Origin: Candidatus Thalassarchaeum sp.
GTDB taxonomy: Archaea; Thermoplasmatota; Poseidoniia; Poseidoniales; Thalassarchaeaceae
Direction of reading: 5' to 3'
DNA length: 44,412 nt
NCBI GenBank assembly: GCA_022451235.1
Contig: JAKUOA010000006.1
Span: 1-44,412 of the forward strand
Of the stretch, positions 1 to 44,412 are shown piece after piece; position 1 is the first letter of the stretch, and every line of letters starts with the position of its first letter. The notes under the pieces were generated by a model. That model had not been told where the DNA came from and ran no database searches. It saw only the letters and a program-made list of their open reading frames with translations. A program made the position numbers and the translations under genes.

Positions 1-2
1 GT

Positions 3-155
3 ATCACAATGGACTATGTTGATGACGAATTAATGTGGAGCGCATTACTTGCCAGTTTTCCCTCTTTTATTATATTCGGAATCGTGGTTGAGGGATTGGT
101 TAATCGTTCAAAGCAAATTGTAAGCGATGATATTGCCGATGTAGATTCCCGATAG
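3..155 (+). CDS. Possible small membrane protein, 5' end perhaps outside the window
   Basis: The frame is open from the window edge to a TAG at 153-155. It can start at the ATG at base 9 (48 residues) or be the tail of a longer gene. The visible protein has an acidic start, one hydrophobic segment of about 20 residues, and a charged end rich in Asp. It runs into the convergent gene at 108-545 and overlaps it by 48 bases, which is unusual and lowers confidence in one of the two. No family was recognised. Confidence 0.35.
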   Translation: MTMDYVDDELMWSALLASFPSFIIFGIVVEGLVNRSKQIVSDDIADVDSR

Positions 156-545
156 TATTCCGCTTCCCATCCACAGTCCAATTCTGAATGGTGGTAAATG
201 GCTAGTTTGTATCGAGATAGTACTACTAATCCAGAAAATGATTACAGGAACCATCCACACAAAGAAAAGAGCGATTGGAAAGTAAGAGATTGACATTCCA
301 ATCCAGATGCCAGCAATCATCTCCACTTTTCGTTCAGTGGCCGAATCCGGCAGAAATAGCAAACCTATTGCCAAACAGGCACTAAGCCCAACTGGACCCA
401 TCAGCGATGACTCATCAAAAAAAGAGTGTTCGACTAGATATGGCAATGAGCCAGCCACTAATCCCATTGAAAGAGGATAAAACCAGAGGCTAGTAGGTCG
501 CCTTCCGTCCCAATGCATGATAATGTGCGACTGAAAGTCCCACAT
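108..545 (-). CDS. Small multi-pass membrane protein, unknown function
   Basis: The product is 145 residues from the ATG at 545, one codon inside a possible TTG start. Four to five hydrophobic segments cover most of the chain, separated by short polar loops, so an inner-membrane location is likely. No catalytic motif or known family was recognised. It is divergent from the dioxygenase cluster starting at 602, with 56 bases between the two starts that probably hold both promoters. No ribosome binding site is visible in front of the ATG. The real start could also be the in-frame Met ten residues further in. Confidence 0.55.
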   Translation of the reverse strand: MWDFQSHIIMHWDGRRPTSLWFYPLSMGLVAGSLPYLVEHSFFDESSLMGPVGLSACLAIGLLFLPDSATERKVEMIAGIWIGMSISYFPIALFFVWMVPVIIFWISSTISIQTSHLPPFRIGLWMGSGILSGIYIGNIIAYNLL

Positions 546-601
546 CAAGGTGCTGAATTTATGCGGAAGGTTTTCTTTAGATTTCAGGACCTCATCAGTT
601 C

Positions 602-1507
602 ATGGCGAAGGGCCAGATAGTCGCGGGATGCCTTGCTCCACACCCTCCACACCTAGTTTATGCGGACAACCCGCCGCAAAATGAGGCGTATTCAGAGGGA
701 GGTTGGGAAACACTTCGATGGGGTTATCAACGCCTCGCTAGAAAATTGAAGGATATTGATTATGATGCGATTGTAATCTTCACCCCACACTGGCAGACCT
801 ACATCGGAACTCATTTCTTAGGTCTGCCCGAATTCAAGTCGAAATCCGTTGATCCGGTATTCCCGAATTTATTTCGCTATAATTATGATTTACAAGTCGA
901 CGTAGAACTCTCGGAAGCCATGCGAGATGCTGCCTCTGAGGAAGGCATCATCACCAAGATGATGACAAACCCAGATTTCCGAGTCGATTACGGCACTATT
1001 ACCAGTTGTCATTTGCTAAATCCTGAATGGGACAAGCCTATTGTGACAATTTCCAGTAATCGTAATACTCACTATTATTCTCCTGAAGTAATGATTGAGC
1101 AAGCAACTGCACTCGGTCGCGCTTGTGCAAAAGCGATTGAGGAAAGTGGCAAGCGCGTGGTATTGGTCGCAAGCCACTCACTTTCTCATCGCCACTTTGT
1201 CGAAGAAGCACCATTACCTGAAGATATGAGCAAGGAGCATATCTACAATCATAGCCAATACGTTTGGGATATGAAAATCGTCGAGATGATGCGTGAGGGA
1301 AAGAGTCGAGAAGTAATCGATATCATGCCAGAATTCACCGAGCAAACAATTGCTGAAACAGAGGGTGGTGGCTTGATTTGGATGCTCGGAGCAATGGGAT
1401 TCCCTGACTTCCCTGCTGAGATTTACGGCTACCAATCTGTAATCGGAACGGGAAACGTAATCGCTTGCTGGGATCCAAACGACGATACCCGTGAGTATGT
1501 TCTTTGA
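602..1507 (+). CDS. LigB-type class III extradiol dioxygenase, catalytic subunit (2-aminophenol 1,6-dioxygenase beta-like)
   Basis: This 301-residue protein belongs to the LigB superfamily of Fe(II) ring-opening dioxygenases. The expected metal ligands are all visible: His14 in APHPPH, His63 in the TPHW motif, and a glutamate (Glu252 or Glu254) in ETEGGG near the C-terminus. A conserved His-rich SHSLSHRH segment lies near residue 195. Length matches the beta subunit of bacterial 2-aminophenol 1,6-dioxygenase. The next gene is a degenerate paralogue and the one after is a 2-aminomuconate deaminase homologue, so the likely reaction is extradiol cleavage of an aminophenol-type ring (inference). 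Other LigB substrates such as protocatechuate or homoprotocatechuate cannot be excluded. It leads a tight operon; the stop is followed immediately by the next ribosome binding site. Confidence 0.8.
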   Translation: MAKGQIVAGCLAPHPPHLVYADNPPQNEAYSEGGWETLRWGYQRLARKLKDIDYDAIVIFTPHWQTYIGTHFLGLPEFKSKSVDPVFPNLFRYNYDLQVDVELSEAMRDAASEEGIITKMMTNPDFRVDYGTITSCHLLNPEWDKPIVTISSNRNTHYYSPEVMIEQATALGRACAKAIEESGKRVVLVASHSLSHRHFVEEAPLPEDMSKEHIYNHSQYVWDMKIVEMMREGKSREVIDIMPEFTEQTIAETEGGGLIWMLGAMGFPDFPAEIYGYQSVIGTGNVIACWDPNDDTREYVL

Positions 1508-1516
1508 GGTGAGATG

Positions 1517-2452
1517 ATGAGTGAAACAAATGAACCTGAGATTCTCTTTGGAATCTATTGTCCACCTCACCCTCAACCACTTCTTTCTCCTGAAGCAAGT
1601 GAAGGATACAGCAATCTTCGAGCCGCTTACGATGAATGCCGGAAGCGAATTGAAGAAAGCGAGGCAGATATCATAATCGTTTATTCAACCACATGGCCAA
1701 GTATAATTGGGCATCAAATTCAAGCCTTGGAAAAGGCGGTGTGGACTCATGTCGATGACGATTTCCACTATCTTGGTAGTATGCCATATGAATTCCACAT
1801 GGATACTCAATTCGCTCATTCAATGAGGGAGAATTGTGAAAAGAGAGGATTGGAAGCTAGAACGGTCGAGTATGAAGGATTCCCAATTGACACTGGCTCA
1901 GTGGTTGCTTTGCAATTATTGAACCCTGAAAATCGAATTCCAACCTGCATTCTCTCTAGCAACATGTACTCTAATCGTTCTGAGACAATCGTTCTAGGTA
2001 AGGCCGTGAGAGATACACTGGCCCAACAAAACAAGAAGGCGGTAGTCGTAGTAGTCTCAAGTCTCTCTAATCGTATGTTTACAGAACACATAGATCCCAA
2101 AGAGGACAGAATCCACTCTCAGAAAGATGATGATTGGAATCGTAAGATTTTGGAGTTCTTCGATGATGGAAGATTAGAGGATTTGAGTCAATTGAGCCGT
2201 GATATACACGGACAAATTAGAGTTCAGAAAGTAGTCGCATACAAGCCTGCTTGGTGGCTTGCCGCAACCATGGGACAGCACAACAACTACGATGGCGAAG
2301 TACTCGCTTACGAAGCACTGCACGGAAGTGGAGGGGCAGTCATTACATTGACCCCATCGACAGGTTCGGTCGGTGACAAGGAGTTCGACGAGGATGATGT
2401 TGAATTCTACAGAGGAGATCGAAATGTCCTCGATAAGGGGATGCTAGAATGA
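1517..2452 (+). CDS. Degenerate LigB-family subunit (2-aminophenol 1,6-dioxygenase alpha-like)
   Basis: The 311-residue product aligns end to end with the preceding dioxygenase: CPPHPQP matches APHPPH, the YSTTW stretch matches FTPHW, and the C-terminal AWWLAATMG matches the acidic-ligand region. The second iron-binding His is replaced (TTW for TPHW) and the catalytic Glu is missing, so this chain should not bind iron. In bacterial 2-aminophenol dioxygenase the alpha subunit is likewise an inactive paralogue that completes the heterotetramer; the same role is inferred here. The start was set at the second of two tandem ATGs because GAGGTG at 1506-1511 then has a 5-base spacing. The stop overlaps the next start by 4 bases (ATGA type), indicating translational coupling. 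Confidence 0.75.
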   Translation: MSETNEPEILFGIYCPPHPQPLLSPEASEGYSNLRAAYDECRKRIEESEADIIIVYSTTWPSIIGHQIQALEKAVWTHVDDDFHYLGSMPYEFHMDTQFAHSMRENCEKRGLEARTVEYEGFPIDTGSVVALQLLNPENRIPTCILSSNMYSNRSETIVLGKAVRDTLAQQNKKAVVVVVSSLSNRMFTEHIDPKEDRIHSQKDDDWNRKILEFFDDGRLEDLSQLSRDIHGQIRVQKVVAYKPAWWLAATMGQHNNYDGEVLAYEALHGSGGAVITLTPSTGSVGDKEFDEDDVEFYRGDRNVLDKGMLE

Positions 2453-3114
2453 CCTCGGAAGAGCCAAGTCCGGAAGAAGAGGAAGAAGTGTCTTTCTTAC
2501 ATAGACTTGAGATGATTAAAGATCTAATCGAGGCTCCTGATGAGGTAATTGAGGCTCTGTACGATGGATATGGGAAATCAATGTTGTACACAGCTGGTGG
2601 TGCAGCCGGGGCTGCTGCTGGTGTTGCAGTAGGTGGACCTGTTGGTGGCATAGTTGGCGGAGTCGTTGGAAAGAAAACTGCAGGCAAGTTCACCAGCGAT
2701 GACGGACCAAAATATTCTGAAAATGCCCCTACTGCTGTTGGAGCCTATCCCCACGCTTATCGAGTTGGAAACTTACTTTTTGTCAGTGGAATTGGGCCTC
2801 GTCAGCCAGAAACCAATGAGATTCCAGGCGGTCCTATCCGTGACGCTGATGGTAATCCTCTAGATTACGACATTCGTGCTCAAACAAGGGCCGTAATAGA
2901 GAACATCAAGACAATCTTGGAGGATGCCGGCTCATCACTAGACAAAGTCGTAGACTGCCTCTCTTTCCTAGTAGATATGGATCGAGACTTCGCCGGCTAC
3001 AATGAAGTATACGCCGAGTACTTTTCTGAGATTCTCTGTGCCCGTACCACAGTCGCCGTACGAGCACTTCCTACCCCGATTGCGGTTGAATTGAAAGTAA
3101 TCGCTAAGGTTTAG
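2449..3114 (+). CDS. RidA/YjgF-family 2-aminomuconate deaminase homologue with an N-terminal glycine-zipper segment
   Basis: Residues about 88-221 form a RidA-like domain that closely resembles 2-aminomuconate deaminase (AmnD/NbaF), including GAYPH, FVSGIGPRQP, DIRAQTRAVIENI and the RTTVAV stretch with the conserved substrate-binding Arg. Deaminase chemistry would release ammonia from 2-aminomuconate, the product after ring opening and semialdehyde oxidation. Ahead of it lie an acidic tail (residues 1-13), a short helix, and a Gly/Ala zipper at residues 49-75 that resembles a membrane-inserting glycine zipper. RidA proteins are normally about 130-140 residues and lack this. The start overlaps the stop of the LigB partner. 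No semialdehyde dehydrogenase follows, so the pathway is incomplete here. Confidence 0.75.
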   Translation: MTSEEPSPEEEEEVSFLHRLEMIKDLIEAPDEVIEALYDGYGKSMLYTAGGAAGAAAGVAVGGPVGGIVGGVVGKKTAGKFTSDDGPKYSENAPTAVGAYPHAYRVGNLLFVSGIGPRQPETNEIPGGPIRDADGNPLDYDIRAQTRAVIENIKTILEDAGSSLDKVVDCLSFLVDMDRDFAGYNEVYAEYFSEILCARTTVAVRALPTPIAVELKVIAKV

Positions 3115-3458
3115 GACCCAATTAATTGGTAGTCATCACTGAGTGGTGTGGCTCCAGTTTCCATGGAAATTATCTGGCCATCCTTGAAGCGCATGAATGA
3201 CAGAACCGCTTCGGAATCGGAATCATTTGCAAAGTGAACAATGGAATGTGCAACACCAGCCTCCTCATTTTCGAATAGTATTCTTTCATGTTCAGAAGTT
3301 GGTCTGTTGTCGCCACCAGCGAATCCCAAAATGTCGGATTTACTCATGGTTATTCCACCAACGTGTGGATTGAAAACGCAATCGTCATGGATGATTTTTG
3401 CTAGTGCTTCTGTATCTCCATTTTCCCAGGCCTTGTTGTATGCTTCGATAATCGACAT
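3111..3458 (-). CDS. NTF2/SnoaL-like domain protein
   Basis: The 115-residue protein has the pattern of the NTF2-like (SnoaL) fold: an N-terminal helix (AYNKAWENGDTEALAKII), an HDDCVFNPHVGG strand segment, and alternating strands ending in FKDGQI. Such domains bind small molecules or act as isomerases or cyclases; no substrate can be read from the sequence. The gene is convergent with the deaminase homologue and the two stop codons overlap. A TTATAC-like box about 27 bases before the ATG suggests its own promoter and a nearly leaderless message. It could be an accessory to the ring-cleavage cluster, but it lies on the opposite strand. Confidence 0.65.
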   Translation of the reverse strand: MSIIEAYNKAWENGDTEALAKIIHDDCVFNPHVGGITMSKSDILGFAGGDNRPTSEHERILFENEEAGVAHSIVHFANDSDSEAVLSFMRFKDGQIISMETGATPLSDDYQLIGS

Positions 3459-3536
3459 ATTTCAGCCGAGAGATAATTTGTGTATAATCCAATAGGGCTA
3501 ACACTTCTCAAATATTTTTTCCCAACAATACCGAAT

Positions 3537-4547
3537 TTACTCCAAACTTGATGATTCACAAGTTGGTGGAGCAATTACTGGGTTACAAGCAATGGGACCG
3601 TTGGGGACTTGCACCCAATATTCGATTCCATCAACTTTAGCCGGATAATCAGTTGAGATTGAATGTGCGCCGACTGCAAAGGCGGCATCTCGACGAGCAG
3701 TGTCGTTATTGTCGGCCTCGCCGTCTTCCGCATTGTCGGCTCGACTCCTAACAATATAGCCCTCTTCAACAAGTCGAGTAATCTCCGATCCCATTCCAAT
3801 GGGGTCGGTCTCGGAATAGAATGCCGCTGTGTCACTTGCCTCATCATTCATAGTAAACATTAGCGAACCATTCAATCCAGGATATGTGTCGACATATGCT
3901 TCACGTACTTCATTTTCAGCTAGTAGGATGAACATAGCCTTCCCTCGAGAGTCATCTAGTAATGGCCAACCACTTGTGGTGACCGCTTCTCTAAGAGTGG
4001 CCGCATCTCCTCTGACATCATCAGGAGTGATAGTCTTATCACGAGGCCACCATTCACCGATTTCAGTTTCGATTTTTTCCAGCATATCTTGTAATTCAAG
4101 GACTACTGTATCATCGGTGCTTGATCGAACCCATTCTTTTGGTTCTACCCAAATCATTAGTGGAACGTGGTTTGGATTCTCGTTTGACCAAGTAAGAAGT
4201 GTGTTCAGACAATCTTCGAAGGTCGCGCAATTACTTCTGAAGTCATATTGATTGTGATAGACGTACAATTGCCCGCGAGGATCCCACCAGACATCCAATT
4301 CAAACTGTCTAACTCCGAAATCTTCGGCTTGAACATCCAACGGCTCGTGTGTGTAATCATAGGCCCTTATCGTCGGTCCAAACGGCTCGATATGGTAGGA
4401 ATTGTGAGTGCCTAGAACTTGGATATGATTGATTCTAAGTGGCTCCGGTTCATTGAATACACCATCACCGGAGCGAAGAAAATCCAAGCAACCCGCAAGC
4501 GGAGACGCTAGCAAGAGGCAACACAGAGCGAGTGCGGTAGTCCTCAT
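3537..4547 (-). CDS. Secreted lipoprotein, calcium-dependent phosphoinositide phospholipase C-like
   Basis: The product has a signal peptide ending in the lipobox LAGC (Cys20 from the ATG at 4547; a TTG two codons earlier is also possible), so it should be a lipid-anchored extracytoplasmic protein. The mature part begins with a VLGTHNSYH motif and an FELDVWWD segment, the two catalytic hallmarks of PI-PLC-like TIM-barrel phosphodiesterases. Near the C-terminus HSISTDYPAK matches the closing barrel strand. At 336 residues it fits the family. The natural substrate, possibly dissolved phospholipids or phosphoesters, is inferred. No partner gene is in the same transcript. Confidence 0.75.
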   Translation of the reverse strand: MRTTALALCCLLLASPLAGCLDFLRSGDGVFNEPEPLRINHIQVLGTHNSYHIEPFGPTIRAYDYTHEPLDVQAEDFGVRQFELDVWWDPRGQLYVYHNQYDFRSNCATFEDCLNTLLTWSNENPNHVPLMIWVEPKEWVRSSTDDTVVLELQDMLEKIETEIGEWWPRDKTITPDDVRGDAATLREAVTTSGWPLLDDSRGKAMFILLAENEVREAYVDTYPGLNGSLMFTMNDEASDTAAFYSETDPIGMGSEITRLVEEGYIVRSRADNAEDGEADNNDTARRDAAFAVGAHSISTDYPAKVDGIEYWVQVPNGPIACNPVIAPPTCESSSLE

Positions 4548-4592
4548 CTTCAACCCATGAGTAGGGCTTCAGTGGATGAAAGATTCGCTTAT

Positions 4593-5045
4593 TCAGCAAC
4601 AGCCACAGCTATCGTCACAGCGAACTTCGACAACTTCTACACTGAACTTGAGAGTCTTTCCAGCCATTTGATGATTAAAATCTACAGTGACAACGTCATC
4701 TGAAATTTCTGTAACTGTAAAGGGTAAGGGTCCTTGGGGCGTTTGAGCAGCCATCATTACTCCTATCTCGAGAGGCATTTCAGACGGGAATTGATCACGC
4801 GGAACCTGCTGAATTGCATCGTCAGAGCGCTCTCCGTAAGCTCGGTCAGGGGTTAGTGTGAATTCTCTCTTTTCACCAACTGCTGCTCCCATCATTTCTT
4901 GTTCGAATCCTGGAATCATTTGCTGCTTTCCAACTTGGTATGCTAGGGGGTCCTTCCCTTCGCTGCTGTCGAACACCTCACCGTCAGGAAAACTTCCTGT
5001 ATAGTGCACTACTGCTATGGTTCCATTCTCAATTGCCTGCGACAT
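4593..5045 (-). CDS. SlyD-like FKBP-type peptidyl-prolyl cis-trans isomerase
   Basis: This 150-residue protein starts with the FKBP core (VVHYTGSFPDGEVFDSS, then YQVGKQQMIPGFEQEMMG). An insert-in-flap domain follows around residues 75-120, and the fold closes with VDFNHQMAGKTLKFSVEV. That arrangement is typical of SlyD-type folding helpers, which combine prolyl isomerase and chaperone activity in the cytoplasm. The C-terminus is Cys-rich (RCDDSCGCC), consistent with metal binding as in SlyD tails, though cysteine replaces most histidine. It is divergent from the APC permease; an A/T-rich region at 5085-5112 probably contains its promoter. Confidence 0.88.
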   Translation of the reverse strand: MSQAIENGTIAVVHYTGSFPDGEVFDSSEGKDPLAYQVGKQQMIPGFEQEMMGAAVGEKREFTLTPDRAYGERSDDAIQQVPRDQFPSEMPLEIGVMMAAQTPQGPLPFTVTEISDDVVTVDFNHQMAGKTLKFSVEVVEVRCDDSCGCC

Positions 5046-5162
5046 AGAAACCCCGTGCTAATCCTCCCTTCTAACTCTGTGGGTGTAAATTTCAAACAAA
5101 TTTGTTTTTTTTCTGAGTAAGCGATAGGCAATGTTCAACACCATTCGATTTTTCGAAGGAGT

Positions 5163-6839
5163 GTGAAAGTCAAGGGCCCGGATGACCTAGCCGGAATCGT
5201 CCTCAAGTCTGATTCTGAAATGGATGATGCTCTTGAGCGGAAACTTGGGCTAGGCGCTGTTGTAATTATTTCACTCTCAGCTATGCTCGGCTCGGGTCTC
5301 TTTGTTCTACCAGCATTAGCGATGTTAGAGATGGGTGGCGGTACCAATCCAGTTGGCGGGGTCTGGCTTGCCTACCTCTTAGCCGCAATAATTGTCTTGC
5401 CCGCAGCGGTTTCCAAATCTGAGTTGGCAACGGCAATGCCAACTTCTGGAGGCTCATACGTATACGTCCAGAAGACGTTTGGCCCGATGTTTGGTACAAT
5501 TTCGGGTCTTGGATTATGGGCGAATTTCATGCTTAAATCTGCATTTGCACTTATCGGTTTCAAAGCTTATCTTTGGGTAATCGAAGAAATTCTGGGAATC
5601 AAAATTAATATCGAAATCGCTGCATTAGTTCTATTGGCTATAATCGTTGGAATTAACATTCTTGGTGTTAAGCGTATCAAAAAGGTGCAGACGCCAATAG
5701 TTTTGATTTCCGTCAGCTATCTGCTAGCATTGTGTGCCTACGCCTTGGTAACTGTAGAGATGAACTGGGACAATGTGTTTTCCAGAGACGCCTTCGGTGC
5801 TGATTGGGAAGCTGTGGCCCGAACTTCGGCATTCGTGTTCGTTTCTTATGCTGGGGTCACAAAAATAGCAGCAGTTGGTGGTGAAATCAAAGACCCTAGC
5901 AAAAACATTCCAAATGGAATCCTTCTGTCTTTGCTAGTAAGTACTCTTCTCTACGTAATTGTGACCTTGGTTATGGCTGCATCACTCGACCCCACTCTCT
6001 TCATGGACTCTGATAATGCAGGGTACGCTAGAGAGGATCCAGTCTACGTATTTGCAGAAGATATTGGTGGAAAAGAAATCGGTATCATCGCTGCTTTACT
6101 TTCAGTATTGACGATGACTTCCATGTCGCTAGCCGGAATAATGGCATCATCTCGGTTCCCATATGCAATGGCCGCAGATAAGCTTCTTCCCTCCTTCTTA
6201 GAAAAGGTTCACAAAGAGTATCAAACCCCTTATTGGGCTATCATTGTGACTGGATTATCTATGGCTGCAGCGATAACATTCCTTCCAGTAAAAGACGTGG
6301 CTAAACTTGCTTCAGGCTTCAAAATCATGATTTTCATAGTCATTAACGCCTGTGTGATTGTTCTTCGAACCGCATCGCGCTCTCACACATGGTATGCGCC
6401 TGAATGGAAATCTCCGATGTATCCATTCTTCCAAATGCTAGGAATCATTGGTGGATTTGTTCTACTATTTTTGATGGGTGAAAAGGCACTAATTGGAGGC
6501 GGCGCTGCAATTATATTGGGTCTAATTATTTGGAAAGGCTACGGAGAAAAACACGTCGATCTTGAGATTACACCCTGGCAAACTTTTGGTTTACAATATA
6601 CTGATCCAGAAGAAGTAGAAACACGTCGAAGGCTAACAGCATTCTATGCTGCTGATATTGACGGAAATGGGGAACTTAATGTCGAGCAATATCTTTCCGC
6701 CATGGATGCATTGGGGTATACCCCCGATGCAGAGCGTGAATTGAGGACAGTATTCGATGAGGCAGATACCGACGGAAATGGAATTATCGATATTAATGAG
6801 TTCCTTGTAAGCGTTGCAAAGCATGAATCAAATGATTAA
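5163..6839 (+). CDS. APC-superfamily amino acid permease with C-terminal EF-hand pair
   Basis: Residues about 25-460 form a 12-helix amino acid permease of the APC superfamily, with the glycine-rich first helix (SAMLGSGLFVLP), the SGGSYVYV helix-3 motif and FAxVSYAG-like helix 6. After the last helix comes a cytoplasmic tail with two EF-hand loops: DIDGNGELNVEQ (498-509, Gln rather than Glu at position 12) and DTDGNGIIDINE (535-546, canonical), spaced 37 residues as in a paired EF-hand. This suggests calcium-responsive transport (inference). The start is uncertain: the GTG at 5163 sits only one base after GAAGGAG, and an in-frame ATG at 5220 begins just before the first helix. Confidence 0.85.
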   Translation: MKVKGPDDLAGIVLKSDSEMDDALERKLGLGAVVIISLSAMLGSGLFVLPALAMLEMGGGTNPVGGVWLAYLLAAIIVLPAAVSKSELATAMPTSGGSYVYVQKTFGPMFGTISGLGLWANFMLKSAFALIGFKAYLWVIEEILGIKINIEIAALVLLAIIVGINILGVKRIKKVQTPIVLISVSYLLALCAYALVTVEMNWDNVFSRDAFGADWEAVARTSAFVFVSYAGVTKIAAVGGEIKDPSKNIPNGILLSLLVSTLLYVIVTLVMAASLDPTLFMDSDNAGYAREDPVYVFAEDIGGKEIGIIAALLSVLTMTSMSLAGIMASSRFPYAMAADKLLPSFLEKVHKEYQTPYWAIIVTGLSMAAAITFLPVKDVAKLASGFKIMIFIVINACVIVLRTASRSHTWYAPEWKSPMYPFFQMLGIIGGFVLLFLMGEKALIGGGAAIILGLIIWKGYGEKHVDLEITPWQTFGLQYTDPEEVETRRRLTAFYAADIDGNGELNVEQYLSAMDALGYTPDAERELRTVFDEADTDGNGIIDINEFLVSVAKHESND

Positions 6840-6931
6840 GAAAGTTCGATTAAATCGATTTCGAAGTCGAAATACATCGTCGGTTGATTGAAGGCCACAA
6901 CCACGCTCGCAAGTTCCCAAGTGGTGAGCAG

Positions 6932-7747
6932 ATGGCAATCTCCAGTCGCGCCAAGAAGGTCACGACACACACCCTGCAGGCGATGAAGCAAGCCGGTGAG
7001 AAAATCACTATGCTGACATCATACGATTACTCCTTAGCAAGGTTAGTCGATGCAGCCGGAATTGATGTGATTCTGGTTGGAGACTCTGCTTCTAACGTAA
7101 TGGCTGGTAACGAGACTACCGTTCCGATTACTCTCGAACACATGATCTACCACGCTCAGTGTGTAGTCAACGGTGTTGACCGTGCTTTGGTCGTAGTCGA
7201 CATGCCATTCGGCAGTTACCAAGGTGATTCCAAGACCGCACTTGACTCTGCAATTCGCATAATGAAGGAATCTGGAGGTCACGCGGTCAAACTAGAGGGT
7301 GGAGAAGAGGTCGCTGAGTCAATTCAGAGAATTGTCAGCGCAGGTATCCCCGTACAGGGTCACCTTGGCCTGACACCCCAATCAATCTACAAGTTTGGAA
7401 CATACACCGTTCGCGCAAAAGAAGAAGCTGAGGCGGCTCAACTGCTGAAGGATGCAAAGGCAATTGAAGCGGCGGGGTGCTTTTCCGTAGTTTTTGAGAA
7501 GATTCCAGCCGACTTAGCCGCTAAGATCAGTGCCGAATTATCGATTCCAACGATTGGAATAGGAGCTGGCCCTGATTGTGATGGGCAGGTCTTGGTTCTA
7601 CACGACATGCTCGGAATCACCAAGGATTTTAGTCCAAGATTCCTAAGGCGTTATGCAGACTTGGGCGAGTCTATCGATGGAGCAGTGAAACAATACATCA
7701 CAGATGTCCAAAGTGGAGAATTCCCCAATGCTGACGAGTCCTATTGA
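6932..7747 (+). CDS. panB: 3-methyl-2-oxobutanoate hydroxymethyltransferase
   Basis: PanB transfers a hydroxymethyl group from methylene-tetrahydrofolate to 2-oxoisovalerate, giving ketopantoate for coenzyme A. The 271-residue protein shows the family motifs in order: [27 protein letters not shown] with metal-binding Asp, [14 protein letters not shown] with the catalytic Glu region, [14 protein letters not shown] and TIGIGAG. The start at 6932 is supported by GGTGAG at 6923-6928 and by family length; the frame stays open for 16 more codons upstream. Its one-carbon donor links it functionally to the formate-tetrahydrofolate ligase at 24.6 kb. It lies 63 bases ahead of rfcS in the same direction. 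Confidence 0.93.
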
Positions 7748-7810
7748 TGTCTCAAAGCATATCGGAGGGAACCTTCAAGGACACCCGACGCTGGATGCTG
7801 AGGGACGGCC

Positions 7811-8767
7811 ATGAGCGAGATGTGGGTTGAGCGACACCGACCGCAGACGGTCGCAGACATCAAAGGCCAGAAAGCGGTTGTCGATAGGCTTGTGGCTTAT
7901 TCACAAAAACAAACCTTCCCTCACCTACTTTTCGCCGGTCCTCCTGGTACTGGAAAGACGACTGCTGCTCTTGCATTGACCCGTGATGTGTTCGGTGAAA
8001 GTTACCGAATGAATCTGCTGGAAATGAACGCAAGCGATGAGCGTAAATTAGAATCGATTCGAACCAAAGTCAAGGGCTTTGCAAAAACGGCTCCAGTCCC
8101 TGGAACTTCGTTCAAGGTAATTTTTCTTGACGAAGCCGACGCTTTGACTCCTGACGCTCAAGGGGCACTTCGTAGAATTATGGAGCAACATTCCCAGACG
8201 TGCCGATTCATTCTTTCCTGTAATTATTCATCGAAGATAATCGAGGCGATTCAATCTCGTTGCGCAGTATTCAGGTTCCGTCCACTCGCCGAAGATCAAG
8301 TCGATGAGATGATTCGCAGTGTAGCATCCTCGGAGGATATCACCTTGGAAGACGAGGCTGCTGAGGCGATTGTTCACGTCAGTTTGGGCGACCTGAGGAA
8401 AGCGATTACTGCTCTACAGGTTGCCGCTTCGCTTTCGTCAACTGTGACTCGCGATCTAATTTACGAAACCACTGCAACAGCCCCTCCAGAGGAGCTGCAT
8501 GGTTACTTACTCGCCTGCAAGGAAGATGGATTCCAACCAGCTCGTCGAAGACTCAAGGGGCTGTTGGATAAGTACGGATTAGCAGGTACTGATATGGTCA
8601 ATCAATTGCATAGAGGATTGGGAGAAGTTGCCTTCCTTGATGAAAAGCAAAAGTTGGCTGTTACAGAAGCTATGGCTGAGACAGATTTTCGGATGGTCGA
8701 GGGTGGTGGAGAGGCATTACAACTCGACGCAATGACTGCAACGATTTGTTCCCTAATCGGCAATTAA
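7811..8767 (+). CDS. rfcS: Replication factor C small subunit (clamp loader)
   Basis: The 318-residue AAA+ protein matches archaeal RFC small subunit throughout: the N-terminal WVERHRPQTVADIKGQ, Walker A GPPGTGKTT with Lys49, Walker B FLDEADALT near residue 105, and the IEAIQSRCAVFRFRP segment with the SRC trans-acting motif. The C-terminal helical collar follows without an intein. It loads the PCNA clamp onto primed DNA together with the large subunit, which is not in this window. GAGG about 8 bases before the ATG supports the start. The gene ends just before a convergent operon at 8775. Confidence 0.96.
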   Translation: MSEMWVERHRPQTVADIKGQKAVVDRLVAYSQKQTFPHLLFAGPPGTGKTTAALALTRDVFGESYRMNLLEMNASDERKLESIRTKVKGFAKTAPVPGTSFKVIFLDEADALTPDAQGALRRIMEQHSQTCRFILSCNYSSKIIEAIQSRCAVFRFRPLAEDQVDEMIRSVASSEDITLEDEAAEAIVHVSLGDLRKAITALQVAASLSSTVTRDLIYETTATAPPEELHGYLLACKEDGFQPARRRLKGLLDKYGLAGTDMVNQLHRGLGEVAFLDEKQKLAVTEAMAETDFRMVEGGGEALQLDAMTATICSLIGN

Positions 8768-8774
8768 GATTCTA

Positions 8775-9599
8775 TCAAGAGCCAGTCCACTCGTCATACA
8801 TTGTATCCCATTCTTTTTCTCCGTTAAGTCCACTAAATGTTCCAGAAAAATTGTGAGCTACGGTTGGAATTATTTTCCCTCCGATGTTTAATGCTCCACT
8901 ATGACAACCTTTGCCAATTGTTTTCATCGGTTGAAACTCATCTATTCCATATAATTCTTCAAAAATAACTCTTGGTTTTTTTCCATTAAGTTGGATAAAT
9001 TTGGGTTGAATTAATTGGACAACCTCTTCGAACACCGACCTATAGTCTAGGAACATATCTTCAGAAGAATATGCATCTAGAAGAGAATCTAAATCCATTT
9101 CATCGGTTTTTGAAAACCAAGGCACTGCATCCATTGATTGTACATGATTTATCCACGGATTTTCTACACCATACCAATGTTTACGGAACATTTTTCCAGG
9201 AAAAGTGTAGTGTTTACCATACTTCATTCCATTTGTGAAGTATTTTCTCCTTTGACTAACATATTCTTCAAATGCTGATTCGTCTCCTGAATGAAATCTA
9301 TTGATAGAAGAAATCGATGGCCCGAACTCCTTGTGATTTGGCGGAATAGTGGAGTCTTGGAAACGTGGATTGATTCCAATGAATAGTGTACTATCTCCTC
9401 TTACTTTGGCCCATGGATCACCTGTAAATGGAATTGGAGGTATGTCATTTCGTAAATCCGCAGTTAGCTTATTTTTGTTTGAAACATTGTTATTCAACCA
9501 CAGTACATCGTCTCGGTAATTTCTAGCCATAAAATTCCGAGTGGCATGGTACAGTCCATCTCTTGGAGTACTCATCAAACGCTGAGAAGATGTCGACAT
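8775..9599 (-). CDS. Hypothetical protein, possibly of the uracil-DNA glycosylase superfamily
   Basis: No firm family assignment. Visible features fit a UDG-like alpha/beta fold: LFIGINPRF (compare motif 1, GxNP) near residue 90, MDAVPW mid-protein (compare the xxVPW segment), a FIQLNGKK strand, and a late AHNFSGTFSGLN segment where UDGs place the HPS leucine loop. The catalytic acid is not obvious. Length is 274 residues from the ATG at 9599; an ATG nine residues later is also possible. It starts 10 bases after the membrane protein gene upstream, so the two are probably co-transcribed. It is AT-richer than its neighbours, which may indicate recent acquisition. Confidence 0.5.
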   Translation of the reverse strand: MSTSSQRLMSTPRDGLYHATRNFMARNYRDDVLWLNNNVSNKNKLTADLRNDIPPIPFTGDPWAKVRGDSTLFIGINPRFQDSTIPPNHKEFGPSISSINRFHSGDESAFEEYVSQRRKYFTNGMKYGKHYTFPGKMFRKHWYGVENPWINHVQSMDAVPWFSKTDEMDLDSLLDAYSSEDMFLDYRSVFEEVVQLIQPKFIQLNGKKPRVIFEELYGIDEFQPMKTIGKGCHSGALNIGGKIIPTVAHNFSGTFSGLNGEKEWDTMYDEWTGS

Positions 9600-9608
9600 C
9601 AAATAGAT

Positions 9609-10496
9609 TCAGGCGGTCGCAACTGTGACTACGGCAATCCTGTAGGTCCTTTCCCAGACATTCTCTTCCCAAGGATCCCCTACTTCACTCAAACGAACTT
9701 TGATTTCATATTGACCGGGAGTAAGACTTCCCAAATCCCATGCTAAGCCAATATCCTCTGAGTGTTTGATAACCACCGGATTACCCAATTTATCAACACT
9801 AACCCATGAATTGTTCACCGAGTCGAAAGTAGCCCTAGCTTCGGTTAAATCTGATGCAGTACCATTTGCAAGTTCGTCAACGAACGCTCCGTATTTCCAA
9901 AAACTGACTTGCACAGTCGCGTTTTCTGCGTCCACATTGTCCCTTACTGCCATTCCTAGCACAACATCAACGGTTCCTTGATTCAAGGCAATTGTGTAGG
10001 TTCCATCTATCCATCCTACGTACTCAATAGAATCTGTATTCTGGACATCTATTCCATCAGCAAGCGTTGGTGGGGCAATATCAGCAAGTGGTGGGTTAAC
10101 CAAGAGGAATGAGATTGCTAACCAAGAGAAAATGTACAGAAAACTTGCTCTAAACCAGTTTCCTCCATCATAACGGTCTGACCATTTGTTTGGAATCAAT
10201 AACTTGTGCATGGTTGGGAGAATTACAACTAGAGATAATGGAAGCACCCAAAGAATTGCTTCAGGTTCGCTTAACGTCGGCATTACTACGTATCTCATTA
10301 TGAGACCCATTGTCAATCCGAATACAATCACTAACCACATGGAAAAAGCATCTGCTTTTTCTTTCTCGAATGCTTCTTCAGGTTCGAATGGCTCAATTTT
10401 TCGGCTCTTCACTTCCTCTTTTTTCGAATCCGAGCCCTTTGGGCGTTTCTTACCCGAATATGCGCTTGCGCGCAGGGCGGAATCGACGTCGACCAC
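9609..10496 (-). CDS. Membrane protein with extracytoplasmic Ig-like domain, unknown function
   Basis: The N-terminus (about 1-50) is charged and rich in Lys/Glu, suggesting a cytoplasmic tail. Three hydrophobic helices follow at about residues 52-70, 82-98 and 115-135. From about 150 on, the sequence is a beta-rich soluble region ending in SLTPGQYEIKVRLSEVG, typical of an Ig-like or CARDB-like domain. No enzyme motif was recognised. The start is a GTG at 10496 without a clear ribosome binding site. It shares a transcript with the possible UDG-like gene and is divergent from the MFS carrier. Confidence 0.65.
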   Translation of the reverse strand: MVDVDSALRASAYSGKKRPKGSDSKKEEVKSRKIEPFEPEEAFEKEKADAFSMWLVIVFGLTMGLIMRYVVMPTLSEPEAILWVLPLSLVVILPTMHKLLIPNKWSDRYDGGNWFRASFLYIFSWLAISFLLVNPPLADIAPPTLADGIDVQNTDSIEYVGWIDGTYTIALNQGTVDVVLGMAVRDNVDAENATVQVSFWKYGAFVDELANGTASDLTEARATFDSVNNSWVSVDKLGNPVVIKHSEDIGLAWDLGSLTPGQYEIKVRLSEVGDPWEENVWERTYRIAVVTVATA

Positions 10497-10600
10497 GAAT
10501 GTCGGAAGCCCCGCTATTCATCAAGGGTATGGACGGCACCGGTTGATTCTCAAATCCCAAAATTAGCAATAACGATATGCAGTACATCACATGACGGTAC

Positions 10601-11857
10601 ATGGAAAACCGGCCGCGACTGATTACACCAGTATTGGTCGTCGGCTGTCTAATCGTTCTGGTTGGCTTCGCGATTAGAGCCTCCTTCGGAGTATTCCAGA
10701 TCCCAATTCAAGAGGAGTTCGACTGGCCTAGAGCGGAGTTCAGCCTAGCAATCGCAATCCAAAACTTGGCTTGGGGGTTCGGTGCCCCGTTCTTTGGTGC
10801 ATTCGCTGAAAAAATAGGTGACAGAAAGGCGATCATCCTCGGAGCCGTTCTCTATGCCATAGGTCTAGTTTTGACTACAGGAGCGACTTCACCATTAGCC
10901 ATTCAATTCTACGAAATCCTCGTAGGATTCGGTATCGCAGGCACAGGATTCGGAGTGATTCTAGCCGTTGTTGGTAGAGCCAGTGCCCCCGAGCATCGTT
11001 CGATGAGTCTAGCCATTGCCACCGCGGCTGGGTCGGCTGGTCAGATAGTAGGGCCGATGGTTGCCGTAATTCTTCTCGAAAGCATGGCTTGGCAATCGGT
11101 ATTCATGATATTCGCCGCGTCAATTCTTGCAGTTTTACTTCTTCTTCCATTCATGCGCGCACCTGAGCGTGCGGCTAAGGAAGAGATCGAGGAAACTCTC
11201 GGAGAAATACTCAGAATCGCCCTCAAGGATCCGTCTTACATGATGATTTTCGTTGGCTTCTTTTCCTGTGGTTATCAATTGGCTTTCATCACCGCACACT
11301 TCCCTGCATTAGTAACAGAGATGACATTCGCTGAATCGATAGAGAGCAGTGGTTGGTGCGGCGACCTCGGAATCGATTCAACTGCCGCACTTGGTGGATT
11401 AGCGATTTCAGTAATTGGAGCGGCCAATATACTCGGAACTCTGTTAGCCGGTTGGGCCGGCAATAGATACGGAAAGAAGTGGCTCCTATCTGGGATTTAT
11501 GCCGGTCGTTCAATCGCTGCAGCTTGGTTCATAATGACTCCAATTACAGCCAATACTGTGATTATTTTCTCCTTCGCAATGGGCTTCCTTTGGCTTGCAA
11601 CTGTACCATTGACCAGCGGCTTAGTAGCACATATTTACGGGCTAAAGTACATGGCAACTCTGTATGGCATAGTCTTCTTTTCACACCAATTAGGAAGTTT
11701 CGTTGGAGTATATCTTGGTGGAGTATTGTATGACATGTCAAATAGTTACACAACGGTTTGGTGGATAGGAATAGCAGTAGGTGTTTTCTCCTCGCTAATC
11801 CATTTACCCGTGAAGGAAGAATTCAGACTAACGAAGCCCGAACCGTCCCCTGCATGA
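10601..11857 (+). CDS. Major facilitator superfamily transporter
   Basis: The 418-residue protein shows twelve hydrophobic segments in two halves joined by a charged loop near residue 200 (RAPERAAKEEIEETL). The loop between helices 2 and 3 reads FAEKIGDRKAIILG, a clear MFS motif A. The first helix (RASFGVFQIPIQEEF) and overall layout resemble the oxalate/formate and monocarboxylate carrier branch, so a small organic anion is a plausible substrate (inference). A Cys- and Gly-containing insertion (SSGWCGDLGIDST) lies between helices 7 and 8. No ribosome binding site is seen, but an AT-rich box lies about 25-30 bases upstream, compatible with leaderless translation. Confidence 0.88.
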   Translation: MENRPRLITPVLVVGCLIVLVGFAIRASFGVFQIPIQEEFDWPRAEFSLAIAIQNLAWGFGAPFFGAFAEKIGDRKAIILGAVLYAIGLVLTTGATSPLAIQFYEILVGFGIAGTGFGVILAVVGRASAPEHRSMSLAIATAAGSAGQIVGPMVAVILLESMAWQSVFMIFAASILAVLLLLPFMRAPERAAKEEIEETLGEILRIALKDPSYMMIFVGFFSCGYQLAFITAHFPALVTEMTFAESIESSGWCGDLGIDSTAALGGLAISVIGAANILGTLLAGWAGNRYGKKWLLSGIYAGRSIAAAWFIMTPITANTVIIFSFAMGFLWLATVPLTSGLVAHIYGLKYMATLYGIVFFSHQLGSFVGVYLGGVLYDMSNSYTTVWWIGIAVGVFSSLIHLPVKEEFRLTKPEPSPA

Positions 11858-11898
11858 CTGTAATGCTCAAATGGGGTAGTCAGTTGGAGCGAGATATT

Positions 11899-12047
11899 GC
11901 CGGGGTGGCGTAGTTGGTAGCGCGTCGGACTCATAGGGTACAGATGACGGGAATTTTCCTGTCGTCACGATCGATGAGCGCACAAGCCTAACCGAAAATG
12001 TCTGAGACATCCGAAGGTCGCGGGTTCAAGTCCCGCTCCCGGCACCA
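11899..12047 (+). tRNA. tRNA-Met (CAT, elongator), intron-containing, CCA encoded
   Basis: The acceptor stem pairs GCCGGGG with TCCCGGC, followed by discriminator A and an encoded CCA. The anticodon stem is TCGGA/TCCGA with CAT at 11932-11934, and the T arm is GCGGG TTCAAGT CCCGC. The mature molecule is 76 bases after removal of a 73-base intron between positions 37 and 38. The stem lacks the three G-C pairs of archaeal initiator tRNA and the acceptor begins GCCGGGG as in archaeal elongator tRNA-Met, so initiator and tRNA-Ile2 are less likely. A T-tract at 12064-12071 lies just downstream. Confidence 0.95.
11936..12008 (+). other. Archaeal tRNA intron with canonical bulge-helix-bulge splice sites
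   Basis: The exon bases CTCA (11930-11933) pair with intron TGAG (12003-12006) to form the 4-bp central helix. The 5' bulge TAG (11934-11936) is cut after A11935, and the 3' bulge ACA (12007-12009) after C12008. The inner helix GGTA/TGTC follows, and a 9-bp hairpin with an AATTTT loop (GATGACGGG with CCTGTCGTC) fills the intron's first half. This is the standard substrate for archaeal splicing endonuclease at the 37/38 position. The intron has no open reading frame of its own. Confidence 0.92.
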
Positions 12048-12063
12048 AATATCTTTTCTGAGA

Positions 12064-12071
12064 TTTTTTTT
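12064..12071 (+). terminator. T-tract terminator after tRNA-Met
   Basis: Eight consecutive T residues lie 17 bases past the tRNA 3' end, preceded by another T-rich stretch (atcttttc). Oligo-T on the coding strand is the usual archaeal termination signal. Confidence 0.6.
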
Positions 12072-12108
12072 CCGGAATCGACAAATCACAAAGCCACCTC
12101 CCAGGCTC

Positions 12109-12450
12109 GTGCAGGAGTATTCGATTTCCGAATGGGAAAACCTCAGTGGAGCATTCGAGAGAATGTTTGATCAGCTTGGAGAAGTCAAAGTCACTGAGTC
12201 TTCCTTGGAGTTCACATCATTCGCCTCAGATGTTGCAACAGGAATATCTCTCACGCGGGAAGGAGCCATGCTCGCAAACATGCCGCTTCATGGAATCGAT
12301 TCCAAATTTGACAGAGTTGTAATTGACAAACCGATGGAGAGTATGAGGATGCTCGGCTCAAATCTAGACTATACTTACAGGGTACCTCCTGCAATACTCA
12401 GGAGGCGTCGCAAGTTCAAAGGTCTCAGAAGTCTATGGCCACTGAGATGA
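12109..12450 (+). CDS. Small conserved-looking protein of unknown function
   Basis: From the GTG at 12109 the product is 113 residues. It begins with a helix (EWENLSGAFERMFDQL), has a strand-rich centre including SSLEFTS and GISLTREG, and ends in a strongly basic tail (AILRRRRKFKGLRSLW), which could bind nucleic acid. The frame is open further upstream into the tRNA-Met gene, so the longer version is an artefact; the T-tract at 12064-12071 also separates them. A GTG start with the AGG before it is the best available choice. No family was recognised. Confidence 0.55.
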   Translation: MQEYSISEWENLSGAFERMFDQLGEVKVTESSLEFTSFASDVATGISLTREGAMLANMPLHGIDSKFDRVVIDKPMESMRMLGSNLDYTYRVPPAILRRRRKFKGLRSLWPLR

Positions 12451-12479
12451 TTGATTCTCTAACCAAGAATTGAAAACAG

Positions 12480-13763
12480 TCACTCGTAAGCCCATTCGCC
12501 GTTTCTCATTACTGGAATTCTGTCACCATCTTGGGTGACTCCATCTATATCTAATTCTCCAGAACCAATCATCCAATCTACGTGGATGTTTGACGAATTT
12601 CCGCCTGCGGCAACAACTGCTTCTGGATCCTTACCGATATCTCCCTTGAAGCACTTCGAGTAACACTGACCTAATGCGATGTGGCAGGATGCATTCTCAT
12701 CGTAGAGCGTATTGTAGAATAGTAGTCCAGAAGCACTGATTGGAGATGAGTGAGGTACCAAAGCAACCTCGCCGAGTTTTCTTGCTCCTTCATCGGTGTC
12801 AATCAATTGTAGGAAAACTTCCTCGCCAATATCTGCTTTAGCTTCGACAATCTTTCCTTCCTCAAATCGAACTTCAATTCCATCGATTAGTGTGCCTCTA
12901 TGAACCAGTGGTTTGGAAGCACGAACTGTACCGTTTACTCGATCAGCGTGAGGGGTTGTGAAGACTTCCTCGGTCGGAATATTTGGAGTGCATGTAATTC
13001 CATTTCGTGATGTGCTGGCTCCACCCTTCCATGCGTGGCCATCTGCTAGACCAAGCGTTAGATCAGTTCCTGGTGCGGTGTAATGTAGGGAGTGGAAATT
13101 TTGTTCATTCATCCATTCCTGACGTGCGGTCAATGTTGCTTGGTGTTCTTTCCATGCAGCGATTGGGTCGTCATTATCAACTCTTGAAATTGAGAAAATG
13201 GCTTCTGCTAAAGCGGCTACTGCCTCGTCATCACTCTTGTCAGGGAAGACTTGCTTCGCCCATGCAAGACCAGGGTAAGATACGATATTCCAATTGGTCA
13301 CGAAATTAGTAATTGGCTCCATCGCTGGCTTAGCGGCCATTGACATCGATTTTCCTGCTCTTGCGACTCGAGCAGGGTCCTGCTCAGCCAGAAGTAGAGG
13401 GTTAGCGGCTGATACAGCAAGCCTTGCAGTATTGTCGTTGTAGGCTTCTCCCATCGCCTTGAACATCCAATCTGGAGCACGGTCAAGACTCTCATCGGTA
13501 GCGTGCTCATATCGGGTGAGTTGTAACTCATCATCGCTCAAAATTGTAGAGACAACTCCGGCTTCATTCTTGTAGGCTTCAGCAGAAATTCTGCGGATTA
13601 GAGGTAGGGCCTCAACCGGTCCTGTGATGATCAGATCTTGTCCCGGTTGTAGGTTAAGTCCGACACGGATTGCTACCATTGCTAAGCGGTCTAACATATT
13701 CGCATCGAAGGGGAGGTCTTCATCAGGTAGAATGTTCATATTGCTTCGATTGTAAAGTCCCAT
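12480..13763 (-). CDS. M29-family metallo-aminopeptidase (aminopeptidase T/PepS-like)
   Basis: The 427-residue protein carries the dinuclear-metal signature of family M29 in order: NIPTEEVFTTPH with metal-binding Glu and His, GEVALVPHSSPIS, FYNTLYDENASCHIALG with a ligand in the DENASCH stretch, and HVDWMIG with the last His/Asp pair. The N-terminal half has the expected DLIITGPVEALPL Rossmann-like segment. These enzymes remove N-terminal residues from peptides in the cytoplasm, consistent with a peptide-using heterotroph. AAGGG ahead of the ATG at 13763 supports the start; another Met eight residues in is possible. It follows the peroxiredoxin-like gene on the same strand with 34 bases between. 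Confidence 0.92.
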   Translation of the reverse strand: MGLYNRSNMNILPDEDLPFDANMLDRLAMVAIRVGLNLQPGQDLIITGPVEALPLIRRISAEAYKNEAGVVSTILSDDELQLTRYEHATDESLDRAPDWMFKAMGEAYNDNTARLAVSAANPLLLAEQDPARVARAGKSMSMAAKPAMEPITNFVTNWNIVSYPGLAWAKQVFPDKSDDEAVAALAEAIFSISRVDNDDPIAAWKEHQATLTARQEWMNEQNFHSLHYTAPGTDLTLGLADGHAWKGGASTSRNGITCTPNIPTEEVFTTPHADRVNGTVRASKPLVHRGTLIDGIEVRFEEGKIVEAKADIGEEVFLQLIDTDEGARKLGEVALVPHSSPISASGLLFYNTLYDENASCHIALGQCYSKCFKGDIGKDPEAVVAAGGNSSNIHVDWMIGSGELDIDGVTQDGDRIPVMRNGEWAYE

Positions 13764-13797
13764 AATAACCCTTCATCGTGAAGAGTTACTTCTGTAA

Positions 13798-14340
13798 TTA
13801 TTGATCCTTTGCAAATGAAATAAGTCTGTCAATTGGAATATGGTCTACTGTGTCCTTGCAATAGTGTGCCTCGACAACATTTCCATCTTCCCCAATCAAA
13901 ATATCAACAGGTATTGTTGACATTTTTGAAATTGAAAATGTCATGGGAACATATCCTTTGAGAGTTGCTTGCATAAATGTCAGTGGAGAACGCATTGCAC
14001 CCCACATGAATTTCCCTAAAGACTTGGTAACTCCATTGTTTTCGAAATGTTCGTAGGTCTCATCAGCAACGATTGTGAATGGTATGTTTCTCTTACCCAT
14101 TCGCTTTGTTAGCTCGTCGATATTTGCATCGAAAACTCCCACCATCACCGTATCCTCAGGAAATTCGTTCCAGCGCTTCATTAATCTATCAATTCTGATG
14201 TTGCAAAATGGACAAGAAGAGAATCGGAAAAATGTGAAAATCACCCTTTTTCCTTTCATAGACTCCATTTCAAAGGTGGTTCCATCAATTGCGGGTAATG
14301 AGATATTTGGAGCAGGGTCTCCAGTCTGTAATCTGGGCAT
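13798..14340 (-). CDS. Peroxiredoxin/AhpC-TSA family thioredoxin-fold protein
   Basis: The 180-residue protein has the AhpC/TSA layout: GDPAPNISLPAIDG at the N-terminus, GKRVIFTFFRFSSCPFC with the active Cys pair near residues 43-46, and DILIGEDGNVVEAHY in the C-terminal strand. The CPFC arrangement differs from the classic PxxxTxxC peroxidatic motif and looks more like a thioredoxin-type CxxC, so the protein may be a thiol oxidoreductase rather than a true peroxidase. It is the first gene of a two-gene unit with the aminopeptidase. No clear ribosome binding site precedes the ATG. Confidence 0.8.
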   Translation of the reverse strand: MPRLQTGDPAPNISLPAIDGTTFEMESMKGKRVIFTFFRFSSCPFCNIRIDRLMKRWNEFPEDTVMVGVFDANIDELTKRMGKRNIPFTIVADETYEHFENNGVTKSLGKFMWGAMRSPLTFMQATLKGYVPMTFSISKMSTIPVDILIGEDGNVVEAHYCKDTVDHIPIDRLISFAKDQ

Positions 14341-14400
14341 GTGAAATCCATTGAGCGATAGTCCATTAATCTGACCTACACAGTCGATGAATCCGAATTC

Positions 14401-15366
14401 TCATTCTTCAGGTTCAAGGTCTTTGGAAAATTGAGACAGGAATTCCCAAGCTATTCCGTTGGTATCCACAGTGCCACCATTACCAGGGAATATGTCGTAG
14501 CTTTCCTCATACGGATTGTGATCTGCTGCGTATATGGTAACTAGAGAAGCGACTGTATTGTTTGCACAGTTTGTGTATGATTGAACGGAATAGAAAACGG
14601 TCGGTGAGTGTGAATCAGGTGTCTTATCCTCGCACCCGTTCATTTGCCCCCATTGTTGTAGATTTTGGAGTGCTCCATGTTTTTGGGCATCCATATTGGG
14701 AAGATGAATAGCATCGTTAGAATACAGAATTATCTGGTCCTCCAATCCATGGATTTCCATGATTGGTATTGGAGAATATTGTGGACTTGGGTCGTCTAGG
14801 AGGTAGTAAGACATGCAAGCGATTGCAGCGAAAACATCGCTGTGATCGTTAGCTAATTTTTGGCTCAAAGAACAACCATTTGACCATCCAGTAAGGTATA
14901 TTCTGCTCTCGTCAATTGAGTGGTTGAATACTACTCTATCGATGATTTCCAAGATTAATCCAGTATCATTCAATCCAAGTTCACCCGCTGTACTACAACA
15001 GTATCCTGAATTCCAAGAGTTATCGTATCCTTGAGGCCAAACTCCGATGAAGCCGTTTTCCTCAGCAAGGTCATCAAATTCTGAAAGATCGCGTTGATTT
15101 TGCATTGTGAGAGTGTTACCATGCAAATCGATAACCATCGGAACTTCTTGTGACAAATCTACGGTCTTGGGAACGAAAACATTCCAGCATCTCTCCATGT
15201 CTTCATGGTCCATGCATTCGATGTAATCCATACCTTGGAAGTCATCGACAGTAGGCATGTCGCTAGCTCCATCATCCGAGCCACCATCGCCTCCAGCGAT
15301 GCACCCACTGAAGGTTACCACCAGCAGCAGCAGCGAGAATAGAGAGGCAACAGCCCTCCTTTGCAT
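14401..15366 (-). CDS. Secreted lipoprotein esterase, PHB depolymerase/LpqC-like alpha/beta hydrolase
   Basis: A signal peptide ends in the lipobox FSGC (Cys22), followed by a Gly/Asp-rich linker, so the enzyme should be anchored outside the membrane. The core matches the poly(3-hydroxybutyrate) depolymerase/feruloyl esterase family: VPMVIDLHGN (oxyanion region), NGFIGVWPQGYDNSWN, GWSNGCSLSQKLA with the nucleophile Ser, PIPIMEIHGLEDQI with the acid, and a late ADHNPY with the His. Many Cys residues (YCCS, NGC, ANC) could form disulfides. The exact ester substrate is not readable. Its start is divergent from the helicase gene, with 107 bases between. Confidence 0.83.
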   Translation of the reverse strand: MQRRAVASLFSLLLLVVTFSGCIAGGDGGSDDGASDMPTVDDFQGMDYIECMDHEDMERCWNVFVPKTVDLSQEVPMVIDLHGNTLTMQNQRDLSEFDDLAEENGFIGVWPQGYDNSWNSGYCCSTAGELGLNDTGLILEIIDRVVFNHSIDESRIYLTGWSNGCSLSQKLANDHSDVFAAIACMSYYLLDDPSPQYSPIPIMEIHGLEDQIILYSNDAIHLPNMDAQKHGALQNLQQWGQMNGCEDKTPDSHSPTVFYSVQSYTNCANNTVASLVTIYAADHNPYEESYDIFPGNGGTVDTNGIAWEFLSQFSKDLEPEE

Positions 15367-15422
15367 ATCTCGCGGATTGGGTGCTCAGCGATTAATTTTG
15401 AGTCGTCGCCAATAGAATACTT

Positions 15423-15445
15423 ACTCTCCATACTAAATAGAGAGT
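15423..15445 (+). promoter_or_regulatory. Inverted repeat around a TATA-like box ahead of the DEAD-box helicase
   Basis: ACTCTC (15423-15428) and GAGAGT (15440-15445) form a perfect 6-bp inverted repeat around the AT-rich sequence TACTAAATA. The centre lies about 40 bases before the helicase start codon, the position expected for a promoter with a short leader. A regulator could bind here; a chance repeat is also possible. Confidence 0.35.
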
Positions 15446-15473
15446 GCATCGCGCCTCGGCTTAGAGGATAGAG

Positions 15474-16853
15474 TTGGTTCGATTTTCAGATTTAGGAATC
15501 GAGCCAGGCTTGATCGAAGTTTTGGCTCAGCAAGGCATAGAGGAGCCTTTCGAAGTTCAGACTGAAGCAATTCCAGATGCCATGCTTGGCAAAGACATCT
15601 GTTGCAGAGCCCCAACTGGTTCAGGCAAGACCCTCGCTTTCGGCCTTCCATTGATTTCTAACACCCCTGAGGCTGAGTCAAAGCGGCCAACATCTCTGAT
15701 ACTCACTCCAACTAGAGAATTAGCTGAACAGATTCGTCAAGTTCTGCAACCATTAGCTCGTACAGTTGGCCTTGACGTACTTTCAGTCTATGGAGGAACT
15801 CCCTACAAAGGACAACTTAGGAAACTGAATCAAGGATCAGACATTCTAGTTGCATGTCCTGGTCGCCTAATCGATCTCTTGGATAGGAAAGCACTGCGCC
15901 TGGATGACGTTGGGATTGTTGTTCTGGATGAAGCAGACAGAATGGCCGACATGGGATTCATGGAACCGGTTTGCTCGATTATGGATAAGTGCAGACCAGA
16001 ACGGCAAACCATTCTATTCAGTGCAACTCTAGATGATGATGTGAAGAAAATTGTCGAAAACTACCAGACCGATCCAGTAGAGATTGGAATCGGTCCCAAA
16101 GAGATTAGCATGGACAGTATGAGTCATTTCTTTTGGAATGTAAAATCCAATCGTAAGGCAAAGCTTTGTGCAAAGGTTACAGACAAATGTGGTCGAAGCA
16201 TAATTTTCTGCAGAACCAGAGCAGGAGTAAATCGACTAGGAGACCAGATGAAAGAAATCGGTTCTTCCTTTACTACTCTTCACGGAGGTATGAATCAGAA
16301 ACAAAGAGACAAGGCGATGAAGAAGTTCAGTTCTGGGCGTTCTCGTATTTTGATTGCTACAGATGTAGCATCACGAGGTATCGATGTTACCGATGTTAGT
16401 TGTGTCATACATTTTGATCCACCAGACGACGGTAAGGTGTACAAGCACCGAAGCGGTAGAACTGCTAGAGCGGGTTCTACAGGGACCGTAGTTTGCTTAG
16501 TCTTGAAATCTCAAATCAGAAAATACAAGAGGATTCAGCATGAAGTCGGCATCAAATGTAGATTCATCGAACCTAATTTCGATAGACTCGAAGGTAGAGA
16601 ATTCATTGAAGCTCCTCCTCTGAAATACGACGACAATGAAAAGAAACCTAGAGGTAGAAGAAATTCAAGGAACAATAAACGCTCTCGTAGATACAGGAAG
16701 AGCAATGGTTACAAGTCTCAAAAATCAGGTGAAAACGAAAATCAAAATCACAAACGTAAGGGGAAATACAATTATCGTAATAAGAAAAAAGGCAAGAAAA
16801 AGGCCTCTTACAAAGACAAGCGAAATAACAAAGCAAAATTCAACCGGAGTTGA
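15474..16853 (+). CDS. DEAD-box ATP-dependent RNA helicase with basic tail
   Basis: All superfamily 2 motifs are present: F-x-x-P-F-x-V-Q-T Q-motif, APTGSGKT (Lys52), PTRELAEQ, a DEAD box within VVLDEADRMADMGF, SAT, RTRAGVNRL, DVASRGIDV and HRSGRTARAG. After residue about 385 comes a roughly 70-residue tail rich in Lys, Arg, Asn and Tyr, a typical RNA-chaperone extension. It unwinds structured RNA, probably in cold adaptation or ribosome assembly (inference). The start is a TTG at 15474 with GAGG at 15464-15467; an in-frame stop at 15462 rules out an earlier start. Confidence 0.93.
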   Translation: MVRFSDLGIEPGLIEVLAQQGIEEPFEVQTEAIPDAMLGKDICCRAPTGSGKTLAFGLPLISNTPEAESKRPTSLILTPTRELAEQIRQVLQPLARTVGLDVLSVYGGTPYKGQLRKLNQGSDILVACPGRLIDLLDRKALRLDDVGIVVLDEADRMADMGFMEPVCSIMDKCRPERQTILFSATLDDDVKKIVENYQTDPVEIGIGPKEISMDSMSHFFWNVKSNRKAKLCAKVTDKCGRSIIFCRTRAGVNRLGDQMKEIGSSFTTLHGGMNQKQRDKAMKKFSSGRSRILIATDVASRGIDVTDVSCVIHFDPPDDGKVYKHRSGRTARAGSTGTVVCLVLKSQIRKYKRIQHEVGIKCRFIEPNFDRLEGREFIEAPPLKYDDNEKKPRGRRNSRNNKRSRRYRKSNGYKSQKSGENENQNHKRKGKYNYRNKKKGKKKASYKDKRNNKAKFNRS

Positions 16854-16855
16854 AA

Positions 16856-17239
16856 TTAACCTTCAATTTGCTTTGGCCGAAAAGCAATCAATGCAATGCT
16901 TACCAATGCTGCAACCACCAATGGCCCAGTAATGAAAATCTCCTCAGTGGCAGAGAATTCCCAAGTCACTGTTGACCACCCAAGAGCAATAGTCTCGAGA
17001 ACTGAAGCCAGCATTACAACATCATACAGATTTCTCTCTGCAAGCGGATCTCTGGCTGCTAGTAGCGCACCAACTCCGTTAACAGCAACCAAGGCGGCTC
17101 CAAGGTTTCTAAGCCAAGCTATGTTCTCTGTGTTTGCACCTTCTAATTCCGCATACCATTCAGGTATGAGAAAGAAGACCATGCCCATTGCGATGCTTGA
17201 CCAACCACAGACCTTCAAGGTCAGTACAGTCTTGTCCAC
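16856..17239 (-). CDS. Four-helix membrane protein (DUF4345/DoxX-like pattern)
   Basis: The 127-residue protein has four hydrophobic segments separated by short loops, with WLRNLGAALVAVNGVGALLAARDP in the middle. This four-helix pattern is like the DoxX/DUF4345 group of small membrane proteins, but the match is only by overall shape. The start is a GTG at 17239, one base after the stop of the upstream gene, where GTGTGAGGTG supplies a ribosome binding site. It is the last gene of a three-gene membrane-protein operon and ends 2 bases from the convergent helicase gene. Confidence 0.65.
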   Translation of the reverse strand: MDKTVLTLKVCGWSSIAMGMVFFLIPEWYAELEGANTENIAWLRNLGAALVAVNGVGALLAARDPLAERNLYDVVMLASVLETIALGWSTVTWEFSATEEIFITGPLVVAALVSIALIAFRPKQIEG

Positions 17240-17240
17240 C

Positions 17241-17609
17241 TCACACCCATCCGGAAGCCAATAATCCGCTAAGTGCTAAAACACCCCACAGAACTACTGG
17301 TGGACCATTGTCCTTCCAATTCATTGTGATAGGTTCCTTACCCATTGTGTATTCTAATCCTTGAGTAATACAAACCACGAACCAAATCCAAACCGGTCCA
17401 GCCAATACAACTGCTAGTCGGGCCTGTTCTTCACCGTCCATACCTAGAGCGGCGTAAACTAAGGTAACTGAAGTCAGAAGCATCCAACCTCCTACCATTT
17501 TTGCAGTATCATCCGCCCAATTAGTTGCGATGAGGACTCCAGGTCCGGTATGACCAAGCGCGACCAAAATTAGCCAAATTTGTGGGTCTAGAGGATCCAT
17601 ATCACTCAT
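17241..17609 (-). CDS. Small multi-pass membrane protein, unknown function
   Basis: The protein has four predicted membrane helices including QIWLILVALGHTGPGVLIATNW and a VLWGVLALSGLLASG C-terminal helix. Acidic and polar loops (GMDGEEQ, TMGKEPITMNWKDNG) lie between them. No family was recognised. The start chosen, the ATG at 17609, overlaps the stop of the gene ahead by 8 bases and follows an AGGAT element; ATGs at 17612 and 17600 are alternatives. It is the middle gene of the operon. Confidence 0.6.
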   Translation of the reverse strand: MSDMDPLDPQIWLILVALGHTGPGVLIATNWADDTAKMVGGWMLLTSVTLVYAALGMDGEEQARLAVVLAGPVWIWFVVCITQGLEYTMGKEPITMNWKDNGPPVVLWGVLALSGLLASGWV

Positions 17610-18024
17610 CATCCTTGTGTAAATATCCTGAGATTCCAAGCATTACAGTTAGTAGGATTGTAACTAAAGCAGGCGCAAACATATCCATTGGTGGAGCCTC
17701 TGCTCCATATCCACTATCTCCTGTTAAAGCTCCCATTCCTCCCATGATGATAACAATCACTAGAGGGGCCATCATTGACATCTTTGCTAGCCCTTTTCCA
17801 GATACAAATAATCCAGTTCCTATAGCCATTACTCCCAATGGCATGAGATGAAGAGCCCACATTTCTTCATATGCTGCATCGTGAGCTAGGACATTTTCTT
17901 CTCCACCCCAGCCTACTGCAGCCCATTCATCTCCGCTAGTCATTCCCATAAGCGACATAATTACCACCATTGCTCCTACGGCGATCATCAGTTTTTGAGG
18001 GTCTAGTATTTCTTTTGCATTCAT
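17602..18024 (-). CDS. Small multi-pass membrane protein, first gene of the operon, unknown function
   Basis: The 140-residue protein has a hydrophobic helix near residues 12-28, an acidic extracytoplasmic-looking loop (GDEWAAVGWGGEENVLAHDAAYEEMW), then three more helices with MHxMPLG-like and Met-rich stretches. The C-terminus is short and charged (YLHKDDE). No family was recognised. It starts 17 bases after a perfect palindrome and its stop overlaps the next gene, so the three membrane proteins are very probably made together and may form one complex. Confidence 0.6.
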   Translation of the reverse strand: MNAKEILDPQKLMIAVGAMVVIMSLMGMTSGDEWAAVGWGGEENVLAHDAAYEEMWALHLMPLGVMAIGTGLFVSGKGLAKMSMMAPLVIVIIMGGMGALTGDSGYGAEAPPMDMFAPALVTILLTVMLGISGYLHKDDE

Positions 18025-18037
18025 AATTCATCTCTCC

Positions 18038-18080
18038 AGTCCGAGTATACTCGGTTATTATGGACAAGATTGCTCGGACT
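18038..18080 (-). promoter_or_regulatory. Palindromic operator/promoter region of the three-gene membrane operon
   Basis: CCGAGTATACTCGG at 18041-18054 is a perfect 14-bp palindrome with a TATA-like centre. It sits 17-30 bases before the ATG at 18024, the usual TATA distance for a nearly leaderless archaeal message. AGTCCGAG (18038-18045) is also repeated inverted as CTCGGACT at 18073-18080, giving three half-sites. On RNA the same bases could make a hairpin after the Rieske gene that ends at 18093. A transcription-factor site overlapping the TATA box is the favoured reading. Confidence 0.5.
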
Positions 18081-18092
18081 ATGAAGATTCAG

Positions 18093-19154
18093 TTATTCGT
18101 TTGAAGTCAAAATCCGGTGAAAATGATGTACTCCAGTTTCCATTTTCGGTGAATAACGCCCTCTCTCATACGATTTCGATAAAACACCACGTTGCGTAGC
18201 CTCGACGATTTCTTGGTCTTCAATTTCGACCTTATCCAAATCGCCGCCGGCCCCCCTGCCAAGCATTTCGGGATTTCCAACATAGCCATGGTAGACAATA
18301 CGAGTCCTATCGACAGAGAGTGGAATCACCTGATTGACTGACAATCCCCATGGGTAGAAATTGAGCATTAATCCAGGGTAGAACCAGTAGTAGTATGCCG
18401 CTACTTTCTCACCAAATTCGGATGAATTTTCTGGCGGTTCAAAGTGAGGTTCTCCTTCCTTGGCGATACCAATTTGTAATACTCCACCATCGAATAATTC
18501 GGTTCTATATTCGTCCTTATCCAATACATCATGTAGATCTCCGTGAACAAATGGAATGTGGAATCCTTCGAGATAATTGTCAACATACAGAGCCCAATTT
18601 GCTTTGATTTCATACGAGCGATATCGGCTTGGGTCGTGTTGAAATGATTCAACATCAATCCAACCTAATCGAGACTCTAATTCTGTAATTGCCTCCTCGA
18701 GATACAAATCTCCTCCAACTAATTGCAGACCCTTCCAATCGGTTACTGGAAAGTTAGCCAAGTCGTCTGAAGCAGATGGAAAATCTTCGACATCTTGGAA
18801 CTCTGGCATATTCTTGAAGCAACCATCAATACCAAAGGTTCGACCATGATATCGACATTGCAGAGTGTTGCTATTGCAGGGTTCGGTGGCTACTAGCATT
18901 CCTCTATGTGTGCACACATTCGAAAGACATCGAACTCTGTCCGAATTGGTCAGCATTAGTGCTTCACCGAGCATTGTTTCAATATCAGTCAGAGGAATCA
19001 CATTATGCTCAGCAAACTGACTGGAATGAGCTCCGAAATACCAACAATCTTGCATTCCACTTATCAGATTACGGAATGTATCCTCATCGGTGTAGAATCT
19101 TGATGGTAGGGTGTGAGCCTTGGCGATGTCCGCGTGAATCAATGGCTCCGACAC
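18093..19154 (-). CDS. Rieske [2Fe-2S] non-heme iron oxygenase, alpha-subunit type
   Basis: The Rieske cluster motif is complete: C-T-H at 81-83 and C-R-Y-H at 100-103, with 16 residues between the inner ligands. The catalytic domain has the mononuclear-iron motif DNYLEGFHIPFVH (His199 and His204) and a later EDQEIVEATQRG segment expected to give the carboxylate ligand. Size and motifs fit the choline/carnitine monooxygenase and ring-hydroxylating dioxygenase alpha subunits. The start is the GTG at 19154, because AGGAG lies 5 bases before it; the frame is open 14 codons further. No beta subunit, ferredoxin or reductase gene is adjacent, so electrons must come from elsewhere. The substrate is unknown. 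Confidence 0.88.
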   Translation of the reverse strand: MSEPLIHADIAKAHTLPSRFYTDEDTFRNLISGMQDCWYFGAHSSQFAEHNVIPLTDIETMLGEALMLTNSDRVRCLSNVCTHRGMLVATEPCNSNTLQCRYHGRTFGIDGCFKNMPEFQDVEDFPSASDDLANFPVTDWKGLQLVGGDLYLEEAITELESRLGWIDVESFQHDPSRYRSYEIKANWALYVDNYLEGFHIPFVHGDLHDVLDKDEYRTELFDGGVLQIGIAKEGEPHFEPPENSSEFGEKVAAYYYWFYPGLMLNFYPWGLSVNQVIPLSVDRTRIVYHGYVGNPEMLGRGAGGDLDKVEIEDQEIVEATQRGVLSKSYERGRYSPKMETGVHHFHRILTSNE

Positions 19155-19257
19155 AACAACTCCTGTGCTTGGCGTGTGAAAGAATTGTCGCCTCACCTAT
19201 CAGCAAGTGCATTTGGCTGCCGTCGCATTGATGGAGTGAATCACCTCCTGAGGATAC

Positions 19258-20604
19258 ATGGGAGAATGGCCGGAAGCGGGAACGCCGGTCAAAGTGGCCG
19301 TCAAGACTTGGTCTGGAGTGGTAGAACATGAAGGCCTTACTTTGCCTGCTGCAGGTCCTAAACTAATCACTCTAAAATTGGCCAATGGGTATAATGTAAG
19401 CTACCCTGAATCTTACGTCGAATCGGTAGAAATTCTCGATGAGGTTGAGATTTCAGAGGAAGAAGCACCAACTCCTATTGAACAGGATGGAAATCTTCCA
19501 TTGGTGCATCTAATTCACACTGGTGGAACTATTGCCTCGAAGGTTGACTACGCGACGGGTGCTGTTACCGCTAGGTTCGAGCCAGACGAATTATTGCAAT
19601 CGGTTCCCGAACTAAAGTCTGTGGCTCGACTAAGGGTTGTCAAACTCGGTAATATGTTCTCGGATGATATCAGGCCTAGGCATTGGAATCGAATGCTGAA
19701 AGCTACTGAGGAAGCATTTGCCGAAGGCGCTGTTGGAGTGGTAATTACCCATGGTACAGATACCTTGCATCTCAGCGCTGCCGCAATGGGCTACGGCTGG
19801 GCTGGAAATGGTGGAAGGCCGCCAGGGCGAATAGCGCTAACAGGCTCTCAGCGCTCTCCCGATCGTGGCTCTAGTGACGCTGCGGAGAACCTCGTAGCGG
19901 CGGTACATTGGGCCGCTCATGGACCTGAACCGACTGGTTATCGTGATGCGAGTGTTGTAGTCATGCATTCAGAATCTTCCGATGGTCAATGTGCAGTTCT
20001 CCCTGGAATCGCTTGTCGCAAATATCACTCATCTCGAAGAGACGCTTTCAAGGCAATCAATCAGGGTCCTTTGGCCTGGATAAACAACGATGGAACAGGT
20101 CCTAGCATCGAGATGGCAGAGCATGAGCCCGCCGATGCAAGGGTCGAGGCGATATCACCCATGATGTTCAATGAAGATGCCCGAATTGCCCAATTTATCG
20201 CAGACCCTCACTTAGATCCAAATCTGGTTATGTTAGCAATCAAGGATGGATTCGATGCAATCGTTTTGCATGGAACCGGTCTTGGACATTTACCAATATC
20301 AGATCCTCAAGACGATTCCCCTGAGAACACGAAGTTACGTTTGATGCTAGAAGACCATTGTTCAAACGGAGGGGTAGTTGTAGTAGTGGCGCAAACAATT
20401 CACGGCCCTATGAATTTGAATGTCTATGCTAAGGGAAGAGAGCAGCAAGATATGGGTGTCATAGGCCATGGTTCACTTTGTCCACCGAGTTCAGCCTTGG
20501 TCAAGTTGCACCATTTGCTGAGTAGAGGTGGCGGTCAGGAGACAGTTGCAAGTAATTGGACTGAAGATTTGTGTGGAGAGAATCCTCACGATTCCATGGA
20601 CTGA
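19258..20604 (+). CDS. gatD: Glutamyl-tRNA(Gln) amidotransferase subunit D
   Basis: GatD is the archaeal L-asparaginase-like subunit that frees ammonia from glutamine for GatE to amidate Glu-tRNA(Gln). The 448-residue chain starts with the small beta-barrel domain typical of GatD (AGTPVKVAVKTWSGVVEHEG and GYNVSYPESYV) and then the asparaginase fold with the catalytic TGGTIAS at 88-94, VVITHGTDTLH, and GSQRSPDRGSSDA. Full length for the family. GAGG at 19249-19252 precedes the ATG. The partner gatE is not in the window. It runs directly into the oxidoreductase gene and probably shares its transcript. Confidence 0.94.
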   Translation: MGEWPEAGTPVKVAVKTWSGVVEHEGLTLPAAGPKLITLKLANGYNVSYPESYVESVEILDEVEISEEEAPTPIEQDGNLPLVHLIHTGGTIASKVDYATGAVTARFEPDELLQSVPELKSVARLRVVKLGNMFSDDIRPRHWNRMLKATEEAFAEGAVGVVITHGTDTLHLSAAAMGYGWAGNGGRPPGRIALTGSQRSPDRGSSDAAENLVAAVHWAAHGPEPTGYRDASVVVMHSESSDGQCAVLPGIACRKYHSSRRDAFKAINQGPLAWINNDGTGPSIEMAEHEPADARVEAISPMMFNEDARIAQFIADPHLDPNLVMLAIKDGFDAIVLHGTGLGHLPISDPQDDSPENTKLRLMLEDHCSNGGVVVVVAQTIHGPMNLNVYAKGREQQDMGVIGHGSLCPPSSALVKLHHLLSRGGGQETVASNWTEDLCGENPHDSMD

Positions 20605-20618
20605 AATGGAGGCTTCAC

Positions 20619-21710
20619 ATGGCCGCGCCAATAGATGCCTTCGAATTTCCTCGCACAGGCAAAAAGTTGCGTAATCGTGCGGTAGTAGCGGCGATGACCA
20701 ACAAACAAAGTAACGAGGACGGTTCACTCTCAGATGAGGAAATAAATTGGCTAATTCGTCGTGCCGAAGGCGGCTTTGGAATCGTAACAACAGCCGCGAC
20801 GCACGTCGTTCCAGAGGGCCAAGGCTGGGATGGAGAGATGGGCGTCTGGGGTGACCATCAATTGCCTGGTTTGACCCGTTTAGCGACTGGAATCAATGAA
20901 CACGGAGCAGTTTCCTTAGCTCAGATTTTCCATGGTGGAATGCGCTGTCCTCAGAGACTGACAGGAGTCCAGCCTGTATCTGCGAGTATCAATCCAACAA
21001 GCGATTCAGATAACGGTGAAACAAGGGCATTGAAAGATTCTGAGATTGAGGAATTAATCGAGGCTTTTGCTATGGCGGCAGCTCGTTGCGAAAAAGCCGG
21101 TTTTGATGGGGTTGAGATACATGGTGCTCATGGATATCTTGTCTGCCAATTCCTAGGAATCGAGACCAATCGTAGAGAGGATAGGTGGGGCGGCTCACTA
21201 GAGAATAGAGCCCGCTTCTTGCTTCAAATCATTGAGAGAATTAGGCAGGTTACTGACGATGATTTCCTGCTTGGAGTTCGGATATCTCCAGAGTACGATA
21301 AAATCGGAGTCTTGCTTGAAGACTCTCTAGACTTAGTCGATATGCTGGTAGAATCAGACATAGATTTCCTACACATTTCTTGTTGGGATTGCTTCACCCC
21401 ACCTGCTCATCATGATGATTCTCGAATGTTGACAGAAATCTTCGCTGAGCGTCTTGCGAATCGATTACCAATGATTACCTGTGGAGCTGTTTGGTCGACC
21501 GCTCAAGCGCAGGAAGTTATGGATCAGGGAGCTGATTTGGTCGCCGTCGCTCGTTCAGCAATTGGTCATGCAAATTGGGCAAGTCATCTCGGTGACTCAG
21601 AGTACGACCCACAACGCCCGCCGTTCACTGCTGAGCATCTCTTGGATGAGGGGCTCAGCGAGAAATTTGTTGACTACATGCGGGCTTGGCAAGGTTTTGT
21701 CTCTGATTGA
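20619..21710 (+). CDS. NADH:flavin oxidoreductase, Old Yellow Enzyme family
   Basis: The 363-residue protein is a FMN-binding TIM barrel of the OYE family. Visible motifs are NRAVVAAMTNKQS at the first strand, LAQIFHGGMR, AAARCEKAGFDGVEIHGAHGYL with the substrate-binding His pair, NRREDRWGGSLENRARF, and a C-terminal ADLVAVARSAIGHANW. It should reduce activated C=C bonds or a related enoate or nitro substrate using NAD(P)H; the true substrate is unknown. The start at 20619 has GGAGG at 20608-20612, 15 bases after the gatD stop. Confidence 0.9.
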   Translation: MAAPIDAFEFPRTGKKLRNRAVVAAMTNKQSNEDGSLSDEEINWLIRRAEGGFGIVTTAATHVVPEGQGWDGEMGVWGDHQLPGLTRLATGINEHGAVSLAQIFHGGMRCPQRLTGVQPVSASINPTSDSDNGETRALKDSEIEELIEAFAMAAARCEKAGFDGVEIHGAHGYLVCQFLGIETNRREDRWGGSLENRARFLLQIIERIRQVTDDDFLLGVRISPEYDKIGVLLEDSLDLVDMLVESDIDFLHISCWDCFTPPAHHDDSRMLTEIFAERLANRLPMITCGAVWSTAQAQEVMDQGADLVAVARSAIGHANWASHLGDSEYDPQRPPFTAEHLLDEGLSEKFVDYMRAWQGFVSD

Positions 21711-21768
21711 GAGTAAATTTTCCAATGCCGGCTAAAACTTTAACATCAATTATTCGAAGAATTTACTG

Positions 21769-22203
21769 ATGGTAGTATTAGATACACCACAAATGACTGG
21801 TCGTCCAGCACAAATGATGAGTTTCATGGATGCTGTAAAGAACGTACTATTGAATAATTATGTCAATTTCGATGGTAGAGCATCCCGCTCAGAATATTGG
21901 TGGTGGCTTCTGGCAACAATACCTATGAGTTTTCCATTTTTTATCCTCGATGTAATCGTTTTTGGTTGGGGGATTGAAGATCCAACATGGTTTCAAAACA
22001 TATTCACAGTTGCTATTTTACTCCCTGGATTAGGAGTTGCTATCCGTAGATTACATGATTCAGGAAGGTCAGGATGGTGGCTTCTAATTACTATAATTCC
22101 ATGTGTTGGATTGATTGTTTTGATTGTCTTCATGGCACAAGATGGCGAACCTTATCCAAATGCGTATGGCGAAGTTCCTACGAATATTCTGCCAACTGAC
22201 TGA
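21769..22203 (+). CDS. DUF805 family membrane protein
   Basis: The signature of DUF805 is clear: the FDGRASRSEYWWW motif before the first helix, a second helix pair, the RRLHDSGRSGWW motif between helices, and a final helix followed by a DGEPYPNAYGE tail. Proteins of this family are small integral membrane proteins, 144 residues here, of unknown function. Bacteria carry them widely. There is no operon partner on the same strand within 30 bases; the oxidoreductase ends 58 bases ahead. Confidence 0.85.
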   Translation: MVVLDTPQMTGRPAQMMSFMDAVKNVLLNNYVNFDGRASRSEYWWWLLATIPMSFPFFILDVIVFGWGIEDPTWFQNIFTVAILLPGLGVAIRRLHDSGRSGWWLLITIIPCVGLIVLIVFMAQDGEPYPNAYGEVPTNILPTD

Positions 22204-22242
22204 GCCGCTTCGATGAATAACCGCTAGTGGTTTGGCTTGCTT

Positions 22243-23793
22243 ATGGCGGGCGCATCGCACTCGGATGATCTCGATGCGATGCGCCAAGAAGCCCTCAATG
22301 CAGCCGATAGGATTAGCATGGAAGAAGTGCGAAAATCCGGCCGCCAAACTGCCCGAGAACGCATCGCTATGCTACTTGATGCGGATTCATTTGTCGAGGT
22401 AGATAGTTTCGTTCAACATCGATCGGGCGACTTCAACATGCATCTTCATCGACCATACGGAGATGGAGTTGTAGCAGGTCACGGCAAAATAGACGGAAGG
22501 AGAGTAGTTTGCTTCGCTCAAGATTACGCCGTCTTTGACGGTACAATGGGTGAGATGCACGCTCGTAAGATAGCCAAGGTTGCCGAGTTCGCAGAAAAGT
22601 CGCAACTCCCATTACTTGGAATCTGGGATGGTGACGGTCAGCGAGTGCAAGATGGAGTACCCGCTTTGGGAGCGACTGGAGAATTGCTCGATATCCTCGT
22701 TGCCTGCTCCGGTCGAATCCCTACTTTCTCGATAATTCTTGGAACGGTCGCAGGTGTTAGCGCTCTCGCCGCTGGCCTCTCCGATTTCGTAATTCTCTCC
22801 GATGACCATGGCCAGATGTTCATGCGTTCACCCTACTTCATTCCCGAAATTGCCAGTGGCGAATTAGATCAGAATAGTCTCGGGGGTGCTGACGCTCACG
22901 CCTCACGCTCTGGGGTGGCCTGCATGGTCGCAGAAGACGAGGAAGATGCAATACTAACTGCGATTGAAATTCTTTCATTCTTACCAGATCATACGCTTGC
23001 AGAGGCTATCACTCTGAGCAGTGGCGATCCCGCAGACAGAGCCTGCAAGAATCTGACAGAGATAGTTCCTGCAGACTCGAATATACCCTACGATATTCGT
23101 GAAGTAATCACGGAAGTAGTCGATGAAGGACGCTTCCTAGAACTATTCTCAACCTATGCAGAAAATATTGTAATCGGATTTGCTAGATTAGATGGCCAAT
23201 CGGTCGGAATTGTTGCTAATCAGCCGAAAGTTTTGGCGGGCTGCCTAGATATCGATGCCTCAGTAAAGGCAGCTCGATTCATTCGTACGTGTGATATTTT
23301 CAATATCCCCGTTGTGACCTTTGTTGACGTACCAGGCTTCCTTCCAGGAACTGTTCAGGAATGGGGTGGAATCATTCGTCATGGAGCCAAGTTACTCTAC
23401 GCATACGCTGAAGCAACCGTACCCAAACTAACCGTTGTAACCCGCAAGGCCTACGGGGGTGCTTACCTCGCTATGTCTTGCAAACACCTTCGCTCAGACT
23501 ACAATATTGCATGGCCAATAGGTGAGCTCGCTGTAATGGGGGCAGAGGGTGCAGTGAACATAATTCATAGAGCCGAATTAGCAGAAGCAGAAGACCCAGA
23601 TTCAATCCATTCAGACCTTACTGAAGAATATCGCAGAAAGTTCGGCGACCCCTATGTTGCGGCTCGCAATGGCTGGCTTGATGATGTAGTAGAGCCGGAG
23701 CAAACGCGTCTCAAGTTGATACAGGCTCTCAGGCCATTGAAGAGTAAGCGTGAGTGGGTTCCGCCGAAAAAGCACGGAAATATCCCGCTTTGA
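22243..23793 (+). CDS. Acyl-CoA (propionyl-CoA type) carboxylase, carboxyltransferase beta subunit
   Basis: The 516-residue chain has the two crotonase-like halves of the carboxyltransferase family: TARERIAMLLDADSFVEVD at the start, DGTMGEMHARKIAKVAEFA, GDGQRVQDGV, the SGGxG-equivalent LGTVAGVSALAAGLSDF, and in the second half FVDVPGFLPGTVQEWGGIIRHGAKLLYAYAEATVPKLTV, KAYGGAYLAM and GAVNIIHR. This subunit moves CO2 from biotin to propionyl- or acetyl-CoA; methylmalonyl-CoA decarboxylase alpha is the closest alternative. Biotin carrier and biotin carboxylase genes are not adjacent, unlike in many genomes. Residues usually G-rich in the first oxyanion hole are weakened, which could affect specificity. 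Confidence 0.9.
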   Translation: MAGASHSDDLDAMRQEALNAADRISMEEVRKSGRQTARERIAMLLDADSFVEVDSFVQHRSGDFNMHLHRPYGDGVVAGHGKIDGRRVVCFAQDYAVFDGTMGEMHARKIAKVAEFAEKSQLPLLGIWDGDGQRVQDGVPALGATGELLDILVACSGRIPTFSIILGTVAGVSALAAGLSDFVILSDDHGQMFMRSPYFIPEIASGELDQNSLGGADAHASRSGVACMVAEDEEDAILTAIEILSFLPDHTLAEAITLSSGDPADRACKNLTEIVPADSNIPYDIREVITEVVDEGRFLELFSTYAENIVIGFARLDGQSVGIVANQPKVLAGCLDIDASVKAARFIRTCDIFNIPVVTFVDVPGFLPGTVQEWGGIIRHGAKLLYAYAEATVPKLTVVTRKAYGGAYLAMSCKHLRSDYNIAWPIGELAVMGAEGAVNIIHRAELAEAEDPDSIHSDLTEEYRRKFGDPYVAARNGWLDDVVEPEQTRLKLIQALRPLKSKREWVPPKKHGNIPL

Positions 23794-24516
23794 TCACAAT
23801 TGATTCAGAACATAGCCAAGACTGGGGATTTCTTCTATCTTTTCAGGTGCGAAAATTCTCCTCCAAGCCTCTAGGTGTTGGGCTGCAACCATAATCACAG
23901 CGAAGTCATCCTTGCTTGCCTCTTCGCCATAAGAAATCGATACTTGTTGTTTGGCAGATAGAACGACTGATTCACCGCCACCAGCTGTGGCGTCGAGATC
24001 GATTGCTAGGTCTGCCTCACCATCTGAGATGATTGCAGAATCCCAAGAACCACCGACCAATGGTCTTCGGCCTTCTACGGAAATAATCGATCCACCTTCC
24101 GCAGCCCAAGCAGCGGCGATAGCACGAGCCGCAGAACCACCGCCACGCATACGCAATATGCTTCCATTCGGTTCAACACCGATGTATCGACAAGCGGCGA
24201 CAAATCCAACACCATCGGTACTAGTTCCAGTCCATTTTCCATTTTGTAATTTTAACTGATTAATCGCATTAACACCTTCCGGCCCAGAAACAGCAAGTCT
24301 TGCCTGAGGTGAATGTTTCAATGGTGCCGTGCAACTCAACCAAATATCACCTTGTAGATTATTCAAATTCGTTTCAAACTCATCCATAGAATTCGCTTCG
24401 ATATAGACAGATTGGGCAGTCAGACCAAGTTTAGCTCCTACTAATTCGAACAATCGCGGGGTCAATGAGTGGGATATTGGATATCCCGCAATGCCCCAGT
24501 ATGCTGGTCCGTTCAC
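23794..24516 (-). CDS. aroE: Shikimate dehydrogenase (divergent, short)
   Basis: AroE reduces 3-dehydroshikimate with NADPH in aromatic amino acid synthesis. The substrate domain begins with GYPISHSLTPRLFE, and the catalytic pair appears as the Lys in CTAPLKHS and the Asp in STDGVGF. The nucleotide-binding segment is RMRGGGSAARAIAAAWA. At 240 residues it is about 30 shorter than usual, and the NADP-binding half is compact and unusually Ala/Gly rich. The start is a GTG at 24516. It is convergent with the carboxylase gene, the two stops touching, and divergent from fhs. Confidence 0.82.
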   Translation of the reverse strand: MNGPAYWGIAGYPISHSLTPRLFELVGAKLGLTAQSVYIEANSMDEFETNLNNLQGDIWLSCTAPLKHSPQARLAVSGPEGVNAINQLKLQNGKWTGTSTDGVGFVAACRYIGVEPNGSILRMRGGGSAARAIAAAWAAEGGSIISVEGRRPLVGGSWDSAIISDGEADLAIDLDATAGGGESVVLSAKQQVSISYGEEASKDDFAVIMVAAQHLEAWRRIFAPEKIEEIPSLGYVLNQL

Positions 24517-24576
24517 TATTGGGGCCTATGAATTCTCCAAGATGAAGGTTTCAAGACGGGCGGGTCGGACCGATTG

Positions 24577-26295
24577 ATGATGGACAGCGACCTTGACATC
24601 GCCAGAAGGGCCAAAACTCGCCCTGTTGAAGAGATGGCCGAGAGGCTGGGAATAGAGCGCAGTGACTTGATTTTACAAGGTTCTTCGATGGCAAAGATAT
24701 CCTGGGACAGACTCAAACAGGCAGGAGATGGAAAGCAAGGCTTCCTAATTTTGGTAACCAGTGTCAATCCGACCCCATTCGGTGAGGGTAAGACCGTAAC
24801 CACAATTGGACTGAATCAAGGGCTCAATCGACGCGGGCATAATGCAACCTGTGTAATTCGTGAACCTTCGATGGGGCCAGTCTTTGGAATCAAGGGTGGA
24901 GCCGCTGGTGGTGGATTCTCTCAGGTATTGCCCATGGAGGAAATCAACCTACACTTTACTGGTGACCTACACGCTGTAACAATGGCTCACAACTTATGTT
25001 CTGCTATGCTCGACAACCACCTTCACCGCGGAAATGATTTGAATTTGGATCTAAATCGAATCCTTTGGCCTCGCGTCATCGATATGAATGACCGAAGTCT
25101 ACGAGAGGTCACTATTGGACTTGGAGGCAAGGCCAATGGAATAGTACGAACCGAGAGATTCGATATTACCGCAGCAAGCGAAGTCATGGCGATTCTAGTA
25201 CTTTCAAAGGACTACGCTGATCTTCGCGCAAGGCTCGGCAGAATTGCTCTCGGAGTCTCAACAGATGGAAGTCTAGTCACAGCTGAAGATTTGGGTTGTG
25301 CCGGTGCAATGGCCCTGCTTTTGCGGAATGCCTTATTGCCTAACCTTGTACAAACTCTTGAGGGAGACCCAGCCTTCATTCACGGAGGTCCATTCGCGAA
25401 TATCGCCCATGGTAATTCATCGATTATTGGCGACGCACTCGCACTTTCATGCGCTGATTACGTCGTCACTGAAGCCGGCTTCGGAGCAGATATGGGGGCT
25501 GAGAAGGCTTTGCAAATTAAGGCACAAGCCGCTGGAAAGGTGCCAGATTGTCTAGTTCTCAATGTAACCGTGCGTTCGATGAAATTGCACGGAGATGGAT
25601 TCTCCACCGGCGGAGGAAAGAGGCCTCCAAAGGAGGAGTTAGAGGCTGAAAACGTCGAAGCGACTCGAGCCGGTGCTGCAACAAACCTACGAAGACACGT
25701 GCGCAACCTATCCTCGACTAATGTTCCCGTGGTTGTCTCAATCAATCGATTTGCCAGTGATACAGACGCCGAAATTGAGGCTATCCATGAGGAAGCCGTA
25801 GCAGCTGGTGCTAGAGAGGTTGTGGTTTTCGAAGGACATGCAAAGGGCGGAGAGGGAGCAGGCGCTCTTGCTGATGCTGTTGTAGAAGCCTGCGCTGCTC
25901 ACGATGCAGCAGGTCGACCATACGAGCCAATCGTTGAGCCTGGAATTCCGGCGGACCAAACCATACTTCGAGTCGCCACTAATGTCTATGGTGCCCACAC
26001 AGTGGACTTTTCCCCAGAGGCTCACAAAACCCTCGAGTTATTGCGAGAGTGGGGTCTTGATAATCTGCCAGTCTGTATGGCAAAAACTCAGTATTCATTT
26101 AGTCATGAAGCAACCGAATTAGGTGCGCCTACCGGATTTACTCTACCAATTCGTGAATTGAGACTTAATTCGGGCGCAGGATTCATCGTTGCCGTCTGTG
26201 GCTCGATGATGACGATGCCCGGGCTTCCCATTCGCCCAGCTGCCATGGACATGGATATGGATGAGGATGGAAGGCTGACGGGCGTATTCAGCTGA
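24577..26295 (+). CDS. fhs: Formate-tetrahydrofolate ligase
   Basis: The enzyme joins formate to tetrahydrofolate with ATP, supplying 10-formyl-THF. The 572-residue sequence follows the family closely: the P-loop PTPFGEGKTVTTIG, REPSMGPVFGIKGGAAGGG, NLHFTGDLHAVTMAHNLCSA, GKANGIVRTERFDITAASEVMAI, FANIAHGNSSI and MPGLPIRPAAMDMD at the C-terminus. Start is at one of two tandem ATGs (24577/24580). No strong ribosome binding site. FTHFS is mainly bacterial; presence in this archaeal setting suggests acquisition and a folate-based one-carbon pool, which also feeds PanB. Confidence 0.96.
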   Translation: MMDSDLDIARRAKTRPVEEMAERLGIERSDLILQGSSMAKISWDRLKQAGDGKQGFLILVTSVNPTPFGEGKTVTTIGLNQGLNRRGHNATCVIREPSMGPVFGIKGGAAGGGFSQVLPMEEINLHFTGDLHAVTMAHNLCSAMLDNHLHRGNDLNLDLNRILWPRVIDMNDRSLREVTIGLGGKANGIVRTERFDITAASEVMAILVLSKDYADLRARLGRIALGVSTDGSLVTAEDLGCAGAMALLLRNALLPNLVQTLEGDPAFIHGGPFANIAHGNSSIIGDALALSCADYVVTEAGFGADMGAEKALQIKAQAAGKVPDCLVLNVTVRSMKLHGDGFSTGGGKRPPKEELEAENVEATRAGAATNLRRHVRNLSSTNVPVVVSINRFASDTDAEIEAIHEEAVAAGAREVVVFEGHAKGGEGAGALADAVVEACAAHDAAGRPYEPIVEPGIPADQTILRVATNVYGAHTVDFSPEAHKTLELLREWGLDNLPVCMAKTQYSFSHEATELGAPTGFTLPIRELRLNSGAGFIVAVCGSMMTMPGLPIRPAAMDMDMDEDGRLTGVFS

Positions 26296-26308
26296 TGGAA
26301 GTGAGGAT

Positions 26309-27367
26309 TTGCGACAACTGAAGGCCTCGGACGAGGGTGTCAGACTTCGAATTGATCACGCCGATGATCTCTGGACTCTGGCTCAGATTTGTCGAGTTGG
26401 TTCCAATCTCGGAATGTTGTCCCACCGACGTGATTCGACGACTGGAACTCAGGAAGGAGGACGAGCTAAATCAGCTGAAAGAAAGCCGATGTGGATTGAG
26501 ATTGATGTTTCAGAATGTTCCTTCCAAGCATTCACTGACAACCTAAGAGTTCACGGAGTTATTTCTGAGGCGAAGATCGATATTGGCTCTCATCACACAC
26601 ATATCATCGCTCCAGGAGATGAGGTTGAGATATCATTCGAAGGAGGACTCCCAGAGGTTGATCGAGAGTTGGTCAAGTCTGCTTTAGCTGCAGGAACTCA
26701 ACCAAAGGCAGGATTGGTAGTGGTGGAGAATGATGAGGTATTGATTTTCGAAGTCTCAGGACATGGGATTAGAGACCTTTCTTCGTTTTCAATGAGAGGT
26801 GGAGGTAAGCGCGCAGACGATTCTACCGGAGTCCGTCGAGGCTTCTTTGAAAGAGTAGCTCGCGAGACAAAGATGGTTTTTCCTGACCAAATGCCACTAG
26901 TGATTTGTGGACCCGGAATGGCTCGTGAACAATTCGAAGGAATGCTTCGAGCGGTTGGAGCAGAGAATCAGATTCTCAACGCTGCTAGTTCGATTGGTGG
27001 TCGCGCTGCCGCTAATGAGGTGTTGGCAGGCGGCGCTGCAGACGCGGTTTTGGGAGAACACGAATTGGTTCGTCAGGTTCGGGCAATCGAAGATGGCCTG
27101 ACTCGAATTTCGACTAATGGAGCAGTTTCATATGGATTGAATGCGATCGAGGAAGCCTCGGAACAGGGTGCTGTCGAGACTCTTATCGTAGAGGCATCTT
27201 TGCTTCGCTCCGATGATAGATCAATTAGATCTAGATGGGATGGAATAACTTCTGCAGTCACAACAAATCGAGGTGAGGTAATACAAGCCTCGATAGATCA
27301 CGATGCAGGTCAGCAACTTGTCGGTATGGGTGGAGCCATCGCTTTGTTACGTTGGAAGGTCGATTGA
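26309..27367 (+). CDS. pelA: Pelota (Dom34) mRNA surveillance/ribosome rescue factor
   Basis: Pelota binds the empty A site of stalled ribosomes and splits them with ABCE1. The 352-residue protein has the N-terminal Sm-like domain (DDLWTLAQICRVGSNLGMLSHRRD), a central domain with KAGLVVVENDEVLIFEV and the RGGGKRADDST loop, and the eRF1-like C-terminal domain ending in QQLVGMGGAIALLRW. The start is a TTG at 26309 with GTGAGG at 26299-26304. It follows fhs by 13 bases and is followed without a gap by an unknown gene (TGA-ATG), so a three-gene transcript is likely. Confidence 0.93.
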   Translation: MRQLKASDEGVRLRIDHADDLWTLAQICRVGSNLGMLSHRRDSTTGTQEGGRAKSAERKPMWIEIDVSECSFQAFTDNLRVHGVISEAKIDIGSHHTHIIAPGDEVEISFEGGLPEVDRELVKSALAAGTQPKAGLVVVENDEVLIFEVSGHGIRDLSSFSMRGGGKRADDSTGVRRGFFERVARETKMVFPDQMPLVICGPGMAREQFEGMLRAVGAENQILNAASSIGGRAAANEVLAGGAADAVLGEHELVRQVRAIEDGLTRISTNGAVSYGLNAIEEASEQGAVETLIVEASLLRSDDRSIRSRWDGITSAVTTNRGEVIQASIDHDAGQQLVGMGGAIALLRWKVD

Positions 27368-27988
27368 ATGGAAACCGCCGTTAGAATAGTTGGATTTGGT
27401 GATTCGCTGGTTTCAGAAGTCTTGGACTCAGCAGATAGTGGATTTATTGACCGTATTGAGATTCCAAACTTATCGGACTTCAGTCATGGTGAAATCGATT
27501 GGCGAGGGCGACTAGAAGGCGCTCATTGGCTTGTCCTATCGACCTCTACTGTACTTGCTGGAGATAGTGCGAGGAGCGCTCAAGGAGCAAGTATGACCTT
27601 TGCTGAATTCGAAGGTCCACGAACTGTTATGGTGACGGATATCCCTTCCGACCCAAGCCGTCTTGCCGAAGCTTGGGGTTTTGTTATCGAGAGGATTCGA
27701 CAAATTCACATGCTGTTTTTCACCAAGAATGCCTTGTCGGCGATAGCTAAAATTGAAGAGATGGAAGAATCAGAATTACTGCGTGAAATCCGATTGCGTG
27801 GGATGACTCCGCAAGTAATCGGTTTCGAGTCTTCTGAAAATACTGTCACAATTGAACATTCTTTGGGGAATTACGTAGGCACTTCGAAGGCTGCAAAAGC
27901 CTCGCAGTGGCTTGGTCGATACCTCTGCGAACTACCCTCGCAAGGTCCGGGTGCTGAGGGTATCAAAAATGCAGCAAATCGCTGTTAA
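27368..27988 (+). CDS. Unknown protein co-transcribed with pelota
   Basis: The 206-residue protein begins with RIVGFGDSLVSEVLDSADSG, a nucleotide- or sugar-binding-like start, followed by WLVLSTSTVLAGDSA, RTVMVTDIPSDPSR, a helix-rich part with FFTKNALSAIAKIEEMEE, and YVGTSKAAKASQWLGRYLCEL near the end. The order loosely resembles a shortened PfkB sugar kinase lacking its Asp-containing GAGD motif, but the resemblance is weak and an unrelated fold is equally possible. Its start follows the pelota stop directly, so it may act in translation quality control (inference from position only). Confidence 0.6.
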   Translation: METAVRIVGFGDSLVSEVLDSADSGFIDRIEIPNLSDFSHGEIDWRGRLEGAHWLVLSTSTVLAGDSARSAQGASMTFAEFEGPRTVMVTDIPSDPSRLAEAWGFVIERIRQIHMLFFTKNALSAIAKIEEMEESELLREIRLRGMTPQVIGFESSENTVTIEHSLGNYVGTSKAAKASQWLGRYLCELPSQGPGAEGIKNAANRC

Positions 27989-28100
27989 ATAGGGCAAATC
28001 AAAGGTATTCTGAACTCAATTTGATGTTCTAAGTCAAACCACCAGCGAATATGCCTTTAGTAGGGACACCCCTTGGGCTCACCCTGCGGGAGCGAAGCCT

Positions 28101-29306
28101 ATGCCACTCAAACTCGGACCAGCCGGCGTACCATTGTCCTGTAAGGGACGAACAATTGTAGAGGGAATGGACGATATCACAGTTCTAGGTTTGGAGACAA
28201 TGGAGATTCAAACAGTTCGACAAGTTCAGCCACATCACTTCGACCAATATTGGCAGGCTGGTATTCTAAGTCACAAGACTGACTTCGAAATGAACGTACA
28301 TGGTCCATATTACGGTGAACTATTGGGTACCCGTCGTGAGCGTAATCGAACTCTATCTAAAATGGAGTCGAGCATGCAGGTCGGAAAGATAGTCAACGCT
28401 CGACACATGGTCTGTCATGTAGGACCCTATGGAGAATATGATCCGGGAGCCGATACCAACGAGGAGGTTGCTAACATACTTGCTGGAGTGGTAGAGAGAG
28501 TCAAATCAATCTGGGGTCAAGAAGGCGAAGAGGAAGATTATGCGGCCTTCCCTTGGGTGCATGAAGCAGAACCAACATTGGTAGCTGTAGAAACTTCAGG
28601 TCAGCAGGAACTTTGGGGGACTGTAGAGGAAGTTCTAGAGGTCTGCAACCATGTTCCAGGTACTGTCCCTGTGCTAAATATGGCTCATATTCACGCCCGC
28701 GGCCACGGTCGCCTAAAGACTTCAGAAGATTATGCAGAATTGTTTGATCAAGCCCGAGATACCTTCGGAGGCAAGACCTTCTACACTCACTTTGCTGGAG
28801 TCGAACACAGAATGGGTAACGCTCAACACTATACTCAGATAAAGAAGTCAGATCTCAAGTTCGAACCATTCGCGGAATATCTTGCTGAGGAAGGCGATTG
28901 GATGGATATCACAATCATCTCCGATTCACCATTGTTAGAACACGATGCAATGTACATGGTACAGCATTACGACAAGGCTCGACAGAGGTTGCTTGAGATT
29001 AGAGCACGCGACGAGCGCAGAATGAAACTCGCAGCCGAATCTGGTATTGACGTTGAGGAATTGGCTCGTCGTGAGAAGGAACAAGCAGAAGCTCGCAAGC
29101 AATCGCTAGAATCTGATAAAGAGAAGATTGTTGCCGAGATGTCAAAGACACCCGCTCAAAAGAAAATCGAAGCAAAGAAGGCTGAGGAAGCTAAGAAGGC
29201 CGAGGAAGCAAAGAAGGCAGAGAAAAAGCCAGCAAAGAAGAAGGATGACGGCAAGATGATGTCCTTCGATGATGATGGCGACGAAGAGTTCGATGAACTC
29301 TTCTAA
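28101..29306 (+). CDS. Endonuclease IV-like TIM-barrel protein with Lys/Ala-rich and acidic C-terminal tail
   Basis: Residues about 1-290 resemble the AP endonuclease 2/endonuclease IV-like xylose-isomerase barrel: GLETMEIQTVRQV, FEMNVHGPYYGELLG with a metal-binding His, HMVCHVGPYGEY, LVAVETSGQ with a conserved Glu, VLNMAHIHARGHG with a His pair, FYTHFAGVEH and a closing DITIISDSPLLEHDA. It probably cuts DNA at abasic sites. After about residue 300 comes a charged helix, an Ala/Lys-rich repeat region (KKAEEA repeated) and a strongly acidic ending DDDGDEEFDELF. The tail is not typical of the family. A hairpin (GGGCT...AGCCT, with CCC-TGC-GGG inside) lies in the leader just before the ATG. Confidence 0.75.
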   Translation: MPLKLGPAGVPLSCKGRTIVEGMDDITVLGLETMEIQTVRQVQPHHFDQYWQAGILSHKTDFEMNVHGPYYGELLGTRRERNRTLSKMESSMQVGKIVNARHMVCHVGPYGEYDPGADTNEEVANILAGVVERVKSIWGQEGEEEDYAAFPWVHEAEPTLVAVETSGQQELWGTVEEVLEVCNHVPGTVPVLNMAHIHARGHGRLKTSEDYAELFDQARDTFGGKTFYTHFAGVEHRMGNAQHYTQIKKSDLKFEPFAEYLAEEGDWMDITIISDSPLLEHDAMYMVQHYDKARQRLLEIRARDERRMKLAAESGIDVEELARREKEQAEARKQSLESDKEKIVAEMSKTPAQKKIEAKKAEEAKKAEEAKKAEKKPAKKKDDGKMMSFDDDGDEEFDELF

Positions 29307-29318
29307 TCAGTAGTAATT

Positions 29319-29394
29319 TGGTGGGACTGGCCGGACTTGAACCAGCGGCCTCCGCATCTTCAGTGCGGCGCTCTCCCAGCTGAGCTACAGTCCC
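29319..29394 (-). tRNA. tRNA-Phe (GAA), CCA encoded
   Basis: The acceptor stem is GGGACTG with CAGTCCC, then A and an encoded CCA. The D arm contains TAGCTCAG, the anticodon stem is CCGCA/TGCGG around CTGAAGA, giving anticodon GAA, and the T arm is GCTGG TTCAAGT CCGGC. No intron. It follows the barrel gene on the opposite strand and lies 55 bases before the end of the RNase PH gene on the same strand. Confidence 0.96.
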
Positions 29395-29449
29395 CTTAGC
29401 ACCTTTGCGATTCCACATTCGCCTTCAATACTTCTGAGGTGGTATAGTC

Positions 29450-30277
29450 TCATTCGATGCCGTCTAGTACTCGAACTTGCATCTCATTAAGTTCCGTAAC
29501 TCCTACAGTAGCGGCCTCTAATAATGCGTCTAACTCGTCCCTGGAATAGGTGAATTCTTCACCCGTTCCTTGGACCTCTACGAACTTTCCATCAGCGGTC
29601 ATCACTACATTCATGTCAACATCTGCATTGCTATCCAAAATGTAATCCAAATCAGTGTAAACATCACCATCGATTAATCCAACACTGATTGCTGCAAGAT
29701 CGTGAGGTATTACTGAATTTTCATGAGTCGCGGCTTCCTCTGAGCTTAGAGTAGGTGCTTGCTTTCCAGATTTTATTTCCTCGTAGGTCAGCCTTTTGTC
29801 TGCTGGTAAACATCGTCCTGATGCAATCAGTCTTCTAACACACAAACGCATTGCAATACTTGCGGCGGTAATCGAAGCACAGCGAGTGCCACCGTCAGCA
29901 TTCAATACATCACAATCAACTGTAATTGCTATAGGCCCAAGAGCCTCTAAGTCGATTGCTCCACGAAGGCTTCTAGCAACCAATCTCTCAATTTCTTGAG
30001 TTCGACCCTTTGCGCCACGCCTCTCTCGCTGGAATCTTGAGTCAGTAGAGCCGGGTAGAAGGGCATACTCTGCATGCACCCATCCTCTATTGGCGTCACG
30101 AGGAAACCATCGAGGGAGTGAAGGAGCAACGGTTGCACAGGCGAGAACCATAGTCTCTCCTTGACGGTACAAAACCGAGGCATCTGCATTCGGTGTGAAG
30201 TCGATAGTGACCTCAATATCCCTGATTTTGTCAGCCCCTCTATCTGAACCAATGTCTCCCGACTTCATCTTCGCCAT
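29450..30277 (-). CDS. rph: Ribonuclease PH (bacterial type)
   Basis: RNase PH is a phosphorolytic 3' exonuclease that trims tRNA precursors. The chain has DANRGWVHAEYALLPGSTDSRFQRER, GRTQEIERLVARSLRGAIDLEALG, VDCDVLNADGGTRCASITAA and DLDYILDSNADVDMNVVMTADG followed by FVEVQGTGE, all hallmarks of bacterial RNase PH rather than archaeal Rrp41. It has a 25-residue insertion (about 165-190, RLTYEEIKSGKQAP and onward) not seen in standard RNase PH, giving 275 residues. The start is the ATG at 30277. It lies beside tRNA-Phe and near MoaB/Mog on the same strand. Confidence 0.9.
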   Translation of the reverse strand: MAKMKSGDIGSDRGADKIRDIEVTIDFTPNADASVLYRQGETMVLACATVAPSLPRWFPRDANRGWVHAEYALLPGSTDSRFQRERRGAKGRTQEIERLVARSLRGAIDLEALGPIAITVDCDVLNADGGTRCASITAASIAMRLCVRRLIASGRCLPADKRLTYEEIKSGKQAPTLSSEEAATHENSVIPHDLAAISVGLIDGDVYTDLDYILDSNADVDMNVVMTADGKFVEVQGTGEEFTYSRDELDALLEAATVGVTELNEMQVRVLDGIE

Positions 30278-30328
30278 GAGTCGCCGGCCCTCATTCTCCG
30301 TTAATATGTAACGCAGAATTATTCCAAG

Positions 30329-30874
30329 TCATTTCTGCGCATGAGGTGGTCGAAATGAGTCGACAACAGATGGCTTTGTGGTAATGTATGGGCCTCCGAT
30401 TAGGTCTACACAATATGGAACTGCAGCAAATATTTCGTCTAGAATTTCTCTAATCGAACGTGGGGATCCCGGTAAGTTGAGAATCAGGGTTGAACCACGA
30501 ATGCCAGCAGTTTGTCTGGAAAGTACAGCCGTCGGGACATGTTTGAGTGAAATTGCTCGCATTTGTTCACCGAAGCCTGGAAGCATTCTCTCACAAACTG
30601 CTTCGGTTGCCTCTGGCGTAACATCCCTCGGTGCAGGGCCAGTGCCACCAGTGGTGATGATGACTGAACATCCCTCCTCACACAAATCGATGAGAGCCTT
30701 TTCGATAACATCCTGTTCATCTTCGACAAGTCTTCTCGAAAACTCCCAAGACGAGGTTAATGCCTCTTCTAGGAATTGCTTGATTGCTGGCCCACTTCGG
30801 TCTTCGTATTCTCCGGCAGTAGCTCTGTCAGAGGCTGTTAGAATTCCGAATCGACAGGTCTCATCAGCGCTCAT
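30329..30874 (-). CDS. MoaB/Mog-type molybdenum cofactor protein
   Basis: The 181-residue protein is a MoaB/Mog fold: FGILTASDRATAGEYEDRSGPAI at the start, CSVIITTGGTGPAPRDVTPEAT as the nucleotide- and molybdopterin-binding signature, and LILNLPGSPRSIREILDEIF near the C-terminus. It should adenylate molybdopterin or insert molybdate. The start chosen is the ATG at 30874; the frame continues 11 codons upstream. MoaB and Mog cannot be told apart from this sequence. Downstream on the strand, 51 bases on, is rph. Confidence 0.88.
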   Translation of the reverse strand: MSADETCRFGILTASDRATAGEYEDRSGPAIKQFLEEALTSSWEFSRRLVEDEQDVIEKALIDLCEEGCSVIITTGGTGPAPRDVTPEATEAVCERMLPGFGEQMRAISLKHVPTAVLSRQTAGIRGSTLILNLPGSPRSIREILDEIFAAVPYCVDLIGGPYITTKPSVVDSFRPPHAQK

Positions 30875-31112
30875 CAGAGTTTGACAACAGCGCTGAGATG
30901 AAAACACAGTCGGTCATTCATCCTCATTTTCCGATGGCTATCTTCAAAGACCGTCAAGTCTCGTGCACTTATCCCGGAGATGATGTGGTGTCGAGCCTAC
31001 CCCAACACACACTGAGTAACATCGCTCTAAAGGATGATTCTGAATGCATAGCATTCAATCGTTCCCGTGTTCATATAGGCTCGATACTTTGCCTCTGAAC
31101 GTAGGTGAAACG

Positions 31113-32819
31113 ATGAGTGACGATGGAAGGTACGCAACACAGATTGCTGTGGTCAAAGAAGAATGTAAAGATGCAGATGAAGCTGAGATAATTAAGGAAT
31201 TCAAGAGATATGAAGAAGAGTTTCTCATACCTCCTGAAGACGCACTTCGCTCTGTAATTCGTAAGTTCCAAATCGCTGCGGGTCAAGAAGTTTCCACCAT
31301 TTCTTCTCGCTCACGTCCGGCTATAGCAGAAAGAAAGGTAGCAAAATTTTCTGAATTAAAAGACGATGATAAGAATGTCACTATTGAGGTAGCTGTGGTA
31401 TCCTACATTCCAAAGATACAGTCCGTTCGAGGTGAAGAACGTCAGATTGCCTATGGCTGGGTCGAGGACAGTCCTTGGGAAGGCGAGCGAGAACGCTGGG
31501 ATTTCACCGACTGGGGTGACCACTCTCAGAATCTAACTCCAGGCTCGGTAGTTCGATTGGAAGGAGTTTCAGTAAATTTCTGGAATGACCGCCGCTCGAT
31601 TAACATCAATCGCCCAAGCCGAGTTACTGTCCTCAAAGAAGGCGGTCAGCCAGTTACCAAGATTTCAGACGAACCGGTTCCAATCTCCGAGGCAGGAGAG
31701 GCCGAAGGTATTGTGAGTGTAGTTGCAAGGGTTCTCTCAAAGAAAGACGATCAAATCGTCAAGAAAGATGGAAGTGGGACACTGGACATTGTTCGGGGCC
31801 GATTGGCAGATCCTTCCGGTACTATCGGATTCATTTCATGGAGAGATTTCAACCATGAGGTTGGCTCGTTAATCAAGATAGACAGAGCGCAAATCCGTAG
31901 ATTCAGAGATACCCCTGAAATCAATATTGGGGACTTAACAAAAATCGAACCATTCCATGACAGTTCCTTTGCTAGTATGGATGACTTACAGTCGGTAAAT
32001 CGTTCGACTATTTCGGAACTGCGAGACGGAGCTCGAGACATCGAGATTACAGTGCAGGTAGAAAATTGGCAGGCTCGAACCTTCACCAATGCTGATGGCG
32101 AGGAAAAGACCGTTCGTAGCGGTGATGTAATGGATCCAACCGGTCGCTGCCGCTTGACTTCTTGGGGGGAAATGAATCCAGAACCCGGGGCATTCCTTCA
32201 CCTGAAGGGTGCTAGAGTACAATTCTGGCAAGGCTCTCCTGACTTAGTTATTGATTCTGTAGAGCAAGTAATTGATTTATCGGATCCGCCATGGGACACA
32301 ATAGATCCTTCCGATCATTGGGTTGACGTTAACCTAACCGAATTGGTGAACGGTGGTTCACGTCGTGGAATCAGAACTTCAGGAACTGTTGTGTCAATAG
32401 CCAATAACTCAGGTATAATCGAGAGATGCCCAGAGTGCCGAAGAGTAATGAGAGATGGAGTTTGTGCGGAGCCTAGATGTGCTAATCTTGGCCCTCTACG
32501 TGGAGAAGAAGATGTACGCCTAAGATTTGTTCTAGATGATGGAATTTCAAACGCTTCAACATTAATTGGCAAAGAGGCTACTGAGGCTCTTATTGGAATG
32601 GATCAGAGCCAAATTAAAGATGCAATCGATGCGAATACAAGAGGGGGATTCATAGCTACACTTAGAGAGAGATTCCTAGCAAGAAAAATACACATTAATG
32701 GAAGGGCTATTGTCGATAACCAAGGCGCCATTTTGTTGGTTGAATCCGCTGAATTAGATACTCGGACTCCTGAAGAAGCCGCAAATGAAGTCATGTCTCA
32801 TTGGGGGGTGGTATTGTGA
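31113..32819 (+). CDS. rpa: Replication protein A large subunit (single-stranded DNA-binding)
   Basis: The 568-residue protein has repeated OB folds: each contains a GRLADPSGTIGFISW- or MDPTGRCRLTSW-type strand pair, seen near residues 115-170, 225-270 and 335-395. A cysteine cluster CPEC-x8-C-x4-C near residues 439-456 is a zinc-finger-like site interrupting the last OB fold, as in archaeal RPA. It binds single-stranded DNA during replication and repair. GGTGA at 31104-31108 and a TTCATATA box at about 31070 support the ATG at 31113. It overlaps the next gene by one base (TGATG), so the two are co-translated. Confidence 0.92.
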   Translation: MSDDGRYATQIAVVKEECKDADEAEIIKEFKRYEEEFLIPPEDALRSVIRKFQIAAGQEVSTISSRSRPAIAERKVAKFSELKDDDKNVTIEVAVVSYIPKIQSVRGEERQIAYGWVEDSPWEGERERWDFTDWGDHSQNLTPGSVVRLEGVSVNFWNDRRSININRPSRVTVLKEGGQPVTKISDEPVPISEAGEAEGIVSVVARVLSKKDDQIVKKDGSGTLDIVRGRLADPSGTIGFISWRDFNHEVGSLIKIDRAQIRRFRDTPEINIGDLTKIEPFHDSSFASMDDLQSVNRSTISELRDGARDIEITVQVENWQARTFTNADGEEKTVRSGDVMDPTGRCRLTSWGEMNPEPGAFLHLKGARVQFWQGSPDLVIDSVEQVIDLSDPPWDTIDPSDHWVDVNLTELVNGGSRRGIRTSGTVVSIANNSGIIERCPECRRVMRDGVCAEPRCANLGPLRGEEDVRLRFVLDDGISNASTLIGKEATEALIGMDQSQIKDAIDANTRGGFIATLRERFLARKIHINGRAIVDNQGAILLVESAELDTRTPEEAANEVMSHWGVVL

Positions 32820-33757
32820 TGAACCAAGCAACCCGAAGAAGCCGCCAAACAGCCATTCGACTATTTGCTCAAGAGTACATGGATGCTGATTTACCAGAGG
32901 AAGGAGCGGGAGAATATGATCCTTCATTTGTAATTACCAAACTCGGTGCTAAAGTCAACAGAGCCTTGGTTGGAGGAGTAATCGATAGAGTGGAGCGTCG
33001 CGAAACTGAAAGCGGCTCTTTCTACACTGCACATTTGCGAGACCCAACCGGAACTCACCGATTCGAAGTAGCCTCATTCCAACCTGAACTCCATGCTGAT
33101 ATCGAGGAGATTCTCAATCGCTTTGAGAGCGGTGATAGATTCCTCATGTTGTTGGTCGGCAGAGCCCGATGGTTTGAGACCGAGGATGGTGGAATGTTCA
33201 CATCATTTAGAGCAGAAGAATTCAGTATCGTCGACAAAGACCTCTACACTCATTGGTTAGTAGAAGCTTCAGAAGCGACCCTTCGTCGGCTTGATGCTTT
33301 CGAAGCTTCAATGGAATCTGATCTCACCCCCGCAGCTCTCGAATCGGCTGGAGTTCCCAGCGACCTAATTGATGGAATGGTCTTAGCGAGAGGCCATTAT
33401 GGCGAATTCGATACAGAGAATTACCGAGTAGGAATTCTACAATCGCTCTCGATGGCAACTGGTTCTGATGTGATTATTGAAGCACCATCCCCTCAACCAA
33501 CCTTGGAACAAGCTACTGAACCCACTGAGGAAGTAGCTCAGGCCCCCGCGCCGACCGGTGATGTGTCAGAGGTTTTGTTGGAGACGATTCGGATGAAGGA
33601 TGATGGAGGCGGGGTTGATTACGATACACTAGTCCACGCGGCGGTTATGGCAGGTCACAGCCGCGAAGATGCAGAAGATGCTATCGATAATCTGCGGGAT
33701 ATCGAGGGTTCGATTATCGAACCGCGATTCAGTTTCTTCCGACTAACGCCAGAGTAA
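32819..33757 (+). CDS. RPA-associated protein (OB fold plus winged helix)
   Basis: Archaeal RPA genes are usually followed by a partner of the COG3390 group. Here the 312-residue protein has an N-terminal OB fold (VNRALVGGVIDRVERRE, HLRDPTGTHRFEVASF, FLMLLVGRARWFET), a middle helical part (TLRRLDAFEASMES), a Pro/Glu-rich linker near 225-245, and a C-terminal winged-helix-like domain (DYDTLVHAAVMAGHSREDAEDAIDNLRDI). The role is in single-stranded DNA binding with RPA. It starts at the ATG overlapping the RPA stop and ends against the convergent SAP-repeat gene. Confidence 0.85.
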   Translation: MNQATRRSRQTAIRLFAQEYMDADLPEEGAGEYDPSFVITKLGAKVNRALVGGVIDRVERRETESGSFYTAHLRDPTGTHRFEVASFQPELHADIEEILNRFESGDRFLMLLVGRARWFETEDGGMFTSFRAEEFSIVDKDLYTHWLVEASEATLRRLDAFEASMESDLTPAALESAGVPSDLIDGMVLARGHYGEFDTENYRVGILQSLSMATGSDVIIEAPSPQPTLEQATEPTEEVAQAPAPTGDVSEVLLETIRMKDDGGGVDYDTLVHAAVMAGHSREDAEDAIDNLRDIEGSIIEPRFSFFRLTPE

Positions 33758-34738
33758 TCAGCGCAGTCCAGCGATTATTTGCTCAGCCTCGGTCATCTTT
33801 GCCCGAATTCTCGCGATAGCATCAGAATCTCCACTAGCCGCTTTCGGTGCACTTACAGGAGTGGCTCCGGTTTCTTGGAAAGCGACATCTCTAGAGCCCT
33901 TTGCCTCAGCAATCCTACCCGCGACCAATAATAGACGAGTACTGATAGTTTCATCGTCTATAGGCCATCCTCTTCTGATAGCAATTCGAAGGAATAATTC
34001 CTCTTCTTGCTCCGACCATCTTCCGCCATGACTGTTGAGAATTGTTCCAATCATACGTTCAATATCTCGAATCATGCCTGCTAGATTTTGTAAGGATGAA
34101 TCCGAGCTCTTGCCATCGCTCTTAGAGAGCAAATCTACAGCATCTTCAATTTGATGCTGAGAAATAGGTTGCATGAAATCAATAGGATTTTCAGGAACTT
34201 CAATCACAATTACTTCCTCTTCCGGTTCAGGATGTTGTATTTTCTTTACAGTCTGAGTTTGAACATCTGGCAAGCCGTTTCTTCTCAACGAGCGTTTGAT
34301 CTGACCCCACCCACGACCTTGGCTTGCAAGAACTCCAGCAACCCTTCCCATCAGAACGGTTCTAGTTCCGGTCAGTTGCAATTCCAATTTACGACACAAA
34401 GAATGCAATTTGTCACGTTCCATTTCAGCCAAATTCTCCACAGTCAGTCTTCTTGAGTCGTGGTTTAGATGAAGCCATAATCTCTGCCTTCTCTCTTTGT
34501 GGGAGCCAGACGATTTGATTCCAAAGATCTTCAAAGTATCACCTAGCTCTTGGTGTGACATCGCTTGGATTCCTTCCCAACTGAGGTCATGTTCGCTCAT
34601 CACTTGATTTCTGATTAGACGGGCTCGAACGACTTCAACAGATCCATTTTTCTTGAATCCAGCAGCCTCTGCTCGCTCTCGTAATTCCATTAATCGGGCC
34701 CGATATAACTGGTCGAGTAACACCTGATCAACAGACAT
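33758..34738 (-). CDS. Protein with three SAP-like DNA-binding repeats, unknown function
   Basis: The N-terminal 150 residues contain three helix-extended-loop-helix repeats of the SAP type: RLMELRERAEAAGFKKNGSV (ca. 15), ELGDTLKIFGIKSSGSHKER (ca. 65) and KLHSLCRKLELQLTGTRTVL (ca. 110). Each ends in an Arg-Leu-rich second helix. A linker with acidic EEEVIVIEV, a helical middle part (IRDIERMIGTILNSHGG), and a C-terminal coiled helix ending IRAKMTEAEQIIAGL follow. SAP motifs bind DNA or RNA, often at repair or chromatin complexes. The start at 34738 follows GGTGG with 5-base spacing. It is convergent with the RPA pair. No enzyme domain is visible. Confidence 0.65.
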   Translation of the reverse strand: MSVDQVLLDQLYRARLMELRERAEAAGFKKNGSVEVVRARLIRNQVMSEHDLSWEGIQAMSHQELGDTLKIFGIKSSGSHKERRQRLWLHLNHDSRRLTVENLAEMERDKLHSLCRKLELQLTGTRTVLMGRVAGVLASQGRGWGQIKRSLRRNGLPDVQTQTVKKIQHPEPEEEVIVIEVPENPIDFMQPISQHQIEDAVDLLSKSDGKSSDSSLQNLAGMIRDIERMIGTILNSHGGRWSEQEEELFLRIAIRRGWPIDDETISTRLLLVAGRIAEAKGSRDVAFQETGATPVSAPKAASGDSDAIARIRAKMTEAEQIIAGLR

Positions 34739-34838
34739 CATTACCACCGATAAGACTCAAGCGAACTCTTCGCGGTCTTATCGCTTCCCCATTCTTCGAA
34801 CTGTGAATGATGTTTTTTGGGGTCGACAAAAATTGCCG

Positions 34839-35918
34839 TCACTTTTCCAAATCAATCCAAGGTTCCTTTGCTGGCATCAGTCCTTGCCGGGTTCTTTGTT
34901 CCGGTATTGGACTGCTAGCAGTAGCCAACATTCTATCCCAGTCTTTAGTTAATGCAATAACAGAATTCTCCAGACTAGAAAGAGGAACCAATCTCTCTAT
35001 AGAGATGGTCTGCATACCATCATCCGATAGGAACTCTATGCGGATTTCTACATGAACTTCTGTAGTCTCAGTATCTCCTTCAGGGTCGTGAAATACTGTT
35101 TCCATTGTCAAGTCCGAGAACTCCTCTGCCTGTCGCATAATCGCTCCAACTTGCCTGTGTCGAACTAGGATTGCGATTCTATCGAGTTCACTCTCAGATA
35201 ACCCCCCAATCAGATTATTCTGAGTCCACCACACAGTCTCTCCTTCTAATTCAGATACTTGTTGAATCAATTTTCTTGGGAATCCACTGCGTCCGATTAA
35301 AACAACTAGGTCAGCATAGGGTACAGGCAGATACCTATCTCCTTCTCTTTCTTCGGGATCAATCCCTAGGACTGTTCTCCTGCTTGAGCAGTGAATTGAA
35401 TTGAACACCTCTCGAGAAGTAACAAATCCGTCGATATCTCCATTGCGTCGGAGTTTTTCCATCCAGCGAGCAATTTCGTCTTCTGAATCAGGCCTATCTT
35501 CGATTTCATGGATTGAAGCATAAGCCTCGCTGGATAGTAAACGCAATCTTCGACGAGCCCGCTTTAGCTGCCGGCGAATGATTTTATCATCACAGAGAAT
35601 TATCGCACCTGCTGGCTGATACCAAATACGATTTTCACTAACAAAGAACCTAGCCGGTCGCCTTGGAGTCCTTGCTCCCAATACTTGACATCCGGATTCC
35701 AGCAACTTGATTTGTTTACCATGTAGTAACCTTGCAGGCATGGCTAAGAGGTCCAATTCACCTTCTTTCAGCCCCTCAATAGCCTCTTCTAGAGTATTCA
35801 CCGGATTAATTTCCAGTTCTATATTACCAGCCTCTTCTGAAGCCAAAAAATCCTCCAGATTCCTAGAAGATAGACAATGCGGATGGTCTAGTGATGCGAC
35901 TGTTAACTGGTCCTTCAC
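34839..35918 (-). CDS. Degenerate porphobilinogen deaminase (HemC)-like protein
   Basis: From the GTG at 35918 (GAGGTG at 6-base spacing) the product is 359 residues. It follows the HemC order: QLTVASLDHPHCLSSRNLEDFL, EGELDLLAMPARLL at 52-65 where HemC has the DxAVHSxKD strand, RRPARFFVSE at 86-95, GAIILCDDKIIRRQL at 104-118 (compare GTSSLRRQ) and GDIDGFVTSREVF at 160-172. The catalytic Asp of HSMKD is absent, the dipyrromethane-binding Cys of the third domain is not found, and the C-terminal 150 residues do not match HemC. It is therefore probably not a deaminase. A role as a substrate-binding or regulatory protein is inferred. It is divergent from GGPP synthase. Confidence 0.5.
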   Translation of the reverse strand: MKDQLTVASLDHPHCLSSRNLEDFLASEEAGNIELEINPVNTLEEAIEGLKEGELDLLAMPARLLHGKQIKLLESGCQVLGARTPRRPARFFVSENRIWYQPAGAIILCDDKIIRRQLKRARRRLRLLSSEAYASIHEIEDRPDSEDEIARWMEKLRRNGDIDGFVTSREVFNSIHCSSRRTVLGIDPEEREGDRYLPVPYADLVVLIGRSGFPRKLIQQVSELEGETVWWTQNNLIGGLSESELDRIAILVRHRQVGAIMRQAEEFSDLTMETVFHDPEGDTETTEVHVEIRIEFLSDDGMQTISIERLVPLSSLENSVIALTKDWDRMLATASSPIPEQRTRQGLMPAKEPWIDLEK

Positions 35919-36007
35919 AGCGTCCACCTCGGGGGGGGAGCACGCAACGTGCCCATCAGCGCGGCCATACACCCGTTGATATAGGCACCCCCTCACCATT
36001 GAATTGG

Positions 36008-36988
36008 ATGGTATCCCTCAGCAACCGTCAGATGAGTCTAGAGAGGCTCAGAGACCAAGTTGAAGAGTCCTTGGAAAATTTCGTCCAAGACAGATTGACA
36101 AAGAGCGATGCTCCGGCTATGAGCTTGGCTCGTGATATGCTACTTTCAGGAGGTAAAAGATATCGTCCAATCGTAGCCTTGCTAGCCTATCAAGCGGCTG
36201 GTGGCAAGGACTTAGATTCTGTTATGGATTTGGCTCTTGCGAGTGAATTGATACACACAGCGACCCTAATTCACGACGATATCAACGATCAAGCAAAGAC
36301 TCGTCGCGGACTTCCAACTCTGCATTCAGTACACAGCCAATCTCATGGTATAATCGCTGGAGATTATCTCTTCGTACTTGGATTCGGTTTAGGAGGAAAA
36401 TTCGATGCTCGAATTGTCGATCGTATGGCTGAGACTTCAGCTAATATCGCCGCTGGCGAATTATTGCAAATTAAACACATAGCAGACCTAGGCACAACTC
36501 CTGAGGACTACTATGCCATTATCGATGGAAAAACCGCCGGGCCATTCGCCAGCGCCTGCTCTTGTGCAGCAATGCAGGCAGACGCTGAGGAGAAAATTGT
36601 GGACACCCTCGATGAGTTTGGATGGGAAGTTGGAAGAGCCTTCCAATTGGTCGATGATTTGCTCGACTTAACCGGCGACCCATCGATGGGTAAACCAAGA
36701 GGTACAGACGTTCATGAAGGTAAGATGACGTTACCAATCATCCATGCTCTTACCATGCTACATGGAGTAGAGCGGGAACAACTTGCAGACGTTCTACAAA
36801 ACTTCAGCGATGACAGATGGGGAGAACTAACGGAATTACTTGAGAGTGCAGGTTCATTTGAATATGCTAAGCAATTAATTCAGAATCATATCGATCGAGC
36901 TCAAGAAAGCCTCGAGTCTTTACCAGATTCAGATGCGAAATCCTTGATGATTGAGATTGCAAAACTCTCTCGCGGCCGACGTACCTGA
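36008..36988 (+). CDS. Geranylgeranyl diphosphate synthase (polyprenyl synthase)
   Basis: The 326-residue protein has both aspartate-rich motifs of trans-isoprenyl diphosphate synthases: HDDINDQAKTRRG (first, DDxxD) and VDDLLDLTGD (second), with GGKRYRP for pyrophosphate binding and the GKTAGPFASA and KMTLPIIHAL segments. It builds geranylgeranyl diphosphate for archaeal ether lipids. Gly/Thr residues before the first Asp motif (HTATLIHDD) do not block chain length, consistent with C20. The start is the ATG at 36008; an ATG 24 codons... eight residues later is also possible, and neither has a clear ribosome binding site. The lipid reductase follows in the same direction. Confidence 0.93.
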   Translation: MVSLSNRQMSLERLRDQVEESLENFVQDRLTKSDAPAMSLARDMLLSGGKRYRPIVALLAYQAAGGKDLDSVMDLALASELIHTATLIHDDINDQAKTRRGLPTLHSVHSQSHGIIAGDYLFVLGFGLGGKFDARIVDRMAETSANIAAGELLQIKHIADLGTTPEDYYAIIDGKTAGPFASACSCAAMQADAEEKIVDTLDEFGWEVGRAFQLVDDLLDLTGDPSMGKPRGTDVHEGKMTLPIIHALTMLHGVEREQLADVLQNFSDDRWGELTELLESAGSFEYAKQLIQNHIDRAQESLESLPDSDAKSLMIEIAKLSRGRRT

Positions 36989-37021
36989 GGTGGCCAAACA
37001 ACGCGATGAGCGGTGATTTCC

Positions 37022-38122
37022 ATGGTCGAAAGAACTGATTGGGATGTTATTGTAATCGGAGGTGGGCCTGCCGGCTCTACCGTCGCTCGTTATGTTGCAG
37101 AGGGTGGAAAAGACGTCTTAGTCATCGATGGTAGAGATTCCATAGGTAGTCCTCTTCAATGCGGAGAACTAGTTCCAAGTAATGAGGAAATGAAGCGATT
37201 ATGTCCAAATGTTCCTGAGGTTGATGACCTACTTCAAACCCCTCAACATGCGATATCTATGACGACTTCACAAATGCATTTGGTACCTCCATCTGGCAGA
37301 CCACTTTGCTACCCCTTTGAAGGTCTAATGTTAGACCGAGTTGCCCACGATGAGTGGCTTGTAGATTTAGCAAAATCGAAGGGCGCGAATTACCTAACCG
37401 GTGCTAGGGTTGAATCGGTGGACGGAGAAAAAGTAAGCCTTCGAGACGGACGTAAATTTACTGCTAGAATTATTGTCGGTGCAGGTGGGCATAATGATCC
37501 ATTGCGCCGTAGTTATTGGGACGAATCAAGCCTCAAAATCCCAATAAAATTCGTTCTGATGGACGGTGACTTTGGAGATGCTGTAGAACTGCACTTTGGT
37601 TCTATGGCGCCTGGCGGATACGCCTGGATGTTTCCAAAGCAAGGAGGAGCAAATATCGGTGTTGGTATTCAGAATAAATTTGCCAAAGGGCGCTCATTGA
37701 ATCTGTTTGCAGACGAGTTCATACAACGTTATGGTGATGCAGTAACTTTCGCAGGAGCAGGTTCGCTTCCGATGTCAGGAACCATCGATTGTTTTGTCAA
37801 AGAAAATCATCTTCTTGTTGGAGATGCCGCCGGCATGGTCCTGCCGTCGAATGGCGCCGGAATTACCATTGCAATGATTGGAGGAAGAATCGCTGGTCAG
37901 ACGATTGTCTCTCACCTAGAAAACGAAACTTCGCTACATGAATATGAACTAGAATGGAAGAGGCAGATGGGTTCAGTGATGCGAAATTCAAAATTATCCT
38001 TCAAGATTGGAAGTTGGATTATGAGACTTCCAGATTGGATTCTCAATCTTGCTTTCAATCCCCTAACGAAGCCCTTTGTTTGGCGCTTTGTTACCTGTAG
38101 AAAACCATTCATTATTTTCTGA
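37022..38122 (+). CDS. Geranylgeranyl reductase-family flavoprotein
   Basis: The N-terminus has the FAD-binding Rossmann motif VIVIGGGPAGSTVARYVAEGG, followed by SIGSPLQCGELVP, VGAGGHNDPLRR, PGGYAWMFPKQGGANIGVG and LLVGDAAGMVLPSNGAGI with the second FAD motif. It should saturate the double bonds of geranylgeranyl chains in archaeal lipids, fitting its position 33 bases after GGPP synthase. The 366-residue length is normal. GGTGA at 37012-37016 precedes the ATG at 37022. The C-terminus is hydrophobic and Trp/Phe rich, suggesting membrane association. Other family members act on quinones or chlorophyll, so the substrate is inferred from context. Confidence 0.9.
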   Translation: MVERTDWDVIVIGGGPAGSTVARYVAEGGKDVLVIDGRDSIGSPLQCGELVPSNEEMKRLCPNVPEVDDLLQTPQHAISMTTSQMHLVPPSGRPLCYPFEGLMLDRVAHDEWLVDLAKSKGANYLTGARVESVDGEKVSLRDGRKFTARIIVGAGGHNDPLRRSYWDESSLKIPIKFVLMDGDFGDAVELHFGSMAPGGYAWMFPKQGGANIGVGIQNKFAKGRSLNLFADEFIQRYGDAVTFAGAGSLPMSGTIDCFVKENHLLVGDAAGMVLPSNGAGITIAMIGGRIAGQTIVSHLENETSLHEYELEWKRQMGSVMRNSKLSFKIGSWIMRLPDWILNLAFNPLTKPFVWRFVTCRKPFIIF

Positions 38123-38181
38123 ATTGCGTGATTTCCATCCGCTAAATTCACGAGTATAAGACACTAGTATATATGCGGTGA

Positions 38182-38319
38182 ATGAAAGAAGATACATTTC
38201 TTGATAACCCATACTCCAATCGGCAAGGTATGAACCCAAGAACAGTACTTGTGATGTTGATTGTTAGCTATGCCTCGTTTGCGGTTACCGCAATGACAAT
38301 TACACCACTAATTAGCTAA
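38182..38319 (+). CDS. Very small single-pass membrane protein
   Basis: The 45-residue protein starts at the ATG at 38182 with GGTG just upstream. It has a polar N-terminus (MKEDTFLDNPYSNRQG) and one hydrophobic helix (TVLVMLIVSYASFAVTAMTI). A TATA-like sequence (tagtatatatg) lies only 15 bases before the ATG, so transcription from that box would favour the in-frame ATG at 38230 (29 residues), whereas CGAGTATA at 38152 suits the longer form. No family recognised. Confidence 0.45.
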   Translation: MKEDTFLDNPYSNRQGMNPRTVLVMLIVSYASFAVTAMTITPLIS

Positions 38320-38349
38320 ACACAAAAACGCGACACGGAAGTAACAAAG

Positions 38350-38541
38350 ATGTTTTTCAAAACTCTATTTGCAATGTTTGTCTCCGGATACATTTCATTC
38401 GGAGTTTCGATGATGGCAACGGGAGGATTTCCACGATCGGATTTTATGACAATTTTCCTATCCTTTTCGGTTATCTTCTTGCTGAGCTTCTCGATGGTAT
38501 CATCTATTCTCACTCCACGTCCGAATCGGCTCTTCGCGTAG
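38350..38541 (+). CDS. Small two-helix membrane protein
   Basis: The 63-residue protein has two hydrophobic helices (TLFAMFVSGYISFGVSMMA and MTIFLSFSVIFLLSFSMVSSI) joined by a short loop GGFPRSDF, and a basic end. It lies 30 bases after the even smaller membrane protein gene. No family recognised. The opposite strand is also open here but encodes a charged, non-membrane sequence and is less convincing. Confidence 0.5.
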   Translation: MFFKTLFAMFVSGYISFGVSMMATGGFPRSDFMTIFLSFSVIFLLSFSMVSSILTPRPNRLFA

Positions 38542-38555
38542 AGAAATATTCTACC

Positions 38556-38720
38556 TTAAATTACGCCAGAACGATTCAATTCTAACAATACAATTACTAC
38601 GCAAATTATGCTGATAACTATCCCAATCGGCCCTCTCTTAATCTTTGAAGAGGGTCTGAATCCAAGGATTGGTTCAGTACTGTCCGCAAGGTCCTCTTCG
38701 ATTTCACCGATTGACTTCAT
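38556..38720 (-). CDS. Small tail-anchored protein
   Basis: The 54-residue reading frame runs from the ATG at 38720 to a TAA at 38556. It has an acidic N-terminus (MKSIGEIEEDLADSTEPIL), a basic middle (SSKIKRG), and a hydrophobic C-terminal helix (PIGIVISIICVVIVLLEL). This is the typical design of a small tail-anchored protein. AT-rich TATA-like stretches lie at 38740-38765 in the region it shares with the next divergent gene. No family recognised. Confidence 0.5.
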   Translation of the reverse strand: MKSIGEIEEDLADSTEPILGFRPSSKIKRGPIGIVISIICVVIVLLELNRSGVI

Positions 38721-38848
38721 GATAATTTCGTGAAGTCCTCACTTTATGATATATGCCTAATATACCGTATCAAAGGGTCCCGATGATGATGTGTGTCTCG
38801 ATTCCGGTTCCCCCAATGATTAAAATTTGAGCCTATTTCGACAAAGGT

Positions 38849-39136
38849 ATGTATTACAGGATTACCAAAGCAACAGTACAATCGGATAAGTTTGAGGAAG
38901 CAATGTCAACAATGGAGTCGATGAGAGAAAGTATCGGCAAAATTAACGGCCTTGTAAGCAGCAATCTAGTACGAATAAGTGAAACAGAAATGATAGGAGT
39001 TGCGGCTTATGAAAGTAAGGAGCACTTAGAAGCATCACAAAAAGAATTCAGTGAGCTTATGGCGAACATGATGCCATACATGGCAGGAGCGCCTGAGGTA
39101 TCTTTTGGAGAAGGAATATTTTCCTTCAACTCTTGA
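38849..39136 (+). CDS. Antibiotic biosynthesis monooxygenase-like dimeric alpha/beta-barrel protein
   Basis: The 95-residue protein begins with a strand (YYRITKATVQSDKFEEA), then a helix containing MESMRESIGKINGL, two strands (VSSNLVRISETEMIGVAAYES) and a helix, as in the ABM/Dabb ferredoxin-like fold. Such proteins are small dimeric oxygenases or heme or quinone modifiers, or only binding proteins; no catalytic residue can be named. A TTAAAATT box about 25-30 bases before the ATG and the lack of a spaced ribosome binding site point to a leaderless message. Confidence 0.65.
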   Translation: MYYRITKATVQSDKFEEAMSTMESMRESIGKINGLVSSNLVRISETEMIGVAAYESKEHLEASQKEFSELMANMMPYMAGAPEVSFGEGIFSFNS

Positions 39137-39163
39137 GTAATTTTCTATTCCTCATGTGTAAGA

Positions 39164-39184
39164 AATACTAAACACTCGAGTATT
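39164..39184 (+). promoter_or_regulatory. Inverted repeat with central palindrome ahead of the His-rich lipoprotein
   Basis: AATACT (39164-39169) and AGTATT (39179-39184) flank the perfect 8-bp palindrome ACTCGAGT (39174-39181). The site ends 11 bases before the start codon of the lipoprotein gene, overlapping the expected TATA position. It could be an operator for a metal-responsive regulator (inference). Confidence 0.4.
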
Positions 39185-39195
39185 GACCAAAGGAT

Positions 39196-39420
39196 ATGAG
39201 TCGACTAAAATCGATGATTATTGTGTTGCTAATGCTAACATCCGCTGTTGCTGGATGCGTTGATAGAGACAATCATCCAGACCATCACGACAATGAGCCC
39301 GGCCTTCATCACCACGGCGATGAAGATTATCATCATCAGCATGAGGAGAACAATACGGCAGAACATGCTGAATCCGATAGACACCATTGTCATGATGATC
39401 AGGACGATGAATGCTGGTAG
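39196..39420 (+). CDS. Histidine-rich lipoprotein, probable metal-binding
   Basis: The 74-residue product has a signal peptide with lipobox VAGC (Cys21). The 54-residue mature part contains 13 His and 18 Asp/Glu, with clusters such as LHHHGDEDYHHQH and RHHCHDD, and two further Cys. Such sequences bind zinc, copper or nickel at the cell surface, as in periplasmic metal traps. No transporter genes are next to it. AAAGGAT directly before the ATG may act as a ribosome binding site. It is unusually short, so little more than a disordered metal-binding tail is anchored in the membrane. Confidence 0.7.
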   Translation: MSRLKSMIIVLLMLTSAVAGCVDRDNHPDHHDNEPGLHHHGDEDYHHQHEENNTAEHAESDRHHCHDDQDDECW

Positions 39421-39529
39421 ACTGCCCATATTGACAGATATGTAACAATGTAACCGTTGTATTGCTACCCATCAACTACGCTAGGGTGCCTTACGAATGC
39501 ATCATAAAGCGGCCCCCATAATTACGTCC

Positions 39530-39739
39530 ATGGACTTAACGACACTTGATTACATTCGGATTTCGATTGGCGTAGTCATACTCCTGTATGTGGCAAATTG
39601 CTTGGTCAATCAGAAAGTATGGATTCGTAAGACGTTTTCATGGGGGGCGAGAGAGGAGTATCCCAAGATTTTCCAGATGAACATTATTGGAGGATCATTG
39701 ATTGGATTATTTTTGGTTTCGAGCCCCTTCCTGTTCTGA
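39530..39739 (+). CDS. Small two-helix membrane protein
   Basis: From the ATG at 39530 the protein is 69 residues; a longer start at 39497 adds eleven residues (MHHKAAPIITS). It has a helix IRISIGVVILLYVANCLV, a basic-aromatic loop with KVWIRKTFSWGAREEYPKIF, and a second helix GGSLIGLFLVSSPFLF. No family recognised. It ends 13 bases before the convergent methyltransferase gene. Confidence 0.5.
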   Translation: MDLTTLDYIRISIGVVILLYVANCLVNQKVWIRKTFSWGAREEYPKIFQMNIIGGSLIGLFLVSSPFLF

Positions 39740-39752
39740 AATATCTCCTAGT

Positions 39753-40550
39753 CTATGATTCAGGCTTTGTTCCTTCCCAAATGGTCGCCATTCCGGGAAA
39801 CACGACCTTAGCGGCGACATTTTCGAACCCTACATCTTCCATCATTCGGACATAATCACGAGTAGTTCCGAATGTTACGTAAGTCTTGGTTAACCATTTC
39901 CAAGGATGGTCCTTCACTCCACAAATAATCCGTGCGTAAGCTCCTACCCAAACCCTCATCCAAAGCCAGCCAAGGACTCCATGGATCCGATTCATCTTAG
40001 CGGGATCGACAATCACCACTTTAGCACCAGGTTTCAACACTCGAAGTACCTCACCCAGACCAGCCCTCTTGTCATACCAATCTCTGAATGAGAAAAGAGA
40101 ACATGCACCATCGAAGCAATTGTCTTCGAAGGGCAATTCCTCGGCTTTTCCTTGAACGAATTCAACCTCTGAGTCGCCTCGTTCTTGCCGTTTTGAATTG
40201 ACTCTTGGCTTGGCTGCCTCAAGCATCAAAGCGCTAGGGTCTAGGCAGACTAAGTCGACTCCAGAAACATCCTCAGCAAAGCTACCTGGTCCACATCCGA
40301 CTTCGAGAATTTTGGCATCTTCACTTGGCAACCTTGCTCTTACCATACGTCTCCATTTGTCGACTTGACCGATGGTTGCGAAGCGGTTTATTCGGTCGTA
40401 AACAGGGATGGTTGCTTCTAGGTTTAGAATCAACTCGTCCCAGTCCTCAGAGCCGATGGTTTCGTGGTCCACGAATGGCGGGGGATGCGGACCTATATTT
40501 GGTTGGTTTGGGGAGCGGTGCCTCCAAGTATCGGGTGACTCATTTCTCAA
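39753..40550 (-). CDS. SAM-dependent methyltransferase (UbiE/MenG-like)
   Basis: The class I methyltransferase core is clear: motif I ILEVGCGPGSFAEDV, the acidic LVCLDPSALML, a GKAEELPFEDNCFDGACSLFSFRDW motif resembling the post-motif of UbiE/COQ5, and LRVLKPGAKVVIVDPAK. C-terminal residues around YVRMMEDVGFENVAAK complete the fold. A C-methylation step in quinone synthesis is the best-fitting role, but small-molecule methyltransferases of this type are diverse. The start is uncertain: a TTG at 40550 gives 265 residues, and an in-frame GTG 26 codons later gives a shorter form. It is divergent from the ATPase operon. Confidence 0.8.
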   Translation of the reverse strand: MRNESPDTWRHRSPNQPNIGPHPPPFVDHETIGSEDWDELILNLEATIPVYDRINRFATIGQVDKWRRMVRARLPSEDAKILEVGCGPGSFAEDVSGVDLVCLDPSALMLEAAKPRVNSKRQERGDSEVEFVQGKAEELPFEDNCFDGACSLFSFRDWYDKRAGLGEVLRVLKPGAKVVIVDPAKMNRIHGVLGWLWMRVWVGAYARIICGVKDHPWKWLTKTYVTFGTTRDYVRMMEDVGFENVAAKVVFPGMATIWEGTKPES

Positions 40551-40567
40551 GTATCGAAGGTTAGCAT

Positions 40568-40575
40568 GATATACC
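40568..40575 (+). promoter_or_regulatory. Putative TATA box for the A/V-type ATPase operon
   Basis: GATATACC lies 37-44 bases before the subunit H start codon. With a 25-base spacing, transcription would begin near 40597-40600, leaving a short leader that still contains the GGTGA ribosome binding site. The box is nearly symmetric and could also serve the divergent methyltransferase. Confidence 0.35.
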
Positions 40576-40611
40576 CATTTCCGGTCGCTGGCCTCACCAA
40601 AGGTGAAACAA

Positions 40612-40926
40612 ATGGGTCACGAAGATGTACTCCGCACCATAAGGGAAGCAGAAGAGGCCGCTGCTGCGGCCATATCGAAGGCAGAATCAGAGGCTACAAG
40701 TATCGTCCAAAAGGCAAGACTGGAAGCCGCTGAGTCACTCCAAACAGGACGTACGGATTCCGAAGCAGAAGCACAGAAAATTGTTGCAGATGCCCGTACA
40801 GCGGCTGAAAAGGAAGCGGGAACAGTATCTGCTGATGGAGACGGAACTATCGATTCAATTCACAACAGCGGGAAGAAGAACCGAGATAAGGCAGTCAATA
40901 CAATTCTAGATGCTTTCCGAGCATGA
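40612..40926 (+). CDS. atpH: A/V-type ATPase subunit H (peripheral stalk)
   Basis: The 104-residue protein is a nearly pure Ala/Glu/Lys coiled coil (REAEEAAAAAISKAESEATS and onward), the form of the archaeal AhaH peripheral-stalk subunit. It pairs with subunit E to hold the catalytic head. GGTGA plus 5 bases precede the ATG at 40612. The following gene is subunit I, and the order H-I-K-E-C matches other archaeal ATPase operons. A glycine-containing break (GTVSADGDGTIDS) interrupts the coil near residue 75. Confidence 0.85.
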   Translation: MGHEDVLRTIREAEEAAAAAISKAESEATSIVQKARLEAAESLQTGRTDSEAEAQKIVADARTAAEKEAGTVSADGDGTIDSIHNSGKKNRDKAVNTILDAFRA

Positions 40927-40951
40927 AATCAACCTAAGGAGGCCGCTAGGA

Positions 40952-43063
40952 ATGTCGCAGGTTCAGACTAGGCAGATGGGTCGTCTGACCGCTGCTGGAA
41001 CTTTGGACAAACTCGATGACGCCCTTAGCCTTCTTGCAAGATTAAAGGCGCTACATTTCATTGATTACGACGGGTCAGAGGATGACTTATCACTTGGGAA
41101 ACCAAATGATAAAGCAGAAGAGATTGCAAAGTTACTGAACAAAACCAGAGCCGCTACTGCTCAAGTTGAACCTTCAGGTCCTAGCAAAGCAGCTTCACTT
41201 GCCACAGTCAGAAAATCAATTGATCAAGGGCTCGAAGATAAAGTCGACACACTACTAGGTGATCTTAGTCGAATGGACGAAATTGAGAATAGTATTTCCT
41301 CACAATCTGAAGAAGAGTCAGTATTGTCTCTTCTCTCCCCCTTAGGTATAGATATCGAACTACTATCCGGATACGAGTCAATCACATCCTTCGTTGGCAC
41401 GGTTGACGACCTCAAAGCAGCAGAGGCCGCTGCTGGAAATGGAATGTTTGTCAGTGGTACATCCGGAAAGAGTAATGTCGTCGCTGTGTTTGTTCGAAAT
41501 GACGACGCTGATTCAGTATCATCAGCACTCTCGGAAGCTGGATACGTCGAAATTCAACTACCAGAAGGTTCGGGCGACCCGTCATCTCGAATGAACGAAT
41601 TGATGAACCAGAGATTGGCGCTACAGAGTGAAGGTGAGGAAATATCCAATTCTGTATCGAACTGGGTTGACGATAACGGCGAAGAACTCATTTGTGGTCT
41701 GGAAGTTCTAGAAAGAGATCACGAGTTGATTACCTCTCCAGTAAAGGTAGCAGTATCAGCCCATGCTTTCGTAATTGATGGATGGGTCGAAATGGATAGG
41801 TCAGCCGACATCAAGGTCGCTCTGGGTAATATATGCACAGTAGTAGATGTCGAACCATTCGTAATTCAAGCAGGTGGTGCTCATCACGACCATGATGACG
41901 AACACCATGAACCGGAGATGCCGCCAATTGCCTATCAACCGAGGTCGACGACAAAGCCAATGGAATTAGTTACCGATATGGTAGGGAGGCCAGGATATGG
42001 GCGTCTTGACCCTACAGTATTCATGTTCTTCACTTACCCAATTTTCTTTGGTGTAATGTTAGGAGACATGGCTTACGGACTTGCAACTGTAGGTCTTGGA
42101 ACCTTCTTATACAGTAGAGCAGGAACAAATGACACCCTGAAATTAGGCGGTAGATTCCTCCAAATGATAGGCGTATCTACCCTAATTTTCGGCTACTTAT
42201 ATGCCGAAATAGCCGGTTTTGAAATATTCTTGTATGAAAAAATGACCTATGCTGATGGAAGTTACATGAAAGATGCAGCAGGTCATTACATGTATACTGA
42301 CAATCAATCTCCAGTCGCCTTCCTCAGCGCACTTTACTTCCCCTTTGATATCGAAAATGGATACGGTTGGGAAGCATCCTACGGCTTCAGTCTATCACTT
42401 GCTTTCCCATTCCACAGAGTTGGAAGCCACATGACTGATCTAATCATCATCAGCCTATACATGGGTTGCTTCCACGTCCTTCTAGGATTAATCATGGGAT
42501 TCCGTGATATCCTGCTAGTTGGAAATGGGCACGGAGGAGTGGGCCTAGTCGCTGCATTCTTCGAAAAAGGAGTATGGATGATTCTAATGGTTGGAGGATT
42601 CATGTTTGCTCATGGATTCCTTGGCAGTTATGACGAACTACTGCTCCCAGGGGTCTCACTTATCGCATTCTCAACGATTTGCCTAATCTGGACCCTTTAC
42701 AGATACCATGGTTTGGATTTATTCGTTGCAGTCCTAATGGGTCCAGTAGAAGCCATTGGACTAATGCCGACAGTAATTTCCTATGTTCGACTTTTCGCAG
42801 TAGGAATTGTCGGAGTTAAGATTGCTGAAACCGGCAATCACATGTTCTTTGATAAAATCTCAATGGACGAGCCCTTGATGGCAGTTTTGCTAATCATTGG
42901 TTGGCTCCTAGTCCAAGCATTTGCTTGGTTGCTAGGTGTATTCAGTCCAAACATCCACGCAGCACGTCTGCACATGGTAGAGTGGATGAAGCAATATTAC
43001 GATTCCAGCGGTCAGCCGTTTTCGCCCTTCGGCGGAACCTCGCAATATGTGGAGGGTGAGTAA
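40952..43063 (+). CDS. atpI: A/V-type ATPase subunit I (membrane stator)
   Basis: The 703-residue protein has an N-terminal cytoplasmic half of alternating helices and strands and a C-terminal half of about seven to eight membrane helices, starting after VFMFFTYPIFFGVMLGDMAYG. The conserved Arg of the proton or sodium channel lies in the ISYVRLFAVGIVGVKIAE helix. A His/Asp-rich insertion (AHHDHDDEHHEPEMPP, about residues 311-326) sits just before the membrane domain. AAGGAGG at 40936-40942 sets the start at 40952; the frame is open 14 codons further, overlapping subunit H. Confidence 0.93.
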   Translation: MSQVQTRQMGRLTAAGTLDKLDDALSLLARLKALHFIDYDGSEDDLSLGKPNDKAEEIAKLLNKTRAATAQVEPSGPSKAASLATVRKSIDQGLEDKVDTLLGDLSRMDEIENSISSQSEEESVLSLLSPLGIDIELLSGYESITSFVGTVDDLKAAEAAAGNGMFVSGTSGKSNVVAVFVRNDDADSVSSALSEAGYVEIQLPEGSGDPSSRMNELMNQRLALQSEGEEISNSVSNWVDDNGEELICGLEVLERDHELITSPVKVAVSAHAFVIDGWVEMDRSADIKVALGNICTVVDVEPFVIQAGGAHHDHDDEHHEPEMPPIAYQPRSTTKPMELVTDMVGRPGYGRLDPTVFMFFTYPIFFGVMLGDMAYGLATVGLGTFLYSRAGTNDTLKLGGRFLQMIGVSTLIFGYLYAEIAGFEIFLYEKMTYADGSYMKDAAGHYMYTDNQSPVAFLSALYFPFDIENGYGWEASYGFSLSLAFPFHRVGSHMTDLIIISLYMGCFHVLLGLIMGFRDILLVGNGHGGVGLVAAFFEKGVWMILMVGGFMFAHGFLGSYDELLLPGVSLIAFSTICLIWTLYRYHGLDLFVAVLMGPVEAIGLMPTVISYVRLFAVGIVGVKIAETGNHMFFDKISMDEPLMAVLLIIGWLLVQAFAWLLGVFSPNIHAARLHMVEWMKQYYDSSGQPFSPFGGTSQYVEGE

Positions 43064-43103
43064 TCAGCCGGCTGTCAGCATGGGAAAAAATGGAGGAAGA
43101 AAA

Positions 43104-43424
43104 ATGAAGAAAACCGCAATAAAAGGAATGAGTCTATTGTTCGTCCTGTTTGTCGTCGCTGCTTTTGCAACCGGCGTACAGGCTCAGGATGCAGCAGACA
43201 ATGAGAACACCACAGCAGGTTACGCCGCTCTCGGAGCCGGTGTAGCACTCGGTCTGGCAGCTATTGGTACTGGCATGAGCCAAGGTCCAATCGGCGCTGC
43301 TGCTGTAGGAATGATTGCAGAGGACAGGTCACGACTTGGTCACGCAATTTTGTTCACAGCTCTACCTGAAACAATTGTTCTATTCGGTTTCCTTGCAATG
43401 TTCGTTATGCCAGGCCTCGCCTGA
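43104..43424 (+). CDS. atpK: A/V-type ATPase subunit K (c-ring proteolipid)
   Basis: The 106-residue protein has an N-terminal signal-like helix (to about residue 27), then a single hairpin of two Gly/Ala-rich helices. The ion-binding Glu is in ALPETIVLFGF in the second hairpin helix, and GTGMSQGPIGAAAVG in the first provides the helix packing and a Gln. GGAGG at 43092-43096 supports the ATG at 43104, 41 bases after the subunit I stop. Glu followed by Thr is found in some sodium-binding c-rings, but the Gln position cannot be aligned with certainty by eye. Confidence 0.92.
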   Translation: MKKTAIKGMSLLFVLFVVAAFATGVQAQDAADNENTTAGYAALGAGVALGLAAIGTGMSQGPIGAAAVGMIAEDRSRLGHAILFTALPETIVLFGFLAMFVMPGLA

Positions 43425-43473
43425 TTGCGAATGCAAAGAAATTGAATTTTGAATGAAATAACGAGTTGATAAT

Positions 43474-44031
43474 ATGACTCTTGAAGCGCTAGCAGAACAG
43501 ATTGCAGCCGCGGCTAAAGCCAAAGGCGAAGCAATCACAGAGACCGCGCGAGAGCAAGCCAAAGAGATCGCATCAGAATCAGCCGCTACTAATGCGGCTG
43601 CTCGCGATCAGGTTGTTGCTCGAGCAAAGCGAGAAAGCGACCAACTGTCCGTAGAAGTTGTAGCATCAGCGCGCCAAGCAAATCAGAAGCGAGAGCTAAT
43701 TGCTCGCCGTGAAGTTCTAGAAGCAACATGGCAAGACGTGCAAGAAAAAGTCGGCGCAGCCGATTTAGCTGGTCGTAATGACATACTGAATTCCCTACTA
43801 AAAGAGGCTAAATCTGCAGGTGGAGATATGATTCTTCACCCGGTAAGTACCGACAGAAAGGCACTCACTGGAAAGGGATTCGATCTTGGCGATGATGTAG
43901 ACGGCTTAGGTGGATTTATTCTCGAATCCTCAGATGGTTCAATACTATTGGACTACAGATTCGATGGACGATTACAAGAGGTTTGGGAAGCCAACCTCGG
44001 TGCAGTAAACAAACTAATGTTTGGAAATTGA
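43474..44031 (+). CDS. atpE: A/V-type ATPase subunit E (peripheral stalk)
   Basis: The 185-residue protein begins with a long Ala/Glu/Lys coiled-coil helix of about 90 residues (EALAEQIAAAAKAKGEAITE and onward) and ends in a compact alpha/beta domain with GGFILESSDGSILLDYRFDGRL, the characteristic C-terminal motif of subunit E. It pairs with subunit H to form a peripheral stalk. The gene follows K by 49 bases and precedes C by 12 bases. Confidence 0.9.
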   Translation: MTLEALAEQIAAAAKAKGEAITETAREQAKEIASESAATNAAARDQVVARAKRESDQLSVEVVASARQANQKRELIARREVLEATWQDVQEKVGAADLAGRNDILNSLLKEAKSAGGDMILHPVSTDRKALTGKGFDLGDDVDGLGGFILESSDGSILLDYRFDGRLQEVWEANLGAVNKLMFGN

Positions 44032-44043
44032 ATAGGTGATTAG

Positions 44044-44412
44044 ATGGCAAGATTAGCGGTTGGAAGTTCTAACATTTCCAATGCCGGAGCGAGAGCAAAA
44101 ACTCGCAAAGCGTCGCTAATTGATGGTACAAGGATTCGTCAACTCCTACAACAAGGCACGGATTCAATAGGGGCCAGTATCGGTGAATTAGGATACAGGC
44201 AAGAAATGGATATGTATTCTACAAGGATGTCTGGATCAGATGCTATTGAAGCCGCTCTAACTCACAATTTGGACAATGACCTAAATTCGGTACTCGGTTT
44301 CTGTCAAGGAAATCTAAGAGATCTTGTCGCTATTTATGTTGAGAGATTCCAATATGAGAAGGTCAAGACAGTTCTGAGGTCAGTATCAAAGGGTGCATCA
44401 GATGAGATGATT
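44044..44412 (+). CDS. atpC: A/V-type ATPase subunit C (partial, runs off the window)
   Basis: The first 123 codons are visible. They encode the basic N-terminus (MARLAVGSSNISNAGARAKT), then ASLIDGTRIRQLLQQGTDSIG and helical segments with VAIYVERFQYEKVKTVLRSV, typical of the archaeal subunit C/V-type d protein that links the central stalk to the c-ring. GGTGA in front of the ATG at 44044 supports the start. Position after subunit E agrees with the usual operon order. Confidence 0.88.
   Translation, partial: MARLAVGSSNISNAGARAKTRKASLIDGTRIRQLLQQGTDSIGASIGELGYRQEMDMYSTRMSGSDAIEAALTHNLDNDLNSVLGFCQGNLRDLVAIYVERFQYEKVKTVLRSVSKGASDEMI

Follow-up and report, generated by a model that had tools for sequence, protein, structure and literature searches.

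The window analysed here is a stretch of 44,412 nucleotides from Candidatus Thalassarchaeum sp. (family Thalassarchaeaceae, order Poseidoniales; GenBank assembly GCA_022451235.1, contig JAKUOA010000006.1). It carries a gene predicted to encode an APC amino-acid permease that continues, past its last transmembrane helix, into a pair of EF-hands. The open reading frame starts with GTG at 5163, ends with a stop codon at 6837-6839 and encodes 558 residues with no internal stops; both the start and the tail are kept in genomes of the same genus. The gene, its parts and its immediate neighbours are as follows:

3537-4553, reverse strand: lipoprotein-like member of the Ca2+-dependent phosphoinositide phospholipase C family (PF16670, 3.8e-74)
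4593..5045, reverse strand: FKBP-type prolyl isomerase, conserved upstream neighbour (PF00254; synteny)
5163..6839, forward strand: EF-tailed APC amino-acid permease (unbroken frame; Pfam and NCBIfam; start kept in relatives)
5232..6554, forward strand: APC transport core, residues 24-464, 12 transmembrane (TM) helices (PF13520, PF00324, GkApcT match, AlphaFold helices)
6549..6590, forward strand: breakpoint region of the core swaps in the relatives L033 and L038, residues 463-476 (site-pattern change points; nucleotide alignment)
6570..6605, forward strand: conserved linker T470-P471-W472 with a short predicted helix, joining TM12 to EF1 (alignment, AlphaFold)
6654..6689, forward strand: predicted calcium loop EF1, residues 498-509, DIDGNGELNVEQ, with Q at position 12
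6765..6800, forward strand: predicted calcium loop EF2, residues 535-546, DTDGNGIIDINE
6884..7747, forward strand: panB, ketopantoate hydroxymethyltransferase, conserved downstream neighbour (PF02548, 1.4e-116; synteny)

Further 5' on the forward strand, positions 602-2452 encode a tandem LigB-type dioxygenase-like pair that is conserved 5' of the permease locus, and positions 2449-3114 encode a RidA/L-PSP protein with an N-terminal extension containing a glycine-zipper-like stretch (AGGAAGAAAGVAVGGPVGGIVGGVVG), which is unusual for a soluble RidA. The PF16670 gene is the second one 5' of the permease and is kept in part of the syntenic loci. The conserved neighbours (LigB pair, RidA, phospholipase C lipoprotein, FKBP, panB and rfcS) point to no substrate.

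Sequence and predicted fold both place the protein among the secondary amino-acid transporters of the APC (LeuT-fold) superfamily. Pfam scans detect PF13520 on residues 28-440 (7.7e-35, 121 bits against a cut-off of 27) and PF00324 on residues 33-435 (1.1e-36, 127 bits against 24.6), while the named NCBIfam subfamilies, including TIGR00909 and BcaP, all fall below their cut-offs (best TIGR00909, 204.7 bits against 556.8). An AlphaFold model built on a 43-row alignment (mean pLDDT 81.9) contains 12 transmembrane helices, a helix at residues 471-480 and the EF pair, whose two loops are joined by a short beta pairing; it is uninformative on contacts between tail and core. The core has the 12-helix LeuT fold with a broken TM1 and a GSG(I/L)F motif, and a Foldseek search with the full model recovers GkApcT, BasC and AdiC. 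GkApcT (SLC7/CAT-like; PDB 5oqt, 6f34) is the best fold match as well as the nearest solved structure to the core by sequence (E 9e-30), sharing the APC/LeuT fold over residues 13-468 and GSG(L/I)F in TM1. However, GkApcT has no EF tail, and its TM5 lysine K191 corresponds to S183 in the window; this position is S, T, A, M or L in all 78 family rows. In GkApcT, K191 is important for activity, though a K191N variant keeps some proton-driven transport (PMC5803215). With this lysine missing, ion coupling in the family may differ from that of GkApcT and could involve H+, Na+ or exchange. An invariant lysine in TM6, K234, is a feature of the EF-tailed family itself.

The claim that loops 498-509 and 535-546, whose starts are 37 residues apart, form a genuine EF-hand pair is borne out by both sequence and fold. 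Each loop has ligands at positions 1, 3, 5, 9 and 12, Gly at position 6 and paired helices. Within the full protein, PF13499 matches residues 492-548 with a score of 30.7 bits (cut-off 30), single EF models scoring higher; when the tail is run alone, PF00036 (8.6e-12, 44 bits) and PF13499 (9.3e-9) both exceed their Pfam cut-offs. Residues 492-554 resemble calmodulin N-lobes (E about 4e-11), and Foldseek matches the tail model, a modest one with a pLDDT of 74, to the calmodulin N-domain and centrin at TM scores of about 0.6-0.65. Other EF-hand proteins are encoded in the same genome: a 591-residue protein that bears an EF-hand pair at its N-terminus and lacks an evident signal peptide (L003, C31:22915), and an apparently secreted, very acidic protein with a PGF-CTERM-like end (L002, C1:69683). 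The tail model also matches reading frames of 485-634 residues in other Poseidoniales, possibly relatives of L003 forming a second calcium-binding family.

The original prediction presumed that the tail follows the last APC helix into the cytoplasm, and a cytosolic location is supported by several lines of evidence. The 12 TM helices and a positive-inside count, with K+R in the inner loops and acidic outer loops, give an N-in/C-in arrangement. Two EF-less Planctomycetota permeases with the closest cores were scanned, one carrying PTS-EIIA plus Usp and the other PTS-EIIA at the same position. These proteins, the nearest EF-less bacterial cores in the Planctomycetota sample, resemble the window in having the added domain directly after TM12, but EIIA (in some cases with Usp) replaces the EF-hands and the TPW linker is lacking. 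PTS-EIIA and Usp are cytosolic domains, and their presence in the same place indicates that the tail occupies a cytosolic regulatory slot. An inverted topology, in which an extracellular tail is always saturated by calcium and merely binds the cell surface, would suit the acidity of the tail and the roughly 10 mM Ca2+ of seawater, at which any EF-hand is saturated. It is nevertheless very improbable, as it conflicts with the helix count, the charge distribution, the EIIA/Usp domains of the homologues and the homology to GkApcT, whose N-terminus is cytosolic. The cytoplasmic position of the GkApcT N-terminal helix (PMC5803215) agrees with the topology count.

The same domain pair was looked for in other genomes, as the original prediction had proposed, and it recurs throughout the order. 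A tail-alignment search of 194 genomes across the phylum matched 41, every one within Poseidoniales (Marine Group II); the tail was absent from the other Thermoplasmatota sampled, among them the sister family within the class (five genomes), and a search of a plasmid collection with the tail yielded zero matches. Close homologues occur in 84 of 97 related genomes, nearly all of them tailed. The window protein is 96% identical to a MED-G37 protein and groups with Thalassarchaeaceae, the other family of the order in this comparison being Poseidoniaceae. The EF-tailed permease thus characterizes the whole order Poseidoniales. The fusion is present in dozens of independent genomes with the same synteny, which refutes the suspicion, raised by a draft assembly in 31 contigs, that it stems from faulty assembly or annotation or is confined to a single genome; the probability of either is negligible. 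Within the window's own assembly, the gene is the sole AA_permease_2 gene found, though a further one could be missing given that the assembly is 88% complete.

The two EF-hands have fared differently across the family. A loop was counted as canonical if it has D at position 1, D/N/S at 3 and 5, G at 6 and E/Q at 12. EF2 is canonical in 66 of 67 complete tails, its ligands being held while the remainder of the tail drifts. EF1 is canonical in just 9 of 69, namely in the window's clade, L033 and L013; the other EF1 loops are DxGGKNHLTLxEF-like or lack the first Asp, though their helix and hydrophobic positions are still conserved. EF2 is therefore the probable calcium site, with EF1 a mostly non-binding partner. 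The Gln that ends the first loop is real and common to the window's clade. A difference in affinity between two sites, which the original prediction drew from it, may apply to this clade, in which both loops may bind, but does not extend to the family at large. The two-site form is the exception, and two canonical sites with Q12 in EF1 are best read from the alignment as a local specialization. Linker residues are also strongly conserved (P471 in 69 of 69 tails, T470 in 64 of 69). Values of pN/pS for the tail are 0.05-0.16 in most close pairs, with two higher values arising from very few changes, indicating that the tail is under purifying selection.

Relatives lacking the tail, which the original prediction had named as evidence against it, do exist, yet they are nested within the tailed clade as secondary losses. 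In a tree rooted on planctomycete permeases, EF-tailed and tail-less proteins form one clade (support 100/100) with the tail-less proteins inside it, and in trees of the core alone, with tail columns excluded, the tail-less proteins require six changes. These topologies indicate a single gain followed by several losses, mainly in Poseidoniaceae, rather than an ancestral tail-less state. EF remnants were not found in any frame of the DNA 3' of tail-less genes, which rules out recent frameshifts and points to deletions or truncations; in four tail-less proteins (L066, L071, L074 and L083), a TP stub of the linker remains. That such versions occur naturally suggests the core can dispense with the tail. 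Separately, in another genome a further EF-tail remnant containing an in-frame TGA (G083, C12:42373-42528) lies just 3' of the EF-tailed permease gene, suggesting tail duplication.

The tail might instead be a constitutive structural or trafficking module, in which a permanently Ca2+- or Mg2+-loaded EF2 steadies the C-terminus or a dimer and senses nothing. Single-site EF pairs can be structural, and the EF1 pattern, degenerate in most members yet conserved at hydrophobic positions, is what such a module would show; sensing and structure would moreover conserve identical residues. Repeated loss of the tail with the core gene kept, and the signalling-type EIIA/Usp domains in the slot of the sister architecture, count against this explanation, though both are also compatible with a structural role. 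Overall, we consider it unlikely.

Tail and core also appear to have separable histories. The protein L033, whose locus is the same as L112 of Ca. Thalassarchaeum ALOHA_A2.5_54, is 52% identical to the window protein in the core and 84% in the tail. Its identities to L038 are reversed (93% core, 52% tail), and L038 in turn is 75% identical to L011 in the tail but 53% in the core. A site-pattern test places change points at residues 473-476 (p 4e-29) and 463-476 (p 4e-21 and 2e-21). Genes flanking L033/L112 keep the gene order of the window and match it at 79-84% nucleotide identity; on the 3' side the nucleotide alignment picks up again at window position 6567, directly past TM12. Together, the split in identity, the breakpoints after TM12 and the collinear flanks indicate that the core was swapped in place while the native tail was kept. 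Such exchange for a 52%-identical core type apparently occurred at least twice. Separate inheritance of tail and core would also suit a docking platform, in which the Ca2+-bound tail recruits a partner, such as one of the genome's further EF-hand proteins or a secretion protein, and the permease serves as receptor or scaffold; helical targets are commonly bound by EF-hand pairs. However, there are no conserved partner candidates beyond the housekeeping neighbours FKBP, panB and rfcS, and the TM1 transport motif is intact, making this role improbable.

A scan of GTDB genomes revealed an EF-tailed homologue outside the archaea, with 48% identity, in Planctomycetaceae bacterium SI074_bin7. Its contig carries planctomycete-type genes, including a large cytochrome-like protein (presumably of PSCyt type), a 3-keto-disaccharide hydrolase and a dioxygenase. 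In a second genome (G255), a comparable permease shares both the linker insertion and the divergently placed oxidoreductase, on a contig that ends inside EF1. The EF-tailed form is restricted to these two of 99 relatives. Both copies fall inside the Poseidoniaceae side of the tree, so the genes were likely acquired by transfer from archaea to Planctomycetota. Contamination was ruled out as their source by the planctomycete-type neighbours and by the matching oxidoreductase and linker insertion in the second genome. In SI074_bin7, threonine dehydrogenase and glycine C-acetyltransferase genes (tdh-kbl) lie directly upstream of the permease on the same strand (L162 572-2804), a hint that threonine or glycine may be the substrate of this particular homologue.

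On balance, the protein is probably an importer of amino acids whose activity is adjusted by cytosolic Ca2+ acting at EF2, with the tail as a built-in calcium sensor; calcium binding, its coupling to transport, the direction of coupling and the substrate are what we infer. Cytosolic Ca2+ would load EF2, with EF1 mostly a structural partner. Loading would alter how the two EF-hands pack against the TPW linker and the cytosolic face, and hence the rate of transport, the tail being regulatory and outside the transport path. Autoinhibition by the apo-tail, relieved by Ca2+, is slightly preferred to calcium shut-off and fits the existence of natural variants that do without the tail. Support for the sensor comes from the EF pair scoring above cut-offs, its calmodulin-like matches, the conserved EF2, purifying selection, order-wide presence, retention of the tail across core exchange, the tail-less versions, the EIIA/Usp slot and the N-in/C-in topology. 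In addition, this genome carries two genes for CaCA-family exchangers, which make active calcium extrusion plausible, and mitochondrial carriers provide a precedent. Against it, most members retain just one canonical EF loop, a site that could hold Mg2+ or be structural; the tail has been lost at several places in Poseidoniaceae, where regulation is evidently sometimes unneeded; and the TPW linker helix, tested by hydrophobic moment as a possible switch helix, shows no significant amphipathicity (mean z 0.56). We put forward more tentatively, as a possibility somewhat short of even, that cytosolic calcium, acting on a built-in sensor, gates the sole APC importer of Poseidoniales; this sensor would sit in an interchangeable slot and have been kept through core swaps.

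The uncultured Poseidoniales, heterotrophs that abound in the ocean worldwide, are believed to feed on peptides and amino acids, and a calcium switch on uptake would therefore matter to their physiology. To our knowledge, archaeal calcium signalling is hardly documented. An order-wide fusion to what is possibly the only APC permease of the cell offers a concrete, testable calcium effector, amino-acid uptake, and if true would represent a prokaryotic calcium-signalling output separate from eukaryotic calmodulin systems. Ready natural comparisons come from the tail-less versions, from cores exchanged beneath a constant tail and from the bacterial recipient. No published description of an EF-tailed APC permease was found in the literature searched, the closest statement being that calcium-binding domains are among the Poseidoniales-specific protein modules (PMC9258230). 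Both parts belong to known families; their combination, its order-wide conservation and its modular exchange appear undescribed. Similar fusions may have arisen independently in phyla beyond those sampled.

Among known systems, the EF pair shares its fold and loop signature with the calmodulin N-lobe and centrin, but differs in being fused to a transporter and in having an EF1 that is usually degenerate in the family. The nearest functional precedents are the EF-hand-regulated mitochondrial carriers (PMC6283063, PMC4250520), namely the ATP-Mg/Pi carrier (SCaMC) and the aspartate/glutamate carrier (aralar/citrin), in which an EF-hand regulatory domain is likewise fused to a solute carrier. In the ATP-Mg/Pi carrier, an amphipathic helix lies between the domains (PMC6283063). 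Unlike the window protein, these carriers are eukaryotic, have the SLC25 fold and bear an N-terminal EF domain with four to eight EF-hands; a Pfam scan of the full window protein at E up to 1 detected APC and EF-hand families only, with no SLC25 domain. The likeness is thus one of convergence rather than kinship.
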